Source of the DNA: Planctomycetota bacterium
GTDB taxonomy: Bacteria > Planctomycetota > Phycisphaerae > Phycisphaerales > SM1A02
Length of the DNA: 42,359 nucleotides
Reading direction: 5' to 3'
NCBI GenBank assembly: GCA_027618565.1
Contig: JAQCEQ010000023.1
Span: 1 to 42,359, forward strand
The notes below the pieces were generated by a model. That model saw only the letters and a program-made list of their open reading frames with translations, did no database searches and had not been told where the DNA came from. Shown here one piece after another: positions 1 to 42,359 of this stretch. Both the position numbers and the translations under genes were made by a program. Numbering within the stretch: the first letter of the stretch is position 1; each line of letters opens with the position of its first letter.

Positions 1-764
1 CCGGCGTCGCCAAAGATCGATCCGCCGCCGCCACCTCCGCCACTTCCGCCTCCACCAAAGCCGCCGCCACCGCCACCGCCCATCCCACCGCCGCCACCTC
101 CCGTCCCACCGCCGCCTCCGCCACCAGAAGCGCCCATGCCCTGGTTGAGCGAGGCGTTGAGGTTGAAGTCAGGGGCATTGTCAAAGCGCGGTGGCTCAAA
201 CAACAGGTCTTCGATGGGGTAGATCTTGGTGATGCGCGCCGGACCCACCGAGAGTCGCTCCTTCGGGCCGATCTCCAAGTAGCCCGTTCGGAGTTGCCAG
301 GTGCAGGGGGTGTCAACGCTGCATTGCTCCAGGATCTGCTCGATCGTCGCCAGCGCCGAGACGCCGGATGAGTCGATGGTGATCGGAAGCTCGGGGTCGA
401 TGCCGTCCGAGTTTCGGTCGTCGGCGTACCGCACCAGCATCTTTACGCCAAGACTGGTGGCCAACTCCTCGAAGAGTTCCTTTACGGGCTTGTCGGTGAC
501 CTCGATGGGGACACTGAGGTAGAGGAGTCTCCCAAGGATGGCCGCCTTGCCGGTCGCCTCCTTGCGCGCGGACTCGGCGGCCTGTGCATTGGCGACCTCA
601 GCCACGCGGGTGGAGAGGTTTTGCGCGGAGGCGGCGTGCGAGACCACGCCCGCCGCCGCGAGAGCGACGATCATGCCCATGGACAGCATCGATGGAGCTG
701 CGGACGCACACCGGAGGCGAGGGGTGGCTCGCGAAAGACGGGCGTTCGGCTGGCGTGCGTTCAT
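1..764 (-). CDS. Secreted STN-like, glycine-rich protein (C-terminus cut by window edge)
   Basis: This reverse-strand frame is open through the left edge, so only the first 254 codons are visible. The start is ATG at 764, preceded by a strong GAGGAGG ribosome site at about -6. An N-terminal hydrophobic stretch (about residues 30-48, ending near A-S-A-Q) looks like a signal peptide. Residues about 70-170 have the alternating hydrophobic pattern of an STN or secretin short N-terminal domain (P-I-E-V-T-D-K-P-V-K-E-L-F), a type frequent in planctomycete secretin-like proteins. A segment resembling 'I-Y-P-I-E-D-L-L' follows, then a run that is almost all glycine. The gene lies 47 bp downstream of the secreted-protein gene at 812-2638 and is probably co-transcribed with it. 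The secretin relationship is inference; the missing C-terminus would decide it. Confidence 0.75.
   Translation of the reverse strand, partial: MNARQPNARLSRATPRLRCASAAPSMLSMGMIVALAAAGVVSHAASAQNLSTRVAEVANAQAAESARKEATGKAAILGRLLYLSVPIEVTDKPVKELFEELATSLGVKMLVRYADDRNSDGIDPELPITIDSSGVSALATIEQILEQCSVDTPCTWQLRTGYLEIGPKERLSVGPARITKIYPIEDLLFEPPRFDNAPDFNLNASLNQGMGASGGGGGGGTGGGGGGMGGGGGGGFGGGGSGGGGGGGSIFGDA
23..125. repeat. Glycine-codon low-complexity tract
   Basis: This stretch is built of CCG, CCA and CCT triplets, read on the reverse strand as GGN glycine codons with a few Thr, Met, Phe and Ser. It encodes the poly-glycine linker of the partial secreted protein. It is a coding low-complexity repeat, not a spaced repeat array, and is a likely site of length variation between strains. 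Confidence 0.85.
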
Positions 765-811
765 CGGTTCCTCCTCAAGGATCTCACGGAGGAAAGTGTA
801 GCCCTGGGACG

Positions 812-2638
812 CTACGGATCGACCAAAGCAGGCTGATTCCCCGGGGATTGCGCTGCCGTGGAGGGGGTTTCCAACGCTTGGACCGATTGTGCGAGCGCCC
901 GCAAGACCAGCGCTGCCTCGCCGACCGCCGCGTCCTTGCTCCACGGGGTGGCACCCACGGCGCCCACGGCGCCAGAGCCACTTGGCAGCGTCGGCACTGC
1001 GCCCGCCCGGTCGACCGGCAGGAGTGCAAGGAACTGCGAGGCGCGCCGGGCCGGGCCGTCGCGGCCACCGAGGAGGAGCGCCATCGCCGGAAGGGCGGAC
1101 GAGGCGCCCACGGCCGGTGCGCCCCGACCGTCAGCCGGCGGTGCGGCGGTCAGGATCGCGCCGACCAAGTCTTCCTGGCGCGCGCCCGCTCCGGGATCAG
1201 TCCACTGCAGGGACTGGATGATGTCCAGCGACTTCTCGCGAAGCTCACGACGGAGTGGACTGACGCCAAGGGACTGCTCGGCGAGCAGCAGCCAAGGCGT
1301 CGTGGACGGGAGAAGTGCGTGAGGGAATTCGTCCCACGCGCGAATCACCTGCAGCCTCGCTTCGTCGATGAGCGCGACATCGCCCGACCGACCGGCGGCT
1401 GCGGCGAAGGCGAAGACTTCCACCGCACGCAGTCCATCGACGGGAGCCTCGCCACTGCGCAAGGACTTCGTCAGGCGGGCGTGGGCGCGTTGCACCCAGG
1501 CCTTCGCCGTGTCGCTGAGCCCGCCCAGCTCGGCAGGAAACTCCGCAACGCAGGCGACCGCGATGGCACCGGCGATGCGGCTGTTCCCCGCATCGGCCTC
1601 GCCCAGGCCTTGTCGTGGCAGGCTCTCCAGCGCCGCGAGTGCGGTGCGGATGGCTTCCGAGTGCGCGCCGTCATCAACCATTCCCGCGGCGTGCAGGAGT
1701 GCCCATCCGGCCAGCGCCTGCGAAGCCGCTGGAGCCGTCACGACGCCAAACTCGCCGCTGGTGATGTTCATCCGGTCCGCCAACCCAAACGCAATGAGCG
1801 AGTCCCTGATCGCGGGATCGCCGACGCGGTCCAGTTCAGGCGCGCTTCGCGCAAGAAACCCGACGATGGATTGGCCCGCCCGTCGGCACTGCTCGGCCAG
1901 TGTGCCCTCCGGGAGCCCGTGGCGTCGAATCACGATGGTCGGCCCGTCCCCCATGGCCGGAGCGACCGCGCGCAAGACCGAGGCCCGCCCAACCCGAATC
2001 GTCGCGTGCCGTCGCAGTTCAGCGAGGGTGAGCGGACGCAATCCCGCGCGCACTGCCAGGGTGAGCATGGTCCCTTCCACATGGTCAGCGTCTGAGGCAA
2101 GCTGGTCCTGCGGCAACGAGAAGACCGTGACGGTCTCGGCGGCGTCCGTCCGTGTGAGCCACAGCGCGTCCAGTCCGGGTGCATGGGAACTGGCAAGGTC
2201 GCTCCATTCGACGGCCGGGAGTTCCTCGGGCTCAAACACCATCGTCAGTTCAGGGAGGACCTGGTCCGCCGAAACGCGCAGTCCCTTCGATCGCAGTGAC
2301 TCCAGCGGAGAAGACCCCCAGGCGGCCTCCGTCGCGATTTGGGCCGCCGCTGCGACCGGGTTGTGGGCGTCCAAGGCGGTCGCCGACCCCCTCCCAATCG
2401 GCACCGGTCCAAGCCAGAGACGGACCTCGGCCAGACAGAGGCTTCCAGGGGGCGATGGCTCGATCTCGGCCCCCTGTGTCGGGGTGTGAGGCGGGTCCGC
2501 CGACTCGACCCCCCGCAGGATTCCTTCCATCGCACCCCACGCCCTGGCCAGGTCGGGGGGGTTTGCGATCGCGAAATTGGCAGCCCCAAGCGCAAGAATT
2601 CCTGCCAATGGACTGGACACAGCCCAGTTTCGCGCCAT
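812..2638 (-). CDS. Secreted protein of unknown function
   Basis: A reverse-strand frame of 608 codons from ATG 2638. The frame stays open upstream to 2797, but the ATG at 2638 begins a good signal peptide (M-A-R-N-W then a hydrophobic stretch ending A-I-A-N-P), so I place the start there. No clear Shine-Dalgarno precedes it. The mature protein is rich in Ala, Leu and Glu and looks largely helical in its second half, with repeated 'A-x-x-A-L-x-x-L' patterns. I recognise no catalytic motif. It precedes the STN-like gene by 47 bp on the same strand, so the two may form a secreted pair. Function unknown. Confidence 0.7.
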   Translation of the reverse strand: MARNWAVSSPLAGILALGAANFAIANPPDLARAWGAMEGILRGVESADPPHTPTQGAEIEPSPPGSLCLAEVRLWLGPVPIGRGSATALDAHNPVAAAAQIATEAAWGSSPLESLRSKGLRVSADQVLPELTMVFEPEELPAVEWSDLASSHAPGLDALWLTRTDAAETVTVFSLPQDQLASDADHVEGTMLTLAVRAGLRPLTLAELRRHATIRVGRASVLRAVAPAMGDGPTIVIRRHGLPEGTLAEQCRRAGQSIVGFLARSAPELDRVGDPAIRDSLIAFGLADRMNITSGEFGVVTAPAASQALAGWALLHAAGMVDDGAHSEAIRTALAALESLPRQGLGEADAGNSRIAGAIAVACVAEFPAELGGLSDTAKAWVQRAHARLTKSLRSGEAPVDGLRAVEVFAFAAAAGRSGDVALIDEARLQVIRAWDEFPHALLPSTTPWLLLAEQSLGVSPLRRELREKSLDIIQSLQWTDPGAGARQEDLVGAILTAAPPADGRGAPAVGASSALPAMALLLGGRDGPARRASQFLALLPVDRAGAVPTLPSGSGAVGAVGATPWSKDAAVGEAALVLRALAQSVQALETPSTAAQSPGNQPALVDP

Positions 2639-2870
2639 CGTGGGAGTGTACGAGTGTGCCTGACGGCAAGTCCTGTCCGTATGGACCCCGGATTGGCACC
2701 TGAAGACCTGACCCGCGACAAGCCCGTCGATGAGCCTTGTAATCGCCAAAGTGGCTTCGATCCAGACGTTCCGGCGTCGGCTGGTCATCCTTTCCATCCT
2801 GAGTTACCTGGCGATCTGTTGAGGCATGCGGCGTGCCTGTCGCGCCGCACCCGTCCAGTAAGCCAACAAG

Positions 2871-2902
2871 AACTGGCCCGCACCTCAAGGTGCGGGCCAG
2901 TT
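2871..2902 (-). terminator. Likely intrinsic terminator of rpsA
   Basis: A perfect inverted repeat with 15-nt arms (AACTGGCCCGCACCT and its complement) leaves a very tight turn, effectively a 14-bp stem with a TCAA loop. It starts 50 nt past the rpsA stop. The reverse-strand sequence after the stem (CTTGTTGG) has only a weak T tract. The symmetry means it could also stop transcription arriving from the plus strand. Confidence 0.7.
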
Positions 2903-2921
2903 GCGTTGTTGGGATTGCTCA

Positions 2922-2937
2922 CGCGGCATGCGCCGCG
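2922..2937 (-). terminator. Second hairpin after rpsA stop
   Basis: CGCGGC and GCCGCG form a perfect 6-bp stem around an ATGC loop, 14 nt after the rpsA stop codon. No T tract follows. It may stabilise the mRNA 3' end or act with the longer hairpin at 2871-2902. Confidence 0.4.
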
Positions 2938-2951
2938 CAGGGAGTGGCGAA

Positions 2952-4718
2952 TCAGAACTCGATGCGGTCCGAACCCAAGGCGTCGTGCAGGTCCATGCCG
3001 CCCTTGGTGGGCTTGACGCGGGTCTTGCGGGGCTTCGCGTCAAGCGCCTCCGACTCGCGAGTCGGAGGCGCGTCGGTCGCACCCCACTGGGCGCGCTTGA
3101 GCGAGAGGCCGATCTTTCGGTCCTCGGTGTCGACTCGGAGGATCTTGACATCCACCTCGTCGCCAGGCTTGACGACCGCGGTGGGGCAGTCGATCTTCTG
3201 GTCCGAGATCTCGGAGATGTGGAGGAGTCCCTCCAGCCCGTCTTCCAGCTCCACGAACACGCCGAAGTTGGTGAGCTTCGTGACCTTGCCCTTGACGATC
3301 ATGCCTGGGCGGTAGGCCGACGGGATCGACTCCACCCACGGATCCTCGCTGAGCTGCTTGAGCCCCAGGCCCACGCGCTGCTTCTCCTGGTCCACCTCGA
3401 TGATGATGCACTTGATCGTGTCACCCTTCTTGAGCTCCTCCGACGGGTGCGAGATCTTCTTGGTCCACGACATGTCGGAGATGTGGAGCAGGCCGTCGAT
3501 GCCGGGCTCGATCTCGATGAACGCGCCGTAGTTGGCGATGTTCCGGACCTTGCCTTCGATGACGGTGTTGATCGGGAACTTGTCGGCCACCAGTTCCCAC
3601 GGGTTCACCATGGTCTGCTTCATGCCCAGGCTGATCTCCAGCTTGTCGCGGTTGAAGTCCAGGACGACGACCTCGGCCTCCTGCCCGACCGCCACCATCT
3701 CACCGGGGTGGTTCACGCGGCGAGTCCAAGACATCTCGGAGACATGGACCAGCCCCTCGATCCCGTCCTCGAGGCGGATGAACGCGCCGTAGGACATGAG
3801 GCTGACGACATTCCCCTTGACCCGGCAACCGACGGGGTACCGCTTTTCGATCTCGTCCCACGGGCTGGCCTCGGTCTGCTTGAGCCCAAGCGCCACCTTC
3901 TCCCGCTCGCGGTCGATGTTGAGGACCTTGACCTTGATTTCCTGCCCGGGCCGGACGATCTCGCTGGGGTGCGAGACCCGGCCCCAGGACATGTCGGTGA
4001 TGTGGAGGAGGCCGTCGATGCCGCCCAGGTCGATGAACGCGCCGAAGTCGGCGAGGTTGGAGACGATGCCGGTGACGATGTCGCCCTCCTTGACATCGTC
4101 CAGGAGGCGCTCGCGGGCGGCGGCGCGCTCTTCCTCGATCAACTTGCGGCGGCTGATGACGATGTTGCGACGCTCCTCGTCGATCTTGAGGATCGAGGCG
4201 CGAATCGTGCGGCCGATCAGGTCGCCCACGTCCTGCGGACGGCGGACATCCACCTGGCTGGCGGGGAGAAAGACCGGGACGCCGATGTCGACGAGCAGGC
4301 CGCCCTTGATCTTGCGGAGGACCTTGCCCTCCACGACATCGCCCTCCTTCTTGGTCAGGAGGAGCTGCTCCCAGCCGCGGATCCGGTCGGCCTTGCGCTT
4401 GGAGAGGATGATCGACCCGTCCTTGTCCTCGAGGCTCTCGAGGAGGACCTCGACGGTGTCGCCGACCGCGACGCCGCCGGCGTCGTCGAACTCGGCCTTG
4501 TCGATCTGGCCCTCGCTCTTGTAGCCAATGTCCACGATCACGAAGTCGCCGCTGATGCCGACGACCGTGCCGCGGAGCAGGCTGTTCTGCGAGTAGTCCT
4601 TGTGTGCTTCCGCCGCGAGGACCGCTGCGGTGTCCCCCCCGGAGGTGGCGCTGGCGAGCACAGCCTCGATGGCCGCTGCGTCCAGCGCGATGTCTTCGAT
4701 CAGGTTGTAGTCAACCAT
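2952..4718 (-). CDS. rpsA: Ribosomal protein S1, six S1 domains
   Basis: A 588-residue protein made of six OB-fold S1 repeats at about 46-108, 126-192, 212-280, 297-367, 384-454 and 471-541. Repeats three to six carry the classic pattern G-A-F-I/V ... G-L-L/V-H-I/V-S/T-x-M-S-W ... H-P. It binds mRNA on the 30S subunit and helps translation initiation; six repeats match the E. coli-type protein. The frame extends upstream to a GTG at 4763, but ATG 4718 (M-V-D-Y-N-L) gives the expected N-terminus. The C-terminal tail (about 545-588) is charged and unstructured, and contains a DNA palindrome at 3044-3071. Two hairpins follow the stop. The gene stands alone. Confidence 0.95.
   Translation of the reverse strand: MVDYNLIEDIALDAAAIEAVLASATSGGDTAAVLAAEAHKDYSQNSLLRGTVVGISGDFVIVDIGYKSEGQIDKAEFDDAGGVAVGDTVEVLLESLEDKDGSIILSKRKADRIRGWEQLLLTKKEGDVVEGKVLRKIKGGLLVDIGVPVFLPASQVDVRRPQDVGDLIGRTIRASILKIDEERRNIVISRRKLIEEERAAARERLLDDVKEGDIVTGIVSNLADFGAFIDLGGIDGLLHITDMSWGRVSHPSEIVRPGQEIKVKVLNIDREREKVALGLKQTEASPWDEIEKRYPVGCRVKGNVVSLMSYGAFIRLEDGIEGLVHVSEMSWTRRVNHPGEMVAVGQEAEVVVLDFNRDKLEISLGMKQTMVNPWELVADKFPINTVIEGKVRNIANYGAFIEIEPGIDGLLHISDMSWTKKISHPSEELKKGDTIKCIIIEVDQEKQRVGLGLKQLSEDPWVESIPSAYRPGMIVKGKVTKLTNFGVFVELEDGLEGLLHISEISDQKIDCPTAVVKPGDEVDVKILRVDTEDRKIGLSLKRAQWGATDAPPTRESEALDAKPRKTRVKPTKGGMDLHDALGSDRIEF
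3044..3071. repeat. 28-bp perfect palindrome inside the 3' end of rpsA
   Basis: Both halves (GCGCCTCCGACTCG and its complement) join with no spacer, so the 28 bp are fully self-complementary. It is read in frame as about residues 550-558 of S1 (A-P-P-T-R-E-S-E-A), within the non-conserved tail. Position and symmetry are seen directly; any role is unknown. Confidence 0.9.
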
Positions 4719-4872
4719 CTGGGAATCGCTATCTCTGAATTGTGTCCGCCTTCGTGGCGCCACGCTGGTGCGGGGCTGGAAGCCATGGAGGCCGCTCGGT
4801 GTGCGAGTCCCCCACGGACCATCCGCAGGGGAACGGGCCAGTGTACCGGATCATGCATAGCGAGTCGACCAA

Positions 4873-6246
4873 TCAGTCGTGCGGGCTGGCGTGAAGCAGG
4901 GCGGCATGCCTCATTCGCCGGGCGAGGAACAGGAACACGCCCATCCCCGCCAGGTTCACGATGAAACACGCCGCGAAGCTCCAGGCGGCGCCCTCGATTC
5001 CCAGCGCATCATCCAGTGACTGATAAATGAAGATGATGAGGAAGGGGGCGATCAGTGCGCGAACGCCATTGTTCGTGACATGCACCGCCATGTACTCCGC
5101 GTCGCGATGCTTGGGGGCAAAGTCCTGGTGCCCAAGGTTCCACGCAAGCACGCCGCCGCCAAAGCCAATCCCGAGCAGCACGGACGCCACATAGAAGCCA
5201 GCCAGCGATCCGGCGAGCGCACTCGCCAGCATCATCGCGGTGGCACACACGAAGGACCACCCGTGCACGGCGCGGAACTGCGCCGCGTGGACCCGCGCCA
5301 TGTATCTGGCCCAGAGCGGGATCGCGATGGGCATGACCGCCAGGGGGATGATCGTCGTGGCCAGGATCGACTCCAGGTAGCTGGCACCAAACTCCTGCTC
5401 CAGGAAGAGGATCTGCGGTGGCGTGATCATCAGGTTGCCCATCCCAAAGATGAACATGCCGATCATGAAGAGCCGGTAATCGGGATCATCGCGCAGGACA
5501 CGAAGGAGTGCGGCGGGATTCACGCTGGGGCGTTCGTGTTCCTTCGCCTCGCGTTCCTCGCGCACGATCGATTCCTCGTTGAGCAGGTGGACGCGTCGGT
5601 AGAGCGCATTGCCCACCAGTCCAAGTGCGGCGAGCGCCGGGAAGAGGACGTGGTACGAACGGGCGTCCATGTCCATCGACTGCCCAATAGCCAGCCCGGC
5701 CACCGCCAGGATCGCGGCCTGCACGGTGGCCATCTTGCCAGCGATCTGCGCTCGATTGGCACGGGGGAAGTTGCGGCGCCACACGGAAGTGCGAATCGTG
5801 ATGACCCCGGTCCAGCAGCAGCGCGAGAGGAAGGTGAGCGCCACCACCATCCACAGGCCGATGGCCGTGACGGGAACGAAGGCGATCGCCGCGACTCCCA
5901 ACGCCGTGGCCACCTGCAGTCGTGCGATGAATGGGACCTTTGGGCGCCCGTGGGCCCACGCCGCCCAGAGGAAGCTGCAGAGATTGGCCACGTTGGGTGC
6001 GGCGGTGACCGCCGCGACGGCGATGTCCAGGGTGGCTTGGTCGACCCCTTCCACCCCCGAGAACCCCTTGTTCACCACCACGCCCAGCGCGCCGCCTTCC
6101 ATCGCGCCCAGCATGAACGGCAGGAAGCACCAGGAGAGGAGCTCACGCGCGTAGTTGACCTGCAGGTGCTGGGGAAGGCGCTTGGGACTGAAACTTTCGA
6201 CCATGCCGGCGACGGCGTGGACGGGAAGCATCAGGAAGCGTCGCAT
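4873..6246 (-). CDS. MFS-type membrane transporter
   Basis: A 457-residue integral membrane protein with about ten to twelve hydrophobic segments and the overall pattern of the major facilitator superfamily: two groups of helices split by a charged cytoplasmic loop (about 228-245, N-E-E-S-I-V-R-E-E-R-E-A-K-E-H-E-R). I cannot name a substrate. The N-terminus (M-R-R-F-L-M-L-P-V-H) fits a start at ATG 6246, though no clear ribosome site is visible. The gene is 154 bp upstream of rpsA on the same strand. On its other side the structured-RNA element at 6291-6518 lies 44 bp from its start; read on the reverse strand that element would be part of its leader, so regulation through it cannot be excluded. 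Confidence 0.8.
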   Translation of the reverse strand: MRRFLMLPVHAVAGMVESFSPKRLPQHLQVNYARELLSWCFLPFMLGAMEGGALGVVVNKGFSGVEGVDQATLDIAVAAVTAAPNVANLCSFLWAAWAHGRPKVPFIARLQVATALGVAAIAFVPVTAIGLWMVVALTFLSRCCWTGVITIRTSVWRRNFPRANRAQIAGKMATVQAAILAVAGLAIGQSMDMDARSYHVLFPALAALGLVGNALYRRVHLLNEESIVREEREAKEHERPSVNPAALLRVLRDDPDYRLFMIGMFIFGMGNLMITPPQILFLEQEFGASYLESILATTIIPLAVMPIAIPLWARYMARVHAAQFRAVHGWSFVCATAMMLASALAGSLAGFYVASVLLGIGFGGGVLAWNLGHQDFAPKHRDAEYMAVHVTNNGVRALIAPFLIIFIYQSLDDALGIEGAAWSFAACFIVNLAGMGVFLFLARRMRHAALLHASPHD

Positions 6247-6277
6247 CGGGCAGGGAGGATAGGCACGCGCGAGTGGC

Positions 6278-6283
6278 TACGAT
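6278..6283 (+). promoter_or_regulatory. Possible -10 box for the structured RNA
   Basis: TACGAT ends 7 nt before the first paired base of the RNA element at 6291, the spacing expected of a -10 box. No good -35 hexamer is visible 16-18 bp upstream. The surrounding ten bases (TGGCTACGAT) recur exactly at 30103-30112 upstream of the citrate synthase gene, which weakly supports a promoter role. Confidence 0.35.
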
Positions 6284-6290
6284 CATTCCG

Positions 6291-6518
6291 GCGCCCGTGT
6301 CCTCCGGGCGGCATCGGCAGGCCAGTTGTCCGAACCGATGCGTGAACCCTTGGGATCGCTGACAAGTCCGCGACGATGGTCAAGCCTCACGCCCTTGCGG
6401 TGGAGTGGAAGGCCGGGATCGATGGACGGCGAGCCCACCTACAAGCAGGGTTCGGGCCTATGCCCGCCGTGTTTCGCCGCACTTCGGTGCGCGTCACACG
6501 CCCGGAGGACACGGGCGC
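6291..6518 (+). ncRNA. Candidate structured RNA, family not recognised
   Basis: The ends pair through a perfect 20-bp helix (P1: 6291-6310 with 6499-6518). Inside it I can draw P2 (6311-6317 with 6335-6341, 7 bp), a long arm P3 (6344-6350/6447-6453; 6351-6354/6434-6437; 6356-6359/6429-6432; 6366-6369/6424-6427; 6374-6377/6418-6421; 6378-6381/6411-6414; tip 6386-6393 with 6399-6405), P4 (6454-6457 with 6462-6465) and P5 (6478-6482 with 6487-6491). P5 is closed by a cUUCGg tetraloop only when read on the plus strand, and one P3 mismatch is A-G on that strand, both favouring plus-strand transcription. It fills most of the 311-bp gap 6247-6557, with no credible protein frame. I see no RNase P, tmRNA or SRP signature; a 6S-like RNA remains possible. 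On the reverse strand it would be a leader of the MFS gene. Confidence 0.6.
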
Positions 6519-6557
6519 ATCGCCTTCCTCAGCGACGCGCCGTCGGGTGCGCGAGGC

Positions 6558-8060
6558 TCACCGGCCAGAGAACGAGGGACCGAACAGGGTTCGCAGGTCG
6601 CCAGTGTCCACGCGCTCCCACCGGCGTGGTGGCGCGGGTCCGGCGATCGGAGAGAGTGCCAGCGGCACCACGATCTCGCCGTCCCACCAGGAGACATCAC
6701 CCGTGGGCGGTGGATCCGCCGGGTGCGTGGCGCGAAGGGCCATGTCCCGGTCTCCGGTAATGCGCAACGACCATGCGTCGGTGGACGCTCGTGCGCGTGC
6801 CAAGGAGAGGAGGTCCTCAACGGGGATCTCGAAGTCGCTCCCTGAACCGTCCCACCAGATGCGGGAGAGCCGCCGTACCGCGATGCCCTCGCGGACTTCG
6901 ATGCGCAAGCCGATGCGCGTCGCCGCGTCGTCAGCGCTGGATGTGCGCCGAGGATTGAACCGGAATCCGAACCGGGTGCCGTCTTCCCAGCACCAGAGTT
7001 CGGGGCCGAGGGCCTCACGAACGGCCTGCCGGAGTTCCTCGCTGTCGCGGCCAGTGGGTCGGCACTCGATGGGCTTCACCCGCACGCTGAGTTTCCTCGT
7101 GTCGCATGTGGACCAATCGCTCCCCGGCCATTCGCGCTCCCTCAGGGTGAGGGTCACCACTGGTTCGATCGGGCTCTCCGTCGGTCGGGCGACCGGGACG
7201 GGCATCGAGAACGATCCCGAGCCATACGGCCGCCATCGATACACGGATGGGGCGCCGAGGGCGCTGGACTGGATTGTGAGCTCAAGTTCGGCGGCGGGCC
7301 GAGTCTCGCTTGGTCGGAGGAACAGGGCGGGGGTCTCGATGGAGACCCACAGGAGCGTGTTCGCGTGCGCCGAAGTCTCGATCGTGGGCGCATCGCCCTC
7401 GGGGAGCCAATGGAGGGATGGCGGCGTCGTGAGGAGCAAGGCTGCCCACTCCTCACTGGCTCGTCGGCAGGCATCGTTCTCGGCGCGATCCGGCTCCAGC
7501 TGAAACCAGGCCTCCGTGACTGGAGCGAGCGGTGAATGCGGGTCCGCCGCGGTCGCGCGCACGGCGCGGTCCACCGCGGGAATGAGCTCATCTCCGGGGA
7601 GCGTGGAGGCGACGCGGAAGGCGAGTTCACCGCAGGCGTCCCTTGCGAGGTCGCTCTCTGGCCACCACTCCGCCACGAGCGACAGCGCCGAGCTTGGCAC
7701 CAGCGAGATCGGGCGCGTCTCCACCAGACCGCCGCGATACGCGATGAGCCCGACGAACGCCAGCGCGAGGGCAACGAGTGTGAGCGCGCGACCGCGGCGC
7801 GGCGAGCGCCGATTCGGGAAACCCCGGCGCGGTTGGTGCCCACACTCGGTGCATCGGGTGGGGTGCACGGCGCAGGAGTCGGGTGCGGTGGCCCCGGGGC
7901 CGAGGGGTTCAGGCAGCGGGGGCTGTTGGTGATCGCACCTGGGGCAGTGTCGACCCTTCGCGGCTCGACCACGCCACGCCACCAAGGCCAATCCAAAGAG
8001 TGCCGCAGTCCCCGCCAGCCCGACTGAGAACAAGAGGAGCAGGAGCCACTCCCGCGTCAT
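6558..8060 (-). CDS. Membrane protein with cytoplasmic zinc ribbon, unknown function
   Basis: A 500-residue protein from ATG 8060; the longer frame upstream is a shadow of the permease gene. A first membrane helix spans about residues 5-29. Two CxxC knuckles follow (C-P-R-C at 39-42 and C-T-E-C at 70-73), giving a zinc-ribbon-like segment, then a second helix at about 92-109 and a large domain of about 390 residues. With two helices, that domain and the ribbon lie on different sides only if the ribbon loop is the one facing the opposite face; I infer orientation loosely. The start overlaps the permease stop as ATGA, so the two are translationally coupled. It is the last gene of the S41/LolA-like/ABC operon. 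Planctomycetes have many such ribbon-plus-helix proteins; no function is assigned. Confidence 0.75.
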   Translation of the reverse strand: MTREWLLLLLFSVGLAGTAALFGLALVAWRGRAAKGRHCPRCDHQQPPLPEPLGPGATAPDSCAVHPTRCTECGHQPRRGFPNRRSPRRGRALTLVALALAFVGLIAYRGGLVETRPISLVPSSALSLVAEWWPESDLARDACGELAFRVASTLPGDELIPAVDRAVRATAADPHSPLAPVTEAWFQLEPDRAENDACRRASEEWAALLLTTPPSLHWLPEGDAPTIETSAHANTLLWVSIETPALFLRPSETRPAAELELTIQSSALGAPSVYRWRPYGSGSFSMPVPVARPTESPIEPVVTLTLREREWPGSDWSTCDTRKLSVRVKPIECRPTGRDSEELRQAVREALGPELWCWEDGTRFGFRFNPRRTSSADDAATRIGLRIEVREGIAVRRLSRIWWDGSGSDFEIPVEDLLSLARARASTDAWSLRITGDRDMALRATHPADPPPTGDVSWWDGEIVVPLALSPIAGPAPPRRWERVDTGDLRTLFGPSFSGR

Positions 8061-9433
8061 CGGACCAGAGCCCAGCGAAACAGTTCGAGCGGCGTAGGGG
8101 TCTTGCCCTGCATGAGGACGCCGACACGGAAGATGCGCGACGCGATCCACAGGAACGCCACGCTGCTGATCGCCGAGAGCACCACGGTCGCGGGAATCTG
8201 CCAGTACGGAATCGCCTCGGTCGTTCCCGTCGCCCGGAGGATCATCACGAATGGCGTGAGGGGAGGGATGAAGCTGGTCACGACCGCCAGCATCCCGTTG
8301 GGGTTCTCGCTGATCGGGAGCCAGAGGACGAGCGGCACCATCACCACCAGCATCACCGGCCCGACCAGCGACTGTGCCTCCTTGAGGTCGTTGACCGCGC
8401 TCCCGACCGCAGCCATCATCGCCGCGATCATGAAGTAGGCGGTCACGCCGTAGCAGACGAGGAGCACCAAGCTCAGGGGAGTCACGAGGTCCGCCATGGC
8501 CGCCAGCACCAGCCCGGCGATGCCAAGCGAGCCGTAGATCGCCAGCATGAGGAGCGAAACCATCCCATGGCCCAGCACCTTCCCAACGAGGATCTCGAAC
8601 GGGCTGGCGGCGCTCAGGAGCACCTCCATGACCTTGCTGGACTTTTCTTCGATGGTGGACGTCAGCAACTGGTTGGCGCCGGTGAAGACGACCATCCACA
8701 TCAGGATCATGAACCCCATCGGGACGAGCATCCGCCCCGCCAGCGACTCGGGCGCCTCGGCGCCGTCCTCGGAGATGCGGACCGTCAGTTCCTCGGGGAG
8801 CGAGAGCAGTGCGCTGAGGGCGGCGTGGTCCTTGCCCGCACGATCCAGTCGGGCCTTGACGATGCCGGCACGGAGTGCGCGCGTGAAGAGGCTCGTGTGG
8901 CTGGGCGATGTCCAGGTCGCGACGGCGAGGGTGAACGTCTCGCCCTTCGCGGGCGGTGCGTCCAGGAGCCCACCGGGCACCACGGCGTACGCCAGGCAGT
9001 GGCCGTTGCGCAGCGACTCCTTGAGCTCGCCCTCAGTGAGCCCGGTCGCCTCAAACGAGACCGACACGTTCTCCGATGTGTCCTGCGAACCCGCAGCGGC
9101 GCTCAAGGCCAATTCGCCGGCGTCCATCGCACCGGAACGAGCTGCATCCGCCAACTCCTGCGCGTTGAGGGAGTGGCGCGCCAGGATCGACTCAAGGGCT
9201 CCCTGCGCTGCGGGAGCCACGGTGCCGGAGCCGTCGGATACCAGCACCTGCCCACTCACGGCGCGTGGGCCCTCGTGGAGAAGGGTCGGGATCACGGCGA
9301 ACGTCACCACCATCACCGCGGGAACGATGAGCACCCCGAAGATGAACCCCTTCGTGAAGACCATCGCGGCAAACTCGCGCCAGGCGATGGCACTCACGCG
9401 CCGGGCGAAGTGGCGTCGTCGGGTGGCGCTCAT
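8057..9433 (-). CDS. ABC-2 type (NatB-like) transporter permease
   Basis: A 458-residue permease. One N-terminal helix (about 25-50) is followed by a large extracytoplasmic domain to about residue 235, then a bundle of five or six helices. The cytoplasmic coupling motif E-E-K-S-S-K-V-M-E-V-L-L-S, typical of NatB and related ABC-2 exporters, follows the second helix. The family moves ions, drugs, peptides or lipids outward with energy from a separate ATPase, here the adjacent upstream gene. The stop overlaps the next gene by ATGA and the start overlaps the ATPase gene in the same way, pointing to fixed stoichiometry. The substrate is unknown; the LolA-like and protease neighbours suggest an envelope-related cargo. 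Confidence 0.9.
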   Translation of the reverse strand: MSATRRRHFARRVSAIAWREFAAMVFTKGFIFGVLIVPAVMVVTFAVIPTLLHEGPRAVSGQVLVSDGSGTVAPAAQGALESILARHSLNAQELADAARSGAMDAGELALSAAAGSQDTSENVSVSFEATGLTEGELKESLRNGHCLAYAVVPGGLLDAPPAKGETFTLAVATWTSPSHTSLFTRALRAGIVKARLDRAGKDHAALSALLSLPEELTVRISEDGAEAPESLAGRMLVPMGFMILMWMVVFTGANQLLTSTIEEKSSKVMEVLLSAASPFEILVGKVLGHGMVSLLMLAIYGSLGIAGLVLAAMADLVTPLSLVLLVCYGVTAYFMIAAMMAAVGSAVNDLKEAQSLVGPVMLVVMVPLVLWLPISENPNGMLAVVTSFIPPLTPFVMILRATGTTEAIPYWQIPATVVLSAISSVAFLWIASRIFRVGVLMQGKTPTPLELFRWALVR

Positions 9434-10398
9434 GCGGCCGCGTTCCCTCCCGCGCGTCCGGCGACCGTGCCGCGAGCGCCCGCGCTTGCGTCCGACACTA
9501 AGTGCACAAAGACATCGTCCAGCGTCACGCGAGCTTCCTGGATGGCGCGGAGTTCCACGTGAGCGATGATGTCCCGCATCACCGAACGCTGGTCGGCGTC
9601 GCCTCGCAGTTCTGCGCGGACAATCCGGCCATCGTCATTGGTGGAGGTCCCGAGGATGCCGGCCATGGAGCCGATCTTCGCGGCCGCCTCGGCGCTGCTT
9701 CCCACCGGCTCGATCTCAAGGGCGCGGATGCCGGGCTGTCGGAGGGCCTCCGACACCTTGCAGTCCAGGATCTTTCGCCCCTTGTTCACCAGGATGACGC
9801 GATCGCACAGCCGCTCTGCCTGCTCCATCTGGTGGGTCGAGAAGAGGATCGAGGTGCCGCGCTCACGAAGCGCAAGTACCTCGGCCTGGAAGAGCCGCCG
9901 ATTCACCGGATCCAGTCCGCTGAAGGGTTCGTCCAGGATCAGCACCTCCGGTTCATGGAGGAGCGCGCTCACGAACTGCACCTTTTGCTGCTGTCCCTTG
10001 GAGAGATCCGAGCACTTGCGGTCCATGATGCCCGGCAGCTCCATCCGGTCCAGGAACGCCGCCGCGCGAGATCGGCTGGCGGCGCCGCTGATGCCCTTGA
10101 GACGGCCCATGTAGGCCATGAAGGCACCAACTTTCATCTTGCGGTAGAGCCCGCGCTCCTCGGGGAGGTATCCCAGCCAGTCCTTCGCGTCCAGTGCGTC
10201 TCCGCCGAGCACCGAAATCGAACCTTCATCGGGACGGATGATCGCCAGGATCATCCGGATCATGGTGCTCTTCCCGGCGCCGTTGGGGCCAAGGCAACCG
10301 CAGATCTCCCCGCGTTCCATCCGGAAATCGACACCATCGACCGCGCGCACCGCGCCGAAGGACTTGGTGACGCCCGACAACTGCAGGACGAGGCTCAT
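9430..10398 (-). CDS. ABC transporter ATP-binding protein (NatA-like)
   Basis: A 322-residue ATPase with all the expected elements: Walker A G-P-N-G-A-G-K-S-T at 37-45, signature L-S-K-G-Q at 132-136, Walker B V-L-I-L-D-E-P at 152-158, and the H-loop His at 189. After about residue 215 a C-terminal extension of about 100 residues resembles the regulatory tail of NatA-type ATPases, including the segment V-T-L-D-D-V-F-V-H-L-V. It should drive the permease encoded immediately downstream, whose start overlaps its stop as ATGA. Its own start overlaps the end of a LolA-like gene, so the ATPase is made in step with secreted partners. Alanine- and glycine-rich residues at the very C-terminus look disordered. 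Confidence 0.93.
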   Translation of the reverse strand: MSLVLQLSGVTKSFGAVRAVDGVDFRMERGEICGCLGPNGAGKSTMIRMILAIIRPDEGSISVLGGDALDAKDWLGYLPEERGLYRKMKVGAFMAYMGRLKGISGAASRSRAAAFLDRMELPGIMDRKCSDLSKGQQQKVQFVSALLHEPEVLILDEPFSGLDPVNRRLFQAEVLALRERGTSILFSTHQMEQAERLCDRVILVNKGRKILDCKVSEALRQPGIRALEIEPVGSSAEAAAKIGSMAGILGTSTNDDGRIVRAELRGDADQRSVMRDIIAHVELRAIQEARVTLDDVFVHLVSDASAGARGTVAGRAGGNAAA

Positions 10399-11450
10399 GG
10401 GACCGTCGTCCCACCTGGAGGCGCTTGGCGTGGAGGCGCCGAAGGCGGCGCCACCCGGGCCGCCTCGCGCTGCCGCATCATTCGTTCGCGTTCCATCGCG
10501 GCGGCCATTTCCAAGATGACCTGCGGCGGCTCAAAGTCCTGCGGGGTGAGCGTGTCCACGGCCACCTCGGAGAACACCATCTCATTCTGCCCCATGTCGG
10601 TCTGTGTGACAGATCGCATCGGGACCAAGAAGCCCTGGTCGCCGCCGACGCGCATGAGTTCCAGCCATTGCGACGACTGGTCCACCCGATCCAGCGCGGG
10701 ATTGAATGTCCGCGTCCCGACCGGGATGAAGTTGGCCTGGCCGATCATGAGCTCCACCCACTTGCCACCGGACTTCCAGATGCGGACCACATGGCAAGGG
10801 GTACCCGCAAAGGCCTCCGGTTCTCGAATCTCCCACGCCAGCCCGGGCATCGTGAGTGCCCTCGAGAACACATTGGGCGTGTCCCAGAGGATTCCGTGCC
10901 GAAGCACATCGTTCGGGTCCACCACCTCCCATGACTTCGAGTCCGGTTTGTAGGCCCAGGCGAGCCGGCCGTCGAACCCTTTCTCCAGCGCCACGCCCTG
11001 GTCGGGCAGGAATTGCCGCAGGAGGAGTCGCGGGCCCGGCGCGAACTTCACGGTGATCGTCGCGTGCACGTTGGACCCAAGCGTGGTCATGGTGAACTGC
11101 AGCGACTTGTACTGGGCGAGCGGGTCGGGACCGCCGACTTCGTCCCACGCACGCTGCAGCAGGGCGCGGACATCGGGGGGCATCTCGGAAGGCAACTCAC
11201 GCGGCGTGGGCTTGACCGATCGGAACGATGGCTCCTCGGCCGCGGCGAGTGCGGAGTCGGCGGTGGTGTCGACGGCTGTGCGTGCCTGAGATGGCGTGAC
11301 CGCCGTGCCCGGCGCCGCGGCTGGCGGCGGGGTTGCAGGCGTGGGGTCCTGCGCGGCACACGAACACGCCTGTGCCGCAAGGCCGGCGACGAGGGCGAGC
11401 GCGGGCGCTGCGGCGGCACCGCTGAGCCAACTGGTCGACCGCGCGATCAT
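10395..11450 (-). CDS. Secreted LolA-like protein 2
   Basis: A 351-residue exported protein. The N-terminus (M-I-A-R-S-T-S-W-L-S-G then a hydrophobic run to about residue 30) is a signal peptide; a Cys pair (C-S-C) near its end could form a lipobox-like site, but the context is not a good one. A Pro/Ala/Thr-rich linker runs to about 85. The remainder has alternating beta-type hydrophobicity (L-Q-F-T-M-T-T-L-G ... W-V-E-L-M-I-G) like half-barrel LolA/LolB folds and outer-membrane-lipoprotein-sorting proteins. The C-terminus is Pro- and Arg-rich. It resembles its upstream neighbour at 11447-12385 in layout: a residue-by-residue homology is my inference. ATGA overlaps occur at both ends. It may chaperone cargo handled by the ABC pair encoded next. 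Confidence 0.65.
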   Translation of the reverse strand: MIARSTSWLSGAAAAPALALVAGLAAQACSCAAQDPTPATPPPAAAPGTAVTPSQARTAVDTTADSALAAAEEPSFRSVKPTPRELPSEMPPDVRALLQRAWDEVGGPDPLAQYKSLQFTMTTLGSNVHATITVKFAPGPRLLLRQFLPDQGVALEKGFDGRLAWAYKPDSKSWEVVDPNDVLRHGILWDTPNVFSRALTMPGLAWEIREPEAFAGTPCHVVRIWKSGGKWVELMIGQANFIPVGTRTFNPALDRVDQSSQWLELMRVGGDQGFLVPMRSVTQTDMGQNEMVFSEVAVDTLTPQDFEPPQVILEMAAAMERERMMRQREAARVAPPSAPPRQAPPGGTTVP

Positions 11451-12385
11451 GGCGCTGACGGAGAGGCGGCGGGTGGGCCGGCCGGTGAGGCGGAAGCGTC
11501 CGCCCCGCCGGGTGCCCCCTTCGCGTCACGCTGCTTGACCAGCGTCGCGATCTCGGGCGGCAAGGCGAAGACCGAAGGATCGATGGCGTCAAAGGAGATG
11601 TCCGTGAACTCCATGACCTGGTGCTGTCCCATCATCTTGGTGGTCACCATGGTGGGAATCTTGAGCTGTCCAAACTCCTTGTATCCGCCGATCACCGAGG
11701 TCGCCTCGATCGTCCCCATCTGCGTGGTCATCTTGTCCCTCGACCCGATCTGGAGTCCCGTGTCGCGGTCGAAGTATTGCACGCTGGAGTCTTCGCCCTT
11801 GGTGCACTGCAGGACCACGCAGGGCTTTCCTTCGAACGGCTCGATCGCCGTGACCTCCACCGTGTCGAAGTGATTGCGGGGGTCGGTTCCAACGCCATCG
11901 GTGTTGCGCCGCAGGGCCTCCGTGTCCTTCTGGTCCATGAGCGTGGGTCCGGTCATCGGGTTCATGCTCCAGCCGACGGTCCCGATGACGCCCGATTCGA
12001 CATCTCCCAGTCCGGGAAGCGTCATCTTGGAGCGAATGTTGTTGAGATCGACCATCAACCAGATGGTGAGTTCGCCACTCATGCCGGTGCCTGGGATGGA
12101 GAGCGTCCCCTTCATCGTGATGGCCATCACGGCATCGGCTGCTTCCTTGCCGCCGATGGCGGCGAAGTACTTGGCCATCACGGCATCGACCGACGGGAGG
12201 TCGGCGGGCGTCGCCGTCGGTTCGGTGGAAGGTGCGGATGATGGCGCCGTCGATGGCGCGGGCGTGAGCTTCGGCAGCTTCTCAGCCTGTGCGAGCGCAG
12301 GAGCGGAGGCGGCGAGCGCCCCCAGGAGTCCGAGGGCGGCGAGCACGGAATGAGGCGCCTTGCGGCTGGAGTGTGCGAGTGTCAT
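11447..12385 (-). CDS. Secreted LolA-like protein 1
   Basis: A 312-residue exported protein. I start it at ATG 12385 because that gives a clean signal peptide (M-T-L-A-H-S-S-R-K ... A-L-A-Q-A); an in-frame TTG at 12406 would overlap the upstream stop. A Pro/Ser/Thr-rich linker spans about 37-62. Then 'V-D-A-V-M-A-K-Y-F-A-A-I-G-G' begins a domain reading like outer-membrane lipoprotein carrier or DUF-type proteins: 'M-K-G-T-L-S-I-P', 'G-V-I-G-T-V-G-W-S-M-N-P', 'Y-F-D-R-D-T-G-L-Q'. That pattern is common in planctomycete and acidobacterial proteins that share the LolA fold. The C-terminus is Ala/Pro-rich and disordered. It lies 17 bp after the S41 protease gene and overlaps the next gene by ATGA. 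Confidence 0.7.
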   Translation of the reverse strand: MTLAHSSRKAPHSVLAALGLLGALAASAPALAQAEKLPKLTPAPSTAPSSAPSTEPTATPADLPSVDAVMAKYFAAIGGKEAADAVMAITMKGTLSIPGTGMSGELTIWLMVDLNNIRSKMTLPGLGDVESGVIGTVGWSMNPMTGPTLMDQKDTEALRRNTDGVGTDPRNHFDTVEVTAIEPFEGKPCVVLQCTKGEDSSVQYFDRDTGLQIGSRDKMTTQMGTIEATSVIGGYKEFGQLKIPTMVTTKMMGQHQVMEFTDISFDAIDPSVFALPPEIATLVKQRDAKGAPGGADASASPAGPPAASPSAP

Positions 12386-12402
12386 GAAGGTGTTCTCAAG
12401 GT

Positions 12403-13941
12403 TCAATGTGATGGGCTGGCTGGTGTACTCGTCGAGGCGCGGTCCGGTGCGCCGCGGGCGATCCAGTTCAGCGCTTGCCTGAGCGTGGGATCGGGCGAGG
12501 CAGAATAGTCGACCAGCGAGGGAGCGGGCTCGATCGTGGGCACCACACCCACACCCTCAATGGACGAACCGCTGGGCACGCGGAAGTCCGCGATGGCGTA
12601 GAGAAAGACATCTCCAGACGGAAGCGTCGCCAGGCTGGCGGGAAGCGCGGCGCCGGCGCTTGGGCCACCGAACACTTCAGCGCGACCGACATCCACCATG
12701 CCACCAGCAAAGACTTCGCTGGTGCTGCCGGTCTGAGAATCGACCAGGATCGCGAGCGGGCCGGAGAACGGCTTGACTTCACGGCCGCCGGCGGCGACGG
12801 TTCGTGGCTGGGCCAAGAAGTGGATCGTCCCGGTCCTCGCCATCATGTCACCCAAGTTGGTCGGTTCCTCGACAAAGTGTCCGGCGATGCCCGTGGCCAT
12901 GAACCCGACCCCTCCGGGATTGCCGCGCAAGTCCAGGACGATGGCATCACTGTCGCGAAGCTGGTCGATGGCAGCATCGAATTCGCTGGCAATCACAGGA
13001 AACCATGCGGTGAACTGGATGTAGCCCACCCGCGGCAGGGACGCGCCTGCGGGCGCCACGGCGTTCACGCGCTGCCAGTCTTCGGACACGAATGCGCGAT
13101 GGTCCAGCTCCACCGTGATCGGCGGGAGCACGCCAAAGGTCACACGGTGCGAGCGATCCCGTGTGAGCGTGAGCGCGGCTTCCTGTTCGGTGCCGTCCGC
13201 CGTGCGAAGGGTGAGGACCTTGGAACTCTTGGCGGCTCCGGCAAGCCGCGACTCCACGATTCGTTCGGATGCCAGCTGTTGCAGGTGTTCAGGCACGTCC
13301 TCCGGAATCGCGGACTTCAGTCTCTCGCCGTCGATTGATTCGATGACCCAGCCGGCTTGGATGCCAGCTGTTTCGGCTGGCGACCCCGGGTCGACCGCGG
13401 TCACGACCATGGAGCCCTCGACGGATCGGACCGTCAGGCCGGTAAGCCCATCGTCGAAACCCGACCCGTCGCCGGAATGAGAGTCGCCGTGGCTGTGCCC
13501 CTCGCCTTCCGCATCCTCGTCATCCCACGCTCCCGATGGCATGACGCCGAAGTGGCTCTGTCCCAGGCGCGAGAGCATCTCGTTGAGCAAGTGTCGAAGT
13601 TCAGCACGTGACTGCACGGTCTCGGCGCGAGGTGCAAACTCCACACGGACGGCCTCCCAGTCCACACCGTTGTGGGTGGGGTCGAAATGGTGTTCGTTGA
13701 CCAGCGACCAGCACATCTCAAAGCTGTCGTAGGCCGTGGCTGCGTCGATGCTCCGTTCCGCGACGCGCGCAGGACTGGCGTTCGCGGGGTTCGCGGCGGT
13801 GCCCGGCCCGGCGACCGCGGGAGGCTCTGCACCGGAACGCTGGAGTTCGTCTGGCGCCAGTGGGATCGACTGAGGCGCACATCCAGCCAAGGTCATGAGG
13901 AGGAGAGCGGCTTGGGGAAACCCGCCAGTTCGCGCGTGCAT
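12403..13941 (-). CDS. Tricorn-like S41 peptidase, predicted lipoprotein, with PDZ domain
   Basis: A 512-residue protein from ATG 13941; the longer upstream frame crosses into the metH region and is not credible. The N-terminus ends in a lipobox (L-A-G-C, Cys21), so it should be a lipid-anchored envelope protein. Residues about 67-136 resemble the tricorn core N-terminal domain (F-D-P-T-H-N-G-V-D-W ... L-G-Q-S-H-F-G), with His130 in the position of the tricorn catalytic His. A His/Asp/Gly-rich stretch (about 139-162) precedes a PDZ domain (about 165-210). The S41 core has L-D-L-R-G-N-P-G-G (336-344) and the nucleophile region G-S-T-S-E (405-409). No CtpA-type catalytic Lys motif is visible, which supports a tricorn-like mechanism. 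It heads a coupled operon with LolA-like and ABC genes. Confidence 0.85.
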   Translation of the reverse strand: MHARTGGFPQAALLLMTLAGCAPQSIPLAPDELQRSGAEPPAVAGPGTAANPANASPARVAERSIDAATAYDSFEMCWSLVNEHHFDPTHNGVDWEAVRVEFAPRAETVQSRAELRHLLNEMLSRLGQSHFGVMPSGAWDDEDAEGEGHSHGDSHSGDGSGFDDGLTGLTVRSVEGSMVVTAVDPGSPAETAGIQAGWVIESIDGERLKSAIPEDVPEHLQQLASERIVESRLAGAAKSSKVLTLRTADGTEQEAALTLTRDRSHRVTFGVLPPITVELDHRAFVSEDWQRVNAVAPAGASLPRVGYIQFTAWFPVIASEFDAAIDQLRDSDAIVLDLRGNPGGVGFMATGIAGHFVEEPTNLGDMMARTGTIHFLAQPRTVAAGGREVKPFSGPLAILVDSQTGSTSEVFAGGMVDVGRAEVFGGPSAGAALPASLATLPSGDVFLYAIADFRVPSGSSIEGVGVVPTIEPAPSLVDYSASPDPTLRQALNWIARGAPDRASTSTPASPSH

Positions 13942-14046
13942 AGGGCTGATCGTAGGAGCCACGGAAGGCGCAGGAGAGGTCGCGCCACCCAAGAATCCAT
14001 CCGTTCTTGCGGATATACGCACGAAAGAGTAGATTCCCCTGCTGCG
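13942..14046. promoter_or_regulatory. Divergent promoter region, S41 operon / metH
   Basis: These 105 bp separate the starts of the S41 operon (minus) and metH (plus), so promoters for both should lie here. I see a short dyad (TGCG-N6-CGCA around 14005-14020). I see no cobalamin, SAM or SAH riboswitch core, and the space is too small for a cobalamin riboswitch. No convincing -35/-10 pair. Confidence 0.4.
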
Positions 14047-17000
14047 ATGCCCACCCCGACCCTGCTCTCCCGCATGGACCGAGGCCCCGTCCTGTTTGAC
14101 GGGGCGATGGGGACGGCGGTGCAAGCCTGCACTGACTGCTCCACCGATGCCTACCTGGGGCGCGAGAACTGCACGGACATCCTGGTTCGCAGTCGTCCTG
14201 ACATCGTCGAGCGCATCCACGCCTCGATGCTTGCCGCCGGTGCCGACATCGTGGAGACCAATACCTTCGGCGCCAACCGGCTCGTCGCCGCCGAGTATGA
14301 CCAGGAGCTGGTTGGCTGGGCAAGATCACTCAATGTGGAGGCGGCGCGGATCGCGCGCAAGGCGGCGGATCGTGCACAGAGCCCCGGTCGCCCTCGGTTC
14401 GTGGCTGGATCAATGGGTCCCGGCACCAAACTGATCACGCTCGGCAACACCTCGTGGGACGCGATGCTGGAGTCGTACCGTGAGCAGGCCGAGGGGCTCC
14501 TAGAGGGTGGCGTCGATGCCTTCATCGTCGAGACCTGCCAGGACCTCCTCCAGATCCGGTGCGCGGTCACGGCATGCCTCGAAGCGATGGAACGCGCGCG
14601 GCTTTCGCCGAGCGACCGACCCATCTTCGTGTCGGTGACGGTGGAGACATCCGGCACGCTCCTCTTGGGAAGCGACGTGCGAGCCGTCGTGAATGCACTC
14701 TGCCGCTACCCGGTCGCCAGCCTTGGGCTCAATTGCGCGACCGGGCCGGTCGAGATGCTGCCCCATGTCGCGGCGATTGCGCGTGAGTGGGATCGACGGA
14801 TCAGCGTCATCCCCAACGCCGGGCTGCCGGTGCTCCTGGATGGAAAGACGCACTATCCGCTGCAACCGGAGGGTTTCACCAAGGCGATGCGCCGATTCGT
14901 GGAGGAACTGCCCGTCGATGCCCTTGGCGGTTGCTGCGGCACGACGCCGGAGCACATCGCCGGGATTCGTGGACTGCTGGATGCGCGCGCTGCCGGCACC
15001 GGTGCCACGGCCCGTGCAGCCGCGGCGCCAGTGCCTGCCGCAAGCAGCCTCTACTCGGCCGTGGAGTTCCGCCAGGACAGTTCGTTCCTCGTGGTCGCCG
15101 AACGGCTCAACTCCAACGGGAGCCGGAAGTTCAAGCGGCTGCTGGACGCCGAGGACTGGGACGGGCTCATGGCGATGGCCCGCGAGGAAGTGCGCGACGG
15201 CAGCCATGTGCTGGACGTGTGCGTGGACTTCGTCGGGCGCGATGGCGTGCGCGACATGCGCGAGCTGGTGGCGCGGCTCGTGCGCCAAGTCGATGCGCCG
15301 CTCATGCTGGACTCCACCGACGCGCGCGTGCTGCGTGCCGGCCTCGAGGCGACGCCCGGCCGCTGCATTGTCAACAGCGTCAACCTGGAAGATGGCGAGC
15401 GTCGGCTGGACGAAGTCTGCCCGCTGCTTCGACGACACGGCGCCGCGGTGGTGGCCCTCACGATCGACGAAGATCCGCAAGCTGGGATGGCGAGAACCGC
15501 CGAGCGAAAGCTGGAGATCGCCACGCGACTCCACGACCTGCTCACGACGAAGTGGGGCATCTCCGAGGAGGACATCTTCTTCGATTGCCTCACCTTCACG
15601 ATCGCGACCGGCAATGAGGACGACCGGCGGCTCGGCCTGGCGACGCTTGACGGCATCGAGGCCATCGCGAAGCGATTCCCAAGATGCCAGTCAGTCTTGG
15701 GCGTGAGCAACATCTCGTTCGGTCTCAAGCCCGCCGTGCGCACGGTGCTCAACAGCGTGTTCCTTTCCGAAGCTCGCGAGCGCGGCCTCACCGCGGCCAT
15801 CGTTCACGCTTCCAAGATCCTCCCGCGCGACAGCATCGAACCCTCTCGCTGGGATGCGGCGCACTGGCTCCTCCACGACCTTCGTGGCGAGCGACGACCC
15901 GCAGGCACGCCCACTGACTTCGATCCATTGATCCATTTCATCGGGCTCTTCCCCGATGGCGAGGAGGTGGCGCAGAGCAAGGCAACGCTCGCGGATCTGC
16001 CGCTGGACGAGCGATTGCAGGCGCACATCGTGCAGGGAGATGATGCCACGCTTCCACAGTCGTTGGACGAGGCGCTCCAGCTCTACTCGCCGCTGGACAT
16101 CATCAACAATCACCTGCTGGCCGGGATGAAGGTGGTGGGGGAGCGATTCGCGGACGGCCGCATGCAGCTGCCGTTCGTGCTCCAGAGCGCGCAAGTCATG
16201 AAGAAGGCCGTCGCGCTCTTGGAGCCCGCGATGAAGCGGATGGGGACCTCCGGCCCCGCGCGCGCCAAGGTGGTGCTGGCCACGGTGTCGGGTGATGTCC
16301 ACGACATCGGCAAGAACCTGGTTGACATCATCCTCACCAACAACGGCTACAAGGTCTTCAACCTGGGCATCAAGCAAAGAGTGTCGCAGATCGTGGAGGC
16401 ATTCCGCACGCATGAGGCGGACGCCATCGGGATGAGCGGGCTCCTGGTCAAGAGCGTTGGTGTCATGGAGGAAAACCTCCGCGAGCTCAACGCGCTGGGG
16501 ATCCAGGTCCCCGTGATGCTGGGTGGTGCGGCGCTCACTCGACACTATGCCGAATCGCACCTTCGGGAGATCTACGAAGGATCGCTCTATTACGGGCGCG
16601 ATGCATTCGAGGGACTCAGCGTGTGCGACGCGATCGCCGAGGGTCGGCTGGGCGGGGTCGACAGCCAGATCGACGCACGACTGGCGAAGCGTCGAGTGGC
16701 CGACGCCCTCGTCGCGGCCCGTGCCGAGCGCGTGACGGCCGCTGCCACGGCCGTGGCGGAGCGCCCCGTGTTGGCCCGCAGCACCGTGTCCTCGGAAGTC
16801 GAGGTCCCGGCGCCGCCCTTCTGGGGTTCGCGCGTGGCGACCGGGATCGCGCTCAACGAGATCTACCCCTTCGTGAATCGAGTCGCCCTGGACCGAGGCC
16901 AGTGGGGCTTCAAGCGCGGGGCGATGGACGACGCCGCGTACGCCGCGGTCCTGCGCGAACACGCCGAGCCGGTCTTCCAGCGCCTGTGCCGCGAGTGCTC

Positions 17001-17598
17001 GGAGTCATCGGTGCTCCGGCCCGCCGTCGTGTGGGGCTACTACCCGTGCGCGTCGGAGGGCGATGACCTGGTGGTCTTCGCACCGGACGATCACTCGCGC
17101 GAGCTGGAGCGGTTCTCGTTCCCGCGGCAGGAGGGTCGTGAGCGACTCTGCATCAGCGACTTCTTCCGCTCAGTGGAGAGCGACGAGCGGGATTGCCTCG
17201 GCCTGCATTGCGTCACGATGGGTCCAGAAGTGAGCGAGCGGGCTCGTGAGCTCTTCGAGGGCGGGAGCTACACGGAGTATCTCTTCCTGCACGGCTTTGG
17301 CGTGGAATGCGCCGAGGCGCTTGCGGAACTGTGGCACAAGCGCATCCGCGCGGAACTGGGCATTGCGGCGGACGACTCCCCAGAAGTGCGGAAACTCTTC
17401 ACGCAGCACTATCGAGGAAGCCGGTACTCCTTCGGCTATCCGGCATGCCCGGACATGAGCGACCAATGCAAACTCTTTCGGCTGCTGCAGCCTGAGCGCA
17501 TCGGCTGCACGCTTACCGAAAACTGGCAGATCGACCCCGAACAGTCGACCAGTGCCATCATCGTGCACCATCCGCAGGCGAAGTACTTCGCGGTGTGA
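14047..17598 (+). CDS. metH: Cobalamin-dependent methionine synthase
   Basis: A 1183-residue protein close to the usual MetH length. Four modules are in order. The homocysteine domain begins V-L-F-D-G-A-M-G-T and has the zinc cysteines Cys230 (G-L-N-C-A) and Cys296/297 (G-G-C-C-G). An Ala-rich linker follows, then the methyltetrahydrofolate (pterin) domain from about residue 340 (E-R-L-N-S-N-G-S). The B12 module contains D-V-H-D-I-G at 750-755, with His752 as the cobalt ligand. The C-terminal reactivation domain includes R-Y-S-F-G-Y-P-A-C-P-D near 1126-1136. It makes methionine from homocysteine in the cytosol. The frame is open upstream to 13672, but ATG 14047 gives the expected N-terminus. 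The next gene is convergent, 10 bp away. Confidence 0.97.
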   Translation: MPTPTLLSRMDRGPVLFDGAMGTAVQACTDCSTDAYLGRENCTDILVRSRPDIVERIHASMLAAGADIVETNTFGANRLVAAEYDQELVGWARSLNVEAARIARKAADRAQSPGRPRFVAGSMGPGTKLITLGNTSWDAMLESYREQAEGLLEGGVDAFIVETCQDLLQIRCAVTACLEAMERARLSPSDRPIFVSVTVETSGTLLLGSDVRAVVNALCRYPVASLGLNCATGPVEMLPHVAAIAREWDRRISVIPNAGLPVLLDGKTHYPLQPEGFTKAMRRFVEELPVDALGGCCGTTPEHIAGIRGLLDARAAGTGATARAAAAPVPAASSLYSAVEFRQDSSFLVVAERLNSNGSRKFKRLLDAEDWDGLMAMAREEVRDGSHVLDVCVDFVGRDGVRDMRELVARLVRQVDAPLMLDSTDARVLRAGLEATPGRCIVNSVNLEDGERRLDEVCPLLRRHGAAVVALTIDEDPQAGMARTAERKLEIATRLHDLLTTKWGISEEDIFFDCLTFTIATGNEDDRRLGLATLDGIEAIAKRFPRCQSVLGVSNISFGLKPAVRTVLNSVFLSEARERGLTAAIVHASKILPRDSIEPSRWDAAHWLLHDLRGERRPAGTPTDFDPLIHFIGLFPDGEEVAQSKATLADLPLDERLQAHIVQGDDATLPQSLDEALQLYSPLDIINNHLLAGMKVVGERFADGRMQLPFVLQSAQVMKKAVALLEPAMKRMGTSGPARAKVVLATVSGDVHDIGKNLVDIILTNNGYKVFNLGIKQRVSQIVEAFRTHEADAIGMSGLLVKSVGVMEENLRELNALGIQVPVMLGGAALTRHYAESHLREIYEGSLYYGRDAFEGLSVCDAIAEGRLGGVDSQIDARLAKRRVADALVAARAERVTAAATAVAERPVLARSTVSSEVEVPAPPFWGSRVATGIALNEIYPFVNRVALDRGQWGFKRGAMDDAAYAAVLREHAEPVFQRLCRECSESSVLRPAVVWGYYPCASEGDDLVVFAPDDHSRELERFSFPRQEGRERLCISDFFRSVESDERDCLGLHCVTMGPEVSERARELFEGGSYTEYLFLHGFGVECAEALAELWHKRIRAELGIAADDSPEVRKLFTQHYRGSRYSFGYPACPDMSDQCKLFRLLQPERIGCTLTENWQIDPEQSTSAIIVHHPQAKYFAV

Positions 17599-17608
17599 TT
17601 CGCGGCGG

Positions 17609-18310
17609 TCAGCGCGGCATCCACCGAGCCGCCCACCCAACCGTCTTGCGCTCCACCAACGGCAGCGCGAGGGCGCCGAGGCCACCCAGCACGGCTCCCG
17701 TGGCGATGTCGATGATGTGGTGCTCGTGCACGAAGTAGGTGGCCGCGCTCACCGCCGCCGCCCATGACCAGAGCCACACGCCCGCACGGGGGCCCCACCG
17801 CGGCGCCAGCGCGGCGGCAATCATGATCATGTAGGTGACATGCAGGCTGGGCGCGTAGCCGCCCGCTCCGGGATCGGGCGCGCCCACCATCGCCGCGAGC
17901 GGTGCCCACACGCCCGAGCCGCCCTCAAAGCCGAGCTGCATCGGGAAGAGCGCAAAGCATGTCGCCGCGACGATGACCTGCGCGAGCATGACGATGACGA
18001 CCGGGAGATAGTCGCGGACATTGCGATACGCCAGGAAGAGCAGCGCGACCGCCAGGTCCTGCGAGACATAGATCGGCACCATCCAGGGGAGGAACGGTGC
18101 GGTGCGTTCGAAGTCAAAGTAGGGCTGGGCCGGCGACTGGTCGGAAGTCGCGATCGTGCACCCGATGGTCCACACGGTGCCAAACCAGAGCAGGTAACCC
18201 ACCTGGAACAGCCCCATCGGGAGCAGGCGTGCGGCCGTCCACGGAAGTGAGGCGAGCGGAACACGCCGTGCGTCGTCGCGAGTGGAGTTCGCCCGCCGTC
18301 CCGGAACCAT
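17609..18310 (-). CDS. PAP2-superfamily (Aur1/IPC-synthase-like) membrane protein
   Basis: A membrane protein with about six helices. It carries two hallmark motifs of the PAP2 superfamily, in the form seen in the Aur1 or inositol-phosphorylceramide-synthase-like branch: P-S-L-H-V at 154-158 and H-E-H-H-I-I-D at 195-201. The predicted role is phospho-lipid phosphatase or head-group transfer at the membrane. The start is uncertain. The frame is open to 18610, but that would run through the divergent fluoride-channel gene. ATG 18310 shares bases with the ATG of that gene, and ATG 18217 would remove 31 residues while keeping the helices. I give the longer form (233 residues). It is convergent with metH, 10 bp apart. 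Confidence 0.75.
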   Translation of the reverse strand: MVPGRRANSTRDDARRVPLASLPWTAARLLPMGLFQVGYLLWFGTVWTIGCTIATSDQSPAQPYFDFERTAPFLPWMVPIYVSQDLAVALLFLAYRNVRDYLPVVIVMLAQVIVAATCFALFPMQLGFEGGSGVWAPLAAMVGAPDPGAGGYAPSLHVTYMIMIAAALAPRWGPRAGVWLWSWAAAVSAATYFVHEHHIIDIATGAVLGGLGALALPLVERKTVGWAARWMPR

Positions 18311-19271
18311 GAGCGTGACGGCGGCGTCGGGCATCGGCGTAGTCTCTGCCGTCTTGGCGATCGACGCAAGTGACATCGTTCCGCTGGCGGTGTCGACCGC
18401 CGCTGGCGTGGCACTTCGCGTGGCGATGCACGCCTTGGACGACCGGTGCGGCCGCCCGCGCTGGAAGTCGACCCTCTGGTGCAATGTGACGGGCTGCGTG
18501 CTTGCCGGGGCCGTCTTGGGGCAGACGGCAGGGACGCCGCTGGGGAATCTCACGGAGGACCACCGGCGGATCTGCGTGTGGCTCATGGCGATCCTCGGTG
18601 GGTTCACCACCTACAGTGGACTCTGTCTGGACACCATCCACTTGGCCAGGGCGCGGCGGGCCGCGGCGTCGGTCACGGTGCTGGTGTTCACGGTTGTCGG
18701 TGGGGTGTTCCTGGCGGTGTGGTTTTCTCGGCTGCCCGTGACTGTGGCGATCATCGTGCCGCCGATGCTCTGGCTGGTTCTGGGGGTCCCGTGGCGCCCT
18801 CGTGCATCGCGAGAGATGGCTTCCCGCCCGGCTCCCGAGGATGCCGTGGCCTCACTGCGCCCGATTCAGCCGCAACCACTTCGCGCGACGGCGGGGATGG
18901 CCCTCATCGCGGCAACGGGCGGCCTCTTCGGCGGGGCCGTTCGACTGGCGGCGGACCCCTTGCTGGCCGGCGTCGGCGTGGCGCATGCCGAAAGGTGGTC
19001 GATGCTCGGTGCCAACCTGGTGGGCGCTGCACTCATCGGGGTGGTGGCGGCGCGATGTTCTGGCGCGCACGCTGGGGCATTCTGGAGGACGGGATTCTGC
19101 GGGGGCCTGACGACGGTGAGTGCGCTGGCGACGCTGAGCGCCTCCGCCACGCTGGACGGCGAGCGATCCGCTGCGATGACACTGCTCATCGTGAGCCTGG
19201 TCGTTGGACCGACGCTCACGCTTGCGGTCGAGCGTGCAAGCGCTCCGACGGCAGCATTCACGCCGCGCTAG
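18309..19271 (+). CDS. CrcB/Fluc-family protein, two fused domains with linker helix
   Basis: A 320-residue membrane protein containing two CrcB (Fluc fluoride channel) units. Domain 1 (about 22-138) has the Arg motif G-V-A-L-R (Arg37), the pore Asn in W-C-N-V-T-G (Asn59) and G-G-F-T-T-Y-S-G-L (97-105). Domain 2 (about 193-309) has G-G-L-F-G-G-A-V-R (Arg212), A-N-L-V-G (Asn236) and G-F-C-G-G-L-T-T-V-S-A-L (262-273). A hydrophobic segment at about 143-161 lies between them, making roughly 4+1+4 helices, the layout of eukaryotic FEX. Most bacterial Flucs are single-domain dimers of about 125 residues. The usual Phe-box positions are Tyr102/Leu105 and Val270/Leu273, so channel activity is not certain. 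The start is ATG 18309 rather than an in-frame GTG at 18282. The next gene begins 9 bp downstream. Confidence 0.8.
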   Translation: MSVTAASGIGVVSAVLAIDASDIVPLAVSTAAGVALRVAMHALDDRCGRPRWKSTLWCNVTGCVLAGAVLGQTAGTPLGNLTEDHRRICVWLMAILGGFTTYSGLCLDTIHLARARRAAASVTVLVFTVVGGVFLAVWFSRLPVTVAIIVPPMLWLVLGVPWRPRASREMASRPAPEDAVASLRPIQPQPLRATAGMALIAATGGLFGGAVRLAADPLLAGVGVAHAERWSMLGANLVGAALIGVVAARCSGAHAGAFWRTGFCGGLTTVSALATLSASATLDGERSAAMTLLIVSLVVGPTLTLAVERASAPTAAFTPR

Positions 19272-19280
19272 AGTGGCGCG

Positions 19281-21059
19281 ATGCCGAGCGAGCCCACACG
19301 ACGCATCAGCCTCCACACTGCGGCGGAGCTGAGGCAACTCTGGAAGCCGTTGCGGGATTCGTACGCGCAGGCGCACCTGTATGAGTCCACGCGCGTGCGA
19401 CTCCACCGTGCGTTCACGTGGCTTGAGGCTGCGGAGTCGGCCGCTTCCGCCGATCACTCGCTGCGCCTCCTGGCCGCTTGGTCCGCGCTTCTGGCGATGG
19501 CCTCGAAGTGGGACCAGTCGACGCACGCTCCGGAGCGCCCGGAGGTGTCACTGCCCTCGTTTCTCAGCTCCCTGCGAAGGGTGGACCACGACGGCGTGCT
19601 CCATGAACTGGTCGCGCTGCGGGGACCATCGCTCCAGGCGATGGTGAATGATTCGTACATCGCGGGAGTCATGGGCGCGGCCGGCACGACGCCCGGCACG
19701 TCGCCCACACGCGGGGCGCCCGACCTTCTCGACCGCGCCACGCGCGTGATCGCGGTCGTGTGGCGACAAGTGGCCGAGGGCGGCACCGCGCACGACAGCG
19801 CGCCGATGCGCGAGGTCCTCTCTCGGTGTGCGGCGGTCACCCTGGACCTGGCGCTCGCGGCCATCCAGATCGTCACGCACCATGGCTATGCGGAGAACTG
19901 GGGACCACTGTGCTATCCGCCGACGGGAGGCTCGTCGGAGGCGCCGTGCACCTCGCGGGGCGGCCCAGCCTCGACGGCGTGGGCGGTATCCGTGGCCGTC
20001 GCCACAGCGGTTCTGGTGGCGAGCACTTCGATGGCAGCGCCCGATGCTGGAGGTGTCGAACCGTCCAGCGCCGGCGAGGCGATGCAGGCCTGGGGTCGAT
20101 TGATTGGTCGATTGCATCTGCTGGTGTTGCACTTTCCGCTCGCGCTGGTCCTGGTCGCGGTCGGTGCGGAGTGCTGGCGCGTCATGCGCCGGGTGCCCGG
20201 GCTGTCTCCACTGACCCCGCCGTTGGTGGCGATCGGTGCCGCGGCCAGCGTCGTCGCCGTGGTGACGGGGTGGTTCTTCGCGGCGAACGACGGTGACGAC
20301 GGGTCATCCACACTCTTTCTCCATCGATGGGGCGGCACGGCGTGCGCGGCGCTCCTCCTTTGGCTTTGGTGGGAGACACGCCGATGCGCGAGGGTCTCGG
20401 AGGCGGCCGTGGACCATGGCATCAGGGCAGGCGGTGCCGGAGGTTGCACGCGGACGCGTTGCATACTGGCCGCCGCCGGAGTCATGATTGCAGGCGTTGG
20501 GTACTTTGGCGGAGAGATGGTGCACGGCGACGGGTTTGTCGAGGAGGCTCTGGAGCGAGCACTGCGAGAGACCTTCGATGGCGAGGAATCGCCACGAGCA
20601 CGCGGGGACAGCATCCCGCAAGGCAGTGCCCAGCTCGTTGCCTCCGAGCAACACGCCGGTTCCAGTCCCGGCGTCGTCGACTTTGCGCGCGACATCCAGC
20701 CGATCCTGGCTGAGCGGTGCGTGGAGTGCCACGGCCCCAAGAAGAAGAAGGGCCAACTGAGCTTTGACCCTGTGACGGACGCCTTGGCATGGCGACCGAA
20801 GTCCGGGTCCGGCCCGCTGGTCATCGAACCCGGCTTCCCAGGGAGGAGCCTCATGATCGAGCGCGTGCAACTCCCCGCCGACCACGAGGATGCAATGCCA
20901 CAGGGGGGCGAGCGCCTGACGCCAGCGCAGGTGGAGGTGCTCAAGGCGTGGATTGCGGGGGGGGCTCTGGTTCCGCAGCGTGCCGAAGCGCCGACCGACC
21001 TGGCGTCGCCACCTGTTGCAGCCCGGGATCCTGCGCCAGCGGTTCCACCGGCTCCCTGA
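19281..21059 (+). CDS. HEPN-like helical domain fused to DUF2231-like membrane region and planctomycete cytochrome c domain
   Basis: A 592-residue frame with three parts. Residues 1-212 are soluble and helical (Y-E-S-T-R-V-R-L-H-R-A-F-T-W-L-E-A-A-E), loosely like HEPN proteins. At 233-249 there is a hydrophobic stretch followed by S-M-A-A-P-D that reads exactly like a signal peptide. Residues about 270-410 are a DUF2231-type four-helix membrane region (G-R-L-H-L-L-V-L-H-F-P-L-A-L). Residues 466-572 are a planctomycete-type cytochrome c domain (D-F-A-R-D-I-Q-P-I-L-A-E-R-C-V-E-C-H-G; haem motif CVECH 480-484). The internal signal-like stretch suggests two genes joined in frame; no stop or frameshift is visible. 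It begins 9 bp after the fluoride-channel gene, and its last 119 bp overlap the convergent gene at 20941-22407. Confidence 0.65.
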   Translation: MPSEPTRRISLHTAAELRQLWKPLRDSYAQAHLYESTRVRLHRAFTWLEAAESAASADHSLRLLAAWSALLAMASKWDQSTHAPERPEVSLPSFLSSLRRVDHDGVLHELVALRGPSLQAMVNDSYIAGVMGAAGTTPGTSPTRGAPDLLDRATRVIAVVWRQVAEGGTAHDSAPMREVLSRCAAVTLDLALAAIQIVTHHGYAENWGPLCYPPTGGSSEAPCTSRGGPASTAWAVSVAVATAVLVASTSMAAPDAGGVEPSSAGEAMQAWGRLIGRLHLLVLHFPLALVLVAVGAECWRVMRRVPGLSPLTPPLVAIGAAASVVAVVTGWFFAANDGDDGSSTLFLHRWGGTACAALLLWLWWETRRCARVSEAAVDHGIRAGGAGGCTRTRCILAAAGVMIAGVGYFGGEMVHGDGFVEEALERALRETFDGEESPRARGDSIPQGSAQLVASEQHAGSSPGVVDFARDIQPILAERCVECHGPKKKKGQLSFDPVTDALAWRPKSGSGPLVIEPGFPGRSLMIERVQLPADHEDAMPQGGERLTPAQVEVLKAWIAGGALVPQRAEAPTDLASPPVAARDPAPAVPPAP

Positions 21060-22407
21060 CGCGCGGAGCGCCTCGCTCAGGCGGTGCCCAGCACTGGCGC
21101 AGCCGTGCAATCGCCTCTCGGGCCTTTTCGCGACCGCCAATGCGGTACCAGAACGCCGCCTCGGCATGAAGCACGCGCGATCGCTCGACGAGCGTGTCGA
21201 TCGTGATCGAGTCCTCGAAGCCTCCCTCCTCGAGGTCGCCCAGCTCGGCCTCAGCAGCGTCGGCTTCCACCCACGCACTGTCATCAAGGGCCGGCGTCGT
21301 CGTGGCACGGCTGACTGTGGCCGAAGGCGAGAGAGGACGGGGCCGGTCACGGAGCTGGCGCAAGACGGTCCTCGCCGCGCGTCCGCCGTCCGGGTGCGCC
21401 GCGATGTGCGCCTCAATCGGAAGCGCACTGGATTGGATTGCCGAGGGGTCGGGCGCCTCCACGCACAGCGTGTCCCATTGGATTGCATCCATCGAGTACT
21501 GCGCAGCAAGGCGAATCTGGCCAAGATCCGCGAGCCATGCGCGTGTGGGCACGCCGTCATCGCCATGGGTCCAGATGGCGAGCTGCGGGCTGCGCGTGAT
21601 CTGGATCGCGCCGCGGCCGCGAACAGGCTGAAGGCGTGAGGTCGAGCCGGCCTGGCCGGCTCCGGCGGACCGTACGAGCGTCCAGGGACTTTCGATGACC
21701 TCCGCGCGAGGCGGCACGAGCCACGCACGCGCTCCGGGCCGGGAGTGGGAGTGCTCGCCGTGCGCTGCATCGGCGGGCGGCGCTGGAAACCAGTCTGCGC
21801 GGCAGATGGCCGCAGACGATGCCGCGTCACGCCGTTGCCGGTGCCACGCCGTCGCGGCGTCGAAGGGGTCGTAGGCATCGGAAGCGGGTCGATGGGGACT
21901 CATCGACTCCCCCATGCAGTCCCGCGGAGGGGGAAGCTCACCCGGATCCGCCCCGGCGGCCGCGAGCACGGTGAACACGCCATCGTCCAGCTGCAAGGTC
22001 AACCCCGTGGGAAGGATCGGGAAGTCCAGGTGGTCCGCTGGGTCCTGCGGTGCACTCCAACGGACCCTGGCGATCGTGCCCTGGCCGTCCCACTGCGACA
22101 CCCAGTGCAGCCGGACGGGCATGTCGTCGGCCGGTCCCATGGCTGACCAGGTGCTGAACCAGAGGGTTCGAACTCGATCAGGTTGGATGGTGCGGCTCCA
22201 CGCATCCAGTTCCAGCAGGCAGCCGACGTGCCAGTCGGCACTGCGCTTTCGAGCGGCAAGGGTCTCGCGGTCCTCGGACTGCCACGCGCGGATCCAGTCG
22301 CTCGCCATGTGCGCTGCGGCGTCCGCAAGTGCGTGCCCTCCAGCCGGCACGGTGTCCGGCGGGAGGGCAAGATGGATCACCGCGATTGCGATCGCGCAGC
22401 AGTCCAT
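20941..22407 (-). CDS. Exported protein of unknown function
   Basis: A 488-residue frame from ATG 22407. That start overlaps the stop of the upstream secreted-protein gene as TGATG, so the two are coupled. The N-terminus (M-D-C-C-A-I-A-I-A-V-I-H-L-A-L) looks like a short signal peptide. The body has many Trp and Arg-Trp patterns and low-complexity acidic stretches (A-E-A-E-L-G-D-L-E-E-G-G). Near the C-terminus a helical segment (V-L-H-A-E-A-A-F-W-Y-R-I-G-G-R-E-K-A-R-E-A-I) looks like a single TPR-type hairpin. I recognise no family. The final 119 bp lie over the end of the convergent cytochrome gene, which is unusual and lowers confidence in the exact C-terminus. Confidence 0.6.
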   Translation of the reverse strand: MDCCAIAIAVIHLALPPDTVPAGGHALADAAAHMASDWIRAWQSEDRETLAARKRSADWHVGCLLELDAWSRTIQPDRVRTLWFSTWSAMGPADDMPVRLHWVSQWDGQGTIARVRWSAPQDPADHLDFPILPTGLTLQLDDGVFTVLAAAGADPGELPPPRDCMGESMSPHRPASDAYDPFDAATAWHRQRRDAASSAAICRADWFPAPPADAAHGEHSHSRPGARAWLVPPRAEVIESPWTLVRSAGAGQAGSTSRLQPVRGRGAIQITRSPQLAIWTHGDDGVPTRAWLADLGQIRLAAQYSMDAIQWDTLCVEAPDPSAIQSSALPIEAHIAAHPDGGRAARTVLRQLRDRPRPLSPSATVSRATTTPALDDSAWVEADAAEAELGDLEEGGFEDSITIDTLVERSRVLHAEAAFWYRIGGREKAREAIARLRQCWAPPERGAPRVREPVEPLAQDPGLQQVATPGRSALRHAAEPEPPPQSTP

Positions 22408-23453
22408 CAGAACACCCACACCGACACGTTGGCAAGCGCCGTGGCACTGCACGACCCGTTGTCGTCCACCGAACCGCTGGCGCCCACCACGCAGTTCCCC
22501 ACCGCGCGAATGGTGACGGGCTTGTTGGTGAACGCGCAGTAGGTGCGGTCGGGCTTGACCGCCAGCGTGGCGCTGCCGCTGTGCGATCCTGTGCCCTGGA
22601 CTTCCCACGAGACACTGGTGCTGAGAGATCCCTCGACGGAGGGCGACTCGTAGAGCTCGGAGGCGCCAAAGTTGCCGTCCACGCTCCAGGCCGACGAGGC
22701 CTCGATGTATCCGACGGAGCCCGAGATATCGAGCGGGCCAAGCGTGGCACTGGCATCACCCCGGCTGGAGGCGAAGCCCGAGACGGAGGCACTGGTCGCA
22801 GCGGTGCAGCCCTGTCGGGGCGCGGCGCTGGCGGATATGTGGAGCGTCGCGCCGCCACCGGCGGCCAGCCGAATCATCCGTGGGCAGGGCGCCCCGTCGC
22901 CGCGCCACTCCTCCCGGTACACGATCCTGTATCGCGCGTCCTGCATCGTTGCCGCGCTTCCCGCATCCCACCAGGAACTCTTGCCCTGGAACTCGACCTG
23001 CGAACTCGCGCCCCAGGTCTCGGTGCTGGCGGCGCGCGTGGCCAGGAATCGCGTTGCGCCGACCGTGGTCCTGGTCGTGACGTGCAACGGGACTTCAGGA
23101 CTGCGTTCGGAGGAGACGATGTTGCGAATCCAGTAGCCGTCGCCACACTCGCAGTCGATCTGCTGCTCGCCCTGGCCGCCGGATCCGGCGTAGTCGTCGC
23201 AGAGGATTTCCATTGGCGGGCACGGGGGGAGCGTTCCAGTGCCAGCCGGGCCCCCATCGGAGCCCCCTTGGCCATCGCCAGCACCTCCGTCCTGCGCCAA
23301 GGCCGGATGGACCGCCAGGGCGGTCAGAACGGCGATCATCGTGAACATCCAAAGCGTCGGCTCCAGCCAGTCGGGGGGAAGTGAACGGCGTGCGCTCTCC
23401 AGCGGTGGCGCTCTCAGCGTGTGCATCTCCTGCATCATGTTCGTCGTGTGCAT
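22407..23453 (-). CDS. Secreted beta-rich protein of unknown function
   Basis: A 348-residue protein from ATG 23453, chosen because an AGGAG ribosome site (23460-23464) lies 6 nt upstream. Earlier in-frame starts would run across the tRNA gene. After a long N-terminal region rich in Met and His, a hydrophobic signal (about 36-52, ending A-L-A-Q-D-G) leads into a Gly-rich linker. A Cys-containing segment follows (P-P-C-P-P-M-E-I-L-C-D-D-Y, then D-C-E-C-G-D-G-Y-W). The rest is Ser/Gly/Thr-rich with the strand pattern of an extracellular beta-sandwich and pairs of cysteines likely to form disulfides. No known domain is recognised. It is coupled (TGATG) to the exported-protein gene downstream. 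Confidence 0.68.
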   Translation of the reverse strand: MHTTNMMQEMHTLRAPPLESARRSLPPDWLEPTLWMFTMIAVLTALAVHPALAQDGGAGDGQGGSDGGPAGTGTLPPCPPMEILCDDYAGSGGQGEQQIDCECGDGYWIRNIVSSERSPEVPLHVTTRTTVGATRFLATRAASTETWGASSQVEFQGKSSWWDAGSAATMQDARYRIVYREEWRGDGAPCPRMIRLAAGGGATLHISASAAPRQGCTAATSASVSGFASSRGDASATLGPLDISGSVGYIEASSAWSVDGNFGASELYESPSVEGSLSTSVSWEVQGTGSHSGSATLAVKPDRTYCAFTNKPVTIRAVGNCVVGASGSVDDNGSCSATALANVSVWVF

Positions 23454-23633
23454 CGTGTGCTCCTGCGGACCCTGTCCGCGGTGTGATCCCGGAACCCGGA
23501 GGCCGTCCATGGTGCCCCGATCACGAGATCGAGGCTGGAACGGTCCGGACATGATCGCCTCGATTCCCGGCGAGGGCAGGAGCAGAGCCCTTTTTCCGAA
23601 GAACCCAGAAGCGTCGCCGATAGGATTGTCTCT

Positions 23634-23649
23634 GGCGACAAGAGTCGCC
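23634..23649 (+). promoter_or_regulatory. Hairpin just upstream of tRNA-Arg
   Basis: GGCGAC and GTCGCC form a 6-bp stem around AAGA, ending 5 nt before the mature tRNA. TTGTC at 23626-23630 can instead pair with GACAA at 23637-23641; the two pairings exclude each other. A -10-like TAGGAT sits at 23621-23626. A leader-processing or transcription role is possible but unproven. Confidence 0.35.
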
Positions 23650-23654
23650 TCGCA

Positions 23655-23728
23655 GCACCCGTAGCTCAGCTGGACAGAGCATCGGATTTCTAATTCGGCG
23701 GTCGCAGGTTCGAGTCCTGCCGGGTGCG
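23655..23728 (+). tRNA. tRNA-Arg (anticodon UCU)
   Basis: A 74-nt cloverleaf. The acceptor stem GCACCCG pairs with CGGGTGC, with G as discriminator. The D arm is GCTC/GAGC around AGCTGGACA. The anticodon stem TCGGA/TTCGG (two G-U pairs) holds loop TTTCTAA, giving anticodon TCT at 23689-23691, which reads AGA/AGG arginine codons. The T arm is GCAGG-TTCGAGT-CCTGC. No CCA is encoded, so CCA must be added enzymatically. AGA is rare in such GC-rich genomes, so this is a minor-codon tRNA. Confidence 0.95.
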
Positions 23729-23880
23729 CTGCCCGCGATAGACCAAACGGGTCTCGGCACACGCAATGTTGCGGAGGAGCCGGTCGCGCCGGCCTTCCAC
23801 CATCAAGCGGCGCCGCGACTCCATCCCACGAGTATCGCCGTTCGGTGTGTGTTCGAAAATCCCCCGGTGATCCTGGCGCA

Positions 23881-24447
23881 CTATTTCAGGTCTGCCGTCT
23901 CGCGCGCCGCCACGGCAAAGCGCTCACGCTCGCCCCGGCCTCGCAGCGGATAGTCCTTGCGCAGTGGATGAGCCGGGAAATCGCGCCAGAGCAGGATGCG
24001 TCGCAGGTCCGGGTGGCCTGTGAACCGGATCCCAAACATGTCGAAGACCTCGCGCTCCATCCAGTCCGCTCCAGCCCAGATGTCGGTGACGCTGTGGACG
24101 ACCAGGCCTGGATCGGGCTCGATTCCACTCGTGTCAAGCGTGGGATCAAGGAAGACCTTGAGCCGGAGCCGGATGTTTCGCGAGAGGCTCGCCAACACCC
24201 AGACGACGGCGAAGCGTCCGGGCATCCGTGTCGGATAGCCGAGGTAGTCCACCGCCGTGATGTCGCTCAGGAACGAATAGTCGCACTTGGGTTCGTCCCT
24301 GAGCAGCCTCGCGACATCGGGAAGGATGCCGACGGGGACGACCAGCGTGGTCTGCCCCCGGAACTCCGTCGCCATCAAGCGTGCCGCGGGGAATGCCGCC
24401 TTGACGACGGGGAGGTCAGGGTGATCCAGCTTCGGGGCGATGGCCAT
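23881..24447 (-). CDS. nuoC: NADH-quinone oxidoreductase subunit C
   Basis: A 188-residue protein of typical NuoC length. The signature near the C-terminus is intact: [22 protein letters not shown] (about 129-150), then H-P-L-R-K-D-Y-P-L. It belongs to the peripheral arm of complex I, where it contacts NuoD near the quinone site. No other nuo genes are in view: purH lies 48 bp upstream on the same strand and a tRNA lies on the opposite strand downstream. Co-transcription with purH is likely from spacing. The remaining complex I genes must be elsewhere, which is unusual because nuoC normally sits between nuoB and nuoD. There is no sign of decay in the protein. Confidence 0.93.
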
Positions 24448-24495
24448 GGGGCGGGAATCCTAGCGCCCCACCCGCCGCGAAGTCGGCGGGCTCAG

Positions 24496-26133
24496 TCAGT
24501 GTTTGAAGTGCCGCACACCGGTGAGCAGGCAGGTCACGCCCCGCGATGTGCAGAGGTCCACCGTCTCCTGGTCACGCTTGGAGCCGCCGGGGTGGACGAT
24601 GCAGCGGACACCGGCGTCGATCAGAATCGCGGGTCCATCCGGGAAGGGGAAGAAGGCGTCCGAAGCCGCGACGATCGTGCTTCCCGCACGCGTGATCCGA
24701 TCACCGGCTTTCTCCACCGCGAGGCGGCACGCGGCGACGCGATCCATCTGGCCGGCGCCGGCCCCAAGCAACATCGTTCCGTCACAGATGCAGACGGCGT
24801 TGGACTTGAGGTGCTTGGAAACGGACATGGCGAAGAGCGCCGACATCCGCATCTCCTTGTCGGCACCGGACCCGGCAACGAGCTGGAGCGATTGAGCCTC
24901 ATCGCGATGCGCGTCCACCTCCTGCACCAACGCGCCGCCGGAGACCGTCCGGATCGAGATTCCAGCGCCCGCGCCCGGTCCGCCGACGGCGACGAGCCGC
25001 ACGTTCTTCCACCGCGACGAAAGCATCGCCACGGCGTCGTCGGAGAACTTGTGGGCGACAACCACCTCGAGGAACCGCTGCCCCTCGACCATGGCCTGTG
25101 CGCACGACGCATCCACCCCTCCGGCGACCGCGACGATGCCGCCATAGGCCGCGAGCGGGTCGCCCGAATAGGCGTCCAGAAAAGCCTCGCGCGCCGTCGC
25201 GCGCAGCGCCGCGCCGCAGGGGTTGGTGTGCTTCACAACCACCACCGCCACGGCATGGGGATCCAGCGAGGCGATGTCCCTCGCGGCATCCAGCGCCGCA
25301 CTGGCATCGAGGACGTTGTTGTAGGAGAGGGCCTTTCCGCCCAACAGTGGCGCCCCGACGACGGCGCCGGCCCCAGCCGTTGCGTCCCCGTAGAGCGCCG
25401 CGGCCTGGTGCGGGTTCTCGCCGTAGCGGAGCTCCGCCGACCGCCGCAGCGCCACCGTCAGCACTTCTGGGAATCGATCCCCGGCCTCCTTCGCGAACCA
25501 GTTCGCAATCGCGGCGTCGTACGCCGCCGTCCTGGCAAACGCCGCGGCTGCCAGGCGCTCGCGGAGGGCGAGGGTGGTCGCGCCTCCATGCTGCGCCAGC
25601 TCCGCCTCCACCATGGCGTACTGTGAGGGATCCGTGACCACCGTGACGCTGGAGTAGTTCTTGGCCGCCGAGCGAATCATGCTGGGTCCGCCGATGTCGA
25701 TGTTCTCGATCGCTTCGTCACGCGAGACGCCTGCCTTGGCGATCGTCCCCTCAAAGGGATACAGGTTGACACACACCAAGTCGATCGGCACGATCCCATG
25801 CTCGGACGCCGCGGACATGTGGTGTGCCAGGTCCCGACGGGCCAGCAGGCCGCCGTGCACGCGCGGATGCAGCGTTTTCACGCGACCGTCCATCATCTCG
25901 GGGAACCCCGTGAGTTGCTCGATGGGCACGACCGTCAATCCGGCTTCGGCGAGCGCGCGCGCGGTGCCGCCGGTGGAGACCAGTTCCACGCCGGTGGAGG
26001 CAAGTGCTCTGGCCAGCGAGACCAGCCCGCGCTTGTCGCTCACCGACAGGAGGGCGCGAGTGATCCTGACGGCTTGGGTTGAGCTGTCGCTTCGGGCGTT
26101 TTGGTCGGCCACAGGCGCCTCCGCCGCGCTCAC
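24496..26133 (-). CDS. purH: Bifunctional AICAR transformylase / IMP cyclohydrolase
   Basis: A 545-residue enzyme of normal PurH length that performs the last two steps of IMP synthesis in the cytosol. The N-terminal cyclohydrolase half shows S-T-G-G-T-A-R-A-L and K-T-L-H-P-R-V-H-G-G-L-L-A-R-R. The transformylase half shows L-R-Y-G-E-N-P-H-Q, K-H-T-N-P-C-G-A-A, S-D-A-F-F-P-F-P-D-G and the terminal V-R-H-F-K-H. The first 25 residues are a variable extension. The start is GTG 26133, which overlaps the upstream PQQ-propeller stop as GTGA. nuoC follows after 48 bp. The fused neighbourhood of an envelope protein, a purine enzyme and a respiratory subunit looks accidental rather than functional. 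Confidence 0.96.
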   Translation of the reverse strand: MSAAEAPVADQNARSDSSTQAVRITRALLSVSDKRGLVSLARALASTGVELVSTGGTARALAEAGLTVVPIEQLTGFPEMMDGRVKTLHPRVHGGLLARRDLAHHMSAASEHGIVPIDLVCVNLYPFEGTIAKAGVSRDEAIENIDIGGPSMIRSAAKNYSSVTVVTDPSQYAMVEAELAQHGGATTLALRERLAAAAFARTAAYDAAIANWFAKEAGDRFPEVLTVALRRSAELRYGENPHQAAALYGDATAGAGAVVGAPLLGGKALSYNNVLDASAALDAARDIASLDPHAVAVVVVKHTNPCGAALRATAREAFLDAYSGDPLAAYGGIVAVAGGVDASCAQAMVEGQRFLEVVVAHKFSDDAVAMLSSRWKNVRLVAVGGPGAGAGISIRTVSGGALVQEVDAHRDEAQSLQLVAGSGADKEMRMSALFAMSVSKHLKSNAVCICDGTMLLGAGAGQMDRVAACRLAVEKAGDRITRAGSTIVAASDAFFPFPDGPAILIDAGVRCIVHPGGSKRDQETVDLCTSRGVTCLLTGVRHFKH

Positions 26134-27662
26134 GGGCTGGAACCTGCGGCACCAGCGATGCCGGCAGAAGGCGAACCCCTGAACTGAGGTCGGATGCGCT
26201 GAACGCGACCGTCCCGCGCCACCAGATAGAGGTCACCATTCATCGGATCGGTGGCCGTGATGCTGGCAAGGTCCAGCGGCGTGGAGGAAATCACGGACCC
26301 GTCGAGAGGTTCCAGCAGGCTCACCATCCCGGTCGACTCATCAAAGCAGACCAAGCGGTTCGAGAAGAGGCAGACCGCGTCGCCGCGGACGGGGGACCGC
26401 CACACGACTTGCCCGTCGGGTCGACCGCCGCCATCGGCGCGCAGCGCCACCAGGCCCTCGCCCGGAATCTGGACATAAACGCGATCACCGATGGCCACCG
26501 TGTCGCTGGTGATCGGCGACTGGGTGAAGTACTTCCACCGCTGCCTTCCGCTGGAGCCATCGATCCCGTAGACCGACTGGTCAAGACTCGCGACGAAGAG
26601 AGTCCAGACCTCATAGTGCAAGCCACTGGAGGAGCCCGCGGGGACCAGAGAGGCGGAGATCGCGCCCTCGATGCCGGCCGAGGCATTCCACATCCAGTGC
26701 GTTGCTGAGGATTCGGCGTCCCATGCGCCCACTCGACCCTTCGAGCCCGCCGCGGCGACCAACCGGCCCATGATGACGGGGGTGCCCGTGATCCGACCGG
26801 GCAATCCCGAGTTCCACCACGGTACGCAGGTGGCCATCTGCTCCCAGCAGATCCTGCCGCTGTCATTGCCGTAGATCAGCGTCGCCCCGTAGGCAACCGC
26901 GGGCGTGCCGGGGAAGAAATCGACGCGCGATCGCTTGATGAAGTCGCCCGTCTCGCCGTTGAGGAGCAAGATTCCCTCGGTGGAGACTTCGAAGACCGCG
27001 CGCGTGGTGCCCAGCTGCGTTTCATGGACGCTGAGCGCCGGATCGTCTGAGTCCAAGAAGTCCGAGACCCACAGCGACCTCCCCGTGGCGGAGTCGAAGG
27101 AGTGCAGTCGATTGAGTCCATCCACCACATACAGCCGGTACTCTTCTCGGAGCGTCACCCTCACACGCGCACCTCGGAGCAGGTGAAGCGTGGCTCCCGA
27201 CGGGAAGTTGAGGGTCACCCGGTCACCGAAGGCATTGGCGATCTTGGCCGCGTCGTCAAGGGTGGACGGCTCGGCCGTCGGGGGCGGCAGCACCGGAGAC
27301 ACCTGTTCTTCGCTCAGGAGTGGTTCGACCGAGATGACCTCGGCGAACAGCACGCGCAGTTCACGACGCTCCTTGGTGGCCTCCTTCTCCGTGTGCATGT
27401 GCAGGACGCCGTCGGCGAGGTCATCCAGCTTCGCCGTGAACTGCATCGTGGAGACGACTGGGGCCACAACACCGAGGGAAGAAATCGCGCCAGGGGATAC
27501 GTGGGACTGCCACAGGTGCGTGCCGGCCAGTTCCCGGAGAAATGTCGGGCCCGCGATCAGGGTCGCGTCGAGGTCGCGCGTGGAGGGGGCGCCTTGCGGA
27601 AGGGCCGCCGCCGAAGCATGGGTGGCGAGGAGTGCAGCGATGAAGGTCGAAGGGAGCCGCAT
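26130..27662 (-). CDS. Secreted PQQ-like beta-propeller protein
   Basis: A 510-residue exported protein from ATG 27662; the frame continues upstream to 27716 but this ATG begins a signal peptide (M-R-L-P-S-T-F-I-A-A-L-L-A-T-H-A-S-A-A-A). After a 200-residue N-terminal region, propeller blades of the PQQ or BamB type appear: G-L-N-R-L-H-S-F-D-S-A-T-G-R-S-L-W, G-I-L-L-L-N-G-E-T-G-D, G-I-D-G-S-S-G-R-Q-R-W, V-C-F-D-E-S-T-G. Such proteins serve as scaffolds or quinoprotein-like enzymes in the envelope; I see no dehydrogenase active-site set. It is divergent from the HExxH peptidase gene (84 bp apart) and overlaps purH by GTGA. Confidence 0.82.
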   Translation of the reverse strand: MRLPSTFIAALLATHASAAALPQGAPSTRDLDATLIAGPTFLRELAGTHLWQSHVSPGAISSLGVVAPVVSTMQFTAKLDDLADGVLHMHTEKEATKERRELRVLFAEVISVEPLLSEEQVSPVLPPPTAEPSTLDDAAKIANAFGDRVTLNFPSGATLHLLRGARVRVTLREEYRLYVVDGLNRLHSFDSATGRSLWVSDFLDSDDPALSVHETQLGTTRAVFEVSTEGILLLNGETGDFIKRSRVDFFPGTPAVAYGATLIYGNDSGRICWEQMATCVPWWNSGLPGRITGTPVIMGRLVAAAGSKGRVGAWDAESSATHWMWNASAGIEGAISASLVPAGSSSGLHYEVWTLFVASLDQSVYGIDGSSGRQRWKYFTQSPITSDTVAIGDRVYVQIPGEGLVALRADGGGRPDGQVVWRSPVRGDAVCLFSNRLVCFDESTGMVSLLEPLDGSVISSTPLDLASITATDPMNGDLYLVARDGRVQRIRPQFRGSPSAGIAGAAGSSP

Positions 27663-27745
27663 GGTGCTTTGAAGCGCCCAAAATCGGGCGAAGTCGCGAG
27701 TATAGGTTCTGCCCATGCAGGTTGTGGCGATCTACGATCGGTGCA
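27663..27745. promoter_or_regulatory. Divergent promoter region
   Basis: These 83 bp separate the start of the PQQ-propeller gene (minus) from that of the HExxH peptidase gene (plus). Both are secreted proteins and could be driven together from here. A reverse-strand 'TATACT' at about 27700-27705 could be a -10 box for the PQQ gene; the matching -35 is not clear. Confidence 0.35.
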
Positions 27746-29152
27746 GTGAGCCACCAACGCCTGCCTCGCCGGTCCGCTCGGTTCGGCGCCCTCGTGGTGA
27801 TCGGGTTGATCGCCGCCGCTGGAGCGGCGACAGCCTTCGGCGCTCCGATGCAGGGGACACGCAACGGGCAGGACGGTCGCCTCGCGGAGGCGAGCTGGTG
27901 GGACCGGACAGCTCCCGGACGGTCGGGCGCGCCTCGCAGCGACCACTACCAGATCCGCAGTGACCTCTCCTTGGACGACACGCGCCTGTACGCGGGTCAT
28001 CAGGACTTGATGTACCGCGAGTACATGAAGCGGCTGGGGTCGCTGCGACTGCGGACGCCGCCGGTGCTGGACGTGATGATGTTCGCCAAGAGACAGGACT
28101 ATCTGGACACACTGCGCACCCGATTCGGGATTTCCGGCGAGGGCTCCGGTGGGATGTTCTTCATCAGCCCCAATGGTGCGGCCCTGGCCTACTACACGGA
28201 GGGGGTCTCCGAGGCTCGAGTCAAGCATGTCATCCAGCACGAGGGCTTCCACCAGGTGGCGCATGCGTACTTCGGTTCCGACCTCCCGCCCTGGCTCAAC
28301 GAGGGCCTCGCCGAGTTCTTCGGAGAGGCATTGGTGGTGGGGAACGATGTCGTGCTGGGGCAATCGCGACCGACCGTGATCGGGACGGTTGCGGACGCGG
28401 CGCGGCAGCGAAAGCACATCGACTTCTTTGACGTGCTCGACATGACAGGGGAGCAATGGAACGCCAACCTCCGCAGCGGGGATGCGTCGCTGCAATACAA
28501 CCAGTCGTGGAGCATGGTGCACTTCCTCGTCCTGGGGGACGGAGGTCGATACCAGCAGGCCTTTGAGGGACTCCTGCGGCTGCTGAACCAAGGCGTGCCC
28601 GCCATACCGGCCTTTGAGCAGGCGTTTGGCCTCAACGACCCGCAAGATGTGCATGAGTTCCAGGAGCGGTGGCGCGCCTTCGCTCAATCGATGGAGCCCA
28701 GCCCGTTCGCCGCGGCGATGGAGCGGATGGAGTTCCTCGCCGAGGGAATGCTGGCGCTCCAGGGGAAGGGCACGAAGGAGCAGCCGTGGCCGACAACGCT
28801 GGACGAGTTGCGCGAGCGGCTGCGGGAGATCGACTTTGAGTTTGACCAGGCTGCGCACGGCTACCGCCGTCGGCTGAGCTCCAAGTCGGACCTGCTCTTC
28901 CAGATCCCCGGTGCGACCCCCAAGGACGATCCGACCGCCCAGCCCACCGCGGGCTTCCGGATCGTGCCGGTCGATCCATCGAAGGCCAACGGGAAGAAGC
29001 GAGGTTCCGCTGAGGCGGTCCCCGCCCCGCCCACCATCGAGACCTTTGGTGTGGAGCCATGCGATCTTCGCGTGGAGTGGGGGACGACACGGGATGGCCT
29101 GCTGGCCTGGAGAATGGTGACTGGTGGGCGCTGGAGCGGCAAGGGCAAGTAA
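27746..29152 (+). CDS. Secreted HExxH metallopeptidase-like protein (DUF1570-like)
   Basis: A 468-residue exported protein. I start it at GTG 27746 because this opens a signal peptide (S-H-Q-R-L-P-R-R-S-A-R-F-G-A-L-V-V-I-G-L-I-A-A-A-G); the frame extends 24 bases further up to a TTG. The zinc site H-E-G-F-H is at 165-169, and W-L-N-E-G-L-A-E-F-F with Glu186 supplies the usual third ligand, as in gluzincin-type peptidases. The fold pattern and length match DUF1570 proteins, which are abundant in planctomycetes. The C-terminus after about 400 is a charged linker and short beta segment. The target is unknown. The lyase gene starts 12 bp downstream, so the two may be co-transcribed although functionally unrelated. 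Confidence 0.8.
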   Translation: MSHQRLPRRSARFGALVVIGLIAAAGAATAFGAPMQGTRNGQDGRLAEASWWDRTAPGRSGAPRSDHYQIRSDLSLDDTRLYAGHQDLMYREYMKRLGSLRLRTPPVLDVMMFAKRQDYLDTLRTRFGISGEGSGGMFFISPNGAALAYYTEGVSEARVKHVIQHEGFHQVAHAYFGSDLPPWLNEGLAEFFGEALVVGNDVVLGQSRPTVIGTVADAARQRKHIDFFDVLDMTGEQWNANLRSGDASLQYNQSWSMVHFLVLGDGGRYQQAFEGLLRLLNQGVPAIPAFEQAFGLNDPQDVHEFQERWRAFAQSMEPSPFAAAMERMEFLAEGMLALQGKGTKEQPWPTTLDELRERLREIDFEFDQAAHGYRRRLSSKSDLLFQIPGATPKDDPTAQPTAGFRIVPVDPSKANGKKRGSAEAVPAPPTIETFGVEPCDLRVEWGTTRDGLLAWRMVTGGRWSGKGK

Positions 29153-29164
29153 CCTCCGCCTTCG

Positions 29165-30043
29165 ATGACGAGTCAGGCAGCATCGGCAGGCGCACGGCTT
29201 CGCGACGCCATGGATCGAGGGGTGGTCATCGCCCCGGGGGCGTTCAATGCGCTCGTCGCGCGTGCGGTCCGCGATGCGGGATTCGAGGCGTGCTATGTCT
29301 CCGGGGGCGCCACGGCGAATGTGGCGGGATACCCTGACATCGGGCTGATCACGCTCACACAGATGTCGTGCACGATCCGCGAGGTCGTGGATGGCAGCCG
29401 GTTGCCCGTCATCGCCGACGCCGACACCGGGTTTGGCGAAACTGAGTGCGCGGTCCGGACCATCGTGGAGTACGAACGCGCCGGCGCCGCGGCTCTCCAT
29501 GTGGAGGACCAGGTCTTCCCCAAGCGATGCGGGCACCTGGACGGCAAGGAGCTCGTTCCAGCGCGGGACATGGCGGACAAGATCGCCGCGATGGCGGGCG
29601 CGAAGCCGTCCAAGGAGTTCGTGCTGATCGCCAGGACGGACGCCCGTGCGGTTGAAGGGATGGACGGAACGATTGCCAGAGCCAACCTCTACCGGGAAGC
29701 GGGCGCGGACGCGATTTTCCCGGAGGGGTTGGCCACGGCCCAGGAGTTCAGTGCCTTGGCCAAGGCCTCGCCCGGGTACGCCCTGGCCAACATGACGGAG
29801 TTCGGAAAAACCGAGCACATCAACGCCAAGGCCTTCGGCGAGATGGGGTACTCGATCGTCATCTACCCGCTCAGTGTCCTGCGCCTGGCGATGAAGTCTG
29901 CTGAAGAGGGGTTGGCGCACCTCAGGTCGCACGGATCGATGGAAGCGATGCTCCCCCGGATGCAACACCGGAAGGACCTCTACCGGCTCCTCCGGTACGA
30001 GCCCGGTCGGCGGTGGGACTTCCCCGGCTCGGCAAACCCCTGA
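29165..30043 (+). CDS. prpB: Isocitrate lyase/PEP mutase family lyase, probable methylisocitrate lyase
   Basis: A 292-residue TIM-barrel enzyme of PrpB length. The catalytic loop K-R-C-G-H (120-124) and the metal-binding D-A-D-T-G-F-G (85-91) are intact. This family splits 2-methylisocitrate to pyruvate and succinate in the methylcitrate cycle of propionate breakdown. The loop K-R-C-G-H is shared by isocitrate and methylisocitrate lyases; the small size and the adjacent citrate/methylcitrate synthase favour PrpB. An oxaloacetate or other C-C lyase of the same family cannot be excluded. The following synthase gene begins 158 bp downstream. No prpD-like dehydratase is in the window. Confidence 0.85.
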   Translation: MTSQAASAGARLRDAMDRGVVIAPGAFNALVARAVRDAGFEACYVSGGATANVAGYPDIGLITLTQMSCTIREVVDGSRLPVIADADTGFGETECAVRTIVEYERAGAAALHVEDQVFPKRCGHLDGKELVPARDMADKIAAMAGAKPSKEFVLIARTDARAVEGMDGTIARANLYREAGADAIFPEGLATAQEFSALAKASPGYALANMTEFGKTEHINAKAFGEMGYSIVIYPLSVLRLAMKSAEEGLAHLRSHGSMEAMLPRMQHRKDLYRLLRYEPGRRWDFPGSANP

Positions 30044-30083
30044 CAGAATGTCGGCCAGAATTCCCCCGTTCTCGACGGTGGAT

Positions 30084-30112
30084 TTCACGCGCATGCGCCG
30101 AATGGCTACGAT
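30084..30112 (+). promoter_or_regulatory. Possible promoter of the citrate synthase gene
   Basis: TTCACG at 30084-30089 and TACGAT at 30107-30112 are 17 bp apart, a weak sigma-70-like pair 90 bp before the start codon. TGGCTACGAT here repeats the sequence in front of the structured RNA at 6275. A 10-bp palindrome, GCGCATGCGC (30089-30098), lies between the boxes and could be an operator. Confidence 0.3.
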
Positions 30113-30201
30113 GCGAAACCCCGATCGCCAGCGTGTGCCAGATGGCTCAAGCTGCCCCGTTCACGGCCTCCAAACGACCTCTGATTCTGAAAGTGCCCGC
30201 C

Positions 30202-31380
30202 ATGACCTGCGCCACTGCCGCACCTGCTGCTCCCGCCACGACCGCCAAGTCCCCCGACACGCGCGGACTTGCCGGACAGACCGCCGGCGACACGACCATC
30301 TGCTCCGTCAACCAGACGCAGCTGATCTATCGTGGCTACGAGATCGCGGACCTTGCGGAACACGCGACCTTCGAGGAGGTGGCGTACCTGTTGCTTGTCG
30401 GAGAGAAGCCGACGGCCACCCAGCTCGCGGCATTCGCGTCGGAGCAGGCCACGATGCGTGCCGTGCCCGTCAGCGTGCGAGACGCGGTCATCCGCATTGC
30501 CACTGAGTCGCCCAACGCACACCCGATGAGCATCCTCCGCTCGGGCGTGTCACTCCTGTCGCACCTCGATCCGGACTGCGAAGACAATTCGCCGGCTGCG
30601 GAACTCCGCAAGGCCAAGCGGCTCCTCGCGCAGATCCCCACGATTCTCGGCATTGGCCAGAGCACGCTGGACGGCAAGGCGCTGGTCGAGCCGGATGCCT
30701 CGCTTGGCCACGCTGCCAACCTGCTTTGGAGCATGACGGGCCGGAAGCCGAGCGAGCTTGAAGCCCGCATTATGGATGTCAGCCTCATCCTCTATGCCGA
30801 GCACGATTTCAACGCCAGCACGTTCAGCTGTCGCGTCATCGCGTCCACCGAGACCGACATGCACAGCGCCGTCTGCGGTGGCATCGGCGCCCTCAAGGGA
30901 CCGCTTCACGGCGGCGCCAACGAGATGGCCATGGAGATGCAGAAGGAGATCGACAAGGACTGCGCGGGCGGCGCGATGACCGTGGACGCCTGGATGCAGC
31001 GCGCCTTTGTCGAGAAGCGCAAGCTCATGGGCTTTGGCCACCGCGTCTACAAGAATGGAGACCACCGCGCTGGCATCTTGCGCTCGTGGGGGCTCAAGCT
31101 GGCCAAGGAGATGGGCCCCAAGGCCACGAAGTGGTTCGACATGGGTGACGAAATCCAGGCCATCATGCTCCGCGACAAGAACATCCACCCCAATGTGGAC
31201 TTCCCCTGCGGCATGACCTACTTCATCATGGGCATCCCGGTCCCGCAGTACACGCCGATCTTTGTGGCGGCGCGGATCACCGGCTGGTGCGCCCACATCA
31301 TGGAGCAGCACGCCAACAACCGGATCATCCGTCCGCTGGCCGACTACCAGGGCCCGGCGCTTCGGAAGTGGAACGGCTGA
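30202..31380 (+). CDS. prpC: Citrate synthase family, probable 2-methylcitrate synthase
   Basis: A 392-residue enzyme. Catalytic residues are present: His201 (A-E-H-D-F-N-A-S-T-F), His236 (G-P-L-H-G-G-A-N-E), His280 (G-F-G-H-R-V-Y-K) and Asp333 (V-D-F-P). Size and motif wording match the short citrate/methylcitrate synthase class (type II-like) rather than the long Gram-negative enzyme. Location beside a prpB-like gene suggests condensation of propionyl-CoA with oxaloacetate, but many such enzymes also use acetyl-CoA, so it could be the main citrate synthase. The start is ATG 30202, giving G-L-A-G-Q-T-A-G near residue 25 as expected; ATG 30142 would add 20 residues. The frame itself is open further, overlapping the preceding gene. 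Confidence 0.88.
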   Translation: MTCATAAPAAPATTAKSPDTRGLAGQTAGDTTICSVNQTQLIYRGYEIADLAEHATFEEVAYLLLVGEKPTATQLAAFASEQATMRAVPVSVRDAVIRIATESPNAHPMSILRSGVSLLSHLDPDCEDNSPAAELRKAKRLLAQIPTILGIGQSTLDGKALVEPDASLGHAANLLWSMTGRKPSELEARIMDVSLILYAEHDFNASTFSCRVIASTETDMHSAVCGGIGALKGPLHGGANEMAMEMQKEIDKDCAGGAMTVDAWMQRAFVEKRKLMGFGHRVYKNGDHRAGILRSWGLKLAKEMGPKATKWFDMGDEIQAIMLRDKNIHPNVDFPCGMTYFIMGIPVPQYTPIFVAARITGWCAHIMEQHANNRIIRPLADYQGPALRKWNG

Positions 31381-31519
31381 GGCCGGCTCACCGATGGTGG
31401 TGAGATATGGACCCTGAGAGGCCGGTTTTCACCAACATCCGGGGGATCAAAGCGAGTGGCGACGGCCGGATTTGCAAAAGTTTCTGGCGGGCCAGCACCC
31501 ATATGCCACACTTGATCCG

Positions 31520-34273
31520 ATGACGGTCGCAGCCATCCTGACGGCCTTGCTATCTGTCTGCCTGCAGCAACAGACGATCTACGACGGTGCCCAGGTCGGT
31601 GACCTGCCACCCATGCGTTACGAGCGTCGAGCCCCTGCGGTGGATGTGCCATTCCCGTCCGCCATCCCTACCGGCCCAGCACGAATCGCGCCCTCGGGGA
31701 AACCTCGGTGGGATGTGCCTCGCCGATTTCCCCAGTTGGCCCCATTTGAGCGCCTTCCGCTTGGCCTAGGGGTGGTGATGTGCAGCGGCACCGGCATGGC
31801 CAGCGACGGTCGGACCCCGCTCAGCGTGGCGTTTGATCAATCGCAACGAGTGCTCGTTGTATGGGAGGGCCAGGATCCATTCCACGCCATCACCGTGCCC
31901 ATGTCCCGTGGCGACTCCGGTGTCACCAGTGTCGACGCGATGGGAGGCACGCTCAGTCAGAGGCCAGACGTTTCGTATTCACCGCGCTCAGTGACCGTGC
32001 TGCACGGGACGATTCTCCTGCACTGCCAACGCAATCGACTGGCCGGGACCTCGCCGGTCACATGGCAAGCGGAGGGCCTGAGCATCGTTCGCCTGGACCG
32101 CACTCCGCAAGGCGCATGGGAACCGTCGATTCACGCGGACCTTCCGGTCCTCGGCGGAGCCGCGAGCCCGACGGCACTGGGCCAGCCGCGTGGCTGGGTG
32201 TCGTCCATGAACAACTATTACCCGTCTCGTCGCGGCGGGCCGTTGCGCGAAGCATGGATTCCCATTGTTGACTACCTGCACCAGTCGGGCACCGGCGCGA
32301 CGGGGGGGCAGCTCTTCCTCATGCGGGCCCACAGGGCACGACCCGGTTCGGCATGGCAACTGGAGGGGCCCGTGCTCCTGCACGAGGAAACAGGGCCGGT
32401 CGGACGGCACTTCCATGTGGCCGGATGGACTCCCAACGGCGTGTTGCTCTCCATCGGAGACAGCGAGAAATCCGAAGTGAAGCTCTTCCGCTGTGCCGAT
32501 TGGGAGCGCTTCACGGACCCTGCCCAATGGTCCGTTGAAGATGCGTTCCATGGGGCTATTGGGAGCAGTGGCCCGGCCGGAGGCGCCAATCAGTTTTGGG
32601 CCTGTGCCCCGGGGAGCCACGTCAATGAGTTGCTCATCGGCGCTGACAATGTGAGCGGCGCGATTTTCTCCATCGAGCTCCCCGACACTCCAGGCAAGCG
32701 AGCCTCGTTTGTTCGCCGATTCGGCGTGCCGCCAGGCGACGAGAACGACCAGGGCAACAGCGCGCTCACCTGCAATGTGCTCCAGCGCCCGTCGCCGGAA
32801 CGAGACCTACGCACCTTTGCCCGCGTGTTCTACGAAGGCGCTGCCGCTGGCGTGGAGTTCAGTCGAGCCGTGTTCAGCCAGGATGCACACCACTTTGATG
32901 TGGTGGGTCGACTTCCGACTGGGCAGAGCAAGGTTGGGTACGCCACGCTGCACGGTGAATGGCTCCTGAGCCCGCCGATGGCGTCGGGGCCGACGCCGTA
33001 CTGGGCCGCGCCGCTCCGCAAGCCGGCGATGGAGACTCGGGGGCTCCGGATCGACCCTCCCGGCGACAACGAGGCGGCTCACCCGGCGGGAGCGCTGACG
33101 GAGGTCACGGCGACAAGTGGTTTCTCAGTGACGCCGCTCACGCCGGGCGATCCGCTCTTTGCGCAGTACGCGGGCTCGTTGCCGTGGAACGCGCCTATCT
33201 GGAGGGTCCGCGCGGAGGCCGGACACGGCTCGACGATGCTGAATGCTGCCCTGCGCCTCGCGTCGTGGGACGGCGGCTCCCGATCGGTTCCCATGATGGT
33301 GGCCAACCTGCGCAGCGCCAATCTCCGAGTGCGGGCCCAGCTGTCCAATGCCAACGGCAGTTGGGCGACCACCTTTGCGATCGTCACGCGGGATGAGTGG
33401 ACGCCCTGCACGCTGACCACCCCGCCACACTGGGGCTTTCCGGCGGGCGTCCCCGGACTCTCATTGATACAGGTCCCTTCACAGCCGGAGGAGCCGATGG
33501 ATTTTCTCCTGAGTGTTGGTGGCATCTATCGCGGAATCGCCGCGGGGTTGCCGCTGCCCACACCTTCCGCGCGCGAGGCCTTCGGAGAACGATGGTCGCA
33601 GCCGCTGGGTGTCGATGTGCGTGGCGTCCTGGTGGAGTGGTGGAATCCCGAACTGGGGACCGACGCATCGCTGGTCGACGGTGCCGCGATTCCTGCGATC
33701 CTGACGGTGCGATCCACCGCGGGCGACCAGCTGGAGGTTCGCATGGGAAACGATGGCCGGCTCCAGGGTTGGCATTGGCGGTGTGCCCCGGACGGTGCAC
33801 TGCAACTGGGCCCCGTGACGGTTCTCTCGGACCAGTTCCTCTATCGGGGCGACCCGGCACGCATCGAGATCGAGTCCCATGAGGGAGGGCTCTGGCTTGC
33901 CTCGACGATTGGTGGCATGGTCGGGGAGGAGCCGTCGATGGACTGGATCGGCGTGCCATTGCGAGGCGATCTGGCATCGGTCCATGCCGGGAACCGCTTT
34001 GGACAGGTCAAGGTGCCGATGACTGTGCATCGCGTGGCGACCTTCGATCCCAAGCGACCCGCGCCACCGGTCACAACCGAACCGCATCGCTGTCCCTACG
34101 ACTTTGATGGCGACGGCGACCAGGACATCGAGGACGCCTTCATGGTCCTGATCTTCGCAGGAGAGTGTCCCGAGCCCGACGCGTGCCCATGGGACATCGA
34201 CGGCAGCGGCAGCATCGATGTGATCGACGCGATCACTTTTCAGCAGATGTTCGCCGCCGACCCATGCCCCTGA
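31520..34273 (+). CDS. Large secreted protein with C-terminal dockerin-like EF-hand pair
   Basis: A 917-residue exported protein from ATG 31520, with a signal peptide (M-T-V-A-A-I-L-T-A-L-L-S-V-C-L-Q). The body has repeated Trp- and Gly-rich strand patterns that suggest a beta-propeller or lectin-like fold, for example V-A-F-D-Q-S-Q-R-V-L-V-V-W and W-T-P-N-G-V-L-L-S-I-G-D. No catalytic set is recognised. Residues 856-917 form two calcium loops (D-F-D-G-D-G-D-Q-D-I-E-D and D-I-D-G-S-G-S-I-D-V-I-D) between Cys residues, the dockerin-like tail typical of Phycisphaerae secreted proteins, probably for anchoring or sorting. The gene stands alone, 139 bp after the synthase gene and 80 bp before the sigma factor gene. 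Confidence 0.75.
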   Translation: MTVAAILTALLSVCLQQQTIYDGAQVGDLPPMRYERRAPAVDVPFPSAIPTGPARIAPSGKPRWDVPRRFPQLAPFERLPLGLGVVMCSGTGMASDGRTPLSVAFDQSQRVLVVWEGQDPFHAITVPMSRGDSGVTSVDAMGGTLSQRPDVSYSPRSVTVLHGTILLHCQRNRLAGTSPVTWQAEGLSIVRLDRTPQGAWEPSIHADLPVLGGAASPTALGQPRGWVSSMNNYYPSRRGGPLREAWIPIVDYLHQSGTGATGGQLFLMRAHRARPGSAWQLEGPVLLHEETGPVGRHFHVAGWTPNGVLLSIGDSEKSEVKLFRCADWERFTDPAQWSVEDAFHGAIGSSGPAGGANQFWACAPGSHVNELLIGADNVSGAIFSIELPDTPGKRASFVRRFGVPPGDENDQGNSALTCNVLQRPSPERDLRTFARVFYEGAAAGVEFSRAVFSQDAHHFDVVGRLPTGQSKVGYATLHGEWLLSPPMASGPTPYWAAPLRKPAMETRGLRIDPPGDNEAAHPAGALTEVTATSGFSVTPLTPGDPLFAQYAGSLPWNAPIWRVRAEAGHGSTMLNAALRLASWDGGSRSVPMMVANLRSANLRVRAQLSNANGSWATTFAIVTRDEWTPCTLTTPPHWGFPAGVPGLSLIQVPSQPEEPMDFLLSVGGIYRGIAAGLPLPTPSAREAFGERWSQPLGVDVRGVLVEWWNPELGTDASLVDGAAIPAILTVRSTAGDQLEVRMGNDGRLQGWHWRCAPDGALQLGPVTVLSDQFLYRGDPARIEIESHEGGLWLASTIGGMVGEEPSMDWIGVPLRGDLASVHAGNRFGQVKVPMTVHRVATFDPKRPAPPVTTEPHRCPYDFDGDGDQDIEDAFMVLIFAGECPEPDACPWDIDGSGSIDVIDAITFQQMFAADPCP

Positions 34274-34353
34274 GCGGGCGCACGCCCGGCCGGTCAGCCC
34301 GTCGATGGTCACAAAGGTGTCGCCCGTGATGAGCTCGAGCAAAACCTGCCACA

Positions 34354-34944
34354 ATGGCCGCCGTGCCCTCCCCAGCCGACACTCGAAAGTTGCTGCTGGC
34401 CTGTCAGCGCGGCGAGCCGAACGCATGGGATCGGTTCGTGCGCCAGTATTCCAAACTGGTGTACTCGGTTGCCAATCGGTATCGCCTCCCCGAGGCGGAC
34501 ATCGAGGACATCCACCAGTCGGTCTTTCTTGCTGCGATCAAGCACCTTGAGCAGTTGCGTCAATCGGACCGAGTGGTCGCTTGGCTGGTGACCACGACGC
34601 ACCGCGAGTGCTGGCGGGTGGGACGGCGGGAGCAGCGAACACTGGATCTCGAAGGCGATTTTGCTGATGTGGATGAGCCGGTATCCAGCGTCATCGCCGA
34701 CCAGGAGGAACGACAGTTGGTTCGCGAGGAGTTCACCTCCCTCTCCCAACGGTGCCAACAGCTCCTCACTCGCCTCTTCGAGCCCGGTGCGGGGAACCGC
34801 CCGGACTACCAGCGCCTTGCGACTCAACTCAATATGGCAATCGGAAGTATCGGACCAACACGAGCAAGATGTCTTGGGAAACTTGCAGAGTTACTGCGGG
34901 CCCGGGGCATGGAAAGGATTCCAGACGCTCGGGAGTTTGATTGA
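34354..34944 (+). CDS. ECF-type RNA polymerase sigma factor
   Basis: A 196-residue sigma factor. Region 2 spans about 16-92 (F-V-R-Q-Y-S-K-L-V-Y-S-V-A-N-R-Y ... D-I-H-Q-S-V-F-L-A-A ... V-V-A-W-L-V-T-T-T-H-R-E-C-W-R). A linker leads to region 4 (about 125-188), with the recognition helix wording M-A-I-G-S-I-G-P-T-R-A-R-C-L-G-K-L. That G-S-I-G-P-T-R-A-R-C-L pattern is, to my memory, common in ECF factors located next to CHAT proteases in actinobacteria and planctomycetes. It should direct polymerase to its own regulon. Downstream, 66 bp away, is a small protein that may restrain or assist it, then a TPR-CHAT protease. I see no recognisable transmembrane anti-sigma factor. Confidence 0.88.
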   Translation: MAAVPSPADTRKLLLACQRGEPNAWDRFVRQYSKLVYSVANRYRLPEADIEDIHQSVFLAAIKHLEQLRQSDRVVAWLVTTTHRECWRVGRREQRTLDLEGDFADVDEPVSSVIADQEERQLVREEFTSLSQRCQQLLTRLFEPGAGNRPDYQRLATQLNMAIGSIGPTRARCLGKLAELLRARGMERIPDAREFD

Positions 34945-35010
34945 GGAAGCAACCGTATCAATATCCCCAAGGATCGACTCTGATGGGGTGTCAAAAGCCT
35001 CGAGGATTCC

Positions 35011-35535
35011 ATGACCGATCACAACCACAGTCCGACAATCCCTGACCCGACTCCGCGCTCGGTGGAGGCGTTCATCGCCCGCGTGGGCGAGGTCGTCCGC
35101 GAGCGGTCGGCCCCAGAAAGCGTGCTTGCCCACGCCATCGCGCTGTCTCGCTCGCTGCCGCAGCCGCTTTCATGGCTGGATCGAGCCACGGCAATGGTTG
35201 CCACGCTGGTGCGGCAGGACGCATTCCCCGCCGTTGCCCTGTCCCGCTCTGGCGCAACGCCTCGACACCTGGCCTTTGCGGCGGGGGCTGTCAATGTGGA
35301 GCTGGAAGTCGACCCGATCAGTGATGTCCAATGTGAGATTCATGGCCAGGTCGGTGGCGTCCACCTTGGCGGTGGTGCCGTCGCGCTGCTTCGACCCGAG
35401 TCTTTCATACCGGTCGTGTGCGGGGCCATGGACGATCGGGGCTATTTCCGGATGATGGTGGCGCCAGGCGACTACGAAATCGCGATCCAGTTGCCATCTA
35501 CAACGGTCCTTCTCCCGGTGTGCCATGTCCCCTGA
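35011..35535 (+). CDS. Small protein between ECF sigma factor and CHAT protease
   Basis: A 174-residue soluble protein with no signal peptide. The start ATG 35011 follows a GAGG at about -10. The first 60 residues are helical (S-V-E-A-F-I-A-R-V-G-E-V-V-R-E-R). The middle (T-P-R-H-L-A-F-A-A-G-A-V-N-V-E-L-E-V) and the end are beta-rich, with a turn G-Y-F-R-M-M-V-A-P-G-D-Y-E-I-A-I like a carboxypeptidase-regulatory or Ig-like domain. Comparable small proteins lie between ECF sigma and CHAT genes elsewhere (from memory). It has no zinc-binding anti-sigma motif. I infer that it is a sigma regulator or a CHAT substrate; neither is shown by the sequence. The gene for the CHAT protease follows with two ribosome sites in between. 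Confidence 0.65.
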   Translation: MTDHNHSPTIPDPTPRSVEAFIARVGEVVRERSAPESVLAHAIALSRSLPQPLSWLDRATAMVATLVRQDAFPAVALSRSGATPRHLAFAAGAVNVELEVDPISDVQCEIHGQVGGVHLGGGAVALLRPESFIPVVCGAMDDRGYFRMMVAPGDYEIAIQLPSTTVLLPVCHVP

Positions 35536-35560
35536 CTGACGCCAAGGAGGCCTTGCTGCC

Positions 35561-35582
35561 GTGAGCTCACACGCGAGCTCAC
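35561..35582 (+). promoter_or_regulatory. Hairpin between two ribosome binding sites before the CHAT gene
   Basis: GTGAGCTC (35561-35568) and GAGCTCAC (35575-35582) form a perfect 8-bp stem with a 6-nt loop. An AAGGAGG lies on each side (35544-35550 and 35588-35594). The first could serve an in-frame GTG at 35561, inside the hairpin; the second serves ATG 35603. The arrangement could tune translation. Confidence 0.5.
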
Positions 35583-35587
35583 CGCGC

Positions 35588-35594
35588 AAGGAGG
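35588..35594 (+). promoter_or_regulatory. Ribosome binding site deciding the CHAT start
   Basis: AAGGAGG stands 8 nt before ATG 35603, a perfect match and ideal spacing, so I prefer this start over the upstream in-frame GTG at 35561. Confidence 0.75.
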
Positions 35595-35602
35595 TACCGA
35601 CG

Positions 35603-38443
35603 ATGAACCTCCACCAAAACGAACTCTCGATCCAAACCCTCCTGGCCGCCCCGGCGGCTAAGCGCGCAGGGATGCTCGGGGGTGGGGCCGATGCAGACGC
35701 TGCCACGGCGCGGCTGGTGGAAGAGGCCGAACATCTGGCGCAGTCGGCTGCGGGGCGAGGCGCGCCAGGTGTCGCCGCCGTCGCCGATGTCGCTGAGGAT
35801 CGCGCCAATGCCACTCGCGCCGCCGATGCGTATGCACTTGCATCACGAGCCAAGCGCGCGCTCAGTCACGCCTTGGCCACATCCGGAGTGTTTGCGGAGT
35901 CGCTCGAGGCCGCTCGTCGCGCTCGTTCGCTGGCACTGGCGGCGGGAGATCAGTCCCTCGAGGCACGCGCGCTGCTGGCCCATATGCAGCCGTTGCTGAA
36001 GACCGGAAGTTCCGCCGAAGCGATCGAGATGGGGGAGGCATCGATTGAGATCTTCACCGCGACGGGCGATCATTCATTGGCCGCCCGCGCCCGAGTGAAT
36101 GTCGCCAATGTTCTCAAGGCGCTTGGACGAGGCGCCGACGCCGTGAAGCTCATCGACGCGGCCCTTGACGCCTGCGGCGACCAGCCGGCGTTTGTCATCG
36201 TGGCGCAGAACACGCGCGCCGAGGCGCTCCTCCAACTGGGAGAGTTTGAGCTGGCGCGACGCGCATTCCACCTCGCCCTCTCGCATACCGATCCGGACAT
36301 CGAGTCGTTCCCGTCGGCGATGGTCAAGTCCAATGTTGCTGACCTCGACGCCAGGCTGGGTCGATCTCAAGCAGCGCTGGACGGTTACGAGGTGGCCCGC
36401 CGAGCGTTTGGCGCCATTCACGCCCAAGCGCAAGTCGCGCGCGTGAGCGTCGAGGAAGCAGAGCTGCTGGCGACGCTGGGCGCGATCGGGGAGGCTGCCG
36501 AGGCGTTTCGTGCAGTACTGCCCCAGCTCGACGCAGCAGGCTTGGTGTTCGAGCGTGCGCGCGCGATGGACGGCATCGCGATGATTGCCACGCGCGATGC
36601 GACAACGCACCATGCCGAGGCGCTCCAAGCATGCGAGCGAGCGGTCGAGGCTTGGCGAGGCTCCGGCAACGACTACCAATGTGCGCGCTCGAGACTGCGG
36701 CTGGCCGAACTGGCGGTGAAGGCGGGAGAACTGGAACGCGCCGACGGACAGATCGCCACCGCATCGAAGACGCTTACTGGGAGTACGGTCGACGGGCTTG
36801 CGCTGGCGGCAGCACGCGCCGCCGTCGCGCAGGCGAGGGGATCGCACGCCGAGTCGCTCCGGCTGCTCGCAGACGGTGAATTGGCGGCGGCGAGCCTTCA
36901 CTTGGCACCCGCGGCATCCGCGCTCGCCGCCCGCGCCGCCAACCTCGAGCGGCTCGCAGGGAATGTTGACCGAGCGATCGATGCGGCGCGCCGCGCGGTC
37001 GCACATGTCGAACGCGCTCGCGCCTCCGTCAACGCTGAACGCCTCCGCCAGTCGCTGCTTGGATCACATGTCGATGCGTACGAAGAACTGGTGCTGGGGC
37101 TCCTCGCGCGCAACGCGCCGGGGGATACCGAACGTGCGCTGGATGTGGTCGGCCGTGCCAAGAGTCGGTCGCTGATCGAGCGTGTCATGGCTGGGATGCG
37201 TGAGGAGCCAGCGCCCGGCGCCCAGGCCTCCCAGACCGAAGACACGGCTCGCCGCCGCGTGCTGGAGGAGCGACTCAACGCGCTCTACAAGTCCATGTCC
37301 TCGTCAGAGGGGACAGCAGGCGAGCGCGATGTTCGAGCGCATACGGTTTCACGGGAGATTTCCGCCGTGGAGCGCGAACTGGACATCCTGATGGTGCGCG
37401 ACAAGGCCCCAGACCTCTTGCTGGAACTTCCTGCCTGGACCGAGTCCAGGCGCTTCTTGGCACCGGGCGACGTGCTCCTGGAATACTTCGTCGCCGGCTC
37501 CCAGGTGCGCGTGTTCGTGGGGAACCACGATGGACCGGTCCAGGTTCGAGATGTCGGGATGTCGGTGGAGGAACTCTCGCTCCATATCCGGCGCGTGCAG
37601 TTCCAGGTGCGCCGATCCCTCCGGGGCTCATCTGACGCCGCCGACCAGCTTGACGCGCACATGCAGGATCTCGGGAAAGCGATGCTGGGTCCCGTCGAAG
37701 ACGCAATTCGATCGGCCAAGCGATTGCTCGTCGCGCCGCACCTTGTGCTTCACGGCATTCCGATGGCGGCGCTACGGCTCTCGGACGGGCAGGCACTACT
37801 GGACCTGGCGCCCGTCGCCGTCGTCCCAAGCGGATCCATGGTGCCTGCGCTGTGGTCCGGTGGCACCCGATCCGCAGTGCCGAACGCGCTGGTCGTCGGC
37901 GTGGCGGACGCACAGGCTCCGGAGATCGAACCCGAGGCCCTTGAGGTCGCGGCGGCACTTGGGACGACGCCACTTCTGGGGTCCGAAGCGACGGTGGAGC
38001 GGGTGGTGGAGGCTCTGGAATCGGCCGATGTGGCACACCTCGCATGCCATGGGCTCTACTTGCCGGATGCGGCCCGATCCAGTGGCCTCAAGCTGGCGGA
38101 CGGATGGCTTACTGTCCGGAAGATTCACGCGCTGCGCCGAGGCCCCGGAACCGTCATTTTGAGCGCCTGTGAGACCGGGAAGTCCCGCTGGTCGCCAGGC
38201 GACGAGCATCTTGGCTTGGTTCGCGCCTTTGTCGATCGAGGCGCGCGAACCGTTATCGCCACCCTTTGGCCCGCACAAGATGCGGCAACTCGTGCCATGA
38301 TGGTGGAATTCCACCGTTCCCGTGCTATACCTTCAACAGGCACGGATGCCGCTGGATTGCGAACGGCCCAACTGGCCTTGCGCGCTCGAGAGCCTGACCC
38401 CGCTCGGTGGGCGCCTTTCTTTGTCACTGGAGGTCTTTCATGA
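35603..38443 (+). CDS. TPR-CHAT caspase-like protease
   Basis: A 946-residue cytoplasmic protein. Residues from about 60 to 480 are Ala-rich helical hairpins of the TPR type (A-E-A-L-L-Q-L-G-E-F-E-L-A-R-R-A-F-H-L-A-L and similar repeats). A coiled segment follows, then the CHAT domain to the C-terminus. The catalytic dyad is complete: His816 in H-L-A-C-H-G and Cys856 in L-S-A-C-E-T-G. The end (W-A-P-F-F-V-T-G) is the usual CHAT terminus. CHAT proteases are caspase/separase relatives that act after a sensor, here the TPR array, detects a partner. Upstream lie an ECF sigma factor and a small protein that are candidate targets. The stop overlaps the start of the secreted subtilisin gene as ATGA, tying production of the two proteases together. 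Confidence 0.88.
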   Translation: MNLHQNELSIQTLLAAPAAKRAGMLGGGADADAATARLVEEAEHLAQSAAGRGAPGVAAVADVAEDRANATRAADAYALASRAKRALSHALATSGVFAESLEAARRARSLALAAGDQSLEARALLAHMQPLLKTGSSAEAIEMGEASIEIFTATGDHSLAARARVNVANVLKALGRGADAVKLIDAALDACGDQPAFVIVAQNTRAEALLQLGEFELARRAFHLALSHTDPDIESFPSAMVKSNVADLDARLGRSQAALDGYEVARRAFGAIHAQAQVARVSVEEAELLATLGAIGEAAEAFRAVLPQLDAAGLVFERARAMDGIAMIATRDATTHHAEALQACERAVEAWRGSGNDYQCARSRLRLAELAVKAGELERADGQIATASKTLTGSTVDGLALAAARAAVAQARGSHAESLRLLADGELAAASLHLAPAASALAARAANLERLAGNVDRAIDAARRAVAHVERARASVNAERLRQSLLGSHVDAYEELVLGLLARNAPGDTERALDVVGRAKSRSLIERVMAGMREEPAPGAQASQTEDTARRRVLEERLNALYKSMSSSEGTAGERDVRAHTVSREISAVERELDILMVRDKAPDLLLELPAWTESRRFLAPGDVLLEYFVAGSQVRVFVGNHDGPVQVRDVGMSVEELSLHIRRVQFQVRRSLRGSSDAADQLDAHMQDLGKAMLGPVEDAIRSAKRLLVAPHLVLHGIPMAALRLSDGQALLDLAPVAVVPSGSMVPALWSGGTRSAVPNALVVGVADAQAPEIEPEALEVAAALGTTPLLGSEATVERVVEALESADVAHLACHGLYLPDAARSSGLKLADGWLTVRKIHALRRGPGTVILSACETGKSRWSPGDEHLGLVRAFVDRGARTVIATLWPAQDAATRAMMVEFHRSRAIPSTGTDAAGLRTAQLALRAREPDPARWAPFFVTGGLS

Positions 38444-39927
38444 TCCAGCGCCACTTCGTCGCCACCCTTCTCCTCGCGATCGTCGCCTTGGTGACCAGCG
38501 CCGCGCCAGCGGTCGCGGTCGGAGACGATTCTGACGATGTGCTTGAGTTCCAGCTCGTCGTGAGGGTGGGCGCCGGCCACACGATTGGCGAGGTCATTGA
38601 TGCGCTGTCACCGTTCATGCTGTCGATCGAAGTCGACGAGGACCTCGGCGACAACCGCTACCTGGTGGAGTTCGTCTACAACACGGGGTCGGACGCCAAC
38701 GACCTGTGGGCGGTGGTCATCGGGTTGTGGTCTGACGGCGTCATCGTCTGGGGCGAGAACAACCTTGAGGCCCAGGCGCCCGAGGGTCGCACCGACAGTC
38801 TTTGGTTCACGGGCCTGCCCATTGGCCAGCCGCAGTTTGACTCCCAGTACGCGCCCGGGCTCATCGGATCTGATCTCGTCACGCCAATGACCAGCGGCGC
38901 TGGCGTGCGCATCGCCGTGATTGACACGGGGATGGACCTCAGCCACCCGATGTTCGCCAGCGGCGTGGATCCGGGATGGGATTTCCTCGGTGGCACTCTG
39001 GTGTCCGGCGACCCGGCCGACTTCTTCGACAACGACGGCGATGGGGTGACAGACGAGATGGCCGGTCACGGCACATTCGTTGCCAGCCTCATTCGGCGTG
39101 TTGCACGGGACGCGACCATCGTGCCGATCCGCATCCTGAATAGCGACGGTCGAGGTCACCAGGCCAATCTCGCCGCCGCCATCGATTGGGCGGTTGCCGA
39201 CGGCGCACGCGTGATCAACCTGTCGTTGGGAAGTAATGGATCCTCTACTGCCGTCGAAGAGTCGCTCGCCAATGCCAAGGCCGCGGGTGTGATCGTGATC
39301 TGCGCCATCGGGAATAATGGCGACGCGATCAACACCCAGTATCCGGCGACTGATCTCAACACGTTTTCGGTAGCCGCCACAGACCCGATGGATCTCCTCG
39401 CTCCCTTCAGCAGTTTTGGCGTGGATGTCGATGTAGCGGCACCTGGTGCCACGATGAGCGTGGGCGACATTCCAGTCGTGGGACAGTCGATCATCGGTGC
39501 GATCCCGGGCGGCGGCTTTGCCATCTGGGAGGGCACCAGTTTCTCCGCGGCGCTGGTGTCCGGTATGGCTGCCACGGTCTTGGCGCAACATCCGGAATGG
39601 CCTGGTGCCGGAATGCCCGCTGACCAGGTGGCCGATGCCGTCATGGCCATCATCACCGGAACGGCTGTCGACATTGATGAGCTGAACCCCGCACAGGCAG
39701 GCCAGATCGGAGCCGGACGCGTCGATGCGTACTCGGCGGCGCTTGCGTCGCCGATCGCACCAGTCGCCACCGACCTCAACCAGGATGGGCTGGTGGATGG
39801 CGGCGACTTGGCGCTCTTCTTGGCCGACTGGGGCAACTGCTTGCCCGGCGCCTGCCCCTCCGACATCAACCGCGACGGCGCCATTGACGGAGCGGACCTC
39901 TCGATCCTCTTCGCCGACTGGGGCTGA
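38440..39927 (+). CDS. Secreted subtilisin-family (S8) protease with dockerin-like tail
   Basis: A 495-residue exported protease from ATG 38440, with GGAGG (38429-38433) 6 nt upstream and a signal peptide (M-I-Q-R-H-F-V-A-T-L-L-L-A-I-V-A-L). Residues about 30-115 look like an inhibitor-type propeptide. The triad is complete: Asp162 (A-V-I-D-T-G), His210 (G-H-G-T-F-V-A) and Ser367 (G-T-S-F-S-A-A). The oxyanion Asn region (A-I-G-N-N-G) is present. Residues 444-495 are two calcium loops ending A-D-W-G, the Phycisphaerae dockerin-like tail, like that of the large secreted protein at 31520. The start overlaps the CHAT gene stop as ATGA. An exported protease coupled to a cytoplasmic one suggests a shared regulatory or effector pathway. 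Confidence 0.92.
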   Translation: MIQRHFVATLLLAIVALVTSAAPAVAVGDDSDDVLEFQLVVRVGAGHTIGEVIDALSPFMLSIEVDEDLGDNRYLVEFVYNTGSDANDLWAVVIGLWSDGVIVWGENNLEAQAPEGRTDSLWFTGLPIGQPQFDSQYAPGLIGSDLVTPMTSGAGVRIAVIDTGMDLSHPMFASGVDPGWDFLGGTLVSGDPADFFDNDGDGVTDEMAGHGTFVASLIRRVARDATIVPIRILNSDGRGHQANLAAAIDWAVADGARVINLSLGSNGSSTAVEESLANAKAAGVIVICAIGNNGDAINTQYPATDLNTFSVAATDPMDLLAPFSSFGVDVDVAAPGATMSVGDIPVVGQSIIGAIPGGGFAIWEGTSFSAALVSGMAATVLAQHPEWPGAGMPADQVADAVMAIITGTAVDIDELNPAQAGQIGAGRVDAYSAALASPIAPVATDLNQDGLVDGGDLALFLADWGNCLPGACPSDINRDGAIDGADLSILFADWG

Positions 39928-39950
39928 GCGGCTCGGCCCAGTCACGCGCG

Positions 39951-40952
39951 ATGCTCGATGGATCTCAGATGCCCGAGGCGGCGTTTCCCCAAGCCGCGCC
40001 GCCCTCCCGTGCGTTTTTCGTCCCAGTGTTTGACGATGCCATCGGCGCGTTGAAGCGCGCGTGGCCGCTCCTGTTCGTGGCGACGCTGGTGGGCTTCGCA
40101 TCGCAACTCCCGTACCAGGTGATCAACCGGGTCATCCAGATGTGGTTGATGCAGTCAGCGCGGGGCAGTCCCACCTCGGTGATTCCGTTGGGTGCCATTG
40201 CCGCGGTCGCCGTCGCCGTCGCGCTAGCGATCACCTTCTTACTGGTCCACCCGGTGAGCCTGGGCGCGATCGCCGCAGGGATCGACGCGGTGCGCGGCCG
40301 GAGCAGCCGATTCGCGATCATGTTTCTTCCGTTTCGGAGCTTCCGCCGGTACTGGCTTGTCGTGCGTCTCGGCGTTGCGAGTTCCATTGCGCAGTCTGTG
40401 CTCCTGGCCCTGGCATCGGTCCCGCTCCTGGCGTGCATCGTGCTCATCGTGATCGCAGGAGAGACCAGCCACCTGCATGGCTCATTCGATGGGGCATCGG
40501 GGACCACCCAGGTCGAAGACTGGATCCTGCGGGGCCCGCCTGAGTGGAGTGTCAATCGTCCTACGGCGTGGTGGATTGGAGTGCTTGCTCTCGGCGGCGT
40601 CGGGCTCGCGGGCCTGATCGCGGTGCTCCCCCTGTGCACCCGACTCTTCATGATCCCCATCATCGCGGTGGATCCCGACCGTGAGGTGTTGTCGTTCTGG
40701 GAATCCTGGCGGTTGGGGTGGGGTGCCACTCGGGGTCGCGCGTGGATTCTCTTCGGAACACTCTTCGTGGGTGGAATGCTCGCCTCGCTCTCCGTCCTGC
40801 TGTGTTGCATCGGGTTGCCGCTCTTGGGGTACCCCTTCCTCCTCGCGATGGTGGCGGCTGCCTATGACCGATGCCTCCCCGGGCCGAGAGAGCAGCCGCC
40901 GCCCCCCGTGGTGATCGGGAAGCGTCCGCCGATGGATTCCGAGCCGTTGTGA
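39951..40952 (+). CDS. Multi-pass membrane protein of unknown function
   Basis: A 333-residue membrane protein starting 23 bp after the subtilisin gene, so possibly in the same transcript. The start is ATG 39951 or ATG 39969. There are about six hydrophobic segments, near residues 37-58, 80-110, 140-170, 208-240 and 268-305. The pattern (long amphipathic interface helix, 'F-W-E-S-W-R-L-G-W-G' before the last helices) resembles membrane proteins of the DUF975 or glycerophosphodiester-phosphodiesterase membrane-domain kind, but the match is loose. The C-terminal tail is Pro-rich and soluble. The gene is convergent with the small caspase-like gene, only 5 bp apart. I do not assign a function. 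Confidence 0.7.
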   Translation: MLDGSQMPEAAFPQAAPPSRAFFVPVFDDAIGALKRAWPLLFVATLVGFASQLPYQVINRVIQMWLMQSARGSPTSVIPLGAIAAVAVAVALAITFLLVHPVSLGAIAAGIDAVRGRSSRFAIMFLPFRSFRRYWLVVRLGVASSIAQSVLLALASVPLLACIVLIVIAGETSHLHGSFDGASGTTQVEDWILRGPPEWSVNRPTAWWIGVLALGGVGLAGLIAVLPLCTRLFMIPIIAVDPDREVLSFWESWRLGWGATRGRAWILFGTLFVGGMLASLSVLLCCIGLPLLGYPFLLAMVAAAYDRCLPGPREQPPPPVVIGKRPPMDSEPL

Positions 40953-40957
40953 GCGGC

Positions 40958-41560
40958 TCAGCGCGACCGAACTTGGAACCGCAGGTCCATGTTTCTGGCG
41001 AGTTCGCCAATGGTCTTCTGGATGTGCCGCTCTGCCGCTCGAATCCCGTGCGCGGTCAATGTGTACCGCTGGAATGCTGCAAGCACCGCGGCGTCCAAGA
41101 GCGTGGACTCCAGCCAGTCCAGTTCCTTGCGGTAGCCGCTGACCGCCACGAGTCCCGTGTTCTTGACGAACGACTTGATCCGATTGCCGTGGAGGTCCAG
41201 GAAATCGCACGCGCCGAAGTGGATCAGCCGGCCGTGCCCCTGGCCCTGGATGGTCTCCTCGATCTCGTCAAGCCGGATGTGGTTCCGTGCGTGTCGCCAG
41301 TCGCCAATGCTCAACACGCCCGCATTGCCATGCGTGGCGATGTAGAGGATCGGATACCGCGCAGCCTGAGCCTGGACCCATCGTCGCATGTAGTAGTCAA
41401 ACTCTTCGCGCGTCGCGACATCACGGTGCACATAGGGCACGCGCAGTGGCGCCCACTGGTGCAGCAGGTCCAGCACCGGCCTGAGCGAGAGCCCGCGGTC
41501 GAGGCGGCGCTCCCAATCGGCCTCCAAACAGAAAATGCCCTTGGTCTGAATTCGGCTCAC
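40958..41560 (-). CDS. Small caspase-like protein (DUF6642-like)
   Basis: A 200-residue soluble protein. The start is taken as GTG 41560 because it gives the short N-terminus 'S-R-I-Q-T-K-G-I-F-C-L-E' expected of the family; a GTG at 41599 would add 13 residues. The wording Y-V-H-R-D-V-A-T-R-E-E-F-D-Y-Y, I-L-Y-I-A-T-H-G and I-H-F-G-A-C, followed by V-S-G-Y-R-K-E-L-D-W-L-E-S, matches my memory of DUF6642 proteins. His77 (T-H-G) and Cys118 (G-A-C) are placed like the dyad of caspase/CHAT proteases. Catalysis is inferred, not shown. It lies 95 bp downstream of the flavoprotein gene on the same strand. A second caspase-like protein so near the TPR-CHAT gene is notable. Confidence 0.7.
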   Translation of the reverse strand: MSRIQTKGIFCLEADWERRLDRGLSLRPVLDLLHQWAPLRVPYVHRDVATREEFDYYMRRWVQAQAARYPILYIATHGNAGVLSIGDWRHARNHIRLDEIEETIQGQGHGRLIHFGACDFLDLHGNRIKSFVKNTGLVAVSGYRKELDWLESTLLDAAVLAAFQRYTLTAHGIRAAERHIQKTIGELARNMDLRFQVRSR

Positions 41561-41655
41561 GGGGCGGAATCCTAGGACCGGAACGTCCTCGATTCCCACG
41601 GCGGCGCCGAATCGCCAGCGCGGCAGGGTTCGGCGAACGAATCCGCCACCACGCC

Positions 41656-42336
41656 TCAGCGCACGGTCAAGATGTCATCAAGTGACTTGCGCCGAAGGCT
41701 GGGCACAGTGCAGTCATTAGCGGGATACCCCACTGGAAGCAGCAGGAAGGGGCGCTCGTGCGCAGGTCGCCCCAGGATCTTGGGAAGGAATCCCATGGGG
41801 CTGGGAGTGTGCGTGAGCGTCACCAGCCCAGCCATGTGAATTGCCGCAATCAGGAAGCCGCATGCGATGCCGACGCTCTCGTTGACGTAATACACCTGGT
41901 CGCTTGCGTGATCGCCACTGGTGTCCTTCATCTGCTTGAACACCACGATGAGCCACGGTGCCACCTCGAGGAACGGCTTCTCCGTGTCGGTTCCGAGAGG
42001 CGCCAGGTCGGCGAGCCACTCCGGGCTCGCTCGGCGCGCATAGAACTCGCGCTCCTCGGCTTCGGCGGCGACGCGAATCTGCGACTTGGTCTGCGGGTCG
42101 CTCACGGCCACGAATGACCATGGCTGCTTGTGCGCACCACTTGGCGCGGACGCGGCAGTTCGGATGATCCACTCGATGGTCTCCTGAGACACGGGGCGGT
42201 CGGAAAAATCACGCACGCTGCGGCGCAGTCTCATCGACTCAAAATGGGCGCGCGCGGCTTGCTCGGGCGCGATCCCGGGGTCAAACCGCTGGAGCGGGAC
42301 TCGGGGCAGGGGTGACGCTGCGCTGGGCTGGCTCAT
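41656..42336 (-). CDS. Nitroreductase-family flavoprotein, iodotyrosine-deiodinase-like
   Basis: A 226-residue FMN enzyme. R-R-S-V-R-D-F-S (39-45) and S-A-P-S-G-A-H-K-Q-P-W-S-F (63-75) are the family's FMN-binding elements. Glu95, Tyr99 and Lys120 are spaced exactly as the substrate-lid residues Glu157, Tyr161 and Lys182 of human iodotyrosine deiodinase (constant offset of 62), within a segment E-F-Y-A-R-R ... W-L-A-D-L-A-P-L-G-T ... K-P-F-L-E-V-A-P-W-L-I that reads like that subgroup. T-H-T-P-S-P-M near 175-181 also fits. The likely reaction is reductive dehalogenation of halotyrosines, or another flavin-dependent reduction. The start is ATG 42336, near the window edge; no clear ribosome site is seen. 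Confidence 0.85.
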   Translation of the reverse strand: MSQPSAASPLPRVPLQRFDPGIAPEQAARAHFESMRLRRSVRDFSDRPVSQETIEWIIRTAASAPSGAHKQPWSFVAVSDPQTKSQIRVAAEAEEREFYARRASPEWLADLAPLGTDTEKPFLEVAPWLIVVFKQMKDTSGDHASDQVYYVNESVGIACGFLIAAIHMAGLVTLTHTPSPMGFLPKILGRPAHERPFLLLPVGYPANDCTVPSLRRKSLDDILTVR

Positions 42337-42359
42337 CGTGGGGAAAGCGTAATCGCGGG

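Follow-up and report, generated by a model that had tools for sequence, protein, structure and literature searches.

What kind of RNA is encoded between positions 6291 and 6518 of the window, the 42,359-nt stretch of DNA from a Phycisphaerales bacterium (Planctomycetota) analysed here? The original prediction described a structured RNA of unrecognised family on the plus strand of this region. The region sits in a 311-nt gap between two minus-strand genes, an adjoining MFS transporter gene (4873-6246, starting at 6246) and a gene without Pfam family (6558-8699, ending at 6558), whose listed open reading frame probably extends too far in the 5' direction. Sequence comparison confirmed that 6291-6310 is the exact reverse complement of 6499-6518, so that the predicted 20-bp helix joining both ends is present. 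Likewise, the cUUCGg loop was found at 6482-6487 (loop 6483-6486), and the TACGAT box (6278-6283) ends 7 nt before 6291, as had been claimed. The plus strand of 6291-6518 had a minimum free energy (MFE) of -130.2 kcal/mol compared to a mean of -101.1 kcal/mol for shuffled sequences (z -6.9; 0/200 shuffles equal). Because the minus strand also folded strongly (z -5.5), the strand could not be read from folding energy alone and was assigned from the homologues, the RNA models and the promoter; all significant model matches at the locus lay on the plus strand. A structured plus-strand RNA with these boundaries is thus upheld. Longer plus-strand frames across the element resembled mechanical high-GC frames, and the element occurs once in this genome.

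6S RNA is a small bacterial RNA that turns RNA polymerase off and on. We are highly confident that this bacterium's single-copy 6S RNA gene (the equivalent of ssrS) lies here, on the plus strand, with a probable primary transcript of ~228 nt (6291-6518), based on its fold, Rfam matches, homologues and a family-specific covariance model. At curated Rfam thresholds, only a tRNA was matched in the window. A relaxed search returned RF00013 (6S RNA) as the sole match at the locus (6310-6474, plus strand), covering the full length of the model (positions 1-187). Its score of 21.2 bits, compared to a cut-off of 46.4 (E 0.036 over 601 bases and all families), is weak evidence for 6S when taken alone. 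A DNA similarity search revealed homologous loci throughout the family of the window, and in the majority of 20 of these RF00013 matched at the corresponding place on the same strand, with up to 42.1 bits, the weakest matches being individually insignificant. The cut-off itself was passed by homologous loci of four genomes from sister families in the same order (47-69 bits), and one of these four loci (in G041:C99) coincided with a weak DNA match of the window. An RF00013 search of the organism's own whole genome did not report the locus, even though cmscan of the stretch matches there; the match was probably dropped by the first-look filter rather than being absent.

A covariance model (R1) built from 20 sequences, all of the window's family, scored the four over-cut-off loci of the order at 80-91 bits and recovered 13 of the 20 strongest over-cut-off 6S loci of the wider phylum at their 6S core. 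Since none of these loci was in the training set, the window is homologous to 6S members that pass the cut-off. The remaining seven wider-phylum loci and E. coli ssrS were not reported by R1. The family is therefore not an unrecognised one: the element is an RF00013 homologue with continuous homology to loci above the 6S cut-off, and this identity is the outcome that the original prediction had named as removing the novelty while confirming the RNA. The Rfam threshold marks a limit of detection and does not define 6S RNA biologically. While 6S biology is already known, the form in this Phycisphaerales lineage is almost certainly 6S RNA in a divergent variant missed by the standard cut-off.

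R1 found exactly one match per genome in 109 of 121 family genomes (78 of the 82 of good quality); several of the genomes without a match are incomplete, four are not. Searches with R1 and RF00013 gave no other 6S-scoring locus in this genome. Across the phylum, RF00013 matched in 152/343 genomes (E <= 0.01). In one sister family (f2; genera g36, g48, g63, and g64), most of the sampled high-quality genomes had neither an R1 nor an RF00013 match, and 6S RNA has either been lost there or is even more divergent. 6S RNA has been reported missing in two planctomycetes, Pirellula staleyi and Rhodopirellula baltica (PMC5673643, citing Wehner 2014). As a whole Phycisphaerales family carries one 6S RNA per genome below the Rfam cut-off, a local model should be used to recheck such reports of absence in this phylum. 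A single pattern match in a Mycobacterium locus (L116) is probably due to chance.

The rod structure was based on a sequence-only alignment of 29 members. In the ground state, the 27 named pairs were paired in 96.4% of cells, and 14 of them had changed on both sides. None of 500 shuffles reached any of five measures, and slid versions of the structure were only 23-50% paired. As part of the named structure comes from the consensus of these very sequences, the slid control is biased in its favour; no such bias affects the shuffles or the agreement with the independent architecture of Rfam. The covariation that the original prediction had suggested testing was found among the homologues, far above shuffles for the ground state, and at the level of sequence it supports a 6S rod of closing stem, central bubble and apical stem. 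In this rod, the 5' strand of the closing stem (GUCCGAACC, 6328-6336), which is also the predicted template for a product RNA (pRNA), pairs with the 3' strand GGUUCGGGC (6449-6457). This helix 1 was paired in 95% of cells, with both sides changed in three pairs. Below it, a lower closing stem (6315-6322 with 6462-6469) forms with one mismatch in the constrained fold. The pairing of 6330-6336 with 6449-6455, previously regarded as a competitor of other helices, does exist and is the conserved closing stem. The central bubble is formed by 6337-6351 on the 5' side and 6437-6448 on the 3' side, as judged from alignment and covariation, and the apical (internal) stem (6352-6436; helices 2-5) has the form GGGaUCGC...GCGAgCCC with a variable tip. 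Compensatory changes were seen in helices 2-4, and the GGG and CCC that close the apical arm were invariant in the 29 sequences. The bubble-flanking GGGA and CCCACCU (6434-6440) of 6S RNA are both present and agree with the RF00013 consensus.

An alternative helix, mutually exclusive with the closing stem, can form between GAACCCU (6344-6350) in the 5' bubble and AGGGUUC (6447-6453), and its two strands covary. Across 51 loci, the strands fitted their own partners better than swapped ones and 0/5000 permutations reached the observed score, which is not a calibrated probability since the loci include close relatives. Likewise, none of 500 shuffles had as high a covariation score for this collapse helix. 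Its column counts point the same way, although a one-base register shift in the genus of the window weakens them. The clearest case is locus L027, where AGCCUGCGA/UCGCAGGUU replaces GAACCCCAA/UUGGGGUUC. The two folds of the window RNA lie at -129.3 and -127.9 kcal/mol, and the gap of 1.4 kcal/mol slightly prefers the collapsed fold; indeed, the MFE fold already holds the helix 6344-6350/6447-6453. With two folds this close and both helices covarying, the earlier suggestion of alternative states stands. The multi-branched main fold described for this RNA is a real MFE structure; its most fitting reading is the second conserved 6S state, collapsed (release), to which a genus-specific 5' hairpin is added, while the conserved ground state is a rod with one side hairpin. 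The 5' hairpin (6311-6341, previously called P2) competes with the closing stem; it is kept in L009, has changed pairs in L010, and is not evident in other genera. The family sequences thereby provide comparative evidence for selection on both the ground and the collapsed state of 6S RNA.

A rod with a central bubble, and pRNA synthesis, are described for 6S RNA, and a collapse helix in the central bubble is known from B. subtilis 6S-1 and A. aeolicus 6S RNA, where the pRNA frees the 3' strand (PMC8876501). Transcription from the -10 box at 6278 would produce a long rod whose central bubble mimics an open promoter. This rod would bind the holoenzyme of RNA polymerase with the housekeeping sigma factor and keep the polymerase inactive, for instance during stationary phase. 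Once nutrients are available again, the polymerase would copy the 5' strand of the closing stem (GUCCGAACCGAU, ending at U6339) into a short pRNA beginning AUCGGUUCGG, opposite U6339. By displacing the 3' strand GGUUCGG, the pRNA would free it to pair with the bubble sequence GAACCCU as the collapse helix, and the polymerase would be released. The predicted start at 6339 is the putative equivalent of E. coli U44 by position and sequence: GGCCAGUUGUCCGAACCGAU and the ssrS segment GGCCAGUCCCCUGAGCCGAU are identical at 15/20 positions, with the predicted template ending in CCGAU6339 and the E. coli segment at U44. By analogy with characterised 6S RNAs, we infer polymerase binding, the start site and synthesis of the pRNA, pRNA-triggered refolding and release. 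The comparative evidence for selection on both states lends support to the collapse-helix release route beyond Bacillus and Aquifex.

Upstream of the core, a TAnnnT box corresponding to TACGAT (6278-6283) was present at a distance of 40-68 nt in 48 of 51 homologues (expected 11; maximum 19 in 200 shuffles) and was usually unique within 110 nt. This -10 box places the start near 6290-6291, at the first paired base, while the 3' end of the transcript is deduced from the outer helix. No T run of at least 4 as part of an intrinsic terminator was found in the 150 nt past the core end (to ~6609). A single copy with a conserved -10 box of its own agrees with 6S RNA as an independent gene with its own promoter in one or few copies. 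Comparison of homologues establishes, at the level of sequence, the 6S homology, the fold, both alternative helices and the promoter.

Beyond the canonical rod, the RNA carries a branched terminal arm, consisting of the outer helix (6291-6310 with 6499-6518; perfect 20 bp) and a 3' side hairpin with the cUUCGg loop (6470-6498), which appears in both the MFE and the constrained fold. The outer helix is long in the window's family (median 25.5 scored pairs, some of them inflated by extension beyond the helix), and its sequence differs among relatives. Nevertheless, the outer arms paired better with their own partners (mean -81 kcal/mol) than when swapped (-62 kcal/mol); the duplex measure, taken over 75 and 140 nt, is a generous one. 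The 3' spacing between closing stem and outer helix has a median of 42 nt in the family (~30-50 nt in most sampled members), compared to ~18 nt with an outer helix of ~18 pairs in sister families. The side insert is common, not universal, as five sampled family members are without it. A motif resembling CCCNTCGGG occurs in the 5' outer arm (6291-6310 in the window) of most relatives. The GCCCG-N7-CGGGC arrangement proposed for self-folding of each arm is present; because self-folding of the 5' arm across relatives was no better than shuffled (mean z -0.26), self-folding arms were given no weight. That the branched arm was gained by the 6S RNA of this family and does something beyond the canonical rod is a tentative idea, which we regard as rather unlikely; if true, the arm might bind a further protein, replace a terminator or end-processing system, or tune release.

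The architecture also leaves room for a different function. Ms1 RNA of Actinobacteria associates with polymerase by binding the core enzyme (PMC9130861, PMC4191392) and has a 6S-like architecture structurally related to 6S RNA (PMC9130861), so that fold alone would permit an Ms1-like RNA, acting on core polymerase without sigma factor and without pRNA. What sets Ms1 apart in the literature is its report from Actinobacteria and its binding to the core enzyme. The full-length RF00013 matches in relatives make such a function very improbable, as does the covariation in the two elements that serve release by pRNA, the template strand of the closing stem and the collapse helix. The low 6S score of the window (21.2 bits) and a terminal arm missing from the 6S model could be taken to mean that the RNA belongs to a new, unrelated family whose likeness to 6S stems merely from a long GC-rich rod. 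This is contradicted by the R1 recovery of 6S loci in the order and wider phylum and by unbroken homology from the window to loci above the cut-off; moreover, the bubble sequences (CCCACCU, GGGA) and the type of alternative helix are those of 6S RNA, and the family has a single copy, leaving this reading hardly any credence.

An inverted repeat in an intergenic gap could likewise be a cis-regulatory leader, a terminator or a mobile repeat between the flanking genes. The RNA lies on the opposite strand to both of them and is therefore a leader of neither, its single genomic copy rules out a mobile repeat or MITE, and many genera have kept it together with a -10 box of its own; we assign this explanation a next to negligible probability. 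Three other structured RNAs were ruled out as the identity of 6291-6518, as their matches all lie elsewhere in the genome: RNase P RNA (RF00010) at G000:C55 with 232 bits, tmRNA (RF00023) at G000:C27, and, for large SRP RNA (RF01854), a best match of 55 bits (cut-off 60) to part of the model at G000:C59:20806-20931. In line with the original prediction, signatures of RNase P, tmRNA and SRP were absent from the locus itself.

As a 6S RNA, the element shares the rod, closing stem, central bubble and apical stem with B. subtilis 6S-1 and A. aeolicus 6S RNA, in which the 3' strand of the closing stem can likewise pair with the distal 5' bubble (PMC8876501). It differs from this type in that the window's family scores below the Rfam cut-off, has an outer helix of ~20-28 bp, usually with a 3' side hairpin, and has a collapse helix of up to 9 bp. 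E. coli ssrS is similar in the template segment before U44 (15/20) and in the GC-rich stems flanking the bubble, but rearranges via a 9-bp hairpin inside the 3' bubble instead of a collapse helix (PMC8876501); its flanking genes are also unlike those of the window. In the sister families of the order, 6S RNA is a nearly symmetric rod, often with a TATAAT box and a separate T-run terminator. As to the genomic context in the window's genus, an MFS gene lies divergently beside the 6S gene in both genomes (4873-6246 in the window; 1654-3144 in L009), and in L016 an MFS-like gene is likewise found on the upstream side of the 6S locus.

Follow-up and report, generated by a model that had tools for sequence, protein, structure and literature searches.

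A single-chain bacterial CrcB/Fluc protein with two fused domains and a probable inversion helix in Planctomycetota

A member of the Planctomycetota encodes two CrcB (Fluc) domains in one polypeptide chain, connected by a hydrophobic linker. The gene occupies positions 18309 to 19271 on the forward strand of the window, i.e., the whole stretch of 42,359 nucleotides that was analyzed. We favor, with a probability of about 55% for the statement as a whole, the interpretation that its product is a single-chain antiparallel protein of the Fluc family that arose from a fused gene pair and lets fluoride exit through an altered pore. An adjacent crcB1-crcB2 pair, of the type still present in relatives, would have been joined through loss of the boundary between its two genes, and a linker spanning the membrane, producing a 4+1+4 arrangement of helices, would set domain 2 upside-down relative to domain 1. 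The linker would then cross the membrane between a domain 1 oriented N-out and a domain 2 oriented N-in, and the halves would pack as in a Fluc dimer. Fluoride, at a guess, may still exit the cell passively by way of an altered pore; of the two, Pore I, contributed by Thr, Asn and Asp of domain 1 and Val of domain 2, would be the one keeping more polar residues. The fused 4+1+4 architecture with its inversion helix is, taken by itself, highly probable.

The reading frame is free of stops from either GTG 18282 or ATG 18309 down to its stop at 19271, and encodes 320 aa when read from the ATG. The start codon is uncertain between these two and TTG 18354, and the latter may be the true one, given that the opening codons of the frame overlap the conserved 5' end of a divergent PAP2-like gene (17612–18334, reverse strand) found also in another species of the same genus (G001; 70%). 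Residues 5–18, a short hydrophobic stretch, fall within this overlap and show few synonymous changes. Between 18282 and 18366, Ks amounts to 0.11 over 19 codons, versus about 1 elsewhere in the comparison of the two species (G000 and G001); overlapping coding and a shared control region are the candidate readings of this low value.

A search of the window's genome with the PF02537 profile returned exactly two matches, both inside 18309–19271. The two halves scored 49.3 and 45 bits, above the cut-off of 32.9, and the whole fused protein reaches 81.9 bits in Pfam. The two CrcB units announced by the original prediction are thus present. The NCBIfam equivalog TIGR00494 (fluoride efflux transporter CrcB) gave 49.2 bits, below its cut-off of 80.45, which points to a divergent member of the family; NCBI's CrcB models describe single-domain proteins. 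The halves barely resemble each other (24% identity over 99 columns by BLASTP), and both carry G-x-x-x-R in TM1, the Asn of TM2/TM7 and GG-x-TT-x-S in TM3. Domain 1 (residues 20–140; 18366–18728, forward strand, as for all features of the gene) has helices at 20–47, 51–74, 83–99/102–114 and 118–140, with the motif G33-x-x-x-R37 at 18405–18419 and Asn59 of TM2 at 18483–18485, preceded four residues earlier by Thr55 so that TxxxN is kept. Domain 2 (residues 191–311; 18879–19241) has helices at 191–221, 227–249, 253–267/270–282 and 286–311, and Met replaces the Thr four residues before Asn236 of TM7 (19014–19016).

Whether this protein still conducts fluoride depends on the reading of its pores, for which residues were assigned according to PMC5417652 and the T39-E88-Y104 triad of Fluc-Bpe was taken from PMC8315801. 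The Phe box (F82/F85 in Fluc-Bpe; F80/F83 in Fluc-Ec2) is absent. As anticipated, its positions hold Tyr/Leu in TTYSGL and Val/Leu in TTVSAL: Tyr102 and Leu105 in the TM3 motif TTYSGLCLD of domain 1 (18606–18632), in which Asp108 occupies the Glu88 position, and Val270 and Leu273 in the TM8 motif TTVSALATL of domain 2 (19110–19136), in which Leu276 does so. Pore I would accordingly be built of Thr, Asn, Asp (Glu88), Val (Tyr104) and Leu (F85), with Val (F82) supplied by domain 2, and Pore II of Met (Thr39), Asn, Leu (Glu88), Leu (Tyr104) and Leu (F85), with Tyr (F82) supplied by domain 1. Judged by these residues, Pore I seems to retain more polar groups and Pore II to be the more damaged one. 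This is not the pattern of FEX, in which Pore II is conserved (PMC5417652) and Pore I vestigial. In an unfused tandem pair of a relative, G026 (L041), the F82 positions are occupied by Tyr and Val, as in the window protein; hence the decay of the Phe box may predate the fusion.

A serious competitor, which we rate as quite possible, is that the fused Fluc fold no longer conducts fluoride at all and is kept for a structural or sensory role or for the transport of another solute. No Phe occupies any Phe-box position and the T-E-Y triad is damaged in both pores, and in Fluc-Ec2 the similar substitutions F80Y, F80L and F83L abolish transport, whereas F80M does not (PMC5636608). The suggestion that conduction may differ or be lost can therefore be made more strongly than it was in the original prediction. 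Moreover, the half better conserved between the two species is domain 2 (67% identity, Ka/Ks about 0.15), the main supplier of the worse pore. Against a non-conducting fold, both halves retain G-x-x-x-R, the Asn and TT-x-S, another role is not suggested by any partner or pathway, and yeast FEX, in which Thr, Glu and Tyr are required, is more tolerant of the loss of a pore Phe (1.4-fold for F330A, 11-fold for F96A; PMC5417652). A search for fluoride riboswitches found none in the window or in the whole genome, a result that also favors a non-conducting fold. A CLC-F antiporter was considered as the real fluoride exporter and rejected, as the sole CLC found has an ordinary filter, which we take from its motif to be of the Ser type. 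If the organism exports fluoride through a known family, the fused CrcB is the only candidate found. Altogether, physiologically useful fluoride conduction by this protein seems to us slightly short of an even chance.

The antiparallel single-chain interpretation further requires that the linker cross the membrane. The best hydrophobic window between the domains covers residues 143–161 (LPVTVAIIVPPMLWLVLGV), within a probable inversion helix at residues 142–161 (18732–18791). This segment scores 0.9 on a simple biological hydrophobicity scale on which the other TM helices of the protein range from -1.6 to 2.2, and its counterpart in the sister species scores -0.6. Shuffling of the linker residues reached the observed score in 135 of 20,000 trials for the window's species and in 11 of 20,000 for G001; the two linker helices are only 32% identical, yet hydrophobic in both. 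An AlphaFold2 model (mean pLDDT 73.8, pTM 0.61) presents 4+1+4 helices, TM3s broken as in Flucs and a linker helix at 142–158, and a second, poorer run on six two-domain rows (pLDDT 58.0, pTM 0.51) retained this helix at 145–158. The single extra hydrophobic segment and the 4+1+4 layout had both been foreseen, and the modeling agrees with them at low to moderate confidence, the linker pLDDT being about 35–68 in both models. The fold of domain 2 matches that of Fluc-Ec2 with a Z of 11.6 over 119 residues. Neither model is reliable as to how the halves pack against each other. The top Foldseek match of the whole model was Candida FEX (E 1.1e-3), with unrelated transporters close behind; the VMAT/MFS-like matches were set aside as effects of poor domain packing.

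Loop charges suggest that the halves are antiparallel, as in eukaryotic FEX. Domain 1 has seven Lys and Arg residues in loops 1 and 3 versus two in loop 2 and, together with the Arg-rich loop 5 that follows the linker (residues 162–190; 18792–18878; predicted to be cytoplasmic by the positive-inside rule), would place domain 1 N-out, run the linker from outside to inside and leave domain 2 N-in. This topology rests on domain 1 and loop 5, since the charge bias of domain 2 is weak and slightly of the wrong sense (2 vs 0). The linker helix and the charges of domain 1 and loop 5 thus fit an antiparallel arrangement, next to a weak domain 2 bias and unreliable model packing. Alternatively, the linker could be a surface or re-entrant helix, with parallel halves or a dimer of fused chains as the active unit. 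The low pLDDT of the linker is compatible with this, and fusion without an obvious linker helix does occur in genus g42 (see below). We nevertheless consider it improbable: the segment has TM-range hydrophobicity in two divergent species, an Arg-rich loop follows it directly, and parallel engineered fusions are minimally active (PMC3755343). The arrangement that defines FEX, a single chain in which a TM helix links two CrcB domains, is predicted for the window protein.

An origin from a tandem pair is supported by the relatives. Among the 181 genomes of the same family that were searched, most of those bearing CrcB gave two matches, typically adjacent crcB genes on the same strand. The original prediction took bacterial Flucs to be usually homodimers; this did not hold here, as heterodimers encoded by adjacent genes are known (PMC3755343, PMC11139923) and most often represent CrcB in this family, which makes the window gene the fusion of an existing pair. 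In a domain tree of 136 columns with moderate support, computed with FEX sequences left out, half 1 groups with the first genes of pairs and the first halves of the g42 fusions (SH-aLRT 94), and half 2 with the second genes of pairs (SH-aLRT 88). The proposal that each half descends from its own gene of the pair is supported by this, but not strongly. Synteny is partial: metH precedes the fused crcB in g42 as in the window, while the PAP2-like gene lies between them only in the window's genus. Following crcB in both is a gene with a shared N-terminal domain, which relatives with an unfused pair also keep; in the window it spans 19281–21059 (forward strand) and combines a DUF2231-like membrane part with a PSCyt1 cytochrome. 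This gene begins 9 bases after crcB, and its N-terminal ~214 aa adjoin crcB across the family. The frequency of tandem pairs, the grouping of the halves and this partial synteny indicate that an inherited crcB pair was fused. A eukaryotic FEX gene gained by horizontal transfer is very unlikely, despite the common architecture and the match of a profile of the fused bacterial proteins to Candida FEX over both domains (E 2.6e-10): the halves group with the bacterial tandem genes of the family (in the tree without FEX sequences), the locus shows conserved synteny, and the pattern of pore conservation is unlike that of FEX.

The sister species G001 carries the same in-frame fusion in a 361-aa open frame. 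Over 294 aligned codons, the two fused proteins are 58% identical, with Ka 0.37 and Ks 1.07; the fused gene is under purifying selection, which speaks against its being dead. No CrcB match was obtained in the genus's third genome, which is 88% complete. Neighboring crcB genes occur often in the family and the window's genome is a draft of 62 contigs, but an error of sequencing or assembly that merged two genes, a danger pointed out in the original prediction, can be dismissed as far as sequence allows, because the fusion recurs in the separately assembled G001, at 58% identity and with the same hydrophobic linker design, Ka is well below Ks and the frame has no stop.

Fused CrcBs are not confined to this genus. 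Among about 390 genomes of the phylum, two further ones from one other class, G434 and G400, encode CrcB fusions in intact single frames, the former of 339 aa with a strong linker (LFLAPVIAGVAALVVVLAL) and the latter of 321 aa with a weaker linker segment. In G372 (L099), of the same genus as G400, the halves are read in separate frames, which adjoin at a strongly hydrophobic linker, through either a frame shift or a sequencing error. The pore residues of G434 and G400 appear largely canonical: in the former all Phe-box positions are aromatic, and the latter has a single Met among them, the substitute tolerated at F80. Directly upstream of crcB in all three genomes lies a fluoride riboswitch (RF01734, 50–52 bits; G434, L095:791-856; G400, L100:864-942; G372, L099:2399-2476, reverse strand). 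Loop and linker charges suggest for these proteins a domain 1 oriented N-in and a domain 2 oriented N-out, the reverse of the window protein. Hydrophobic linkers, largely canonical pores and upstream riboswitches in G434 and G400 indicate that natural single-chain Flucs exist in bacteria, and the riboswitch-linked fusions are the best evidence that such proteins probably serve against fluoride. A plasmid search with the G434 fusion found no place covering 80% of it.

In the related genus g42, all 17 CrcB-bearing genomes have fused CrcBs of 275–325 aa in one frame (L034, L035, L101-L107, L109-L111, L114, L117, L118, L120, L121, L129:3917-4792), with halves of opposite charge bias and no convincing linker helix. 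One of them, G139 (L109), has a 275-aa fused frame from 1459 in which domain 1 appears to lack its fourth helix; three helices in domain 1 would by themselves invert domain 2. Approximately unbiased (AU) tests rejected neither the monophyly of every fused first domain (p 0.42) nor one origin of the g1 and g42 fusions (p 0.91). That the riboswitch-linked fusions and those of the window's lineage are independent is not proven by the tree; the case for it comes from the opposite charges of their loops, from synteny and from relatives that remain unfused. We see it as an evenly balanced proposition that the FEX solution arose within bacteria on at least two occasions, pairs giving rise to antiparallel single-chain fluoride channels through a captured inversion helix, with riboswitch control in one lineage, decayed pores in that of the window and opposite orientations.

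With eukaryotic FEX, known from yeast Fex1p and from the cryo-EM structure 9OP1 of the Candida albicans protein, the window protein shares two CrcB domains, a linking helix and unequal pores. FEX, however, keeps Pore II with its Phe, Thr, Glu and Tyr and loses Pore I, whereas Pore II is the worse one here and both lack Phe, and the window halves group with bacterial tandem genes (tree without FEX). The likeness to FEX initially proposed consequently stands for the fused 4+1+4 architecture and its probable inversion helix and fails for the pores; it is a fair likeness of layout and does not make the protein a member of FEX. Tandem heterodimeric Flucs, such as the Lactobacillus La1/La2 type and the pairs of this family, likewise consist of two diverged adjacent units with opposite charge bias expected, but are two separate proteins without a linker helix; a tandem crcB pair is the likely direct ancestor of the window fusion. 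Two Fluc domains and a TM inversion linker are also found in Laf-TM and in fused Fluc-Ec2 concatemers (PMC3755343, PMC4969038), which are man-made, use the glycophorin A helix and have intact pores. Among the engineered fusions, the one joined by a TM linker works as a fully active channel, unlike those whose linkers are hydrophilic (PMC3755343). The G434 and G400 fusions, single-chain bacterial CrcBs with a hydrophobic linker like that of the window, differ from it in their largely canonical pores, upstream riboswitch, probable opposite orientation and class. A different protein family, DUF606, offers a parallel: in the account of Lolkema et al. (2008) given in PMC3962082, its two-domain proteins stand beside single genes and pairs, the fused forms being antiparallel and divergence preceding fusion.

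Fused Flucs have been placed only in eukaryotes (Stockbridge et al.), a division kept in a 2024 review (PMC11139923). The literature searched yielded no report of natural bacterial CrcB fusions, although an earlier mention is possible. Described to date in fungal and plant fluoride channels, the fused layout is now seen in a bacterium. The Fluc family serves to model how a dual-topology homodimer becomes an inverted-repeat protein, and within one bacterial phylum single genes occur beside pairs and beside fusions, some of which have an obvious inversion helix and some of which do not. The step by which a TM linker is captured, the "evolutionary gymnastics" of PMC3755343, becomes directly testable in bacterial proteins, among which the riboswitch-linked fusions would be natural counterparts of the engineered concatemers. 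Finally, the window protein raises the question of how far the pores of a Fluc may decay under continued selection.
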